From NCBI GenBank assembly GCA_028286645.1, contig JAQBRF010000004.1:472942-514133 (forward strand): a DNA stretch of 41,192 nt, given 5' to 3'. The translations under genes and the position numbers were made by a program. The notes under the pieces were generated by a model. The model saw nothing but the letters and a program-made list of their open reading frames with translations, searched no databases and was not told the DNA's origin. Origin of the DNA: Candidatus Nomurabacteria bacterium. GTDB lineage: Bacteria; Patescibacteriota; Minisyncoccia; Phycocordibacterales; UBA5272. Positions 1 through 41,192 of the stretch are shown here, in pieces. How positions within the stretch are numbered: position 1 is the stretch's first letter; each line of letters begins with the position of its first letter.

Positions 1-757
1 ACTTTACTAATTCATCCAAGATTTTTAGATTTTTCTTTCCGCCTTTTTGCAAATTCTTTAAGGCTAACTCCTTTCTCTTCTCTCTATTTTTCGCGTCCGC
101 CATAAATGGAATTATATGAGGATACTGAAGCGTAACGATATATCTTCCGTCTGTATGCTGTGGTAGGGATTCAATAAATCTTTCTGATAATCCCGCCAAT
201 TCTTCTTTAGTGCCCAAAATATAATCCTGGTGATCAGTAATATTCTTTCGGAAATCTAGCGATAGCTTCGAAAGCTTTTTTAATAATTGCTTTAATCTAT
301 TTTGCTTTGCCTTTGGCAATGCAAATCCCATCCGTCTATATTCTCGAAGTGTTTCTTCTAGAAGTTTAATATCTTCCTTTCTCAAGCTTTTCTTCTCTTT
401 TTTAAAGTTTCCTTCGTAATAATCTGCGACAGCATCGAATAGCCCCTTATCGTACTCTATATCAACCAACTTTTGTGAAGATTCTATAGCGACTGTGTTT
501 GCTGCTTCTCTGATTTCTTTTGATGGAGAAAAGTCGGAAAATATTGCGAGCTTTGAAAAGAAACTTTCAAATTTATCATCGCATCTTTCAAGCGCATATA
601 ATGTATTTAAATATGTTCGATCGTCTTTCTTTATAGATTTAATTTCCGCATAGGCTTTTTTCTTATGTTCAATATACTCCACCGCTATCTTTTTCATCTG
701 AGCAGGGGTCATTTTCACCCATTTAAAATCTTTTTCTGTAAGTGGAATGGTTTTCAT
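1..757 (-). CDS. M3-family oligopeptidase, N-terminal part (runs off the left edge)
   Basis: The minus frame is open from the ATG at 757 to the window edge, giving about 252 residues. The sequence is helical and charged. A stretch reading RLKQLLKKLSKLSLDF, followed by a segment on either side of DYILGTKEELAGL, resembles the region ahead of the catalytic domain in oligopeptidase A, Dcp and thimet oligopeptidases. These are zinc peptidases that degrade short cytosolic peptides. The HExxH site would lie beyond the window, so activity cannot be judged. A box TGC-TAGAAT (766-771) sits 8 nt before the ATG, so the mRNA is probably leaderless. Another M3-like peptidase subfamily is possible. Confidence 0.75.
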   Translation of the reverse strand, partial: MKTIPLTEKDFKWVKMTPAQMKKIAVEYIEHKKKAYAEIKSIKKDDRTYLNTLYALERCDDKFESFFSKLAIFSDFSPSKEIREAANTVAIESSQKLVDIEYDKGLFDAVADYYEGNFKKEKKSLRKEDIKLLEETLREYRRMGFALPKAKQNRLKQLLKKLSKLSLDFRKNITDHQDYILGTKEELAGLSERFIESLPQHTDGRYIVTLQYPHIIPFMADAKNREKRKELALKNLQKGGKKNLKILDELVK

Positions 758-781
758 ATTAACTTATTCTAGCACACTCGC

Positions 782-870
782 ATGGCTATGCTTGGTACGC
801 CCTCCCTCAGTGGTCGGTTGCACATTCGCATCGGTATGCTCAGTACCTCCTCACCTTCGTTCCTCGGCAT
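782..870. repeat. GC-rich imperfect-palindrome stretch upstream of the M3 gene
   Basis: This stretch holds short inverted repeats such as GGTA/TACC around CTGAGCA, and a repeated ACTGAG word. It is GC-rich compared with its flanks. It resembles, in style only, the GTGAG/CGAG-rich palindromic elements next to rodA and after the tRNAs. The open frame across it looks accidental. Confidence 0.3.
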
Positions 871-911
871 AAAAAATAAAAGAGTGGAGCGACCTTCACA
901 GGTGGCTCCAC
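871..911 (-). terminator. Rho-independent terminator of the 20-aa peptide gene
   Basis: On the minus strand a 7-bp stem GTGGAGC/GCTCCAC (905-911 with 884-890) is followed by a T-rich run (871-883). It lies 24 nt after the stop of the 20-residue ORF. A second small hairpin, GAGCTGG/CCAGCTC, lies between them. Confidence 0.75.
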
Positions 912-934
912 TTCGAGCTGGCGGACCAGCTCGT

Positions 935-997
935 CTACTTCTTCTTCGCGGCTTTCTTCGCTGCGCCGAACTGCTTAGCTTGATTCTTCGCTGCCAT
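935..997 (-). CDS. 20-residue Lys/Ala-rich basic microprotein
   Basis: The ORF encodes MAAKNQAKQFGAAKKAAKKK and ends at TAG. Its Shine-Dalgarno sequence, AAAGGAG, lies 7 nt before the ATG, which is near ideal. A structured leader precedes it and a hairpin terminator follows, so it has the form of a complete monocistronic unit. There is no signal peptide or membrane segment. Seven Lys, no acidic residues and an AKKAAKKK tail suggest nucleic-acid or ribosome binding, which is an inference from composition only. It is not a tmRNA tag, because no tRNA-like ends surround it and the peptide lacks an ALAA-like end. I know of no named family. Confidence 0.65.
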   Translation of the reverse strand: MAAKNQAKQFGAAKKAAKKK

Positions 998-1132
998 TTT
1001 AAGTCTCCTTTAAGGTCAACCTAGGCATGCTCTCGTGCTTGGTTACTTCCGCACTCCCATCAAGGGCTTTCGAACGTTGGGTACTCCGTCTCTACCATCG
1101 TTCTCCTGGGACATTCCCAGAAAACCCAGTGT
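998..1132 (-). promoter_or_regulatory. Structured 5' leader of the microprotein mRNA
   Basis: About 135 nt separate the presumed start of transcription from the ATG. It can fold into several hairpins: TTCTGGG/CCCAG..GAA enclosed by TGGGT/ACCCA, a CCC/GGG hairpin, and GTGC/GCAC with a 12-nt loop beginning GGAAG. A leader this long and foldable for a 20-codon ORF suggests cis-regulation or a dual-function RNA. I matched it to no known riboswitch, SRP RNA, RNase P RNA or 6S RNA. Confidence 0.35.
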
Positions 1133-1133
1133 G

Positions 1134-1169
1134 GTGATAATAGTGTACCACCAAACAACATCGTCAACA
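1134..1169 (-). promoter_or_regulatory. Probable promoter of the 20-aa peptide unit
   Basis: On the minus strand TTGACG is followed 19 nt later by TATTAT. The spacer is a little long, but the -35 hexamer is a 5/6 match. It lies just after the 48-codon ORF and before the structured leader. Confidence 0.4.
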
Positions 1170-1177
1170 TACTTTAT

Positions 1178-1324
1178 TCACAAATAAAAAACCGCCTCCT
1201 TTCGGGACGGACTCACAAATACATTTTGCTTTTTGAAACAGACCCGAACGATCCGAGGACGTCTGCGGCGGTCCCACCAAATCTTGATATTCGGATCGGT
1301 TGTAATCGGAACGTAAATTGGCAC
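1178..1324 (-). CDS. Candidate 48-residue Arg-rich microprotein (GTG start)
   Basis: A GTG codon at 1324 lies 7 nt after a strong Shine-Dalgarno sequence, GGAG within AAAGGAGAG. The frame stays open for 48 residues to TGA. The product begins VPIYVPITTDP, has a WWDRRRRPR cluster near residues 16-24, and is basic overall. TTGCGG and TTTAAT with a 17-nt spacer (1396-1401 and 1373-1378) could be its promoter. Its last codons run into a terminator-like hairpin, which is odd and lowers confidence. Other minus-strand frames here lack a ribosome binding site at their starts. No family recognised. Confidence 0.42.
   Translation of the reverse strand: MPIYVPITTDPNIKIWWDRRRRPRIVRVCFKKQNVFVSPSRKEAVFYL
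1185..1210 (-). terminator. Terminator-like hairpin overlapping the end of the 48-codon ORF
   Basis: On the minus strand a GC-rich hairpin with loop CGAAA is followed by TTTTTT. The stem is imperfect (CCGTCC against GGAGGCGG). It would end the transcript of the preceding microprotein ORF while overlapping its coding sequence. Confidence 0.5.
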
Positions 1325-1404
1325 TTTTTCTCTCCTTTCCCGAAGATGCCATTAATATTACTGAGGACTTTGATTAAACCACATTTTATAAAATCCCGCA
1401 AGTA

Positions 1405-1875
1405 TTATATTCCTAGAATTTTATATACCCCTATTCCAAAAGCAATTGTTACATTTAATGATTCTTTCGTTCCGAGCATCGGGATTTCGGCAACCACATC
1501 ACTTAGTTCTATTATTTCTTTTTGTATGCCTTCTACTTCTCCCCCAATTACAAAAGCAATATTTTCTTTATTCTTTATATTAACTTTTTTATAATCAATT
1601 GATCTTTCATCTTGTTCCAAAGAAATAATATAAAAGTCTTTCTTTCGTAATTCTTGAATCATAAATCTTGAATCTTCATGATATTCCCAGTTAATCGTTT
1701 CTTCGGCCCCTAGCGCCACTTTTGCAAAATCGCTTCGCTTGTTCCCTTTTTTATCTAATGGAGTCGGCGTCGTGCCACAAAGATAAATCTTTTCAATTCC
1801 TGCGGCGTTTGCTGTACGGAATATCGAACCTACATTATGTACCGAACGAAGATTATCAAGTACTGCAACTTTCAT
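1405..1875 (-). CDS. SpoU/TrmH-family RNA 2'-O-methyltransferase
   Basis: The 156-residue protein is a compact SPOUT methyltransferase that moves a methyl group from S-adenosylmethionine to a ribose 2'-OH in tRNA or rRNA. Motif 1 is NVGSIFRTANAAG near residue 14. Motif 2 is VIGGEVEGI near 109. Motif 3 is IPMLGTKESLNVTIAF near 131. The three together make the knotted cofactor site. It has the catalytic domain only, without an N-terminal substrate domain, so the target base is unknown (TrmH and TrmL are the nearest concepts). TGC-TATTAT (1882-1887) lies 6 nt before the ATG, so the mRNA is probably leaderless. Confidence 0.9.
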   Translation of the reverse strand: MKVAVLDNLRSVHNVGSIFRTANAAGIEKIYLCGTTPTPLDKKGNKRSDFAKVALGAEETINWEYHEDSRFMIQELRKKDFYIISLEQDERSIDYKKVNIKNKENIAFVIGGEVEGIQKEIIELSDVVAEIPMLGTKESLNVTIAFGIGVYKILGI

Positions 1876-1894
1876 TTACATATAATAGCAGAGC

Positions 1895-2497
1895 CTACTT
1901 AATTTGGAATGAGTTTATAAATTGATCTATATCTGGACTATTTAAATACTGAGACGAGTAAGAAGATGAGACTACGTAGAGCCTCTCACCTGAAACAATA
2001 AACTTGCCTTTGGCATATGCTGGCCCTTTCTTATTAACACTCATTAAGAAGTTTAATGTATGATTTTTACCGCTATTAGAATAACTGGAAGAAATAAGAG
2101 TTCCATTCAAGCCTTGTAGATAACTCTGAAGGGCAGAATCAGCGAAATTTGATGGTATATCTACACGGGGCTTATAAACAATAGCAGTAACATTAAATTC
2201 AATAGAAGATGTTGCATCTCCATGTAGAGTTTGATATACATCGGATGAAATCTCCTCCTGAGCAGGCACTTCTTTTGAGAAGTGGGTAGGCTGTATAGGG
2301 AAGCTTGCTTTAAAGGTTTCAGTTTCCACAGTTACCCAAGATGTAGTAGCACTTTCTTCGGGTTGTTGTGTTTTATTATCTAAAGGTGCAGGAGTGATAA
2401 CAGATTTTCCTGTAACTAGATATTTTATAGAAACTCCAGCAGTGAGTAAAAAGAAGATGACAAGTAAAGTAAGAAGTATTCCCTTAAATATTTTCAT
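1895..2497 (-). CDS. Membrane-anchored extracytoplasmic protein, PsbP/DUF1795-like fold suspected
   Basis: The ATG at 2497 gives a 200-residue protein starting MKIFKGILL; a longer frame upstream lacks a good start. Residues 1-25 form an uncleaved signal anchor. A Pro/Thr/Ser linker follows, then a domain starting TFKASFPIQPTHF and ending near GERLYVVSSSYSSQ and FINSFQIK. That pattern (a short FP.xP start, a G-x-LY-V strand and a final F..SF strand) recalls PsbP-like or DUF1795 domains, but the match is by eye. It probably acts outside the membrane. Function unknown. A related C-terminal region may exist in the 3121-4659 protein. Confidence 0.65.
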   Translation of the reverse strand: MKIFKGILLTLLVIFFLLTAGVSIKYLVTGKSVITPAPLDNKTQQPEESATTSWVTVETETFKASFPIQPTHFSKEVPAQEEISSDVYQTLHGDATSSIEFNVTAIVYKPRVDIPSNFADSALQSYLQGLNGTLISSSYSNSGKNHTLNFLMSVNKKGPAYAKGKFIVSGERLYVVSSSYSSQYLNSPDIDQFINSFQIK

Positions 2498-2574
2498 TGG
2501 CGTTATGATTAGTTTATACACTCCTTGCAACTAAGCAAGCAGGTTGTTAGTCTCACGTTAAACTTAGCTATACA

Positions 2575-3093
2575 TTATGCTCCTGGCTGTTGCATTTTTA
2601 AATTCACTATATAATCCGATTTTCCTAGCGGGACACCCTGAGCGCGCAAGATATCATACGCAGTAACCACATGGAAAAGCAAATTTGGAATTGCTAGTTG
2701 TGAAACAATATCCTTTCCAAGAACGTATGCTCCGCCCATCCAGTAAAGGCTTATATGTCTATCATCAGCTCCTTCAAAATCTGCAACAGTAAGAGAATCA
2801 ATTATCTCTTTTGTTTTTTTAACTCGCTCTTGCAACTCAGCAAATGTCGTTTCCGTATCCTCCATTTTTATGTGTTCTTTTCCGGAAAGCAAAAATAAAT
2901 TTCTACGAGCGTCGTCCGTTGAAACTTGAATTTGTTTAGTGAAATTAAACATGTCCGGAGCTAATGATGCAGTTAAAAGAACCGATTCATCAATTCCTTT
3001 TTCCTCGGCATACGCACTTCCTTTATCTAATAAATTTGATAATGTAACAAGCGCATTTTTTGAAATGTTTAAAAGTAGTTCGTATTGGTTCAT
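2575..3093 (-). CDS. DUF1993 (DinB-like) family protein
   Basis: Starting at the ATG at 3093 the product has 172 residues. LAPDMFNFTKQIQ near residue 44, a TFAELQERVKKT segment, and the end LLFHVVTAYDILRAQGVPLGK are the landmarks of DUF1993, a four-helix family related to DinB metal-dependent proteins. No function is established for the family. The start is supported by TGC-TATACT (3102-3107) 8 nt upstream. No signal peptide is visible, so it is likely cytosolic. Confidence 0.85.
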   Translation of the reverse strand: MNQYELLLNISKNALVTLSNLLDKGSAYAEEKGIDESVLLTASLAPDMFNFTKQIQVSTDDARRNLFLLSGKEHIKMEDTETTFAELQERVKKTKEIIDSLTVADFEGADDRHISLYWMGGAYVLGKDIVSQLAIPNLLFHVVTAYDILRAQGVPLGKSDYIVNLKMQQPGA

Positions 3094-3120
3094 AGAAATA
3101 CAGTATAGCAAATCAATATT

Positions 3121-4659
3121 TTAATATTGATTTAATATGTATGCATTCTTTTCCGCTTGAACTGTTTGTCTTTGTTGTTCAGCGCTTACTGGAGTAGCGA
3201 CTGATGGGTCTGTGGCGACTATGGTATTTACTAATTGTAAGTATGAGCGGCTTCCGGTATCTCCACTTGTAATAATGAGGAAATTCTTTGCGCTTAATGG
3301 AACTATGACATCATCTCCCCACCTCGCAGCTCCCCAAAATATATGTAGTCCTCCCATCGTATTATAAGAAATATTCGCTGGGACAGTATTTGGATACTTT
3401 ACCTGTCCATCTCCTCCATTTGTTTGTAATAGAGTCTCCATCCACATATGAGTACTTACATTAAAGAAATATTCTATATCCATTCCAATTGGATTTGCCG
3501 ATCTTGTGGCTCCCAGTTCTGTGATAGTGCGTGAAGAAGATTGAAACTCCTGAATTATCACGCCTCCTTGAGCTGGATCGCGAATAGACAGTTGCTTAAC
3601 AATAGAACCATTTTGAAACAATCCGTCTTGAGTTTTGCTTTGTACCGCTTGTTCGGTCACTTCCCATGAACTCGGATACCAAAACGAAAATCCGAAATCT
3701 GAATCGGTGTATTTGCTCATGCCGGGAACAGAAACTTCCTGAGATTTATCCTTAACGGTCAGAACCCCTCTTGCTAATGCCGTAAAGTCACTTCCTGATC
3801 CAGTTGATACCTGAACAGTATAATCATCGCATGGATAAACAATGGATCCATTTGGAGGAATAATTTTTATAGACCATTTTCCATTAATTACTGGTATATT
3901 CTGATTTGAGTAAACATCCCCTTGTCCGCACTCTACGCTTAAACTGCTTACATCCAAACTAACTTTTGACAGCCCGTTCGCCGTACCGCTGATTATAGGA
4001 TACGCTGATGTTGTGTTAAGAGTCTTTGAATCTATTGTTGCAAATATTTTACTGTCTGTAACAATAATGGTTACTCTACTTAATTCAGTGTTTGGCATTG
4101 ATTGGCTAAGCACAGCTTTATACGTTCCAGGTTTCGAGTAAATATGTGTTTTGCTTTCCGACGGCCAAGTACCCTTAGGACCAGTTTCATATTTTTGTCC
4201 ATCTCCAAAGTCTAGCGTTCGGTCATTTGCCCCTGCATTTAAATTTGAAAATGTAACAGCAAGCGGAACAGAGCCGGAGGCAGGAGTTGCCATAAAGCCC
4301 CCATTTGGTGCATCTTCTCCAGAAAAATTTGGACCTGTAGCAGCGCCATCAATTGTTAAATATCCTTTAGCGCTAATTCCATAAGTATGATGAGCGTCTT
4401 TTGCTGTATAATCTCCTGTTGAAATAAACGTTTTTGCGTCTACGTCTCTTAGTAGCAACGGCGCTCCTATCTCACCATTAAAATATCCATTATTTAAATA
4501 AATCTGGTTATTCTCTACTGAGAAGGCTGTATTGATAGCATGACGGTTTCCTTCTGCTTGTGGAAGAACTATATGAGTATTGTAATATACGCCAATTCCC
4601 ACTAAAGCGATTATTATAACAACCCCTATAAGAATTTCTGATCTTGTAAGTTTTTTCAT
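3121..4659 (-). CDS. Signal-anchored PKD-domain surface protein, paralogue A
   Basis: The 512-residue protein has an N-terminal membrane anchor (about 8-26). A DKNYY-like region follows at 45-105, where a Val-Glu-Asn-Asn-Gln-Ile-Tyr start and AKDAHHTYG recall repeats of the type DKNxVYY. A PKD-like domain spans 120-200 (VPLAVTFSNL, DFGDG, IYSKPGTYKAVL). An Ig-like module at 203-303 has the signature ATIDSKTL, a Cys pair (244 and 277) and VINGKWSIKI. The 320-512 region starts DFGFSFWYPSSWEV, like PsbP/DUF1795-type domains. The protein is probably displayed outside the cell and may bind or scaffold. It directly follows its paralogue in one unit (23-nt gap). Confidence 0.75.
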   Translation of the reverse strand: MKKLTRSEILIGVVIIIALVGIGVYYNTHIVLPQAEGNRHAINTAFSVENNQIYLNNGYFNGEIGAPLLLRDVDAKTFISTGDYTAKDAHHTYGISAKGYLTIDGAATGPNFSGEDAPNGGFMATPASGSVPLAVTFSNLNAGANDRTLDFGDGQKYETGPKGTWPSESKTHIYSKPGTYKAVLSQSMPNTELSRVTIIVTDSKIFATIDSKTLNTTSAYPIISGTANGLSKVSLDVSSLSVECGQGDVYSNQNIPVINGKWSIKIIPPNGSIVYPCDDYTVQVSTGSGSDFTALARGVLTVKDKSQEVSVPGMSKYTDSDFGFSFWYPSSWEVTEQAVQSKTQDGLFQNGSIVKQLSIRDPAQGGVIIQEFQSSSRTITELGATRSANPIGMDIEYFFNVSTHMWMETLLQTNGGDGQVKYPNTVPANISYNTMGGLHIFWGAARWGDDVIVPLSAKNFLIITSGDTGSRSYLQLVNTIVATDPSVATPVSAEQQRQTVQAEKNAYILNQY

Positions 4660-4682
4660 ATTTTAAATTATTTATGCATACT

Positions 4683-5972
4683 CTATTTAATTATAAGTGT
4701 TCCTTTTGCCAAGGGTGTGATAGTAGCTCCCGATCCCGTCGAAATTCCGACAGTATAATCATTACAAGACGGCAAAACATAGTTATTAGGCGGAACAACT
4801 TTTATAGACCACTTGCCGTTTACTATGGGCACTTCCGTATTTACATAATAATCTCCTTGTCCGCATTTAACATCAAAGCTCCCGATACTGACTGTAACTT
4901 TTGAAAGACCGCCCGCGGTTCCCTTTAGGGTTGGATTACCGACTGATATTAAAGAAGACGAATCTATGGTAGCTGAAATATCTTGAACCGAGGAAATGTG
5001 AAGATTTCCTTTTACAAGGATAGAGTTTGTGCTCGGCGGAGACACAGATACTACATAATCGCCGTCCGGAAGGACATTGTACCAACCTGATGAACGGTCT
5101 TTTGCAATATTAAATGACCATTTTCCATTAACTACAGGCACCATGCCCGTTGCAGCGAGCACGCTTCCACCTTTAGCAGAAGAATAAAAACCAATACTGA
5201 CATTAATAGAAGAAAGTCCTTGAGCTGAACCTTTAATAGTAGGAGTCCCAGACTGCGCAGAAAGAGTGCTTGTATCTATTGTTGCAGAAACTTTTCCATT
5301 TCCGACTGTAATTGTAGTAGTATTACCTGCATTAATTTGTATAGTCCCAATAGTGGTACGACCTCCTGTTTTTACATTAAATCCTCCATCAAGCTTAGCT
5401 TCATAAACGCCCGAAGAAGAATATGTGTGCTCTATTATACAAACAGCATCATTATTACAATAATTACTGTCTAATCCTGGGCCATTTTGCTCTGAAGGAG
5501 ATTGGCTAAATTCATGACCTGATCCATCACCAAAATCTATATACCCATCATTTCCCACCACTTCAGGCGGTATGGTAAAAGTAACCTTGAAAGGAGCAAG
5601 TCCTGAAGTGGGAATTGCGGAAAATTTATTTTCAATTGCGTTATCTGATGAATCCATATAATGAGTACTCACGCCATCAATTTCAAGGTAACCTTTCGCA
5701 TCCGTTCCGTATGTATGATTTGCATCTTTAGCGGAAAATTTTCCTGTAGAAATAAATGTTTTTAAATCTGCTTCTTGAAGGACTGTGCGAGCACCTTCTT
5801 TGGGACCCAAAATATACACATGATTATTATCAGTAGCAAAAAGTTCATTTATTTTTTGGAAGCCAGTATTTACAGAAGAACTAGATTTTTCTTTAAAATA
5901 TGCCGTCCCGCCTATAATAGCCAACACAATAACTATAATCCCCGCTAATATGGGCCCCTTTAGTTTTTTCAT
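4683..5972 (-). CDS. Signal-anchored PKD-domain surface protein, paralogue B
   Basis: The 429-residue protein begins MKKLKGPIL with a membrane segment at about 8-25. It has a DKNYY-like region (45-100, AKDANHTYGTDAKGYL), a PKD-like domain (118-212, DFGDGSG, HTYSSSGVYEAKL) and two Ig-like modules (228-327 and 332-429). The modules share ATIDxSxL, a GTAxGL-type turn and VNGKWSxxI with each other and with paralogue A. The last module shares the CGQGD motif with paralogue A but not its C-terminal domain. The pair is a tandem duplication with domain gain or loss. Likely an exported envelope protein. Ligand unknown. Confidence 0.75.
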   Translation of the reverse strand: MKKLKGPILAGIIVIVLAIIGGTAYFKEKSSSSVNTGFQKINELFATDNNHVYILGPKEGARTVLQEADLKTFISTGKFSAKDANHTYGTDAKGYLEIDGVSTHYMDSSDNAIENKFSAIPTSGLAPFKVTFTIPPEVVGNDGYIDFGDGSGHEFSQSPSEQNGPGLDSNYCNNDAVCIIEHTYSSSGVYEAKLDGGFNVKTGGRTTIGTIQINAGNTTTITVGNGKVSATIDTSTLSAQSGTPTIKGSAQGLSSINVSIGFYSSAKGGSVLAATGMVPVVNGKWSFNIAKDRSSGWYNVLPDGDYVVSVSPPSTNSILVKGNLHISSVQDISATIDSSSLISVGNPTLKGTAGGLSKVTVSIGSFDVKCGQGDYYVNTEVPIVNGKWSIKVVPPNNYVLPSCNDYTVGISTGSGATITPLAKGTLIIK

Positions 5973-6063
5973 AATATATTAAGTTTAATATACACACTCT
6001 AGCGCTGTTTACACCAAATGTAAACAAAGTTGTCAACTTGCCTATTAGGTTACTCTACTAAGT

Positions 6064-6999
6064 TTAGAAAACTTTATTTTTTTCACCTGAATATCTTACA
6101 CAATTCTTACCAGCGCTTTTTGCGATATACATGGAAGCATCAGCATTTTTCTTTAAAATCTTAGATGTTTTGCCATCTTTTGGGAAAATAGATACCCCCA
6201 TGCTAGAAGTCACCTTTATTTTTGCATTGCTTATATTAAAAACTGGCTTTAAAATATCCATCAGCTTTTTAACTACAACCTTTACACTTTTTATTTTTTT
6301 AATATTATCTATTAAAATAATAAACTCATCTCCTCCCATTCTGCATAATAGATCTCCTTTTCTCAAAACTTTACTTAACCTTTCTGCCACTTCTTTAAGT
6401 AAGATGTCCCCCGAGTCATGCCCCAATGTATCATTAACCTTTTTAAAATCATCCAAATCTAAATATAAAAGAGAAAACATTTCATCGTGCTTTTTAGCAT
6501 AATTTAATTTTAAGGTAAGACGCTCTTCAAATAGCCTGCGATTTGGTAATCCAGTTAAAATATCATGAAGTGACTGATACCGAATAGTGTCTTCCATCAT
6601 TTTTTGCTTGGAAATATCTTTTATTAACTTCGAAAGTCCGTGATATTTTCCTTGGTCGTCTTTTATCGCCCACATAACACCTGTCGCCCAAAACAAACTG
6701 CCATCTTTTCTTAGATGCTGTCTTTCGTCATCGGCCCGGCCTTTTAACTTAGCGGTTTTCATTTCAAGAGCCGGCATCTTACGGCGGCGATCCGCAGAAC
6801 TAAATATGATAGATACCGGTTTTCCTATTGCCTCTTCTGCTGAATAACCAAATATTTTTATGGCTCCCTCGTTCCAGGAAATGATCTTTCCTTTTTTATC
6901 CATCATTAAAACTCCATAATCTTCTAAGCTGTCGATTAAATACCTATAGTCGTGCGGACTATCTGCAGGAAGAGCTTTTTTAGTTGTTTTTGATTTCAT
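6064..6999 (-). CDS. PAS-GGDEF diguanylate cyclase
   Basis: The 311-residue protein has a PAS domain at about 16-130 (GKIISWNEGAIKIFGYSAEEAIG). A GGDEF domain follows at 140-305, with LTGLPNRRLFEERL, DLDDFKKVNDTLGHDSGD and the active-site GGDEF at 222-226. The allosteric I-site RxxD is RKGD at 213-216, so product inhibition is expected. It should make cyclic di-GMP from two GTP. No membrane segment is visible, so it senses a cytosolic signal through PAS. TGC-TATAAT (about 33 nt upstream) may be its promoter. No EAL, HD-GYP or PilZ partner is seen in the window. Confidence 0.92.
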   Translation of the reverse strand: MKSKTTKKALPADSPHDYRYLIDSLEDYGVLMMDKKGKIISWNEGAIKIFGYSAEEAIGKPVSIIFSSADRRRKMPALEMKTAKLKGRADDERQHLRKDGSLFWATGVMWAIKDDQGKYHGLSKLIKDISKQKMMEDTIRYQSLHDILTGLPNRRLFEERLTLKLNYAKKHDEMFSLLYLDLDDFKKVNDTLGHDSGDILLKEVAERLSKVLRKGDLLCRMGGDEFIILIDNIKKIKSVKVVVKKLMDILKPVFNISNAKIKVTSSMGVSIFPKDGKTSKILKKNADASMYIAKSAGKNCVRYSGEKNKVF

Positions 7000-7083
7000 C
7001 TTTACCTGAATAGAGTTAGCCTATGTATGTATATTATAGCAGGTAAAAACATACTGTTTTGAGGGTAATTGCTAAGTACCATT

Positions 7084-7968
7084 TCATATCTCCTTAACGA
7101 TGGCTTCGTAAATCATATGCGTCAAAGTACGAACAGTTTGCATATTCATTTCTCGAACTTTTTTATCAAACTCTTCCCACGTCATTCCTACTGGTGGCTT
7201 ATCCCAATGCCGTGCATGCGGCAACTCACCTCGTTTTAAATTATAATCATGTACATTTTCTTCTTCATCTTCCACTACTTGTTCGTAGCGAGATTTTGTC
7301 TTGCCATCAGCATCAATAACGGATAGCTTTGCAGCATCTTTGGTAAAAAGATTTGCAATATCATTTGGATAAATCATAAACCGTGGATCATTTTGTATCC
7401 GCTTAAGTTCTTTTTCAAACCCATCAAGAGATAGATCGTAAAATTTCCCTGGCTCGAAAGGTGCTTGATCGGATAGATCCTTCTGATCTTTCTTCTCGCG
7501 ACTAAGCGCGAAGTATTTCATGTCAACACCTGCTTTGCTGGTCGCTTTATCAAGTGCAACAGCGCCCTTACCGCTGGAAAATGTTTCGTCAATATAAAAA
7601 ACCTTCTCGCCTGCTAGGGGGACGAAGTCTTCTGTTACTATGTTGTCAATTGACTCATTTCGTAAAAATGGAGTTTTCAATGTATCATCATTGTATCGTT
7701 GGACCTTCGGTGCTTTCTCTCCCATGTGATCCCTTAAGTATTTCCGAATAGGAGCTGCAATTATTCGAGCGCCTTTATCAAGAAATAAAACAAAGTCTGG
7801 TTTTTCTTCTTCTATTCTTCCAACAAGATCTTTGAGTGACGGAGCTATGATTTCAAGCTCCTGTCGCGCTCTCTCAATTAAAGCGGAGTGTTCTTTTTCG
7901 ATATCTTGGATTGGTCGAGATATTTCAGGTCGCAAGTCTTTTATTAAAAATTTTGGTTCTTTTTCCAT
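7084..7968 (-). CDS. Phosphoribosyltransferase-like protein of unknown substrate
   Basis: The 294-residue protein has a core that recalls type I phosphoribosyltransferases. DFVLFLDKGARIIAAPI (58-74) sits where the first PRPP-contact loop would be. KVFYIDETFSSGKGAVAL (122-139) takes the place of the usual VDDxxxTG-T PRPP loop, with D-E and SSGKG replacing D-D and T-G-T. The N and C termini are helical and highly charged. Such divergent loops may still bind a ribose phosphate, but activity cannot be inferred. GAAGGA lies upstream of the ATG as a ribosome site. No partner genes adjoin it. Confidence 0.55.
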   Translation of the reverse strand: MEKEPKFLIKDLRPEISRPIQDIEKEHSALIERARQELEIIAPSLKDLVGRIEEEKPDFVLFLDKGARIIAAPIRKYLRDHMGEKAPKVQRYNDDTLKTPFLRNESIDNIVTEDFVPLAGEKVFYIDETFSSGKGAVALDKATSKAGVDMKYFALSREKKDQKDLSDQAPFEPGKFYDLSLDGFEKELKRIQNDPRFMIYPNDIANLFTKDAAKLSVIDADGKTKSRYEQVVEDEEENVHDYNLKRGELPHARHWDKPPVGMTWEEFDKKVREMNMQTVRTLTHMIYEAIVKEI

Positions 7969-8089
7969 AAGTTTGAATCCTTCAAAGGTTCTTACATTTT
8001 AACACTTTTCTATTTTAAAAAATAACTTAAATAAAACTTTGCCTTTCTCCCACCCAAAGCGGGGACATATTCATAGTCGCCTCTATATA

Positions 8090-8250
8090 GTTACTTAGAA
8101 AGTTTGTTAACTTTCTAAATCTACTAAGCCAAGCTTCTTGAACTACACAAATTATGTCATATGTACTTGCGGAGGCAGAATATTGTCGCACAAAGTGCTC
8201 GTATTCTGCACTCTCGCAAAATCTGCTCGTCCTTACAGACTCGCGATTTT
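8090..8250 (-). other. Hairpin-rich 3' trailer of tRNA-Ser
   Basis: Downstream of tRNA-Ser on the minus strand lie three inverted repeats in series. GCAAAATC/GATTTTGC starts right at the tRNA end. GCAGAATA/TATTCTGC follows, then AGAAAGTT/AACTTTCT near 8096-8118. The first two enclose GAGTC and GAGCA words also seen in the trailer of tRNA-Thr. The region probably serves 3' processing or termination. No gene is supported in 7969-8251. Confidence 0.4.
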
Positions 8251-8251
8251 G

Positions 8252-8338
8252 CGGAGACGGCGAGATTCGAACTCGCGAACCGGTTACCCAGTTGCTACCT
8301 TTCCAAGGTAGTGCTTTCGGCCACTCAGCCACATCTCC
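8252..8338 (-). tRNA. tRNA-Ser (GGA)
   Basis: The 87-nt cloverleaf reads from G8338. The acceptor stem is GGAGATG/CGTCTCC with discriminator G. The anticodon arm is CTACC-TTGGAAA-GGTAG, giving anticodon GGA. The long variable arm is typical of serine tRNAs, and the T arm has GTTCGAATC. CCA is not encoded. TGA-TATAAT (8374-8379) upstream could be its promoter, placing the hairpin at 8343-8372 in the 5' leader. Confidence 0.95.
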
Positions 8339-8342
8339 AAAT

Positions 8343-8372
8343 TAAAAAGAAACACTAGGGGTGTTTCTTTTT
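8343..8372. terminator. Near-palindromic bidirectional terminator
   Basis: The arms AAAAAGAAACAC and GTGTTTCTTTTT flank a short loop, giving a hairpin with A/T tails on both strands. It lies after the 73-codon gene and just before tRNA-Ser on the minus strand. Confidence 0.6.
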
Positions 8373-8387
8373 AATTATATCATAGTG

Positions 8388-8609
8388 CTATTTCTTCTTT
8401 CCTCCTATTTCAGGAATCTTCCAGTAATTCCCCTCCTTTTCAGTGAAAAAATAAACTATTGCGCCGATGAAAGGAACTGCCAGAATCAGAACTAGCCATA
8501 AAAATTTATCCTGTTTTCCTGCATCAATTGCCATCCACACAATAAATGAAATACCGAAAATATAAAACGCGTAAAGAAGCACAATCATTATAAGAGCAAA
8601 TCCAATCAT
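8388..8609 (-). CDS. Small two-helix membrane protein, PLDc_N-like
   Basis: The 73-residue protein has two hydrophobic segments (about 3-28 and 37-56). The pattern FLWLVLILAVPFIGAIVYFF resembles the PLDc_N domain, a two-helix module found alone or ahead of cardiolipin synthases. A lysine-rich tail follows. TGG-TATACT (8616-8621) lies 6 nt before the ATG, so the mRNA is probably leaderless. Precise role unknown. Confidence 0.7.
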   Translation of the reverse strand: MIGFALIMIVLLYAFYIFGISFIVWMAIDAGKQDKFLWLVLILAVPFIGAIVYFFTEKEGNYWKIPEIGGKKK

Positions 8610-8633
8610 ATTTTAAGTATACCAGGAATAGTA

Positions 8634-8665
8634 ATTTGTTATTAGTAATTAGTTAACACAATTTA
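8634..8665. repeat. Diverged copy of the TTATTAGTAATTAGTT intergenic repeat
   Basis: GTTATTAGTAATTAGTTAAC with a nearby TTTAAATGC matches the 43-nt repeat found upstream of both tsf and rpsB. It lies between the small membrane protein gene and the stop of htpX. Confidence 0.5.
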
Positions 8666-9586
8666 AATGCTTTCTTTTTTTCCTATCAACCTATCAACTC
8701 TATCCGCCATAGGAGGATGCGTCATGAAAAGCTTCGCAAACCATGAAACCTTTTCATGTTCTCGAATCTCTGATTCGTCGTTATAACCCTTAGGATCTGA
8801 AATGAACAAGTGCGCTATTGCATTATTTTGCACTCTCATAGGCTGATGAAAACCAGAAATCTTTTCTAATGCCGAGGCCAGGCCTTCCGGATATCTAGTA
8901 AGCAGCGCACCAGACGCGTCAGCTAAATATTCTCTTTCGCGAGATATGGCAAGCTTAATTATAGTAGCCGCTAGTGGAGCCAGCACTATGGCTACGATTC
9001 CTAAAACCAGAAATATCGGATTTTTCTTTTCTCCATCACCTCCTCCAAACATTGATGCTCTGATAGCAAAGTCGGCAATTAAAGATATTAATCCTGCGAA
9101 GACCACCACTACTGTATTAACCAACATATCTCTATTTCCTATATGAGAAAGCTCGTGAGCGATCACGCCTTCCAGTTCTGATTTGTTTAATAGCGGAAGA
9201 ATACCTGTAGTTACAGCCACAACTCCATTTTCTTTATTTCTGCCCGTAGCAAATGCGTTCGGTGCTGGGTCATCAATAACATAAAGCTTTGGCATCGGAA
9301 GTCCGGCAGTGATGGACAGATTTTCTACTATATTCCAAAGATCTGGATATTGATCGCGCGATTCAATTCTCTTGGCGTTTGCCATTGAAAGAACCATTCT
9401 GTCTGAGAACCAATAAGCAAATACATTCATCAGCAGACTTATGATAATCGCAATGTATAGAATATTCGGATTACCGTAAATATAGGCCAGTACAAAACCG
9501 ATTAATATAATAAATACAAGAAAACTAAACATAAGGGCCCAAGTTTTGCGAATATTAGACGATTGATGGGAATATAAAGTTGCCAT
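8663..9586 (-). CDS. htpX: HtpX-like membrane zinc metalloprotease (M48)
   Basis: The 307-residue protein has two N-terminal membrane helices (about 15-62) and a cytosolic M48 domain. The zinc site is HELSH at 144-148, with the third ligand Glu in SREREY near 219. Two more hydrophobic segments (about 155-172 and 190-213) complete the HtpX topology. It should degrade misfolded membrane proteins. It follows lemA by 63 nt, an arrangement common in bacteria. The gap is filled by low-complexity TTAGAT/ATCTAA words rather than a clear ribosome site. Confidence 0.95.
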   Translation of the reverse strand: MATLYSHQSSNIRKTWALMFSFLVFIILIGFVLAYIYGNPNILYIAIIISLLMNVFAYWFSDRMVLSMANAKRIESRDQYPDLWNIVENLSITAGLPMPKLYVIDDPAPNAFATGRNKENGVVAVTTGILPLLNKSELEGVIAHELSHIGNRDMLVNTVVVVFAGLISLIADFAIRASMFGGGDGEKKNPIFLVLGIVAIVLAPLAATIIKLAISREREYLADASGALLTRYPEGLASALEKISGFHQPMRVQNNAIAHLFISDPKGYNDESEIREHEKVSWFAKLFMTHPPMADRVDRLIGKKESI

Positions 9587-9649
9587 AGGACTTAGATGTT
9601 AGACATTAGATTTTAGATATTCGATAAATACTAATAACTAATAACCATC

Positions 9650-10204
9650 TTAGAATTTAACCTCTACTGGATTCTTAGCAGCTGCGTCTTCACCTGCGAG
9701 CTCAAAGAATTGTTCTTCTTTAAATGAAAACATATTTGCGAAAATGTTTGATGGAACAGTCTGAATCTTTTTATTGTAATCCATCACTACTCCGTTATAG
9801 AATCTTCGTGCTGACTGAATTTTGTTTTCTGTGTCTGATAATTCACTTTGAAGAGATAGATAGTTTTGATTTGATTTCAAGTCTGGATAACTTTCAGCAA
9901 GAGCAAAGATGCTTTTTAGGGCTCCGCTAAGCTGATTTTCCGCTTCAGCATGCTCCTTCGGGGTTCCAGCATTCATGGCTTGAGAGCGGGCTTGGATTAC
10001 TTTTTCTAATGTAGAACTTTCAAAGTTTGAAGATCCCTTAACGGTATTAACAAGGTTTGGAATAAGATCATATCGCCTCTTTAGTTGAACATCAATATCA
10101 GCCCAAGCTTCCTTCACATGAAGGCGTGAAGAAATAAGTCCGTTATATATTGCGATAATAATGATAACAAGGAGAACCAGAATTCCAATAATTATATAAG
10201 GCAT
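9650..10204 (-). CDS. lemA: LemA family protein
   Basis: The 184-residue protein has an N-terminal membrane anchor (about 3-20). The LemA signature follows: an AWADIDVQLKRRYDLIPNL segment near 35-53, NQLSGALKSIFALAESYP, and ARRFYNGVVMDYNKKIQTVPSNIF. LemA proteins are helical membrane-tethered proteins of uncertain function, often paired with HtpX. Here htpX follows in the same direction, which supports joint action in membrane quality control. Confidence 0.95.
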   Translation of the reverse strand: MPYIIIGILVLLVIIIIAIYNGLISSRLHVKEAWADIDVQLKRRYDLIPNLVNTVKGSSNFESSTLEKVIQARSQAMNAGTPKEHAEAENQLSGALKSIFALAESYPDLKSNQNYLSLQSELSDTENKIQSARRFYNGVVMDYNKKIQTVPSNIFANMFSFKEEQFFELAGEDAAAKNPVEVKF

Positions 10205-10409
10205 AAGTTTAAAGTTAATTTTTCTTGCAAGCTAGAGTTATCGAAACAGTCCACCTGTATGAAGCCGGCAAGTAATTCAAATGTTACAGAATCCCCGGTC
10301 AAAGTCAAGAAGATTAAATCTAAGATCTTACTAATACCCTGTTGTTATAAGGCTCTTTTTTTCTTCTGGCATTTTCAGTATTTCCTTTTTCTGGTACTAT
10401 AAATAGACC
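10205..10409. promoter_or_regulatory. Divergent lemA/thrS intergenic region
   Basis: The 205-bp gap separates lemA (minus) from thrS (plus). On the plus strand TGG-TACTAT (10395-10400) lies 9 nt before the thrS ATG, with TTTTCA about 17 nt upstream as a weak -35. No T-box leader is seen and there is no room for one after that promoter. A small inverted repeat AGATT/AATCT lies near 10310. No ORF is supported. Confidence 0.45.
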
Positions 10410-12170
10410 ATGTCACAAACACCTGAAGAATCCTCACTTTATAAAATCCGCCATTCTCTTGCACATATCTTGCTTATGGCTGTAAAACACCATTTCCCGC
10501 ACGCTATCCCAACCATTGGCCCTGTGACAGATACCGGCTTCTATTACGATCTAGATTTCAAGGATGAACTCAAACCATCATTGGATGACCTACCAAAGAT
10601 AGAAGAAACAATGAGAGAAATTATCAAGAGAAATCTCTCTTTCAGAAGTGAAGAAGTTACAGCTGATCAGGCTCGTGCTTTATTTGAATTTAATCCATAT
10701 AAGAAAGAAATAATTAATGATCTTGAAAAAGAAGGCAAGGAAATAACTATTTATTACACAGGAGATGATTTCTTCGATCTTTGCGTAGGAAATCATACTG
10801 AAAGCACTGGTGAAATACAGGCAGATTCTTTCAAGTTAGATAAAATCGCCGGTGCATATTGGAGAGGAAGTGAAAAAAATACAATGCTTACAAGAATTTA
10901 TGGTTTAGCATTTGAGACAAGAGAAGAATTAAATACATATATCGAACAGCAGGAAGAAGCGAAGAAAAGAGACCATCGCATAATCGGAGCGCAATTGAAA
11001 ATCTTTACTACATCTCCTCTCGTTGGCCCAGGCCTTCCGCTACTCCAACCTAATGGGATGACAATCAGAAAAGAAATTGAGGATTATTTATGGTCACTTC
11101 ATAAAAAGAAGGGATACTCTCGTGTCTGGACCCCTCACATCGCTAAAGAAGCACTGTATGTAACATCCGGACACGCAGAAAAGTTCGGAGACGAATTGTT
11201 TAGAGTCCAAGGCAAAGAAGACGCTTTTATTTTAAAGCCAATGAACTGTCCGCACCATATGCAAATATTTTCTGATAATCAATTTTCATATAAAGACATG
11301 CCTGTTAGATATTTCGAACCAGCAACTGTTTACCGAGATGAGAAATCCGGACAATTAGGAGGATTGCTCAGAGTGCGCGCGATCACTCAAGATGACGGAC
11401 ACCTCTTTTGTACTAAGGATCAAATACAGGAGGAAGTGTCTACTATTGTTGGAATAATAAAAGAATTCTATTCCACGTTTAACATGATGGATGGATACTG
11501 GGTTTCATTATCTGTGCGAGATGATAACAAATCGAAATATTTAGGAAGTGATGAGGTTTGGGGTATTGCAGAAGGAGCACTGGAGGATGCAGCAAAAGCA
11601 AATGGATTAAATTATAAAAGAGTTGAAGGAGAAGCAACATTTTACGGACCGAAACTCGACTTCATGTTTAAGGACGCAATAGGCAGACAATGGCAGCTCG
11701 CTACAATTCAGTGCGACTTTAACTTGCCAGAAAGATTCGACCTTAACTACATAACAAATGAAGGAAAGAAGGAGCGACCAGTTGTGATACATCGCGCTAT
11801 CTCTGGATCAATAGAAAGATTTATGGGAGTTATGATCGAACATTTTGCAGGAGCCTTCCCTCTTTGGCTTTCCCCTACTCAAATAACAATTCTTCCCATC
11901 ACGGATAAACATCATGAATATGCTCATAAAGTAAACTCAATTTTATTTGATGCAGATATACGATCAGAATGTGACGATGCAAAAGAAGGGCTTGGAAAGA
12001 AAATCAGCAATGTACGAAAAATGAAGACGCCTTATTGGGCAGTTATCGGAGATAATGAGATCGCAAATGGAACTGTGACACTTGAACACAGGACGGAAGG
12101 AAAGGTTGGAGAAATGAAGGTGGAAGAATTATTAGAAAGGCTAAGAGAAGAAATTAAGAATAAAAAATAA
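10410..12170 (+). CDS. thrS: Threonyl-tRNA synthetase lacking the TGS domain
   Basis: At 586 residues this is shorter than typical ThrRS of about 640, because it starts directly in the N2 editing domain. Editing-site residues are kept: H15 and H19 (HSLAH) with C125 and H129 (CVGNH). The class II core has the zinc Cys at 280 (MNCPHH), His331 (DDGHLF) and the HRAISGSIERF motif 3 His. An anticodon-binding domain ends the protein. It charges tRNA-Thr; tRNA-Thr(UGU) is at 24478-24550. The predicted mRNA is leaderless. A methyltransferase gene begins 4 nt after its stop. Confidence 0.97.
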   Translation: MSQTPEESSLYKIRHSLAHILLMAVKHHFPHAIPTIGPVTDTGFYYDLDFKDELKPSLDDLPKIEETMREIIKRNLSFRSEEVTADQARALFEFNPYKKEIINDLEKEGKEITIYYTGDDFFDLCVGNHTESTGEIQADSFKLDKIAGAYWRGSEKNTMLTRIYGLAFETREELNTYIEQQEEAKKRDHRIIGAQLKIFTTSPLVGPGLPLLQPNGMTIRKEIEDYLWSLHKKKGYSRVWTPHIAKEALYVTSGHAEKFGDELFRVQGKEDAFILKPMNCPHHMQIFSDNQFSYKDMPVRYFEPATVYRDEKSGQLGGLLRVRAITQDDGHLFCTKDQIQEEVSTIVGIIKEFYSTFNMMDGYWVSLSVRDDNKSKYLGSDEVWGIAEGALEDAAKANGLNYKRVEGEATFYGPKLDFMFKDAIGRQWQLATIQCDFNLPERFDLNYITNEGKKERPVVIHRAISGSIERFMGVMIEHFAGAFPLWLSPTQITILPITDKHHEYAHKVNSILFDADIRSECDDAKEGLGKKISNVRKMKTPYWAVIGDNEIANGTVTLEHRTEGKVGEMKVEELLERLREEIKNKK

Positions 12171-12174
12171 AATA

Positions 12175-12954
12175 ATGGCAGAAATTTCTCAACAAGACTT
12201 AGAAAATCAGTACCGAGTAAAGCAGGGAATGGAAGTTATAGATCACCGTATCATTCGTCAGCTTGCTGAAAAGTACAAGAATAGAGAAGACTGGGGATAT
12301 GATATAGAAAAAGAGGAGTCCGTACTTAGAAAAATCACTTTCAAAAGTATAGCTTTCCAAATAGAAAGATACCTGGATTCTCTTGAACTTAGAGAAGATT
12401 TACTTAGAGACAAAGAGGTATTAGATATAGGAAGCGGGAATAATTTATTTGGGGAGTATATAGAAATGAAATACGGGACAAGATACACCGCTTTAGATGT
12501 TGATCTGACTGCACTGCGTGACCACAGTGAAGCTGTAGTCGCTGATGCGCGCCACCTGCCATTTAAGGATAATCAGTTCGATTTAGTAATGTCCAAAAGC
12601 TCTATGCCTCATGTATTGGCTCCCCACGAAGCAGAAGCCGGAGATCTGAAACCGTATAATGAAAATGAACGTCAAGAAATACTAAAATCTATTCTTTCTG
12701 TATTTCGAGAAGCGTATTATGTAACAAAAAAACAAGTACGATTAGACACTTTTTCTGATGCCGAAATCAATTCTCATGTTGAAGATAGAAAAAGAAATAA
12801 TCTATTACCACATGTGACTGAGTTAACTACAAAAAGTCGAGAAAGGGTGAGCATCGTTAAAGAAGCTCTTAGCATTTTTGAAGCAGAAACTGGCGCACAA
12901 TGCGTTTTTAAAGATGAAGAAAAAGGAGGCTTAATAATAATTACAAAAAAATAG
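12175..12954 (+). CDS. Class I SAM-dependent methyltransferase
   Basis: The 259-residue protein has a central Rossmann methyltransferase fold: VLDIGSGNNLFGEYI (motif I) near residues 82-96, YTALDVD (motif II), and VVADARHLPFKDNQFDLVMSK (motifs III-IV). The N-terminal 75 residues are helical and charged. The substrate is not evident. It is translationally coupled to thrS (4-nt gap), and the upstream thrS tail is purine-rich. A bacterial Methyltransf_11-type enzyme is likely. Confidence 0.8.
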   Translation: MAEISQQDLENQYRVKQGMEVIDHRIIRQLAEKYKNREDWGYDIEKEESVLRKITFKSIAFQIERYLDSLELREDLLRDKEVLDIGSGNNLFGEYIEMKYGTRYTALDVDLTALRDHSEAVVADARHLPFKDNQFDLVMSKSSMPHVLAPHEAEAGDLKPYNENERQEILKSILSVFREAYYVTKKQVRLDTFSDAEINSHVEDRKRNNLLPHVTELTTKSRERVSIVKEALSIFEAETGAQCVFKDEEKGGLIIITKK

Positions 12955-12986
12955 CCAGCGCACTTTATACATGCGCCGGACACATA

Positions 12987-13265
12987 TCAACCGTCATCAT
13001 CCGGGGGCTCCACTCCGACTCTGATAACAGGAAGTGGCAGACTTTCTTCAGGCGTTTTCTCCTCGAATGATTCCTGGTCAAGGACTCCGCCCGCTCCAGT
13101 TATCCAGATTGCTCGCATGAGTGCAGACATACGGGCTCTCGGGAATGGCGGAAGCGGGCTTCTGGGTGCAGGAACCCTTGAAGAAAGTTTGTGTTTCAAA
13201 CTATACCCGCAAAAACACGGATCTCCTGTGCAAGGCCCTGAATACCAACATACGATTTGATTCAT
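12987..13265 (-). CDS. Orphan 92-residue protein with Cys-rich N terminus
   Basis: The N terminus has four Cys within CWYSGPCTGDPCFC (residues 6-19), which could bind a metal. A Pro/Arg-rich middle and an acidic end (PPDDDG) follow. The region is visibly GC-richer than its neighbours. A promoter TTGCAT/TACACT with a 16-nt spacer and a GGGAGG ribosome site precede it; the ribosome site sits unusually close to the ATG. No family recognised. The order promoter-leader-SD places it with the orphan expression cassettes. Confidence 0.55.
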   Translation of the reverse strand: MNQIVCWYSGPCTGDPCFCGYSLKHKLSSRVPAPRSPLPPFPRARMSALMRAIWITGAGGVLDQESFEEKTPEESLPLPVIRVGVEPPDDDG

Positions 13266-13294
13266 AACCCTCCCGAGGTAGGATTCTCACTATA

Positions 13295-13322
13295 AGTGTA
13301 GTCCTTTTGTTTTTTTATGCAA
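13295..13322 (-). promoter_or_regulatory. Promoter of the Cys-rich orphan
   Basis: TTGCAT (13317-13322) and TACACT (13295-13300) on the minus strand are separated by 16 nt. The leader is about 25 nt and ends in GGGAGGGTT-ATG. Confidence 0.5.
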
Positions 13323-13398
13323 ACCTAGCTTTATGCAGGATTTACCTAAAATAACCCTCAGATATTAATCTGTATGAAATATACACCCAAGATATGAT

Positions 13399-15474
<2,076 letters not shown>

Positions 15475-15485
15475 TTAATCTATTA

Positions 15486-15494
15486 ATTATAGCA
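15486..15494 (-). promoter_or_regulatory. Extended -10 promoter of gyrB
   Basis: TGC-TATAAT on the minus strand, 23 nt before the gyrB ATG. No good -35 is seen, consistent with an extended -10 element. Confidence 0.5.
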
Positions 15495-15554
15495 AATTTC
15501 GCCCTAAAAAGCGAGTGGAAAACTGACCATTTTTGCCTTACTTTTCAAGGGTTT

Positions 15555-16886
15555 TTAGGCATACTTTTGAACTTCTTTTACAAAAAGATCATTCCTTTCA
15601 TATTCGTTATTAAAATACTTACTAAATGATACAAAAGTGGGTGAAAATAATATAATATCTCCCACTTGTGCTAATTTAAAAGCTTGATCAATGCAATCTT
15701 CTAGCCTTTCGTATATATATTTTCTATCAAGTTTAAGTCTTTCTGTTCCAGCTCCTTCTAGTAAAACAAAATCTTGCACGTCTTCTTTTATCACTTCTTC
15801 AAGATGATCGAGTGGAAGATTTTTATCGCCTCCACCTAAAATTAATATTGGTTTTTTATTATATTTCTCATATATAGACTTTATAGCTGCAATAGTTGCG
15901 TCGGGCGTTGTGGCGTTATTATCATTGAATACCCTTACCCCCCGAAATAATCCCATGTCTTCCAAACGTCCTTCGACAGCCTTAAAGTTTTTTATTGATT
16001 CCTTAATGTTGCTTTCATCAATACCGCATTTTATTCCGACTTCATAAGCAAGACGGGCAGAAATTTGATTATGCTTACCAATTAAATTCATTTCCAATAT
16101 ATCACTTGTAGGAATACTAACTTCCACCTCAAGATCGTATTTTGAAATTTCTTCTTTTGCCTGATTGCTTCCTATTAATATATCCCCCTCTTTTTGATAC
16201 TTATATATATTTGCCTTATCTAAGAAATATGCTCTACGATCATCTTTATAATAATTCATATGATCATCCATGAAACTTGTAAAGACTGCAATATTAGGAC
16301 TAATTTTAAATTCTCCAAATCCTTGAAGCTGCCAGCTGTCAAGTTCGAGAACTAAATAATCTCCGTCTTCAATTTTTTCTAAGATCGGCAAGTTTGCTAT
16401 ACCTCTGATATTCCCACCCAAATGCACTGTTTTCCCTGCAGTATGTAAAATATGAGCAATGAGCGCGGTGGTGGTGGTCTTTCCTCGAGTTCCAGTTACT
16501 CCTATCACTTTTACGTTTGGCAAGTGTTTATAAACAATTGAGACTACTAATGCAGCAGACATATAAATAGGTATTCCATTTTTTCTCGCATGCATTAAAT
16601 ATTCATAATCCTTAGGCATTCCTGCGCAAGTTAAAATATAATCTCTATTTTCGAAATCAATTAATCTAATTTCTCCAATAATTAATTGGAGGTTTTTAAA
16701 ATTATGAGATTCAACTTTTTTAATGGACTCTGCAAGCTTTTCCCTACTTCTAGTGTCGGTACAAATAATATCCGCCTGGTTTTCAGCGACAAATAAAGTG
16801 TCACCCATCCCTCTTCCTAAGAGGCCTAAACCTAATATGGTAACCTTTTTATCTTTAAAATATGGTAAATATATTTCTTTCTTCAT
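15555..16886 (-). CDS. murD: UDP-N-acetylmuramoylalanine--D-glutamate ligase
   Basis: The 443-residue Mur ligase has an N-terminal Rossmann region with GLGLLGRGMGDTL, the P-loop VTGTRGKTTTTALIAHIL near 130-147, LELDSWQLQGF, and NDNNATTPDATIAAI near 323-337. Those last two are MurD hallmarks. It adds D-Glu to UDP-MurNAc-L-Ala in the cytosol. Its ATG overlaps the murC TGA by 4 bp (ATGA), so the two are translationally coupled. It ends the pheS-pheT-murC-murD cluster. Confidence 0.95.
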   Translation of the reverse strand: MKKEIYLPYFKDKKVTILGLGLLGRGMGDTLFVAENQADIICTDTRSREKLAESIKKVESHNFKNLQLIIGEIRLIDFENRDYILTCAGMPKDYEYLMHARKNGIPIYMSAALVVSIVYKHLPNVKVIGVTGTRGKTTTTALIAHILHTAGKTVHLGGNIRGIANLPILEKIEDGDYLVLELDSWQLQGFGEFKISPNIAVFTSFMDDHMNYYKDDRRAYFLDKANIYKYQKEGDILIGSNQAKEEISKYDLEVEVSIPTSDILEMNLIGKHNQISARLAYEVGIKCGIDESNIKESIKNFKAVEGRLEDMGLFRGVRVFNDNNATTPDATIAAIKSIYEKYNKKPILILGGGDKNLPLDHLEEVIKEDVQDFVLLEGAGTERLKLDRKYIYERLEDCIDQAFKLAQVGDIILFSPTFVSFSKYFNNEYERNDLFVKEVQKYA

Positions 16887-18118
16887 AACAATTTTATTTT
16901 CTTTAATTCCGCATATGCATCTCCTGCGCCAATATTTACTGCTATAACCTCTCCCCTGAGATCTTGAATTATATTTACAATTTCATCTTTAGATCCGAGC
17001 AGGACTGCATTTCCTCCTTTATTATTTATTTTATCTACCAACATTTGTGAGGCTCTAGAATCATCATGTTTTTCACGTGCTGCAAAAATAGGCATTACAT
17101 ATACAAAGTCTACAATTGCAAGTGACTCTGCAAATTCATCCATAAAAATCTTTGTGCGTGAGTATAAATGCGGCTGGAAAAATACATGGAGATTATATTT
17201 TTCTTTGGGATACTTTTCATATAACCCTTGAAATGTAGCATTAAGTTCTCTAGGATGATGCCCATAGTCGTCATAAACCTCCACGCCGTTTGCCGTTCTG
17301 CCCTTATATTCCATTCTGCGCCAAGTGCCTTTAAATTCTTTTAATCCTGCACGTACTCTCATTTCATCAAATCCTAATTTTTTACAAAGTGAAATAACAA
17401 GCTCAGCGTTTGAGCGATTATGATTTCCCCACACTGAAAGATCTATTTCATCTTTTCTTATTTCAGGATCAACTCCTATTCCACTATGGCTTACCAAATA
17501 ACCTCCTGCCGGTAACTTACTCGCAAATTCCTCAAATGCATTTTGAATATCGTCAATATCTTTGTAATAATCCAAATGATCCAAATCAATATTTGTAATT
17601 ATAATATGTGAAGGGTGGAGATTTAGAAACGAACGTTTGTACTCACAGGCTTCAACGACCATATACTTGCTATCGCCTGGAATAAAATTGGTCCCCACAC
17701 CTGAAAGCAAGCTCCCCACTATAACAGTAGGGTTTATTCCACAAGCCTTCATGGCGTAATACATCATGGCTGTTGTGGTGGTTTTACCATGAGTTCCACA
17801 AATGGCTATCGTTTCTTTTTCTTTCGTCACATCGCCTAATGCTTCTGGATAGGTTTTATGATTAATGCCTAAATCCAACACTTGTGAAAACTCAGGATGG
17901 TCGATCGGGAGAGCTATTGTATATACAAATAAATCTATATTCTTGCTAATATTTTCTTTTGTTTGCCCAATAGTAATTTCTATTCCTTCTTTTTTTAACG
18001 CTTGAATCAAGTCAGAATCATGCAAATCTGACCCGGCCACATCATGTCCTTTGTATTTATAATATCGAGCCAAAGCAGACAGTCCAATTCCCCCTATTCC
18101 ACTACAAAATATCTTCAT
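16883..18118 (-). CDS. murC: UDP-N-acetylmuramate--L-alanine ligase
   Basis: The 411-residue Mur ligase opens with GIGGIGLSALARYYKYKGHDVAGSD, split across the nucleotide-binding turn. The P-loop is ICGTHGKTTTTAMM near 107-120, followed by EACEYKRSF and DDYGHHPREL near 296-305, both typical of MurC. It adds L-Ala to UDP-MurNAc. It ends with TGA, which together with the overlap to murD argues against UGA recoding. It overlaps the upstream C39-like gene by 4 bp. Confidence 0.96.
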   Translation of the reverse strand: MKIFCSGIGGIGLSALARYYKYKGHDVAGSDLHDSDLIQALKKEGIEITIGQTKENISKNIDLFVYTIALPIDHPEFSQVLDLGINHKTYPEALGDVTKEKETIAICGTHGKTTTTAMMYYAMKACGINPTVIVGSLLSGVGTNFIPGDSKYMVVEACEYKRSFLNLHPSHIIITNIDLDHLDYYKDIDDIQNAFEEFASKLPAGGYLVSHSGIGVDPEIRKDEIDLSVWGNHNRSNAELVISLCKKLGFDEMRVRAGLKEFKGTWRRMEYKGRTANGVEVYDDYGHHPRELNATFQGLYEKYPKEKYNLHVFFQPHLYSRTKIFMDEFAESLAIVDFVYVMPIFAAREKHDDSRASQMLVDKINNKGGNAVLLGSKDEIVNIIQDLRGEVIAVNIGAGDAYAELKKIKLL

Positions 18119-18627
18119 ATTATTTTAGAAATTAAAATTACCATCCCGCGCCAATAATTCATAAATTCTGCTTGTGTGCAGCTACGGTTTTGCCCTCTTT
18201 CCTTATTCGTATATTCAGGATCGTGGTAGATGATCATTCCATTTTCATACCCCGTAACCACAATCATATGGAATCTTTTTTGTTCAAGCACTCTTTTTTC
18301 AACAGAAGCAATAACCGGATTACCATTCTCTAAAGAGTTTAGTATTTCTTTTAGAGAAGTTAACCCTTCCTTTCTTTCGGCGTGCATTCCTTTTTCACAC
18401 ACATACTCGACTAATTGATCATGTATCCATCCATTTTCCATATGATACCCACCGCGATCCTTTAGTTCGTTACATAACATAACTAAGTCAGGAGTCGGTA
18501 CGCGATGAAAGTCTAATACCATTTTAAGCGAAACTGCCCCACACCCTCTAAGCATCCAAAAAGGATCAGATATATCAATATACTGAGAATAATAAGGTAC
18601 TTCTAATTTCAGATTATCTAATTTCAT
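18115..18627 (-). CDS. C39-like papain-fold peptidase, cytosolic
   Basis: The ATG at 18627 gives 170 residues beginning MKLDNLKLEVPYYSQY. This is the Peptidase_C39_2 pattern. A catalytic Cys29 (RGCGAVSLKM), His120 (RFHMIVVTGY) and Asp136 (IYHDPEY) form a plausible C-H-D triad. There is no signal peptide, ABC transporter part or leader substrate nearby, so a bacteriocin-processing role is unlikely. Its start lies inside the last codons of pheT (14-nt overlap) and its end overlaps murC. Tight coupling with a PheT that carries its own papain-fold insert makes a shared substrate worth testing. The true reaction is unknown. Confidence 0.75.
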   Translation of the reverse strand: MKLDNLKLEVPYYSQYIDISDPFWMLRGCGAVSLKMVLDFHRVPTPDLVMLCNELKDRGGYHMENGWIHDQLVEYVCEKGMHAERKEGLTSLKEILNSLENGNPVIASVEKRVLEQKRFHMIVVTGYENGMIIYHDPEYTNKERGQNRSCTQAEFMNYWRGMVILISKII

Positions 18628-21031
18628 ATCCTTTCTCTTTAAACTTCGCATAGTATTCTTCTATCATCTTGTTAACCTCTTCATCAGTAAGCGTACGCTC
18701 ATGACTTTGGAAAACTAATCTGAACGCATACGAAGTCTTTTTTACCCCTTCGATTTCTTTAGAAAAGGTATCAAAAAGGTCAATACGAGCAACAATAGGA
18801 TTCCGTATTTCGTCCAAAAGAGAGCGGACACTTTCCCATGATACGCTATCAGGTACCCACATAGCAATATCACGAGCAATAAACGGATAAGCCGAGACTG
18901 GTTTGTAACTAACCAAAGGTAAACGAGAGAATGATGGCGCTTCATAAGTTATTGGATCATTTAAGTCTACTATAAGATCATCTAAATCTATTTCAATAAT
19001 ATATGGTTTTGAAGATACAGTTTCGCAATTAATAGCTTTTATTCCCAAGGTCCTTTTTATGCCAGCCAGTATCAAATCTACCTCTTCGGAGAAATTGCTT
19101 TTCTTGGCTCCGTCATCAATGGCGATAGACAGATGCTTTCTCTCGCTTTCTTTATTAAATACTTTTCCTATTTCAAATACCTTAATTGTTTTCTGTCCTA
19201 GAAGCGGAGAATTATAAAAGTTCATATTAAAAGCATTCATTATTCCTTTCCCTAAGTCCGGCCTTATCTTTTCTTTATCTTTTGCTAAGCCCTTGACTAA
19301 TTCGACTTCCCCAACGTCACCAAATGTATAAGTAATTATTTCTGAAAATCCATGAGAAAAAAGAATCTCGCGGATTTTATTTTCGTAATGCATTTGCTTA
19401 TTTAAAAGACCGGTTCTAGAAAGAGATGGAAGAGTGGGGACTATTTTGTCATATCCTATAATGCGTCCTGCTTCTTCTGCTAAATCTTCTTTTATGCGAA
19501 TATCGAACCTTTCAGAAGGGACCTTTATTACAAATTGAGGTATTTTTAAATCATTTACAGGCCTTCCATACCAACATTCATTTTTAAAATAATTACTGCT
19601 AGAAAACTCTTCAATCACAACCTTTCCTATTATGCTTCCAGTGTGTATCACCTTACCATCTCCTATATACATCCCGACATGGTCAATGCCAGGAGGAAAC
19701 TCAGTCCCGCGTAAGAACTCTAATGTCTTTGTATATTTAGGAACATCTGGAATTTCTTTCCCTAAAACCTTAGAATATATCATGGCATTTTTAGGTTTTT
19801 CTGTAAGTGTATTTGTAAATATAAGGTCACCTAATTTTAAATCTTCTTTCTTTATCTTTTTGCTATAAACATACATATCAAGAGAAACTCGAGGGAGCGC
19901 ATAACCACATTCTACATAAAACCAATTAACTAACGATCCGCAACTAAATTTTTCGGGAGCATCATAAAGAGTACTTGCTAACCTTTCGTAGGGCTTATCT
20001 AATGCCACAGGAATAAGCTCTTTTATCTTTTCTTCCGGAACTACTTTTTCAAATGTAAATAATAACTTTTTAAAAGCATCCTCTATTAATGAACCTTCAT
20101 ACTTTGTGCCTAAGATAGAATTCAGATCTTCTTTACTTATGCCTATCTTAAAAGATTTATCCTTTTTTGGATATATATCCACCACTTCGCTCGCCTTTGC
20201 ACTTTTGCAAACTTGCTTTATAAGATTCGCTGTCATATAAAGCCCCTCTTCAACAAGAGAATTTGCAATGCCATTTTCGAAGCGTTTAGATGCATCAGTA
20301 TGGAGATTATACTTTGTGGAAGTTCTCCGAATAAGACTTGGTTCAAAGTTCGCGCTTTCTAAAATAACTACATTTGTATCTTCTTCTATACCGCTTGGCT
20401 TCCCTCCTTTAATTCCAGCAAGTCCTAAAATTATTTCACCATCAGCAATAACCAAATCTTTAGAATTTAACTTTAGATCTTTACCGTCGAGTGTCTCTAA
20501 CTTCTCTCCAGACTTCGCGAAGCGGACATTTATAACCCCGGTTATTTTCCTCGCGTCATATGCATGCATGGGTTTATTAAGCGAAAACTGCACATAATTT
20601 GTTATATCAACTATATTATTAATACTTCTTTGTCCGATGGCTTCCAATCTTTCTTTAAGCCATTTAGGAGACGGAGATACTTTCACCCCTTCTATTCTCA
20701 TACTCATAAACCTTGTACAGGCTTTTTCATCTGTGACCATTATTTCTGGGACAGGGACTTTTTTATCAACCAACTTTTCATTTAATTTTACCTTCTCATC
20801 ATCTTTGAATGTGAAACCGAAGTCAGCACATAGTTCTCGTGCCATACCTCTGTGGCCCAATGCATCGTGTGCGCGATTGGGCAATACTTTTATTTCAAAA
20901 ACCGTATCTTTTTTTAGACTAACCACTTCTTCAACTTCAAATGCTTTTTTATTTAAAATATCCCTGATTTCTTCATCAGATGGAAGCGGTTCAACTATGT
21001 AGTCTTGTAGCCAGGATTTTAGGAATTTCAT
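18614..21031 (-). CDS. pheT: Phenylalanyl-tRNA synthetase beta subunit with an inserted NlpC/P60-like domain
   Basis: The protein has 805 residues. The start MKFLKSWLQDYI and VLPNRAHDALGHRGMAREL (49-67) are PheT, but the EMAP-like tRNA-binding domain normally between them is absent. B3/B4 spans about 110-285. B5 begins near 293 and is interrupted at about 335. PheT resumes at 500 with VPSERFDIRIKEDLAEEAGRIIGY. The catalytic-like core and the FDX-ACB end (from 712, YPFIARDIAMW) follow. The insert (about 335-497) reads as NlpC/P60: Cys364 (FSCGSLVNWF), LKLGDLIF, His451 (DHVGMYIGDGK), His463. One frame runs throughout. It overlaps the C39-like gene. Confidence 0.92.
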   Translation of the reverse strand: MKFLKSWLQDYIVEPLPSDEEIRDILNKKAFEVEEVVSLKKDTVFEIKVLPNRAHDALGHRGMARELCADFGFTFKDDEKVKLNEKLVDKKVPVPEIMVTDEKACTRFMSMRIEGVKVSPSPKWLKERLEAIGQRSINNIVDITNYVQFSLNKPMHAYDARKITGVINVRFAKSGEKLETLDGKDLKLNSKDLVIADGEIILGLAGIKGGKPSGIEEDTNVVILESANFEPSLIRRTSTKYNLHTDASKRFENGIANSLVEEGLYMTANLIKQVCKSAKASEVVDIYPKKDKSFKIGISKEDLNSILGTKYEGSLIEDAFKKLLFTFEKVVPEEKIKELIPVALDKPYERLASTLYDAPEKFSCGSLVNWFYVECGYALPRVSLDMYVYSKKIKKEDLKLGDLIFTNTLTEKPKNAMIYSKVLGKEIPDVPKYTKTLEFLRGTEFPPGIDHVGMYIGDGKVIHTGSIIGKVVIEEFSSSNYFKNECWYGRPVNDLKIPQFVIKVPSERFDIRIKEDLAEEAGRIIGYDKIVPTLPSLSRTGLLNKQMHYENKIREILFSHGFSEIITYTFGDVGEVELVKGLAKDKEKIRPDLGKGIMNAFNMNFYNSPLLGQKTIKVFEIGKVFNKESERKHLSIAIDDGAKKSNFSEEVDLILAGIKRTLGIKAINCETVSSKPYIIEIDLDDLIVDLNDPITYEAPSFSRLPLVSYKPVSAYPFIARDIAMWVPDSVSWESVRSLLDEIRNPIVARIDLFDTFSKEIEGVKKTSYAFRLVFQSHERTLTDEEVNKMIEEYYAKFKEKGYEIR
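19540..20029 (-). other. Region of pheT encoding the inserted NlpC/P60-like domain
   Basis: This stretch codes for residues of about 335-497 of PheT. The order is a catalytic Cys in SCGSLV (the family usually has DCSG), a YALPR turn, GDLIF, DHVGMYIGDG, then VIHTG. That matches the order C...H...H of NlpC/P60. The boundaries are estimated from where the B5 sequence stops and resumes. Confidence 0.75.
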
Positions 21032-21070
21032 AAGCGGATAGTAGAAAGTAGAGAATAGAAGGTGGTCATA

Positions 21071-21427
21071 TTATTTATTTAGATATTTTCTGAAACCTCC
21101 CATTGAAACACCTAAACCACTAATTATCTTAATCATTTTACCATACTCGATTTCTGACATATATCCTAATCTAAATGAAACTTCTAACAAACTTTCAACT
21201 TCCTTTAATGAGCCTATAGCTATATCAATAAAACGAGAATAGTCTTTCTTCGATGGTCGTGATGACCCTTCAGCAATATTTGACGATATGGATACTACTG
21301 CTCGTCTTAACTGGGAAGTAATTCCAAATATTTCTTCTTTTGGAAATCCTTTTGTAAGTTTATATATATAAGTAGACAGATCCACTGACTCTTTCCATAT
21401 ATTTAAATTTTTATAACTTTCTGCCAT
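21071..21427 (-). CDS. Four-helix-bundle protein, 23S rRNA intervening-sequence (IVP) family
   Basis: The 118-residue protein has the family landmarks LNIWKESVDLSTYIY, QLRRAVVSISSNIAEGSSR and SLKEVESLLEVSFRLGY. It belongs to the four-helix-bundle group first found inside 23S rRNA intervening sequences and related to Avd of diversity-generating retroelements. No reverse transcriptase or variable repeat is nearby. It sits between pheS and pheT, flanked by spacers rich in short direct words (GTAGAAAGTAG), which looks like an insertion into an otherwise conserved gene pair. Possible role: RNA or protein scaffold. Function unknown. Confidence 0.85.
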   Translation of the reverse strand: MAESYKNLNIWKESVDLSTYIYKLTKGFPKEEIFGITSQLRRAVVSISSNIAEGSSRPSKKDYSRFIDIAIGSLKEVESLLEVSFRLGYMSEIEYGKMIKIISGLGVSMGGFRKYLNK

Positions 21428-21448
21428 TTTATAACTGCTATCTCCTGT

Positions 21449-22228
21449 CTACTTTCGACCTTCCAACATAAATTGATTTACTACGCGAAGATCGCCGTTA
21501 TATAAAAGCCTGACATCATCAATTCCATACTTAATCATAAGCATACGGTCTATTCCGCAACCAAAAGCAAATCCTTTCATATCCCGAGGATTAATCCCCC
21601 CTGCTTCTAAAACTTTCGGATGAACCATTCCCGCGCCGCCTATTTCAATCCATCCTGTTTCTTTACATATATTGCACCCCTTACCTCTGCACTTAAAACA
21701 TTGCATATCCACTTCGTTTCCTGGTTCCACGAACGGGAAATAACTGGAACGAAGACGGATATTAATATCACTTTCAAAAAATTCTGAAAAGAATTTCTTG
21801 ATAACACCGATCATCATCGAAAGACTTGCATCTCTATTTATATAAAGCATCTCGATTTGATGAAATTGCGCTTCATGCGTCGCGTCAGTGGCTTCGTTTC
21901 TAAAAACTTTTCCTGGACAGCAGATAGCAAGAGGAAACTGTCCTCCATCAGAAACAAATTTTTCCATGGTTCTAATCTGCATATTGCTTGTGTGCGTCCG
22001 GAGGACATAGCCAACTTCTTCACCAAACTTGTTTATACCTTTTTTATCTTTAATCCAAAACGTATCCTGCATATCTCGTGCCGGATGATCTTTCGGTACA
22101 TTTAGTGCGTCGAAGTTATGCCATTCATCTTCAAGTTCTGGCCCGTCTACAGTATCAAACCCAAGCTTTGAGAAGATATCTGTGATCTTAGCAATCGCTA
22201 AGGTTATCGGGTGAGCATGGCCATTCAT
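21449..22228 (-). CDS. pheS: Phenylalanyl-tRNA synthetase alpha subunit, catalytic core only
   Basis: At 259 residues it lacks the N-terminal coiled coil of about 80 residues found in typical PheS. It starts at HPITLAIAKITDIFSKLGF, the usual beginning of the class II core. Landmarks are the RTHTSNMQIRTME substrate loop, CPGKVFRNEATDATH (motif 2), a CFKC/GCNIC zinc-like knuckle and GFAFGCGIDRMLMIKYG (motif 3). The start is fixed by TGT-TAGAAT (22235-22240), 6 nt before the ATG. The preceding gene ends 27 nt upstream, so no N-terminal exon is missing by mis-call. With PheT it forms the heterotetramer that charges tRNA-Phe. Confidence 0.93.
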   Translation of the reverse strand: MNGHAHPITLAIAKITDIFSKLGFDTVDGPELEDEWHNFDALNVPKDHPARDMQDTFWIKDKKGINKFGEEVGYVLRTHTSNMQIRTMEKFVSDGGQFPLAICCPGKVFRNEATDATHEAQFHQIEMLYINRDASLSMMIGVIKKFFSEFFESDINIRLRSSYFPFVEPGNEVDMQCFKCRGKGCNICKETGWIEIGGAGMVHPKVLEAGGINPRDMKGFAFGCGIDRMLMIKYGIDDVRLLYNGDLRVVNQFMLEGRK

Positions 22229-22255
22229 TTGCTTATTCTAACAAGAAAACCCCTA

Positions 22256-23557
22256 TTAATCTACAGTATTTGCGACCTGGTATGACCCCTTACTATCTTG
22301 AAGAACCCATTCATTTTTCCTATTTAACATAGTGTCTATTACAGCTCGTCCCAAGAATAATGGAACAAAGATTGGATATATTAAAAAGAAAATAGGAAAG
22401 TTAAAATATAAACGCTGGCTATCATCAGAAAGCGTACTGCTAATATAAATAACCAGAAGGAATATAGAAAACATAACCATAACAATAAAAGCCATTACTG
22501 TCGTACTTAAATAAAACCAATCAAAGTGCGGAAGGCCGATAGAAATCTGAGGATGAAATCCGACTATTGACCATTTATTTGTCAGATTATAAATATATGA
22601 ACCCATGGAATAGACTGTAAACAAAGCTGCATATAAACCATAAAATAAAAATACGAATGCCATTGGGAGCGTGAACATCCCGAAGTTGCCATATTTCTTT
22701 TTAAAGAAAAGCTCTTTATAGTCAAGTGAATTTTCTAAGAACCCTCTGGCCCAGCGCAATCTCTGATAGAAAAAACCTTTTGCGGTCGCAGGCCCCACAG
22801 TATAAACAAGGGCCTTATGCGAATTCATTATTTTTAACTGAGCTTTATGCATGCGAAGAGTGATTTCTAAGTCCTCTGTATTATGCGCTTTTCTGTATTC
22901 TCCTATGGTACTAAATACTTCTTTTCTAAAAATTGAAAATGGGCCTGGCGTTACTTGGATGGCATCTAGCTCCCCGAAGGCCTTGCGCACGAAAACTCCC
23001 ATTAGATATTCCACCGCTTGCATCCTCTGCACAAAAGTCTTCGGGCTCTTTATGTGAATGCATGGGGTAACCGCCATGGTCTTAGGATACGCTTCGAAAT
23101 ATGAGATGATAGTCTTAAGAGTTTGAGGGGCGACAAAGGAGTCCGCATCTAAACATCCGAAAAAATCCCCCGTTGAGTTTTTCAGTGCTAAGTTAACCGC
23201 AGTATGCTTTCCTCCGTTTTCTTTTGAAAAGACTTTTATAATATCGCCGTGCTGCTTTGCATATTCGTATGCAACTTCTGCTGTGTGATCCTTGCTTCCG
23301 TCATCAACTACGATAATCTCTAGTTTATTTTTCGGATAATCGAGAGCCAGAAGTGAGTCAAGAGTAGCAGAAAGAGTTTTTTCTTCGTTCCAGCATGGCA
23401 CCGCAACTGTAACCAATGGGAAAACAGACACTCCGTACTCTTCTTCTCCTTTTATTTTTCTTTTGCTTTCAAAAAATGAAGTAAGCAAAAGCACCTGAAA
23501 ATACATAGACAGGAAAAGAAATGGATACATGAGCCATTGTAAAATTTGAGCTATCAT
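22256..23557 (-). CDS. Membrane family 2 glycosyltransferase (processive type)
   Basis: The 433-residue protein starts with a membrane segment, then a GT-A domain with VDDGSKDHTAEV, DADS and EDLEITLR. QRLRWARGF is the QxxRW signature of processive enzymes such as cellulose, chitin and poly-GlcNAc synthases. Three or four hydrophobic segments follow. It would use a UDP-sugar and push a polysaccharide or glycolipid across the membrane. No polymer-specific partner is present, so the product is open. It follows the thioredoxin-like gene by 4 nt. Confidence 0.85.
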   Translation of the reverse strand: MIAQILQWLMYPFLFLSMYFQVLLLTSFFESKRKIKGEEEYGVSVFPLVTVAVPCWNEEKTLSATLDSLLALDYPKNKLEIIVVDDGSKDHTAEVAYEYAKQHGDIIKVFSKENGGKHTAVNLALKNSTGDFFGCLDADSFVAPQTLKTIISYFEAYPKTMAVTPCIHIKSPKTFVQRMQAVEYLMGVFVRKAFGELDAIQVTPGPFSIFRKEVFSTIGEYRKAHNTEDLEITLRMHKAQLKIMNSHKALVYTVGPATAKGFFYQRLRWARGFLENSLDYKELFFKKKYGNFGMFTLPMAFVFLFYGLYAALFTVYSMGSYIYNLTNKWSIVGFHPQISIGLPHFDWFYLSTTVMAFIVMVMFSIFLLVIYISSTLSDDSQRLYFNFPIFFLIYPIFVPLFLGRAVIDTMLNRKNEWVLQDSKGSYQVANTVD

Positions 23558-23561
23558 AAAA

Positions 23562-24266
23562 TTATTTTATTCCCCGAGTGCTTGTGGCTCCAGTTTTAGT
23601 CGTGGTCGCAGTGGTAGTCGCTTCTTTTAATGTGTCTGGAAGAAGAGACTCTAGGGCGTCAACTGATTTAAATCCAGTATATGCTTTATCTTCTATAACG
23701 AGGGCTGGAAGATTGCCGTTTATTTTATAAATATTTTTCATTGAATCTATGGCCGCTAGGTCTAAATTAAAATCAAATGAATAAACTCTTAAATCTGGAT
23801 GAACCTCCTTTAAGCGAGTAAGTACAAAGCCTTCATTTTGGCAATCTGCACAGTCTCCTGTATTTGAATAGAAGTAAATAATGAAAACAGGCTTTTTTGC
23901 AGGACCGCACTTGCTTGCCAATTGCTTAGAAAGCAAATAATCTTTTATTTGAAGAAGGGAGTAATATTTTTTTAAATAGATGACATCAGCATCTGTCGCA
24001 CCCCTGTCAGATTCTGTTTTTGATAATTTATCACCCAGCGCTGAAAGTTCCGGAGACAAGATACTTTCACTTACGTTGGTGCATGGGATTTCTTTTAAAA
24101 GATCAAACTGAGTTTCATTTGATAGAATATCAATTGCAATATTATCTTGTATAGATTTTACATCAGTAACTCTTTTATTGGATAAAAATGACGAAGCGTA
24201 AAAAGCCGTTGCAAATATGGCAACTGTGATTATAAAAGTAAAGATGTACTTTTTTGTGTCTATCAT
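23562..24266 (-). CDS. Membrane-anchored thioredoxin-fold protein
   Basis: The 234-residue protein has an N-terminal anchor (about 8-28). A thioredoxin-like domain spans about 125-222: FIIYFYSNTGDCADCQNEG holds CxxC at 139-142, and NLPALVIEDKAYTGF supplies the cis-Pro turn. C62 and C120 may form a further pair. It should act outside the membrane in disulfide exchange. Ser/Thr-rich residues end the protein. TATAAT (24273-24278) is 6 nt before the ATG. It leads the GT2-pheS-pheT-mur cluster in order. Confidence 0.7.
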   Translation of the reverse strand: MIDTKKYIFTFIITVAIFATAFYASSFLSNKRVTDVKSIQDNIAIDILSNETQFDLLKEIPCTNVSESILSPELSALGDKLSKTESDRGATDADVIYLKKYYSLLQIKDYLLSKQLASKCGPAKKPVFIIYFYSNTGDCADCQNEGFVLTRLKEVHPDLRVYSFDFNLDLAAIDSMKNIYKINGNLPALVIEDKAYTGFKSVDALESLLPDTLKEATTTATTTKTGATSTRGIK

Positions 24267-24304
24267 AAGTGAATTATATGATTACTCATATGTATAAGCC
24301 CCAA

Positions 24305-24335
24305 ATTACACGCAGAGAGCCACTTCCCAGATTCG
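24305..24335. repeat. 31-bp direct repeat, tRNA-Thr-derived, copy 1
   Basis: This is an exact copy of 24465-24495, which covers the 3' end of tRNA-Thr and its flank. The unit spacing is 160 bp. It contains the T-arm and acceptor 3' half but no complete tRNA. Confidence 0.9.
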
Positions 24336-24464
24336 GCTACAAGTTCCTTCGCACCGCCGTGCTCACGACTCGCAGCCCGCCCCTCGCGGTTTTTCTTGCT
24401 AGAAAAACATCGCTGCGGCCTTCGAATCTGCTGCATATGAAGCAGATCATATGCATGAGCTCCG
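24336..24464 (-). other. Spacer between the tRNA-derived repeats, hairpin-rich
   Basis: On the minus strand it holds ATCTGCT/AGCAGAT and GTTTTTCT/AGAAAAAC hairpins and a GC-rich tract with GCGAGTC and GAGCA words like those after tRNA-Ser. No gene is supported. It may be the tRNA trailer or the residue of an integrated or duplicated element. Confidence 0.4.
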
Positions 24465-24495
24465 ATTACACGCAGAGAGCCACTTCCCAGATTCG
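24465..24495. repeat. 31-bp direct repeat, tRNA-Thr-derived, copy 2
   Basis: Identical to 24305-24335. It spans the 3' flank, acceptor 3' strand and T-arm of the intact tRNA-Thr. Confidence 0.9.
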
Positions 24496-24550
24496 AACTG
24501 GGGACCTACGGTTTACAAAACCGTTGCTCTACCAACTGAGCTAAAGTGGC
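24478..24550 (-). tRNA. tRNA-Thr (UGU)
   Basis: The 73-nt cloverleaf reads from G24550. The acceptor is GCCACTT/AAGTGGC with discriminator U. The anticodon arm ACGGT-TTTGTAA-ACCGT gives UGU, and the T arm has GTTCGAATC. CCA is not encoded. The acceptor stem extends outward for about 14 bp: ATTACACG-AGAGA upstream pairs with TCTCT-CGTGTAAT downstream, making an unusually long precursor helix. Confidence 0.96.
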
Positions 24551-24620
24551 TCTCTACGTGTAATTTAGACGGCTTTTAAAGAGGAATTACGGACAGCTCT
24601 CCAGAAAACAGGGTTTTTCC

Positions 24621-24649
24621 ATATTATCATAAATGACCACCCCTGTCAG
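24621..24649 (-). promoter_or_regulatory. Promoter of tRNA-Thr
   Basis: CTGACA (24644-24649) and TAATAT (24621-24626) on the minus strand with a 17-nt spacer and a TGA before the -10. The tRNA begins about 65 nt downstream. Confidence 0.55.
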
Positions 24650-24672
24650 CTAACAGCACTCATAAAGAAGAT

Positions 24673-25065
24673 CTACTTTTCTTCTACCTTTTCCTTATCC
24701 ATTTCTTGCTTATACACTTTCAAATGTTCCCAAAAGTGCGGAACAGTTCCCCTATTTTTGACCGCGTTTTTCACAAACCAATTTCTAGACTTTGAATAAA
24801 TATAAGATGAACCCTTGTCTAAGTAATACATAAACCTAACTACAATATGCAGAATATACTGCATAATAAATTTACGCGCATATACGCTTCTTTTAAGAAA
24901 GTATCTTACGACAAGATGTAGAGTGAAGGAAACGTCAGCCGGTCCGTTGTACTCCCCGTTTAATGTAATTACCCCTTTTCTTACCCTATATTGCTGTAAT
25001 AAAAGCACGAAAATTGCACCAAGGGCTGCTATTACTCCACATATTATGAGTATCAGTAAAAGCAT
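24673..25065 (-). CDS. Conserved-looking membrane-anchored protein after tsf
   Basis: The 130-residue protein has one strong N-terminal membrane segment (about 1-26). A basic, aromatic-rich helical region follows (FMYYLDKGSSYIYSKSRNWF, 78-97) with a lysine/glutamate tail. I recognise no domain. TATAAT (25078-25083) lies 12 nt before the ATG, in the gap after tsf. It may use its own promoter while following rpsB-tsf. Confidence 0.6.
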   Translation of the reverse strand: MLLLILIICGVIAALGAIFVLLLQQYRVRKGVITLNGEYNGPADVSFTLHLVVRYFLKRSVYARKFIMQYILHIVVRFMYYLDKGSSYIYSKSRNWFVKNAVKNRGTVPHFWEHLKVYKQEMDKEKVEEK

Positions 25066-25086
25066 ATTTATAGATTAATTATACTA

Positions 25087-25554
25087 CTAGATACTATATC
25101 TAGTAAAAGCAATGATTTTGGTGTTTTCGCCTGACTTTTGAATAAAAGCATTTATCTTTTGTTCGATAGTCATATTTGGATCTTTAATAAAAGCCTGTTT
25201 CATTAAAGCTGTTTCCTCCCCTTCATTATCTTCATTATTTATTGAGGTAGGAGCCATAGCACAAATATGCATTGAAATTTCATGCGCGAGAGTTTTGAAT
25301 TCATCATTTTTTGCCACGAAGTCAGTTTCGCAGGCAAGATGAAGAAGCACTCCAGTAGTACCATTCCCATGAATGTATGAGTCTATCAATCCCGCAGCAA
25401 GTTCTCGGTCTGCCTTCTTTTCAGCTTGTGCTTGTGAATATTGCGACAACACAACTCTGGCTTTTTCTTTATCTCCCCCTGCTTCATCAAGAGCTTTTTT
25501 TATCTGCGCAAATGAAAGCCCTGTTTCTTCTCTAAGTTCTTTTATTATATCCAT
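25087..25554 (-). CDS. tsf: Elongation factor Ts, short form
   Basis: The 155-residue protein starts with the UBA-like domain: IKELREETGLSFAQIKKAL, then GGDKEKARVVL. The core motif HGNGTTGVLLHLACETDFVAKNDEF is split around residues 63-87. Only one core subdomain follows, so it is shorter than the E. coli protein. It recycles EF-Tu-GDP. It is 77 nt after rpsB, with a 43-nt repeat in between that also precedes rpsB. Confidence 0.95.
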   Translation of the reverse strand: MDIIKELREETGLSFAQIKKALDEAGGDKEKARVVLSQYSQAQAEKKADRELAAGLIDSYIHGNGTTGVLLHLACETDFVAKNDEFKTLAHEISMHICAMAPTSINNEDNEGEETALMKQAFIKDPNMTIEQKINAFIQKSGENTKIIAFTRYSI

Positions 25555-25573
25555 ATTTATAGTTATGAGTTAT

Positions 25574-25616
25574 TGGTTATTAGTAATTAGTTTAAACGCA
25601 TTTGGAATTCCCCAAT
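25574..25616. repeat. 43-nt repeat upstream of tsf
   Basis: It differs from 26323-26365 at two positions. It lies 19 nt before the tsf ATG on the minus strand and contains a GAATTCC palindromic core. Confidence 0.85.
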
Positions 25617-25631
25617 TACTGGGTTTATAAA

Positions 25632-26309
25632 TTATTCCTTATCAGCAAGAGCTTCTTTTATAGCTTCTAGAACAAACTTAACAGACGCAACAGAGCCGTC
25701 GTTACCAATGATCGGATACTCTATACCATCTAGTTTACAATCAGTGTTTGAAAGCGCAACTATAGGAATGTGGAGCTGAAGAGCCTCCCTTACACACATA
25801 TCTTCGTGTCTTGAATCAATCATCACTACCGCTGCTGGCAAATTAGTTAATGATGAAATTCCTCCGAAATCGCGATCAAGCCTGTCAATATCACGCTGAA
25901 TTAAAAGCTGTTCTTTTTTCGTATACACTGCAAGCTCTCCTGTTTCCTTTTTCTTCAAAAGATCATGAAGTTTCTCAATTCTCTTTTTTATTTGCGGAAA
26001 GTTTGTAAGAGTTCCTCCGATAAATCTTTCTGTAACATATGGAGCATTAAGTGAAAGCGCTGCTTCTTTTACAATTTGTCTTATTTCTGGCTTTACTCCT
26101 ACAAAGAGAATGGTTTTTCCTGCCCCTTTTAATGCTGTAAGAAATGCTAAAGCATTTTCAAGCTGTTCCTTAGTTTTATCAATATTAATAAAATCTACTC
26201 CGTTATAATTTCCTTCAACAAACGGTTTTACAGATGGATGGCGACGAGTTCGAGAAAATCCGTATTGTAATCCCGCTTTTTGAAGCGCTTCTTTTGTTAT
26301 TTCTATCAT
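25632..26309 (-). CDS. rpsB: 30S ribosomal protein uS2
   Basis: The 225-residue protein has GFSRTRRHPSVKPF, TILFVGVKPEIRQIVKEAA, VTERFIGGTLTNFPQIKKRI and DSRHEDMCVREALQLHIPIVALSNT, split as expected for uS2. It binds the head of the 30S subunit. It is the first gene of an rpsB-tsf unit with a clear promoter and a leader of about 200 nt. Confidence 0.97.
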   Translation of the reverse strand: MIEITKEALQKAGLQYGFSRTRRHPSVKPFVEGNYNGVDFINIDKTKEQLENALAFLTALKGAGKTILFVGVKPEIRQIVKEAALSLNAPYVTERFIGGTLTNFPQIKKRIEKLHDLLKKKETGELAVYTKKEQLLIQRDIDRLDRDFGGISSLTNLPAAVVMIDSRHEDMCVREALQLHIPIVALSNTDCKLDGIEYPIIGNDGSVASVKFVLEAIKEALADKE

Positions 26310-26515
26310 AGTAATTGGTTAATGGTTATTAGTAATTAGTTTAAATGCATTTGGAATTCACCAATGGCCAATAACTAATTACCAATAACCGGATTTATAA
26401 AACATTTGCCTCGTGCCACATAAACATCTCTCCATTGTACAGTTTGTACGCGTCCGTGTTCTTAGAAATGTATGCTCAGGTGTCCAAATCCTGATTTGCC
26501 CGATTGGATGTAACG
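26310..26515 (-). promoter_or_regulatory. Long rpsB leader with hairpins and a possible 8-codon peptide
   Basis: About 200 nt lie between the promoter and the rpsB ATG, unlike the leaderless neighbours. It contains CAAATC/GATTTG and GTAC/GTAC hairpins. GGAGAGATGTTT precedes an 8-codon ORF (26395-26421, product MWHEANVL). It may carry autogenous control by uS2, which is known in other bacteria, but no match to a described leader motif is claimed. Confidence 0.4.
26323..26365. repeat. 43-nt repeat upstream of rpsB
   Basis: Near-identical to 25574-25616. It ends 13 nt before the rpsB ATG. Confidence 0.85.
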
Positions 26516-26521
26516 GAGAAT

Positions 26522-26550
26522 ATTATAGCATAAATGAGACATTTTGTGAA
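26522..26550 (-). promoter_or_regulatory. rpsB promoter
   Basis: TTCACA (26545-26550) and a perfect TATAAT (26522-26527) on the minus strand, with a 17-nt spacer. Confidence 0.8.
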
Positions 26551-26554
26551 TGGA

Positions 26555-26590
26555 AAATAAAAACCGGCAGGCGCATGAAGCGCCGCCGGT
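26555..26590 (-). terminator. Rho-independent terminator of the 512-aa orphan
   Basis: A strong GC-rich stem ACCGGC-GGCGC/GCGCC-GCCGGT with loop TTCAT on the minus strand is followed by a T-rich tail. It ends just upstream of the rpsB promoter. Confidence 0.85.
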
Positions 26591-26632
26591 CGTGAGCTTT
26601 CTAATCCAGGTGTTGCGCCCGGATTAAGCTAC

Positions 26633-28171
26633 TTAATTTTGGTTTGAATGAACCATGTGGAGGCGTCGAGGATGCTCCGAAGCGGCAGGGTGTACTTCTT
26701 CTTCAGACTGGCCCGCAACCTCTCCTTCACCCCCTTCGTCAGGCGTAACTGCCCCTTCGCTCTCAGAGACTGGCGCTCCTTCTCTGTGAAGCGACGCTAA
26801 ACGCTCTATCTGCTGCAGGTCTGGCTGAAGATCCGCTACAGACTTCTGTACCAGGGCCGTGGCAGCTTCATCGCCGGGAAGCGATTTTAGTCTTTCGTCC
26901 ATCTTCCGCCTGATTCCTGAGAGCATCTGCTTCGCATCAAATGCATCAGAAAAGATCAAGTCGTACCCTTCGAATTCCGGAGGCTTCTTAAGCAGGAGCT
27001 GCGTGAAACTCTCCGCCCGATCAACATACGCGGAAAACTGTTGGTAAAACTTGAACTGGGACTGCCTATCCGCTGCACCTTGCATGCACACATAGTTATA
27101 TGCAGCCCAGCCTACGGACATACGCAAGCCTTCGTTCCAATCGAGGAAATGCTTCAGGTGGAGAAAGAAATACCACCATGGCAATTGCTCGGTGAGATCG
27201 CCGGAGGGTTCCCATTCCTCCGGCTCAGGCATAAGCTTCTGCGCCGCCTCAACCAAAGCGGCAAATTGCGGTCTTTTTTCATCGTCATACGCATTCTCGA
27301 AATCTGGATTGTACGGCAACCTTAGGACAGGCGTTAACATTCCTTCGAGTAGGCGGTAGACCGCGACGTACTTGAAGTTATCACTCCTTTCTTCGTTGAG
27401 GGTTTGCTCGATCTGGAAGAGCTGCTCATGACCTGCTTTGAGCTCCCCAGTCAGACTGTGCTCCATTTTTGCCGCAGCTTCATGCACCTCCTTGGTGTGC
27501 GCTCCTAACAATACATAGCCAATTAGGAGTATAGTGAAGGACATGATCCCGCCGATCCACCAGACGATCGCCGTAACGCCCAAAAACGTGTCCAACACCC
27601 ACTTGACCAGAAGTACGAATTGCTCCCAGCTTTCCAAAAGCGTCTGATTTGCAAGCCTCGCTTCTTCCTGCTGAAGCGCGATCTCCTTCTTCTCCTGATC
27701 TTCGACCTGTGTGCAGGACTTCCACTCCACGGTCATTTTCGGGACCAGATCTCCTTTCTTTTTTCTGTCGAAGCAATCCTGGAGCAAAGCTTGCCGGGCG
27801 ACGCGAGCGTAGGCACGAGCCTCCATGGCTGTAGCTTTTGCCTGACTGCTACGGTACTTGCTTGCAATCAGTGGCGGTCCAATGAGAAAGAGGAGGAAGG
27901 TGCAGAAGTACGCTACGCTACGAGTCTTGGAGTACTTCGCCTCCCGCGCAGCATGCCACGAGGTCCAATCCCTCCAATAGCGTGAAGGCGAGTTTGCGAA
28001 TTTCTCCCAGCGTGCTTTTCTCCAAGCGCGCCATTTTCTTACGATCCAGAAACGTGATTCCTTAGGTGGCTCGGTCTCGGGAAGATCTTGTGGATCGCGC
28101 GACTGAAAAACCGCCGGCAACCTTGAAAGACCTTGTTCAACAAAGGACAGTAAATTCGCTGGTAACTTCAT
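26633..28171 (-). CDS. Orphan 512-residue membrane protein, GC-rich
   Basis: The protein starts with about 80 residues rich in Trp, Arg and Lys (RKWRAWRKARWEKF). A membrane segment follows at about 87-105, then a coiled-coil-like Glu/Lys stretch with two Cys, then two membrane segments near 190-225. The long C-terminal domain is helical and acidic and ends in a Glu/Gly/Ser-rich tail. No family recognised. GC content and codon use (CTG, GCG and GGC frequent) differ clearly from the AT-rich neighbours. It has a TTGACA/TAGTGT promoter, a GGGAG ribosome site 8 nt before the ATG, and a strong terminator. Possibly acquired, or a lineage-specific highly expressed gene. Confidence 0.75.
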   Translation of the reverse strand: MKLPANLLSFVEQGLSRLPAVFQSRDPQDLPETEPPKESRFWIVRKWRAWRKARWEKFANSPSRYWRDWTSWHAAREAKYSKTRSVAYFCTFLLFLIGPPLIASKYRSSQAKATAMEARAYARVARQALLQDCFDRKKKGDLVPKMTVEWKSCTQVEDQEKKEIALQQEEARLANQTLLESWEQFVLLVKWVLDTFLGVTAIVWWIGGIMSFTILLIGYVLLGAHTKEVHEAAAKMEHSLTGELKAGHEQLFQIEQTLNEERSDNFKYVAVYRLLEGMLTPVLRLPYNPDFENAYDDEKRPQFAALVEAAQKLMPEPEEWEPSGDLTEQLPWWYFFLHLKHFLDWNEGLRMSVGWAAYNYVCMQGAADRQSQFKFYQQFSAYVDRAESFTQLLLKKPPEFEGYDLIFSDAFDAKQMLSGIRRKMDERLKSLPGDEAATALVQKSVADLQPDLQQIERLASLHREGAPVSESEGAVTPDEGGEGEVAGQSEEEVHPAASEHPRRLHMVHSNQN

Positions 28172-28206
28172 TGCGGGTGCTCCCTAAGTGAATGCGATAT
28201 CCTTTC

Positions 28207-28235
28207 ACACTAAAATATTTTTCATTCTTTGTCAA
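28207..28235 (-). promoter_or_regulatory. Promoter of the 512-aa orphan
   Basis: TTGACA (28230-28235) and TAGTGT (28207-28212) with a 17-nt spacer. The leader is about 30 nt and carries a Shine-Dalgarno sequence. Confidence 0.75.
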
Positions 28236-28250
28236 TTGATTCTTAGATAT

Positions 28251-28273
28251 AAAAAATCGGCCTTATTCGGCCG
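28251..28273 (-). terminator. Terminator at the stop of the 113-aa orphan
   Basis: The stem CGGCC/GGCCG with loop GAATAA on the minus strand is followed by ATTTTTT. It starts at the stop codon of the gene. Confidence 0.8.
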
Positions 28274-28604
28274 GCTTAAGAAGGTGTTGAAGGTTGTAAA
28301 CTAATAGGCTTCTTTCTTGTAAAACGGCGTTTTTAACTACCTCTTGGGAAAAATGAACAAGTTTTAAAAAAAGACTTTGCAGTTCTTCATCGGTAGGGAA
28401 ATCTGTCGCATAAAGGTACTCTTGGTATTCCGGAAATTCAATATGCGATATTTGCCCCAGAAAAACCCATCCTTCTCGCCCTGTCTCCTTTGTATTGATG
28501 TCACACGAAAGATCTAAACGACTCATTCTGGGCATCATATAACTTTTAAAAGCTTCCCAGGTCATAAATCCGTAACTCTCTATCCCACAAACAACTAATT
28601 TCAT
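28263..28604 (-). CDS. Orphan 113-residue protein
   Basis: The ATG at 28604 is chosen because GGGAGAG lies 6 nt upstream; the longer frame has no such site. The product begins MKLVVCGIESYGF and has SRLDLSCDIN and a helical C-terminal half with a Leu-rich end. No signal peptide or known domain is seen. TTGACA/TAGAGT drives it and a hairpin terminator overlaps its stop, so it is a compact single-gene unit next to a similar one. Confidence 0.65.
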   Translation of the reverse strand: MKLVVCGIESYGFMTWEAFKSYMMPRMSRLDLSCDINTKETGREGWVFLGQISHIEFPEYQEYLYATDFPTDEELQSLFLKLVHFSQEVVKNAVLQERSLLVYNLQHLLKPAE

Positions 28605-28634
28605 GTTTCTCTCCCTAAACACTGGTTATTTGTT

Positions 28635-28663
28635 ACTCTATATAGATGAAATCGTTATGTCAA
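28635..28663 (-). promoter_or_regulatory. Promoter of the 113-aa orphan
   Basis: TTGACA (28658-28663) and TAGAGT (28635-28640) with a 17-nt spacer, beginning right after the terminator of the previous unit. Confidence 0.75.
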
Positions 28664-28688
28664 TAATAAAAATCGGCCGTGGCCGATT
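28664..28688 (-). terminator. Terminator of the 92-aa orphan
   Basis: A perfect 8-bp stem AATCGGCC/GGCCGATT on the minus strand, then TTTTATT. It touches the -35 of the next unit. Confidence 0.85.
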
Positions 28689-28691
28689 TGG

Positions 28692-28970
28692 TTAAGAATC
28701 AAAAAGTGAGAACTGTCTGTTTAAACCGAGTTGGGCCAGAATTTCAGGTTGTTCTTCTTCTGATATCTCTCCGAGAACATACAAAGAAATTGCGAACCCG
28801 CTTTTTCCTTTGACCTCTGCCTGCGCCACAAGGGTTTGATCAGGCATCCACCTTGTGGGAGTGCACACTACGAGCTTTATTTTTCGGTCTTTAATGTGCT
28901 TAAGAAGAGAGGTCGTGGTCGAAAAGTTTCCCGCCGCACCATCCCTTTCCGTCAATTTAAATGAAGGCAT
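28692..28970 (-). CDS. Orphan 92-residue protein
   Basis: The product begins MPSFKLTERDGAAGNFSTTT and has a predicted strand KIKLVVCTPTRW and an acidic helix ISEEEQPEILAQLG. The words KLVVC and a following strand faintly recall the start of the neighbouring 113-residue orphan, so the two may be related, but this is weak. It has its own TTGACA promoter (overlapping the end of prfA), a leader with TTGGGG, and a hairpin terminator. Confidence 0.65.
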   Translation of the reverse strand: MPSFKLTERDGAAGNFSTTTSLLKHIKDRKIKLVVCTPTRWMPDQTLVAQAEVKGKSGFAISLYVLGEISEEEQPEILAQLGLNRQFSLFDS

Positions 28971-28998
28971 CGTTATTACCCCAATGATTGTTTCTTTT

Positions 28999-29027
28999 AA
29001 AATACACGCTTAAAATTTATATGTCAA
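28999..29027 (-). promoter_or_regulatory. Promoter of the 92-aa orphan
   Basis: TTGACA (29022-29027) and TATTTT (28999-29004) with a 17-nt spacer, starting directly after the prfA stop. Confidence 0.65.
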
Positions 29028-29993
29028 TTACTCTTCCCCTTCAGCAAACTCCCCTTGGAAATTCTTTAATGCTTCAAAAATTGGTTCGAAATTCCCCTGC
29101 ATTATTTTAGGAATGCCATGAAATGATTCTTTTATCCTATGATCGGTTACTCTGTCTTGTGGAAAGTTATAGGTCCTGATTTTTTCGCTTCTATCCCCCG
29201 TTCCTACTTGAGATCTTTTAGCATCTCTATTCCCGGCGCTTTCTCTTTCGATTTCTAATTGATCAAGTTTTGCTTGAAGCATTTGAAGAGCTCTCTCTTT
29301 ATTTTTTAACTGGCTGCGCTCTATAGTACAGCGCACAGAAAGACCTGTAGGCTTGTGAATTACACGAACTGCTGTTTCTACTTTATTCACATTTTGTCCG
29401 CCAGCTCCTCCGGAACGAGATGTTTCAAATTCTAATTCAGCAGGATTTAGTGTTACTTTTTTCTTTTCTCGTATAGGCATCACCGAAACAGTGACTGTAG
29501 AAGTATGTACGCGCCCATTTTTTTCAGTATCTGGAATTCTTTGTACTCTGTGCACTCCGGATTCAAATTTAAATGTTTCCCAGGCCTCTTTCCCCTTTAT
29601 TTCAAATGATGCATATTTATATCCGCCCACATCACTTACCGAATCATCTGTTTTTTCAAATCCGATTCTGTGGTGCTCGCAATACATACTGTAAGCGGAG
29701 GCAAGCTCTGCGGCGAAAAGTGTGGACTCATCTCCTCCGGCTCCTGCAGAAACTTCTAAGATGAGTGCTTTTGGCTTCTCTTCCTCTTCTTTATCCCTTG
29801 AGGCTATATCTTCCATCTGATCCCAAAGTGCGAGTTTCTGTGCATCAATACTTTTAAGCTCTTCTTCTGCAAGCTCTCTCATAGATTCATCTGTTAACAT
29901 AACCCTCGCCTCTTCTTCGGACTTCATAAGACGCTCATACTCTTGCATGAGGTAAGAGGTTTTCGGATTAGATTTAAAGTCTTCTTCTGACAT
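29028..29993 (-). CDS. prfA: Peptide chain release factor 1
   Basis: The start MSEEDFK at 29993 is supported by TGC-TACACT (30000-30005), 6 nt upstream; a longer frame has no start signal. The 321-residue protein has the PxT codon-recognition motif as PDT within [18 protein letters not shown], which marks RF1 rather than RF2 (SPF). The GGQ hydrolysis motif is in [13 protein letters not shown], and [13 protein letters not shown] follows. It releases peptides at UAA and UAG. The N-terminal domain is somewhat short. Confidence 0.95.
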
Positions 29994-30012
29994 ATATATA
30001 GTGTAGCAAAAT

Positions 30013-30044
30013 AAAAACACGCATATTTAAATATGCGTGTTTTT
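30013..30044. terminator. Perfect 32-bp palindrome between rpmE and prfA
   Basis: The two 16-nt arms (AAAAACACGCATATTT and its complement) meet without a spacer. As RNA each strand can form a hairpin with A and U tails. It ends rpmE on the minus strand and overlaps the upstream edge of the prfA promoter. Confidence 0.8.
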
Positions 30045-30051
30045 ATTTAAT

Positions 30052-30264
30052 TTAAGACTTCTTAGCTGCTGCTGCTCGTTTCTTAAACTTATCTACTCGT
30101 CCTGTTGAGTCGAGGACCTTATCCTGACCTGTATAAAATGGATGGCAATTCTGACAGATTTCTACATTAATAGTTTCAGTTGTAGCGCCGATAGTGTAAA
30201 CAGCCCCGCAAGCACAAGTCGCAGTAGCATTTGGGTAATATGTTGGATGAATGGATGCTTTCAT
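30052..30264 (-). CDS. rpmE: 50S ribosomal protein bL31, zinc-binding type
   Basis: The 70-residue protein reads [20 protein letters not shown] and has CxC and [10 protein letters not shown], giving the zinc-ribbon form of bL31. The C-terminal tail is basic ([10 protein letters not shown]). A promoter TTGCAA/TATAAT leaves only 2-3 nt of leader. Confidence 0.95.
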
Positions 30265-30273
30265 AATTATTGT

Positions 30274-30301
30274 ATTATACCATAAAAGTGCACCTTTGCA
30301 A
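30274..30301 (-). promoter_or_regulatory. rpmE promoter
   Basis: TTGCAA (30296-30301) and TATAAT (30274-30279) with a 16-nt spacer. The -10 lies 9 nt before the ATG. Confidence 0.7.
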
Positions 30302-30302
30302 C

Positions 30303-31658
30303 TTACTTTTGGAGCTTGTCGATATCTGCTTGCATGCTATAAAGCTTCGTCATAACAGAGTTCCCGTATCCTGCACCTGCAGATGAAGATGAACAAGCTC
30401 TACCGGAATAATACTTACACGCAGCGTTTCTTTCAGAAGCCTCATCTCCAGATACAGCCCCTAAATCTTCTAGATATAGCGCGGTAGCAGTAATCGCATG
30501 ATACGGATTCCATGGGTTAGCAACTGAAGCGCCGGTAACGGAAGTAATACGACCTTCAAAAAGCTTCCAAGTAGAAGGAATAAACTGCGAGGGTCCCATA
30601 GCGCCTCCCCAACCAGAAGGCGACCCGCCGCTATACGCTGCGATCCAGCATGATACGGGAGTAGTCTTCGGATCACGCCCCAATCTAGAAGTAATATCAA
30701 GAAATACCGGCACATCTCGAGTCGGATTCATTGTGCGTATTTTTATTGCACCACTTTTAATACTTACTCCATCTCCCGTAGAATAATCAGATAAATTACA
30801 TGTTCCTACATTTACCCCCAGGGATGATTCTTGCATAAGGATGGCAAGAATGAGTGCAGGACGGACTCCTGTTGATTTAGAAGCGGCAAGAGCGTAGTCA
30901 TAAGCTGCACCGAAGGAGATGGCTGCTGTGTCTCGAAGATCAAAAAGACGAGCTCGGATTTGAGCGGCCTCTTTTTGCCTATCCGCTAGAACTTTCTTAT
31001 ATTCAGATTCTTGATTCTTAGTGATAGTAAGAAGAGTGTTCTTTTCTTTTTGATTTGCTGCAACGAGTTTCGCTTCATTTTGCTGAGCTAGCTTTTTCTG
31101 AGTCTCCTCATCCTTAGCGTCTTCTAGTTCTACCTTTACACCTTCTATATCAGCTTTTGTTACCCGAATATCTTGGAAGCTTTGATTGAGAGCTCGGTTT
31201 AATGTAGAAAATGAATCAACGTCAGAAAAGAATGTAGAGAGGCTGTCGCTTTGAAGACTAAAATCAATCAAAGAATACTGCTCTTGGTACTGGGTCTTCC
31301 TCATTATCTGAGCAAGAGAATCTTTTTCCCTGTCCATTTTATCGTTAAGCGCATTGATGGTTTTATCTTTTTCTGAAATATTAATATTTAACTTGCTAAT
31401 AGCCGCATCGTGCGCTTTTATCTGAAGTTTGCTTTTATTTATCTTCGCCTGAAGTACTGCTATATCATTTTTAAGAGAAGTACCTTGAGCCTTAGTCTGG
31501 GTAATGGTGCTATTTAATGCTGTGATCTGTGCTTCCAGATCGGCTAGGTTTTTTTCTAGTTCTTCCCTGCTTTGGGCAAAAGTGGGAGCTGGATGATTAA
31601 TTGCTATTCCAAAGGAAACAATTAAGAGCACAATAAAAAAGGCGACTTTTATCCTCAT
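30303..31658 (-). CDS. Secreted coiled-coil lytic transglycosylase
   Basis: The 451-residue protein has a signal peptide (1-28, cut near TFAQS). A long coiled coil spans about 31-245, like the N-terminal regions of CwlO and EnvC-type cell-wall enzymes. An SLT/MltB-like domain follows at about 250-440, with the catalytic Glu277 in [15 protein letters not shown], and [15 protein letters not shown]. It should cleave glycan strands of peptidoglycan, with the coil acting as a regulatory arm or tether. TGT-TATAAT (31665-31670) is 6 nt before the ATG. Its end abuts the rpmE promoter. Confidence 0.85.
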
Positions 31659-31717
31659 GTACTAATTATAACAGGAAAAGTCATCTATTGTGACAAAAAT
31701 TACACATATTTTTATAA

Positions 31718-31750
31718 GAAAAGATCGATGCGGGTGGCATCGATCTTTTC
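31718..31750. terminator. Hairpin terminator after rplY
   Basis: The 14-nt arms GAAAAGATCGATGC/GCATCGATCTTTTC with loop GGGTG are complementary and carry A and T tails, so either strand could use it. Confidence 0.8.
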
Positions 31751-31757
31751 TAAATTA

Positions 31758-32399
31758 TTATTTGCTATCAGCTGTTTTTTCTTCTGTTTCATCATCGGCC
31801 ACCTTGCCCTTCGCCTCTACTTCAATAGCGCTCAAATCAGGTGCTTCTATCGGTGCTTCCACTTCCTCTACCGCTTCAGCAATAGAAACGATAACATCTT
31901 CCGGAGTTAAATGATATAGCTCAACGCCAGATGGAAGTTGGATATCACCTACTTTTATAACATCATCTTTTGTAACAAGCTTCGAAATATCTACAGTGAA
32001 CTCATGTGGAAGCTTAGTAGGATCTGCCTCAACAGAAAGTTCATGAAGAACCTTTACGAGCACTCCGCCTTCTTTCACTGCCTGCGATTCTCCAATAAAG
32101 ACAATAGGAGTCTTAACGTGAACTTTTTGTCCCTTTTCGATTACATAAAAGTCAGCATGTATTGGAGTATTTTTTACAGGATCCAATTGAACAGTCTGAA
32201 TCATGGCATTTTCGTTGCCACCTTCTGTATTAAGCACGATAGAGCTTGATTCACCTGCTGACGAAAGAATCTTCTTAAATTCAATTGCGTTAATAAATAT
32301 TGAGGTCGATTTGGTTTTAGAACCATAGTAAACAGCCGGTATAAACCCGTCTTTTTTGGTTTCTTTTGGCGCCCGAGGAAGAGTTGTAATGGAAAGCAT
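31758..32399 (-). CDS. rplY: 50S ribosomal protein bL25 (CTC form)
   Basis: From the ATG at 32399 the product has 213 residues. It has the bL25 N-terminal domain (FIPAVYYGS, NTPIHADFYVI) and a C-terminal CTC domain with HVKTPIVFIGES, then an acidic tail. It binds 5S rRNA, which is notable given the nested 5S genes in this window. TTGATT/TATAAT with a 17-nt spacer puts the -10 9 nt before the ATG. Confidence 0.93.
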   Translation of the reverse strand: MLSITTLPRAPKETKKDGFIPAVYYGSKTKSTSIFINAIEFKKILSSAGESSSIVLNTEGGNENAMIQTVQLDPVKNTPIHADFYVIEKGQKVHVKTPIVFIGESQAVKEGGVLVKVLHELSVEADPTKLPHEFTVDISKLVTKDDVIKVGDIQLPSGVELYHLTPEDVIVSIAEAVEEVEAPIEAPDLSAIEVEAKGKVADDETEEKTADSK

Positions 32400-32408
32400 A
32401 GTTAAGAA

Positions 32409-32437
32409 ATTATACAGCATTTTTAAGCCTAAATCAA
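32409..32437 (-). promoter_or_regulatory. rplY promoter
   Basis: TTGATT (32432-32437) and TATAAT (32409-32414) with a 17-nt spacer. It predicts an almost leaderless mRNA. Confidence 0.75.
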
Positions 32438-32501
32438 GGCTCTATAGGACGAGTCCGGAAGCCGTCTTAATTATGAAGAATAGGTATCGAAATAAATTCA
32501 A

Positions 32502-33596
32502 TTATATGAAGCCATATACTTTCGCCGTCTCCACCAGCATCTTGCTTTGAGAAAACTGCTGCACTACATGCGCATGAAGATTCTGGCCTAACTTTTTAGC
32601 ATAATTTCTATCTTGAATGAGTTTCTTTAGCTCCTCTTTTAGATGATCGTCGTCTTTCGGTTGGACAAGTAGCCCTGTCTGCTCATGGCGGATAATCTCA
32701 GGAATTCCCCCTGTTGTAGTAGTCACCACCGGTAGCATTGCTCTTCCGGCCTCAAGTAATGTGTACGGAAGTCCTTCTTTAATGGATGGAAGGAGGAAAA
32801 TATCATATTCATGAATTCTAAGTGCTGCGTCTGACACATGACCATGAAGAGTTACTATGTCTTCTAGTCTCTTCATTTTTATATACTGTTCGATTTTCTG
32901 CCTATCCTCTCCTTCTCCAAAAATCGAATAAGTTATATTCATATAATCTCCCAGCAATTTACTAATAGCGGACAATCCATATAGCAACCCTTTATTTTTA
33001 TGAAGCTCTGCAATAGTAACAATGTGAGTGGTTCTTGTTCTGGGGGTGATTCTTTCCGGAATTTCTTTATATGGTATCCCAGGATAGACAGTCGTAACTT
33101 TTTTCTTCGTAAACCACATTGAGCAGATATCATGCTCATCTTGTTTAGAAATTGTTATAATTTTATGGACCAGCAGGCACGTAGCCCAAGTGCCTAGATA
33201 ATAAAATAACTTAATCCCTATATTTCTATCTTCTCTAAATGGCGCTCCATGAATTGTAAAAACAATACTCTTAGTCCCCGCTAACCTTCCAGCAAAGGCC
33301 CCTAGTGCCGAGGCTTTCGCGCTATTTAAATGTAAAATCTCAGGTTTAACTTCTTTAATTATTTTATATATGGAAATAAATGCTTTTATTTCGCGAACCA
33401 AGCCTAAGTTTCTGACCATGGATGGTATTGAAATTGTTTTTATATTTGCTTCTGTTAACCTCTCCATAAGTTCGCCTCTTCCGCCGGAAGCGACTGTGAT
33501 ATCGTGGCCTTTCCCAGAAAATGAGACCGCTAAATCATACACATACTTTTGTGCTCCGCCCCAGTTTGACTTCGTAATTACGTACAGGATTTTCAT
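32502..33596 (-). CDS. Family 4 glycosyltransferase (GT-B)
   Basis: The 364-residue protein opens with LYVITKSNWGGAQKYVYDLA, the donor-independent start of GT4 enzymes. HIVTIAELHKNKGLLYGL begins the donor domain, and SIKEGLPYTLLEAGRAMLPVV is the E-x7-E type nucleotide-sugar site. It is cytosolic or peripheral and adds a sugar to a lipid-linked or wall glycan. It is divergent from the sugar-phosphate transferase, and the two probably belong to the same glycan pathway. Confidence 0.9.
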   Translation of the reverse strand: MKILYVITKSNWGGAQKYVYDLAVSFSGKGHDITVASGGRGELMERLTEANIKTISIPSMVRNLGLVREIKAFISIYKIIKEVKPEILHLNSAKASALGAFAGRLAGTKSIVFTIHGAPFREDRNIGIKLFYYLGTWATCLLVHKIITISKQDEHDICSMWFTKKKVTTVYPGIPYKEIPERITPRTRTTHIVTIAELHKNKGLLYGLSAISKLLGDYMNITYSIFGEGEDRQKIEQYIKMKRLEDIVTLHGHVSDAALRIHEYDIFLLPSIKEGLPYTLLEAGRAMLPVVTTTTGGIPEIIRHEQTGLLVQPKDDDHLKEELKKLIQDRNYAKKLGQNLHAHVVQQFSQSKMLVETAKVYGFI

Positions 33597-33665
33597 ATCT
33601 TACAAGAAAGTATATCGTGTTATCACACTAATTTGTAATTTAATAGAGGAAATAGCGAAATGAAG

Positions 33666-33710
33666 TATACCCCCACACCAAAAATTGCATTATTTTGGTG
33701 TGGGGGTATA
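33666..33710. promoter_or_regulatory. Perfect 18-bp inverted repeat between divergent glycan genes
   Basis: The arms TATACCCCCACACCAAAA (33666-33683) and its exact complement (33693-33710) flank a 9-nt loop, 8 nt before the plus-strand ATG. TTGCAT (33685-33690) and TATAGT (33707-33712) with a 16-nt spacer could be the promoter, so the right arm would fill its spacer. It may be an operator. There is no T-run, so it is not a classical terminator. Confidence 0.65.
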
Positions 33711-33718
33711 GTATATAC

Positions 33719-35047
33719 ATGATTTTACGGCATACCCCTGGAAGGCTACTTCTGTTGATTGTAGACTGTTTAATCCTCTTTTTATCCTTATATTTAGCCA
33801 TACTAGCGAGATCAGGAAACACTCCTTCCTATGAGGTTTTTTTGAATTTCGTCCCATCATTCTCTATTATTATTGCGGTTACTGTGGCGGTATTTTATAG
33901 CTATGGCCTTTATGACAAACCCACTCTTCGTCTGATCCGCGAACTTAGTAAAAGAATTCTCACAAGCCAGGGACTCGCCGCCTTTGGTGCCGTTATATTA
34001 TTTTATATTCTTCCGGTTCTGGGAATTGCGCCAAAAACCATTCTCCTTATATATATAATAATCTCTTCCATACTGATGACTATTTGGAGGCAGTTTGCTT
34101 TCTATATTGTCCTTCACTATAAGAAGCAAAAAAGCATAATCATAGGCTCTGGGAATACTTTCGTCGCATTGGTGGATGAGCTATCTCGAAATCCGCACAC
34201 TGGAATTACTCTGATATCAGTAATTGATGTAGATCACTATGATATGTCACGTTTAAAAAACGTACTAAAAACTACCCGGCCTAATTCTGTAATAATAGAC
34301 ATGCGCGACGAGAGGATTAAATCATACTTTGATACTTTATATTCAGAGCTTTTTGAAGGGCAAGCCGTTCTAGATATCGTGGACGTTTACGAAGACGTTT
34401 TCGATATGGTTCCGCTTGATCTCATTAACCAAGAATGGGTATTTAGATACATCAGCACCGCACAGCGCTATGATGGGATAAAAAGATTTATTGATCTTAT
34501 ACTTTCTATACCAATTGGTATCTTTACTTTAATTCTTTATCCATTTGTATTTATTTCTATAAAACTGGAAGATAACGGTCCGATTTTTTATCACGAAGCG
34601 ATTAGAGTAGGAAGGCATGGGAAGATTTTTAAAATGTATAAGTTTAGAAGCATGGAGCATAAGCCCACAAATGAATTATTGGAAACCAAGCAAATTACTC
34701 GTGTAGGAAGTTTCTTAAGAAAGACTAGGCTTGATGAATTTCCTCAAGTTATTAATTTAATACGTGGCGATGTTTCATTGGTCGGACCGCGAGCGGAAGC
34801 ACCAAACCTCGTAGAGGAATATGCTCGCACTCTCCCCTTCTATAATATCCGCCATGTTGTACGCCCAGGGCTCTCCGGATGGGCGCAGATTCATCAGTAT
34901 GAGGCTCCGAAGTTTGGAATAGATGTTGAAAAGACTTCCACCAAGCTTGCATATGATTTGTATTACATTGAACACTCTACTCTTTTACTTGATATCGCGA
35001 TTATTTTAAAAACAGCAAAAGTTTTGTTAAGCAGAAGCGGAGTGTAG
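33719..35047 (+). CDS. Polyprenyl-phosphate sugar-phosphate transferase (WbaP/ExoY type)
   Basis: The ATG at 33719 gives 442 residues; a longer frame begins with TTG inside the inverted repeat. Four or five membrane segments lie at about 8-125. A Rossmann-like region (about 135-230) follows, then the bacterial sugar transferase domain with FKMYKFRSM, TRLDEFPQVINLIRGD, SLVGPRAE and RPGLSGWAQI. It starts a glycan by moving a sugar phosphate from a nucleotide sugar to undecaprenyl phosphate. It lies divergent to the GT4 gene across a perfect inverted repeat. Confidence 0.93.
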   Translation: MILRHTPGRLLLLIVDCLILFLSLYLAILARSGNTPSYEVFLNFVPSFSIIIAVTVAVFYSYGLYDKPTLRLIRELSKRILTSQGLAAFGAVILFYILPVLGIAPKTILLIYIIISSILMTIWRQFAFYIVLHYKKQKSIIIGSGNTFVALVDELSRNPHTGITLISVIDVDHYDMSRLKNVLKTTRPNSVIIDMRDERIKSYFDTLYSELFEGQAVLDIVDVYEDVFDMVPLDLINQEWVFRYISTAQRYDGIKRFIDLILSIPIGIFTLILYPFVFISIKLEDNGPIFYHEAIRVGRHGKIFKMYKFRSMEHKPTNELLETKQITRVGSFLRKTRLDEFPQVINLIRGDVSLVGPRAEAPNLVEEYARTLPFYNIRHVVRPGLSGWAQIHQYEAPKFGIDVEKTSTKLAYDLYYIEHSTLLLDIAIILKTAKVLLSRSGV

Positions 35048-35140
35048 GACAGCGTGTAGAAAGTAGCGTGTAGCGGGTAGATAAATTCAAATATAAATCT
35101 AGTTCCAAGTTTCCAATTTTAAGTAAATACCACAAACAGA
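35048..35140. repeat. Low-complexity GTAG-rich spacer
   Basis: GTGTAGAAAGTAGCGTGTAGCGGGTAG follows the transferase stop in pieces of this word, like GTAGAAAGTAG between pheT and the four-helix gene (21041-21060). Nothing coding is seen. Confidence 0.4.
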
Positions 35141-35178
35141 AAAGCCCCACACTAAGATTGCGCTTTTCTGTGTGAGGC
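35137..35178 (-). terminator. Terminator of the 45-aa membrane microprotein
   Basis: The stem GCCTCACAC/GTGTGGGGC on the minus strand overlaps the stop codon and is followed by TTTTCTG. An alternative pairing AGAAAAGC/GCTTTTCT lies within it. Confidence 0.65.
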
Positions 35179-35315
35179 TACTTTAGATGTCCGGAATAAA
35201 ACGCCAGGCTTAGCCCGATAGCGAGAATGAAGGCGACCTCGGTCACCGTCCCCCGCCATGAAAGCGGGAAAATCTTGTTATACAAACTGCCGGCAGTGAT
35301 AAAAAGCTGATACAT
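35178..35315 (-). CDS. 45-residue single-pass membrane microprotein
   Basis: The ORF begins MYQLFITAGSLYNKIFPLSW and has one membrane helix (about 25-41, VAFILAIGLSLAFY), ending GHLK. GGAGGAG lies 4 nt before the ATG, one of the strongest ribosome sites in the window. TTTACT and TAGTAT upstream could be a promoter, and a terminator overlaps the stop. Topology is probably N-in with a short outside tail, or the reverse. No family recognised. Confidence 0.72.
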   Translation of the reverse strand: MYQLFITAGSLYNKIFPLSWRGTVTEVAFILAIGLSLAFYSGHLK

Positions 35316-35389
35316 GATCTCCTCCAGCTTATGTAGTTCACTTTAATACTACAACTCTGGGCATAAAAGTAAATAGCAGAATTTTACTT

Positions 35390-36004
35390 CTAAATCCACC
35401 CCTTTTCTTCTAAAAATCCTTTTACTTTTATAAAAATCTTTTCATGTCCTTGAGCGTTAGGATGAATACCGTCCTCGAAATCACTTGGGGTGAGAACGCT
35501 ACCCATATTTAAAAATAAGACATTATTATTTTCACAAACTTTCTGCATAACTTTGTTGTATCTTTCTATTTCACTATTCAAATAATAAATATCATCCCAA
35601 GGCACTGGTGCTGTTTTACTATCATCCACTTCTTTATACCCTATAAATATGACATGTTTCGTAATGGCTTTTGCTTTTTTAAGTATATTTTCAATGTTAT
35701 CTTCAAAGTTTTCTATAGAGATATTATTCGGTCCGTTTTTGCCAACCAAATAGGAATCATTCCCTGCTGTTTGAAATATTAAGGCATCACATTCACGAAC
35801 TTTAGATTCATTTTCAAATCTCTCCAAGATTAAAGAGCTGTCTCCGCCGGATATACTTTGATTGTAAATATTCGGAGTATCTATAAAATCATTCCGGTTA
35901 GCAAGATGTAGCCATAATCGATTTGCCCAACCTCCTTTCTCCTTATCCCATGCTCCCCACGCAGTACTATCACCAAAAACACAAATATTTTCGATTTTAT
36001 TCAT
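35390..36004 (-). CDS. SGNH/GDSL hydrolase
   Basis: The 204-residue protein has block I CVFGDSTAWG with nucleophile Ser13, block II Gly in SGGDSS, block III Asn82 in GNDSY, and block V DGIHPN (Asp178, His181). These make a full SGNH active site. It lacks a signal peptide, so it is a cytosolic esterase or deacylase. TGA-TATAAT (36011-36016) lies 6 nt before the ATG. Substrate unknown. Confidence 0.9.
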   Translation of the reverse strand: MNKIENICVFGDSTAWGAWDKEKGGWANRLWLHLANRNDFIDTPNIYNQSISGGDSSLILERFENESKVRECDALIFQTAGNDSYLVGKNGPNNISIENFEDNIENILKKAKAITKHVIFIGYKEVDDSKTAPVPWDDIYYLNSEIERYNKVMQKVCENNNVLFLNMGSVLTPSDFEDGIHPNAQGHEKIFIKVKGFLEEKGWI

Positions 36005-36051
36005 ACATAAATTATATCAATAATTCCTTATTTTCTAGGAACTTTTGCCTA

Positions 36052-36080
36052 TTGACTTTTACATCCATATGTGATATACT
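36052..36080 (+). promoter_or_regulatory. Strong promoter of the GC-rich 158-aa orphan
   Basis: TTGACT (36052-36057) and TATACT (36075-36080) with a 17-nt spacer. Confidence 0.85.
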
Positions 36081-36137
36081 GATAAAGTTCTATCTTAATT
36101 ATATTCACGGGAAGTTCATCCTAGAATCCCTCTGGGT

Positions 36138-36166
36138 TGCCTCTCGTGAACAACGAGAGAGGTGAG
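36138..36166 (+). promoter_or_regulatory. Hairpin covering the ribosome binding site
   Basis: CCTCTCGT and ACGAGAGAGG pair around loop GAACA. The 3' arm contains the AGAGAGG ribosome site for the ATG at 36169. Melting or binding of the arm could control translation. Confidence 0.5.
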
Positions 36167-36168
36167 CC

Positions 36169-36645
36169 ATGGGTTCTTTTAACCGCCGTAGCGACTACCA
36201 GATTCGCTTGTCGCAGGCGACATGGAGGACGCATTATGACTTAGGGAAATCCGGCCACGTGCTGGAAGAAGCGGCGATCGAGAAGTTGTCGCCAACTGCG
36301 CGCGACGGGTATACGTCTGGCTGGGCGAAATTCTTCGGAATGTCGCCCGAGCCGATAAAACCTGCGCCACCGCGTATGACTCGCGAAGAAGAAAACCGCG
36401 CCCAGTACGAGCGCGGGAATCACATGGGGAGGGAAGCTGAGTCAACCGGGAATTACCTACCGGAAGACTTGCTCTCTAAGTGCCATCCCGAGTTCGTTCG
36501 CGGGTATCACGATGGGGAGCGCGCCAGCGATCCGATAGATGATGACGTGGATTGGGTGGACAGTTACTTGGACCGCCCACTCACGTCGGAAGAAAATCGT
36601 CTCGCCGACATCGCAGCTGAATATAGAGTGGATCCAGAGTATTAG
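36169..36645 (+). CDS. Orphan 158-residue soluble protein, GC-rich
   Basis: The protein is charged and lacks membrane segments. Two related phrases, RDGYTSGWAKFFG and HPEFVRGYHDGERA, suggest an internal repeat of a helical module of the form GY..G. The C-terminal part is acidic. Base composition is clearly GC-rich against AT-rich flanks. It has a consensus promoter, a leader hairpin over the ribosome site and a UUCG-loop terminator. It forms a self-contained unit. No family recognised. Confidence 0.72.
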   Translation: MGSFNRRSDYQIRLSQATWRTHYDLGKSGHVLEEAAIEKLSPTARDGYTSGWAKFFGMSPEPIKPAPPRMTREEENRAQYERGNHMGREAESTGNYLPEDLLSKCHPEFVRGYHDGERASDPIDDDVDWVDSYLDRPLTSEENRLADIAAEYRVDPEY

Positions 36646-36654
36646 GATCTGTAA

Positions 36655-36690
36655 CGGGAGGCCTTCGGGCTTCCCGCTTTTTATTTTGTT
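36655..36690 (+). terminator. UUCG-loop rho-independent terminator
   Basis: CGGGAGGCC-TTCG-GGCTTCCCG followed by CTTTTTATTTT. The stem is 9 bp with one G-U pair. Confidence 0.92.
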
Positions 36691-36702
36691 ATACTTCTAA
36701 TT

Positions 36703-37023
36703 ATGAAACAGTTTGGAGAACAGCCCGGGACGCAAGAGCCTGACATTCACGAAAAAGACACCAGAAGACCTTTAACTGCTCAGAAAATGAAAGGAGTTGC
36801 TCGAGAGGTTTTTCCTCAAGGAGCAGATACCCCTATGGAAACAGTAAAAGAAAATCTTTCTACTGCAATGAAGAAACTCAGTCTCAACCCCAGTGACAGA
36901 CTGGATAGAAATAGATTTAAACATGGCCTCCTTGCGGGATTTACGTATGTATTTGGCCAAGATACAAATGATCTTTTTCTTTCAATATATAACTGGCAAC
37001 CAGAAAGTGAACAAGATTATTGA
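36703..37023 (+). CDS. Orphan 106-residue protein
   Basis: The protein is hydrophilic with a disordered, charged N terminus (to about 30) and a helical region with MKGVAREVF, ending GLLAGFTYVFGQDTNDLFLSIY. TGT-TATACT (36690-36695) lies 7 nt before the ATG, which supports a leaderless start right after the previous terminator. It converges on the HAD-like gene and overlaps it by 7 bp. No domain recognised. Confidence 0.6.
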   Translation: MKQFGEQPGTQEPDIHEKDTRRPLTAQKMKGVAREVFPQGADTPMETVKENLSTAMKKLSLNPSDRLDRNRFKHGLLAGFTYVFGQDTNDLFLSIYNWQPESEQDY

Positions 37024-37406
37024 GAAATGTCTTTTTCTAGAAACCTCTTTAGTGCTTTCAAATCTTTTTTATCAAAGTCGTAGTAATAAGTTTTTATTCC
37101 TACAGACTGAGCACTTTCCACCGCTTTAAGATTATGTTCAAAGTAAATAACCTCTTCCGGTCTAAGATCATAATGCTCCAACATTTTTTTATAATATTCT
37201 GGATCTGTCTTTTCTGGATTATGTTTTAAAGTAAATAATTCATAGGGCATATTTCTAAGCCCAAATTCATCCATTTGATTATCATCGGCACCGGTGAGAA
37301 TTATTTTTCTACTCGGATATTGTTCCAATAAATCATGCATTGGTTTATAAATACCTTCTTCTTCAATCACGAAACAATCAACTGCGTCGACTAATATTGT
37401 TTTCAT
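37017..37406 (-). CDS. HAD-like protein with altered catalytic motifs
   Basis: The 129-residue protein has the shape of a small HAD fold: VDAVD (Asp7, Asp10) for motif I, ILTGADDN (Thr38) for motif II, a Lys near 66-74, and VIYFEHNLKAVESAQSVGI for motif IV. EHN replaces the usual D-D pair, so metal binding and activity are uncertain. It has no large cap domain. TGA-TATAAT (37414-37419) lies 7 nt before the ATG. Confidence 0.7.
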   Translation of the reverse strand: MKTILVDAVDCFVIEEEGIYKPMHDLLEQYPSRKIILTGADDNQMDEFGLRNMPYELFTLKHNPEKTDPEYYKKMLEHYDLRPEEVIYFEHNLKAVESAQSVGIKTYYYDFDKKDLKALKRFLEKDISQ

Positions 37407-37445
37407 ATTTATGATTATATCATTTGCGCCCTTTAGCTGCGTCAG

Positions 37446-37567
37446 CCTTGGCTACAAATTGCATCAATTTCAAGGCGCGGGAAAGTGAGCGAGGAGCCGT
37501 ACACACAAGTACGGTGACGAACGAGCTGGGGCTCGCAACAAAGAAAGTGAGGTAATTTTAGCCGAGG
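37446..37567. repeat. 122-bp palindromic element with terminal inverted repeats
   Basis: The ends GCCTTGGCTACAAATT and AATTTTAGCCGAGGC are imperfect inverted repeats. Inside, CGTAC/GTACG and GCGAG/CTCGC pairs let the whole element fold into one long hairpin. The right end supplies the last codons and stop of rodA. It looks like a MITE- or REP-like element, or a strong terminator region. Confidence 0.6.
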
Positions 37568-38685
37568 CCAACAAACTCGTTGCGAGTCTGATACTTATGC
37601 CCCCCTCGCGAATACCTATACATCCCCACACACATACCCAGGGCTACTGCTTCCGCCAGCAAATGCGATCCTCCATAACTCATAAGCGGCAACGGTATGC
37701 CTGTTACTGGCATTATGCCGATATTCATACCAATGTTTATGGCAATGTGCGCCAAAAACCAAATCAGCACGCCATAAGTAAATAATGCTTCAAATGTTGA
37801 ATCTGCCACAAGCGCATACCTTGCAAGCTTATAAAGTAATATTAAATAAAATATCAAAAGCAAAAGTGCCCCGACAAATCCCCACTCTTCAGCATATGCG
37901 GCAAAAATGAAGTCAGTTTTATATTCGGGCAAGAAGTTAAGCCGCGACTGAGTTCCGTAGCCTATTCCCTTGCCGAATAATCCGCCAGACCCTACTGCGA
38001 TGGTGGACTGATAGGCGTTGTACCCTGTTCCTCGAAGGTCCTGCAGAGGATAAATAAAATTCATAATGCGGGCTTTTTGATATGGCTTAAAGGCAAAGTT
38101 CCACCCTATAAGAAATGTAATGGCTCCGATTGCAATCACGGCAAATAAATGCCTTTTCGAAATTCCAGAGATAAGCACCATGCCCAACCATATAGCAAAA
38201 AGTATCATGGCGGACCCGAGGTCAGGCTGGAGCAAGACAAGAACGAATGGAATAAAAGCATAAATTCCAGAGATGATAATATGCTTAATATTTGCGATCT
38301 CAATATGACGCCGGGAAAAATACTTGGCAAATAAAATAATCAGACCGAGCTTCATAAGGTCAGATGGCTGAAAAGCAATTCCGCCTAAAGAAAACCAAGA
38401 TTGCGCACCTTTAGAAACATGTCCTAAAACGAAAAGAAGTGTGAGCACCGCCAAAAGAAAAATATAAATCCCGAACACGATTCTGGTTTGTTTTAAAAAT
38501 CTATACTCAAATCGTGAAGCAAAAAGAAACGCAAGCAATGAAACTATAATCCAAACCCCCTGCTTAAAAGCATAGTTATCCTGTCCATTAAATGAGCTCA
38601 TTGTGAAAAGTCCGGCAAGCAGTATGCAAATCATAGAGACAATAAATGTCCCTTCTACTCCGCGGAAAAGTTGTAAAAATCTCAT
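37558..38685 (-). CDS. rodA: RodA-type SEDS peptidoglycan glycosyltransferase
   Basis: The 375-residue polytopic protein has about ten membrane segments. SEDS landmarks are QSWFSLGGIAFQPSDLMKL, LLQPDLGSAMI, NFLPEYKTDFIFA and GIPLPLMSYGGS. It polymerises lipid II with a class B PBP, which is not in the window. It is preceded by the Cys-rich membrane protein (3-nt gap). Its last residues GLG and stop lie in a palindromic repeat. FtsW is the alternative, but sequence and size fit RodA better. Confidence 0.92.
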   Translation of the reverse strand: MRFLQLFRGVEGTFIVSMICILLAGLFTMSSFNGQDNYAFKQGVWIIVSLLAFLFASRFEYRFLKQTRIVFGIYIFLLAVLTLLFVLGHVSKGAQSWFSLGGIAFQPSDLMKLGLIILFAKYFSRRHIEIANIKHIIISGIYAFIPFVLVLLQPDLGSAMILFAIWLGMVLISGISKRHLFAVIAIGAITFLIGWNFAFKPYQKARIMNFIYPLQDLRGTGYNAYQSTIAVGSGGLFGKGIGYGTQSRLNFLPEYKTDFIFAAYAEEWGFVGALLLLIFYLILLYKLARYALVADSTFEALFTYGVLIWFLAHIAINIGMNIGIMPVTGIPLPLMSYGGSHLLAEAVALGMCVGMYRYSRGGHKYQTRNEFVGLG

Positions 38686-38688
38686 AAG

Positions 38689-39456
38689 CTACTTTGTATT
38701 TAGGAATGGATCAAGAATCGGATAAATACTTATCTTCGTGGGAACTACATTAAAAGGAGTTCTCCATGTAAATACAACTTGTTTGGATTCTTCTTTATCA
38801 AGCAAAGGGATAATGGTTTCTCCAGTAGCGATCGCGTTATTATGCGAATCATACACGACCACTCTTACGGGTAAATTATTTATAACAATGCGTTTAGTGT
38901 TTGTAAGAGTTGCATATACGCGAGGGATAGTGCCAGCTTCATATTTTATATTTGATTGGCGGATAGTAGGAGAAGCAGGGTTTTCATTTACTTTAAAATG
39001 AGGTCCGTCTACAACTTCTGCCGTTACCTGAGAAGGAGCGCGGCTAAGAGAGATGTTTTGGCGTACGATGGGAAAATCACTATCAAGAGGTGCTGTTGTG
39101 CTTCCAGAAATCGTCATAGCTTTCTGCCCGCTTTCATCATAAAGAACGAAAGAATACCCAACTGCGCGCGGAGTATTATCAATATTTTTATTTGTTACCA
39201 TCATTACTAAATCATAGGAGCTAGAAGAAGTTTGCAGAGCTCGTGACCAAAGTACTTTTAGTGGAACAACCTCTTGCGCACACCTTAAAGCACATAATCC
39301 TCCGCAATCTACTCCTGATTCGTAGCCGTTTTGCTTGCCGTCATTACAAGTGGGTGTCGGGAAAATAGTTCCCCAGAAAAGATAAAGACAAATAATAACC
39401 ATAATAACAATTGCCAAAATTCCATAAACGATCTTTCTTCTTGTGGACCAATTCAT
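38689..39456 (-). CDS. Anchored extracellular protein with a Cys knot-like motif
   Basis: The 255-residue protein has a membrane anchor (about 8-30). A motif CNDGKQNGYESGVDCGG plus CxxxC follows (about 37-60), a cysteine pattern I associate with exported Patescibacteria proteins. Two beta-rich regions then follow (about 65-150 and 165-250), like FxLYD-type domains. TGA-TATACT (39464-39469) is 7 nt before the ATG. It is coupled to rodA and may act in the envelope. Confidence 0.7.
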   Translation of the reverse strand: MNWSTRRKIVYGILAIVIMVIICLYLFWGTIFPTPTCNDGKQNGYESGVDCGGLCALRCAQEVVPLKVLWSRALQTSSSSYDLVMMVTNKNIDNTPRAVGYSFVLYDESGQKAMTISGSTTAPLDSDFPIVRQNISLSRAPSQVTAEVVDGPHFKVNENPASPTIRQSNIKYEAGTIPRVYATLTNTKRIVINNLPVRVVVYDSHNNAIATGETIIPLLDKEESKQVVFTWRTPFNVVPTKISIYPILDPFLNTK

Positions 39457-39509
39457 AAAAATTAGTATATCAGATATTAGCTGTTAGATTTTAGATAAAT
39501 TATCACGAG

Positions 39510-39542
39510 AAATAGCACGAAACGGTTGGTTTCGTGCTATTT
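39510..39542. terminator. Hairpin after the rRNA operon
   Basis: AAATAGCACGAAAC/GTTTCGTGCTATTT is a 14-bp perfect stem with a 5-nt loop. It lies after the 5S genes on the minus strand. The tail is not T-rich, so termination strength is uncertain. Confidence 0.55.
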
Positions 39543-39663
39543 ATGAAATCTATTATTTAACATCTAATGCGCAATCTTAATTCCTTCTTAAGTTCTTTGT
39601 TCTCCCGACAAGCTACTTTCCCAAATAAATTTAGTATGCACGCTTCCGTCGGGTTTAACTTCG

Positions 39664-39851
39664 TTTTCTGTTTAATTAATTTCAAACAGTTTTCAAATAC
39701 TTAGTTCTGGCGGCAAGCTACTTTCCCAAATAAATTTAGTATCATCGCTGCAGCAAGGCTTAACTGCTCTGTTCGGAATGGGAAGAGGTGTGACCCTTGT
39801 GCCAAACCACCAGAACAAAGTATTTGAATTCGTTAATTAATTAAACAGAAA
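39664..39851 (-). other. 188-nt insert in the outer 5S rRNA
   Basis: The ends are perfect 17-nt inverted repeats TTTCTGTTTAATTAATT and complement. A second pair, TTCAAATACTT/AAGTATTTGAA, flanks the inner 5S, so the insert folds as a long processing-type helix with a whole 5S at its tip. The boundary is uncertain by 1-2 nt. Confidence 0.8.
39704..39816 (-). rRNA. rrf: Inner 5S rRNA, complete
   Basis: The 113-nt 5S has helix I GTTCTGG/CCAGAAC, GGGTCACACC, CCGAACAG in loop C, AGTTAAGCC and GATACTAAAT. It looks canonical and is probably the functional 5S. Confidence 0.95.
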
Positions 39852-39901
39852 CTGTCCGGAAGCGGATGGGTGTGACCCCAAAGCCAAATCAGGAGAACAA
39901 A

Positions 39902-40010
39902 AAACTCAAAAGTTTTTAATTTTTGAATTTTCTTGTATGTGTAAAATAAACACTCTTTACACATCTAAACTATGAAATAGACACGCACACATACCTAGTC
40001 ATAGGTATGT
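39902..40010 (-). other. 23S-5S transcribed spacer
   Basis: An AT-rich spacer with TGTGTAAA/TTTTACACA and ACATACCT/AGGTATGT hairpins. No tRNA is present. Confidence 0.6.

Positions 40011-41192
<1,182 letters not shown>

Follow-up and report, generated by a model that had tools for sequence, protein, structure and literature searches.

The beta subunit of phenylalanyl-tRNA synthetase (PheRS), encoded by pheT, usually but not universally carries an EMAP-like tRNA_bind domain. Among the aminoacyl-tRNA synthetases (aaRS), enzyme domains inserted into the synthetase are exemplified by editing domains such as that of LeuRS (PMC13114784). The NlpC/P60 family includes Chlamydia YkfC, a cytosolic enzyme with a Cys-His-His triad in which an SH3b domain forms the S2 site (PMC9928106). 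Here we describe a 41,192-nucleotide stretch of a Candidatus Nomurabacteria genome (referred to below as the window) in which an NlpC/P60 domain lies inside PheT and a C39-like gene directly follows pheT. Each of these component families is known, and the combination was not found described in the open literature: a text search, with most subscription papers outside its reach, returned no paper mentioning NlpC/P60 in PheRS.

An NlpC/P60 domain within the B5 domain of PheT

The minus strand of positions 18614 to 21031 is a single open frame of 805 aa, whereas the plus strand contains many stops over the same interval. Its translation scored 426 bits against the bacterial PheT model (TIGR00472, pheT_bact; cutoff, 402.65), and Pfam detected B3_4, NLPC_P60, the second half of B5, CLM, and FDX-ACB (Table 1). 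NLPC_P60 (PF00877) matched residues 359 to 420 with 50.5 bits (gathering score, 23), and the B5 match began only at profile position 39. The B5 profile is whole (positions 1 to 67) in insert-free relatives but broken at positions ~32 to 39 in insert-bearing ones. A previous sequence-only reading of this DNA had placed an in-frame NlpC/P60 domain here, interrupting B5 at residues ~335 to 497, and these results bear it out, with the domain itself spanning residues ~336 to 492. Profile searches found a single B5 match in the genome of the window, and likewise a single NlpC/P60 match; the 805-aa PheT must therefore do the charging. Because the NCBI family model names the protein plain PheT, the second enzyme is easily overlooked.

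Table 1. Positions of features of the pheS-pheT region in the window, with the corresponding fusions from outside the class
Feature	Position	Strand	Basis or genomes
pheT, phenylalanine--tRNA ligase beta subunit, 805 aa, NlpC/P60 within B5	18614..21031	-	Translation, Pfam, TIGR00472
B3/4 editing domain, residues 104-275, known editing residues kept	20207..20722	-	Pfam
B5, N-terminal half, residues ~294-330	20042..20152	-	Alignment with insert-free PheTs; relatives' B5 profile positions 1-36
NlpC/P60 domain, residues ~336-492	19556..20026	-	Pfam, alignment, model and structure comparison
Cys364 codon, putative catalytic Cys, invariant	19940..19942	-	Alignment
His451 codon, putative catalytic His, invariant	19679..19681	-	Alignment
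His463 codon, putative third triad residue, invariant in 24 inserts	19643..19645	-	Alignment
B5, C-terminal half, residues 499-527	19451..19537	-	Pfam
FDX-ACB anticodon-binding domain, residues 713-805	18617..18895	-	Pfam
C39-like papain-fold gene, partner of the insert, Cys and His conserved	18115..18627	-	Pfam, alignment
pheS (alpha subunit)	21449..22228	-	Pfam
Other-class PheT-NlpC fusions	L203-L215		Genomes G364, G464, G485, G437, G495, G524, G430, G634

Structure prediction and an overlay on NlpC/P60 structures, both suggested in the sequence-only reading, gave a papain-like fold. The AlphaFold model of the domain, built from 70 fused and free relatives, had a pLDDT of 93.8 and a pTM of 0.87 (full-length PheT modeled alone: pLDDT 88.4, pTM 0.64). 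Its closest match was the autolysin 7cfl (C. difficile Acd24020; Z 17.5, 114 aligned, rmsd 1.6; VIA list), with further matches to Trichomonas NlpC1/2 (Z 17.2) and YkfC 3h41 (Z 16.7) in the same list. Cys364, His451, and His463, correctly numbered in that reading, are invariant across 24/24 aligned inserts in the canonical Cys-His-His order, and the Cys and first His are also invariant in the wider alignment of fused and free relatives (n = 70). The motif around the Cys is altered, being SCGS in the window and DCSS elsewhere versus the usual DC[SA]G, and this departure raises the possibility of a substrate unlike that of cell-wall enzymes. In close pairs, leaving out those with exchanged inserts, dN/dS was 0.04 to 0.17 for the insert versus 0.09 to 0.17 for the PheT core, indicating purifying selection. 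Two conserved B5 halves, a profile score over the cutoff, a matching fold, and catalytic residues kept throughout the aligned inserts together argue that the insert is not a chance feature. Judged from sequence and model, this is a genuine NlpC/P60 domain with its triad intact, presumably active as a hydrolase.

The same results bear on the possibility that the insert is an inert structural element or scaffold without catalysis, one of the functions guessed at previously. Location in the B5 loop would suit such a role, and other aaRS carry noncatalytic inserts. However, we consider this explanation highly improbable given the invariant triad, selection as strong as that on the core, and persistence of the domain as a free protein (see below).

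The EMAP-like domain (PF01588) had no Pfam match in the window PheT, as the sequence-only reading had noticed. Its relevance did not survive comparison: the PheTs of insert-free relatives (~640 to 690 aa) likewise lack this domain, so its absence is unrelated to the insert, and fused PheTs from outside the class have it (Pfam-confirmed in 4/4 tested). Between pheS and pheT lies a small four-helix-bundle-like (S23-type) open reading frame (window positions 21071 to 21427, minus strand), and a similar one occupies the pheS-pheT gap in L095 and L209.

Distribution, exchange, and release of the insert

A survey of Patescibacteria PheTs, also proposed in the sequence-only reading, located the insert within PheT frames of 767 to 841 aa in 24 genomes of the set formed by the genome of the window and its nearest relatives. 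Scanning deposited genomes yielded 45 loci, comprising 38 PheT fusions (one of them cut by a contig end), 3 short relics, and 4 ordinary Paenibacillaceae proteins. The fusions were found in Nomurabacteria, Zambryskibacteria, Campbellbacteria, Lloydbacteria, Yonathbacteria, Vogelbacteria, Kaiserbacteria, and other Patescibacteria, including one on the complete chromosome CP011215.1 (L085). In the class sample, several families had fusions and others had free relatives, most of them 145 to 225 aa long. The phylum sample added eight genomes outside the class, with full-length PheTs of 929 to 970 aa in which the insert occupies the identical position in B5; in two of the eight (G524 and G430), the third triad residue is Asp. 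Two genes run together, which the earlier reading had already discounted, and misassembly are both ruled out, as dozens of independent genomes, including CP011215.1, share this architecture.

The fusions from within and outside the class joined in the tree, apart from the free proteins (support 87, not starred), and a single old insertion is therefore likely. Within the same genus, PheTs without the insert branch among those that carry it; since such insert-free sisters exist, the insert is not needed for charging.

The insert and the core of PheT have separate histories. Identity between L001 and L004 is 46.5% for the core versus 71.6% for the insert, whereas that between L011 and L018 is 79.2% for the core versus 40.5% for the insert. 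Core and insert trees conflicted accordingly: approximately unbiased (AU) tests rejected trees uniting L001 with L004 for the core (p 9e-5) and trees uniting L011 with its core sisters for the insert (p 4e-4). This conflict rules out a single clean vertical history. The exchanged stretch comprises both B5 halves together with the NlpC domain, as expected of homologous recombination between pheT genes, and this segment moves between pheT genes as a cassette. A selfish, intein-like element spreading itself into pheT would also give patchy, clean presence and absence and horizontal exchange. We regard this as almost certainly wrong, because Pfam found no HINT or endonuclease domain in PheT, exchange that takes in both B5 halves is typical of ordinary recombination, and self-spreading leaves the co-loss of the insert with the C39-like gene (see below) unexplained.

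The domain also persists where PheT itself has been lost. In L094, L102, and L162 (G189), a single-chain PheRS of ~382 aa, consisting of the synthetase core and FDX-ACB, without a beta subunit, has taken the place of pheST at this locus. The loci retain NlpC relics of 209 to 226 aa flanked on either side by remnants of B5, the relic frame in L162 overlapping that of the single-chain PheRS. A further relic (L110:3806-4558) has no PheRS gene in view. Relics fall within the fusion clade in three places, with the triad kept, implying no fewer than three releases of the domain. The insert survives as a separate protein in three lineages, two of which have a single-chain PheRS next to it.

Some further features of these loci were recorded. 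The L110 contig is labeled Alphaproteobacteria MAG01, and its relic is nested among Patescibacteria inserts, which reflects either a mislabeled bin or transfer to another bacterium. Single-chain, mitochondrial-type PheRS is common (e.g., L162:5238-6386 and L094:2675-3820), occurring in ~79/285 class genomes. L033:1186-2481 (G046) encodes a 432-aa PheT with B5, CLM, and FDX-ACB only, lacking the B3/4 editing domain.

The C39-like partner gene and the candidate functions

The best clue to function is the C39-like gene, which the sequence-only reading missed. It lies directly after pheT, its likely ATG being in the last codons of pheT, with an overlap of 14 nt. Its product matched Peptidase_C39_2 (PF13529; 50.4 bits, cutoff 24), with Cys37 and His128 invariant in 19 proteins. 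Among 59 relatives, C39 was detected in 18/23 with the insert versus 3/36 without it (p 5e-8), leaving as exceptions five insert-bearing relatives with no C39 match and three insert-free relatives with one. Across the class (n = 285 genomes), 19 had both NlpC and C39, 18 NlpC only, 15 C39 only, and 233 neither (p 6e-11); these co-occurrence counts share ancestry, being partly inherited, and are not independent events. Five independent tree pairs across strong branches had the insert and C39 gained or lost together in 4.3 and changing in opposite ways in 0.1, although restricting the tree test to strongly supported branches gave p values of 0.06 to 0.38, five pairs being too few for significance. 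Outside the class, C39 occurred in 6/8 genomes with a fused PheT, each time on a contig other than that of pheT, versus ~15 of the remaining sampled genomes (p ~1e-6, assuming 300 to 343 genomes outside the class).

Gene order and fusion link the two proteins further. The family f83 has the order NlpC, single-chain PheRS, and C39, often then gyrB; L190 holds such an NlpC-scPheRS-C39-gyrB operon, with similar loci elsewhere. In one genome (G069), NlpC and C39 are fused in one protein of 330 aa (L188:4391-5380, minus strand), divergent from valS. Inertia of the locus might account for some of the conserved linkage to PheRS. It fails to explain the link to C39, because the two co-occur unlinked and are fused to each other in G069. 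As side observations, an M24 metallopeptidase gene (L151:2866-4083) follows the C39-like gene in the f83 NlpC-PheRS-C39 locus, and the genome of the window encodes a second, distant C39-like protein (G000:C3:86928-87326).

The proofreading apparatus of PheT is unaffected by the insert. The editing residues T144, N145, H156, A205, G206, E225, and T245 are intact in the window PheT, and N145, H156, A205, G206, and T245 are kept in 24/24 insert-bearing PheTs. NlpC occurred in 10/79 genomes with a PheRS lacking the editing domain versus 27/206 others. The insert is thus no substitute for proofreading, given that these residues are all present and that genomes missing the editing domain do not have NlpC more often. 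Compensation for lost cis editing is ruled out on the same grounds, the cis site being intact and NlpC showing no enrichment with single-chain PheRS. The sequence-only reading had proposed a deacylase or trans-editing unit, in which NlpC would hydrolyze mischarged or damaged aminoacyl-tRNA (or peptidyl-tRNA) from PheRS. This would be consistent with the position of the domain in PheT and with the neighborhoods of its free relatives: by rough counts, 5/14 free lineages lie within ~5 kb of PheRS genes, versus ~2% by chance, and five more adjoin other translation genes (SerRS, ValRS, ProRS plus LeuRS, and GatA). The intact editing site, the lack of enrichment, the insert-free sisters in the same genus, and the existence of the module as a separate protein elsewhere nevertheless make trans-editing unlikely.

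The link to cell-wall precursors proposed in the same reading fared no better. There, the domain would be a cytosolic cell-wall peptide enzyme, acting in YkfC-like muropeptide recycling or precursor trimming, with PheT a mere carrier. Its close structural matches are all NlpC/P60 peptidases, mostly acting on peptidoglycan; chlamydial YkfC provides a cytosolic precedent (PMC9928106); and murC-murD follow pheT in the window. However, murC-murD adjoin pheT only in the window and near relatives, with gyrB following elsewhere, and MurC was detectable in 13/23 genomes with the insert versus 27/36 without it, ten insert-bearing genomes having no MurC-like frame at an E value of 1e-20. A link via MurC/MurD is weakened by this lack of association, which covers MurC presence. 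Pfam also found no SH3b domain in PheT, whereas SH3b builds the S2 site of YkfC. We therefore hold a cell-wall role to be rather unlikely.

A third candidate is detoxification or defense, with the NlpC-C39 pair destroying a peptide-like or amide-bearing inhibitor of PheRS. Patchy spread, repeated gain and loss, and cassette exchange resemble fluctuating selection, and PheRS is kept near. Low dN/dS and an old, stable insertion site are unlike an arms race, and we know of no inhibitor for these bacteria; such a role appears very unlikely.

A proposed hydrolase system carried by PheRS

What endures from the sequence-only reading is a conserved NlpC/P60 domain in PheT, catalytically intact as far as its residues indicate; its functional guesses do not. 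Our preferred explanation, held with moderate confidence, is an active two-protein cysteine-hydrolase system, formed by the NlpC insert and the C39-like protein and carried by PheRS, with a job other than aminoacylation or proofreading. PheT, a working synthetase subunit, would carry a second, catalytically active enzyme in its B5 loop. This passenger would attack an amide (or ester) bond via Cys364, activated by His451 and His463, and would act in the cytosol together with the C39-like protein, the two probably sharing one substrate or pathway. Being part of PheT would couple both the abundance and the location of the hydrolase to PheRS, and we infer that this proximity matters. The NlpC-C39 system might alternatively perform acyl transfer instead of hydrolysis. 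An extended form, which we judge quite unlikely, has PheRS, the NlpC insert, and the C39-like protein as one assembly, with Phe-tRNA or Phe-adenylate as the acyl donor and Phe transferred to, or released from, a cytosolic acceptor; if true, Patescibacteria would possess a novel pathway that depends on tRNA.

An essential tRNA synthetase here houses a catalytic domain from a peptidase family, one that is strongly selected in more than one Patescibacteria class and kept after PheT loss. Retention of the insert argues that these small genomes run an enzyme system, not described before, that is coupled to the charging of phenylalanine. The C39-like partner and the free relics are compact proteins suited to direct tests of function, and the locus offers a clear case of exchange, within an essential gene, of a whole enzyme cassette.

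Compared with the PheRS beta subunits of TIGR00472 (T. thermophilus 1b70 and E. coli 3pco), the window PheT has the same order of B1, B3/4, CLM, and FDX-ACB, keeps the editing residues, and has pheS just upstream, but it lacks the EMAP-like B2 domain (a lineage trait) and has an enzyme domain of 157 residues in B5. LeuRS-type inserted editing domains (PMC13114784) likewise place an enzyme domain within a synthetase; in contrast, the window PheT already has an intact editing domain, and its insert comes from a different enzyme family and also occurs free. The NlpC/P60 (MEROPS C40) enzymes 7cfl, 3h41 YkfC, and MepS 8xup have the fold and the nonpermuted Cys-His-His order in common with the insert. 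Unlike these C40 endopeptidases, the window domain sits in a cytosolic tRNA synthetase, without SH3b or an export signal, and has an extra stretch between the GD and HVG motifs, with DCSG changed to SCGS or DCSS. Chlamydial YkfC is cytosolic with a Cys-His-His triad, as proposed for the window domain, whereas its substrate site is built by SH3b and it has no described connection with PheRS or with a C39-like protein (PMC9928106). Finally, the partner protein matches the Peptidase_C39_2 profile with the Cys and His conserved and differs from other Peptidase_C39_2 proteins in being stand-alone and cytosolic, without a transporter, and paired with NlpC.

Follow-up and report, generated by a model that had tools for sequence, protein, structure and literature searches.

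Downstream of a 23S rRNA gene, and close to the end of a 514-kb contig from a Candidatus Nomurabacteria bacterium, the minus strand carries a complete 5S rRNA gene within an insert that splits a second 5S rRNA gene in loop C. This nesting had been reported in a first-pass annotation of the window (the whole stretch of 41,192 nucleotides analysed here), and its coordinates are right. Read along the minus strand, the order is outer 5′ half (39898-39852), insert (39851-39664) and outer 3′ half (39663-39599). The nested locus is the sole 5S locus in the host genome, a member of the Patescibacteria with 863 kb (~0.86 Mb) of sequence that is 98% complete and not closed. The features are these, with their basis in brackets:

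39705..39815, minus strand: inner, complete 5S rRNA gene, the probable working 5S (Rfam RF00001 and helix pairing)
39852..39898, minus strand: outer 5S 5′ half, 47 nt, helix I 5′ strand to loop C (first 29 nt as in genus mate G002; helix III/loop C 8/21 identical)
39599..39663, minus strand: outer 5S 3′ half, 65 nt, helix III 3′ strand to helix I 3′ strand (HMM match; last 12 nt as in G002)
39664..39851, minus strand: insert in outer loop C, 188 nt, boundary placed to within about 1 nt (uninterrupted 5S at the same place in genus mates)
39835..39851, minus strand: left arm of the perfect 17-nt terminal inverted repeat of the insert (sequence; shuffles)
39665..39681, minus strand: right arm of that repeat (sequence)
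39818..39828, minus strand: inner precursor stem, 5′ strand, 11 nt, perfect pair (sequence)
39692..39702, minus strand: inner precursor stem, 3′ strand, 11 nt (sequence)
39899..39913, minus strand: outer precursor stem, 5′ strand, as in genus mates (comparison with them)
39587..39598, minus strand: outer precursor stem, 3′ strand, as in genus mates (comparison with them)
39857..39864, minus strand: 5′ strand, CGCUUCCG, of a new outer helix in place of helix III/loop C (predicted fold)
39641..39648, minus strand: 3′ strand, CGGAAGCG, of that helix (predicted fold)
39609..39637, minus strand: outer 29-nt 3′ arm (helix IV/loop E/V), the same as the inner arm and unlike the genus mates compared (sequence comparison)
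39714..39742, minus strand: inner 29-nt 3′ arm, identical to the outer (sequence comparison)
39510..39542, minus strand: strong hairpin 3′ of the outer 5S, the probable end of the rRNA operon transcript (sequence)

The perfect 17-nt inverted repeats that had been described at the insert ends, and the 11-nt pair that follows them, are both present in the sequence, and none of 20,000 shuffles of the flanks reaches the match of the 17-nt repeat. The single long precursor helix that had been expected, tipped by the inner 5S, agrees with the predicted fold of a 351-nt precursor (-123.6 kcal/mol, z = -8.0), no shuffle being equally stable. A scan of the insert found no promoter-like site, so that inner and outer copies are probably co-transcribed with the 23S; the hairpin at 39510-39542 received no call from a simple terminator scan. 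The 23S gene, truncated by the contig end, holds a group I intron core at 40348-40474 on the minus strand (Rfam RF00028, 38.9 bits, E 2e-8, below the curated cut-off), for which an ORF of its own was not seen.

At the 5S locus, no intron family is among the Rfam matches up to E 10 over 39560-39940, and identification of the insert as a group I or group II intron was rejected as it matched no intron covariance model. Weak matches within it to ctRNA, FtrA and other Rfam families lie below cut-off and were likewise set aside. What the insert does have is the structure of an RNase III-type intervening sequence, a perfect 17-bp terminal stem in a genome that encodes RNase III (236.7 bits, at G000:C5:61978-62634).

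The two copies compared

The inner gene matches Rfam RF00001 over the full length of the model (1-120, at 39705-39814) with 77.7 bits against a cut-off of 38; its helices I, II and III are paired at 8/8, 7/7 and 8/8 positions, like those of genus mates, and its 3′ half by itself scores 23.7 bits with the Rfam 5S model. When either outer half is searched alone that model gives no 5S match, and it is an HMM built from relatives that recognises them, the 5′ half with 14.3 bits (E 0.013) and the 3′ half with 23.6 bits (E 1.7e-5). On the best reading of these comparisons the inner copy would be the 5S that works in the ribosome.

It had been proposed that nothing is missing from the outer copy. As to length this stands, with 112 nt in the outer copy and 111-113 nt in the inner, but the interior of the outer copy has diverged strongly. 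Ten of 51 columns that are invariant in relatives and inner copies are changed in it, a count that, like others near the break, may move by 1-2 as the outer/inner alignment rests on hand-cut junctions. Pairing is 8/8 in helix I and only 5/8 in helix III, and by its helices and conserved nucleotides the joined outer copy does not class as a 5S. In the predicted fold its interior takes up, in place of the 5S fold, the new 8-bp helix below the insert stem. Its ends are a different matter, being identical to the nearest genus mate at 41/41 positions versus 8/21 in helix III/loop C (Fisher p = 2e-8), though such conservation is also compatible with a single event that scrambled the interior alone, which counts against the reading preferred below.

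Which copy was there first can be judged from the genus. Of 15 other genomes searched 13 gave a 5S match, and the genus mates that were read have an ordinary, uninterrupted 5S at this place. Their precursor flanks and helix I resemble the outer copy, and are identical to it in the nearest ones, G002 sharing exactly the 29 nt at its 5′ end and the 12 nt at its 3′ end. Because of that match the outer copy is, as judged by comparison, the ancestral resident locus and the inner copy the inserted newcomer. The 29-nt helix IV/V arm common to both copies is in none of the genus mates compared, which indicates either a recent duplication or arms that have been homogenised.

The outcomes that had been put forward were rejoining of the outer RNA, release of the inner RNA only, and a fragmented outer 5S in the ribosome. 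Hardly any weight can be given to the first, in which the 188-nt insert would be removed and ligation of the halves would give a 112-nt 5S. The exon lengths do sum to that of a normal 5S; against this, an intron match is absent at the locus, the RtcB ligase was not found in the genome as far as it is complete, and in the product helix III would be broken and 10 invariant positions altered. Splicing of the tRNA type was rejected on the same grounds, and while the missing RtcB may leave room for another ligase, rejoining is unlikely. With RNase III present and RtcB not found, one would expect the stems to be cut and the inner 5S to be released and trimmed, with the outer copy left unjoined. Release of the inner RNA is thus the favoured outcome, the inner copy moreover being always intact.

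Recurrence and decay of nested loci

A scan of 84,980 genomes for a 5S 5′ motif followed by a short gap and a complete 5S gave 87 stretches, most of which were discarded as chance matches, with an ACACC of a tRNA or spacer upstream. Inspection left a clear upstream 5S half in 4/87, each with nesting in loop C:

L119 (same locus as G159/L157): Candidatus Vogelbacteria, of the same order as the window
L081 and L133: Candidatus Falkowbacteria, two species and assemblies
L100: Candidatus Buchananbacteria

All four are Patescibacteria, though the pattern suits the 5S genes of many phyla, and all four have, although it was no part of the search pattern, a 5S 3′ half after the inner gene. Their inner genes score 63.7-97.1 bits, their outer copies are never reported at the Rfam cut-off, and the nested RNAs are more stable than shuffles (z -4.6 to -8.2). 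The search of related genomes that had been recommended does turn up the arrangement. Among the mates that were read, those of the window's genus are uninterrupted, and those of the family of G159 also have ordinary 5S genes, G260 excepted. A strict form of the pattern run phylum-wide over 380 genomes matched the window only, and a form with a wider gap matched nothing in 397 genomes of the order, from which it appears that strict patterns understate the phenomenon. An exact-match scan of viral contigs with the shared arm gave no match.

Partial copies of 5S genes were also sought by comparing 124 5S loci with their own flanks. All 18 of the 18 found have the polarity of nesting, with 5′ pieces upstream and 3′ pieces downstream, and reversed or reverse-complemented flanks, used as controls, gave none; a laxer score limit added one weak match of opposite polarity (L047). 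At pattern-selected loci the 5′ matches are not independent of the selection, while the 3′ matches there, and all matches in unselected loci, are independent and agree. In a pattern-free sample (L001-L067, 51 loci) there are partial pieces in the window, G056, G059, G029 and G060, and a full tandem copy in G031. The occurrence of the same nesting in several unrelated lineages suggests that the 5S gene has repeatedly been replaced from within by its own copy.

That the nested locus is an assembly artefact from two tandem 5S genes is scarcely credible. The 29 nt common to the two copies could be taken to point that way, as could the true tandem known in the order, but independent assemblies from other lineages, two related Falkowbacteria among them, have the same topology, the insert carries its own 17-nt inverted repeat, and the repeats are far shorter than common reads. 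Collapse of a tandem was accordingly rejected, in keeping with the earlier argument against a simple repeat collapse. The true tandem itself (L015, G031) has complete 5S genes at 510-616 and 708-812, each with its own precursor stem, the second being degenerate (46.6 bits); like the nested locus it has two 5S genes in one operon, one of them degenerate, and differs in that they lie side by side. Elsewhere, a small contig (L009, G012:C26) has two near-identical 5S genes of a type unlike that of the G012 lineage and possibly foreign to the bin. In the same order as the window, a hairpin of about 100 nt lengthens helix IV of the 5S gene at L178 1509-1712 (G042) and looks like an ordinary expansion segment.

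The outer copies are in various states. That of L133 is nearly complete save for loop C, with nearly all compared pairs kept. Its close relative L081 has a 47-nt hairpin at the outer three-way junction; hairpins occupy that junction in L157 and L100 too, and in both of these the conserved AAGUUAAG strand is partly lost. In the outer shells of L081, L157 and L100, which are independent, the extra hairpin lies between GCGCC(G)A and TGRTACT. A sample of the same order as the window holds more eroded shells; those of L110 and G056 (L010) have several inserted hairpins, and in G056 the outer stem is intact (predicted -32 kcal/mol) with the interior wrecked. One-sided remnants are present in G059 (L026) and G260 (L176) and, more weakly, in G029 (L024) and G060 (L011). 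In G260 (L176 730-892) a complete 5S is followed by an additional 3′ half; two hairpins accompany it, and the 30-nt 3′ end plus flank is repeated exactly. L026 1264-1627 in G059 has two 5S 5′ halves and a single 3′ half; there the 5′ partner in the maturation stem is not the one in the compact 5S, the 3′ flank pairing with the far 5′ flank only (predicted -28 with the outer 5′ flank versus -4.6).

The inner copy is intact in all of the nested loci and the outer usually not, and helix I of the outer copy is completely paired wherever it was aligned. Between inner and outer copies 2-3 helix I pairs are changed on both sides in the window, L133, L081 and L100 (4/5 loci), with both versions paired. 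The helix IV/V arm is among the segments most similar between inner and outer copies in all five loci, near identical within each pair. One helix IV base differs between the two Falkowbacteria and is the same in inner and outer copies within each, so that arms were probably copied between the two after nesting arose.

Probable maturation of the inner 5S and fate of the outer copy

The best reading, to which we give a fair but far from complete measure of belief, is that the inner copy took over and the outer became a processing shell. A copy of the 5S gene would have lodged in loop C of the original gene and assumed the role of ribosomal 5S; the outer copy would then have lost the 5S fold, keeping helix I and the precursor stem while its interior became a hairpin. 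The operon transcript would form the single long helix tipped by the inner 5S, and RNase III, which is retained by CPR bacteria (PMC12641178), would together with trimming enzymes free the inner 5S by cleaving the stems of insert and precursor, the outer halves staying unligated. From the features described we infer the processing, the identity of the RNA that enters the ribosome and the use made of the shell stem. Takeover by the inner copy is less plain in Falkowbacteria L133, since its outer copy is nearly intact outside loop C.

The same history with a shell that is a decaying pseudogene of no role is an unlikely variant, though one to be taken seriously. In it the inner 5S matures by its own stem, and the outer ends are kept by youth or by gene conversion. 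Inner copies do bear their own precursor stems in the window, L157, L133, L081 and L100, the near-identical helix IV/V arms and the base shared within each Falkowbacteria locus point to gene conversion, and the one-sided remnants of L024, L011 and L176 are also in its favour. The conservation of the ends and not of the interior argues for a processing shell and against this variant, as do the two-sided helix I changes with pairing kept in both copies and the stem of G059, which only the outer flank can form.

Insertions in 5S genes are not new. Prokaryotic 5S expansion segments are 13-109 nt long, with loop C among their sites and cores thought to be intact (Stepanov and Fox 2021, PMC7812874). 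They include that of Halococcus morrhuae and resemble the present case in being large self-paired inserts in a 5S gene; unlike the insert in the window, none is reported to be a 5S. The survey discarded sequences with internal duplication, and Patescibacteria are absent from its listed groups (PMC7812874). By analogy with H. morrhuae, in which the insertion is kept, the insert could be retained in an RNA of about 300 nt in the ribosome; the outer copy would then be the core, and the inner 5S would form a giant loop C expansion segment. Positions 34-37 of loop C are sterically open and known as a place of expansion (PMC7812874), and the outer copy of L133 has kept its pairs. This is nevertheless improbable: the unperturbed core by which expansion segments are recognised is lacking in the window and most nested loci, conserved 5S parts having been lost from the outer cores of the window, L157, L100, L110 and G056, and the long perfect stems are expected substrates of RNase III.

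The 23S intervening sequences, that of Coxiella being an example (PMC4990558), are also stem-forming rRNA inserts that RNase III would be expected to remove without ligation. The insert in the window differs in that it carries its host gene in a complete copy, and in that it is the host gene and not the insert that decays. A fragmented outer 5S, with insert and extra hairpins excised in that manner and the halves held together by pairing, is a very improbable outcome. It would draw on the full pairing of outer helix I, the placing of the L081, L157 and L100 hairpins at one common junction and the encoded RNase III; the outer copies, however, have conserved interior nucleotides replaced or missing, and there is always an intact inner 5S available.

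The rRNA genes of CPR bacteria are rich in inserts, as the 23S of the window with its group I intron also shows, yet a study of these bacteria found no insert of at least 100 bp in any 5S of a set of 645 (PMC11270868), whereas the 5S in the window holds one of 188 nt. In the open-access literature searched no case of a nested, split or partial 5S gene was found, in agreement with the earlier statement that a 5S within a 5S is not known to have been described; the related loci are those reported here. As standard annotation reports the inner gene alone, caution is called for in 5S annotation.

A single-copy, essential rRNA gene interrupted by its own copy, which we have not found in print, thus recurs in distant lineages of Patescibacteria. 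From the nearly intact outer copy of L133, through the wrecked shells of G056 and L110, to the one-sided remnants, the loci form a natural series for the replacement of an rRNA gene from within. More tentatively, and as a possibility rather than a probability, the 5S of Patescibacteria may be renewed by serial self-nesting, with a copy lodging in loop C of the gene in place and supplanting it, the old gene becoming an eroding processing stem that matures the 5S within it, possibly in repeated cycles. The finding bears on how 5S rRNA is matured in bacteria with few ribosome-assembly factors.
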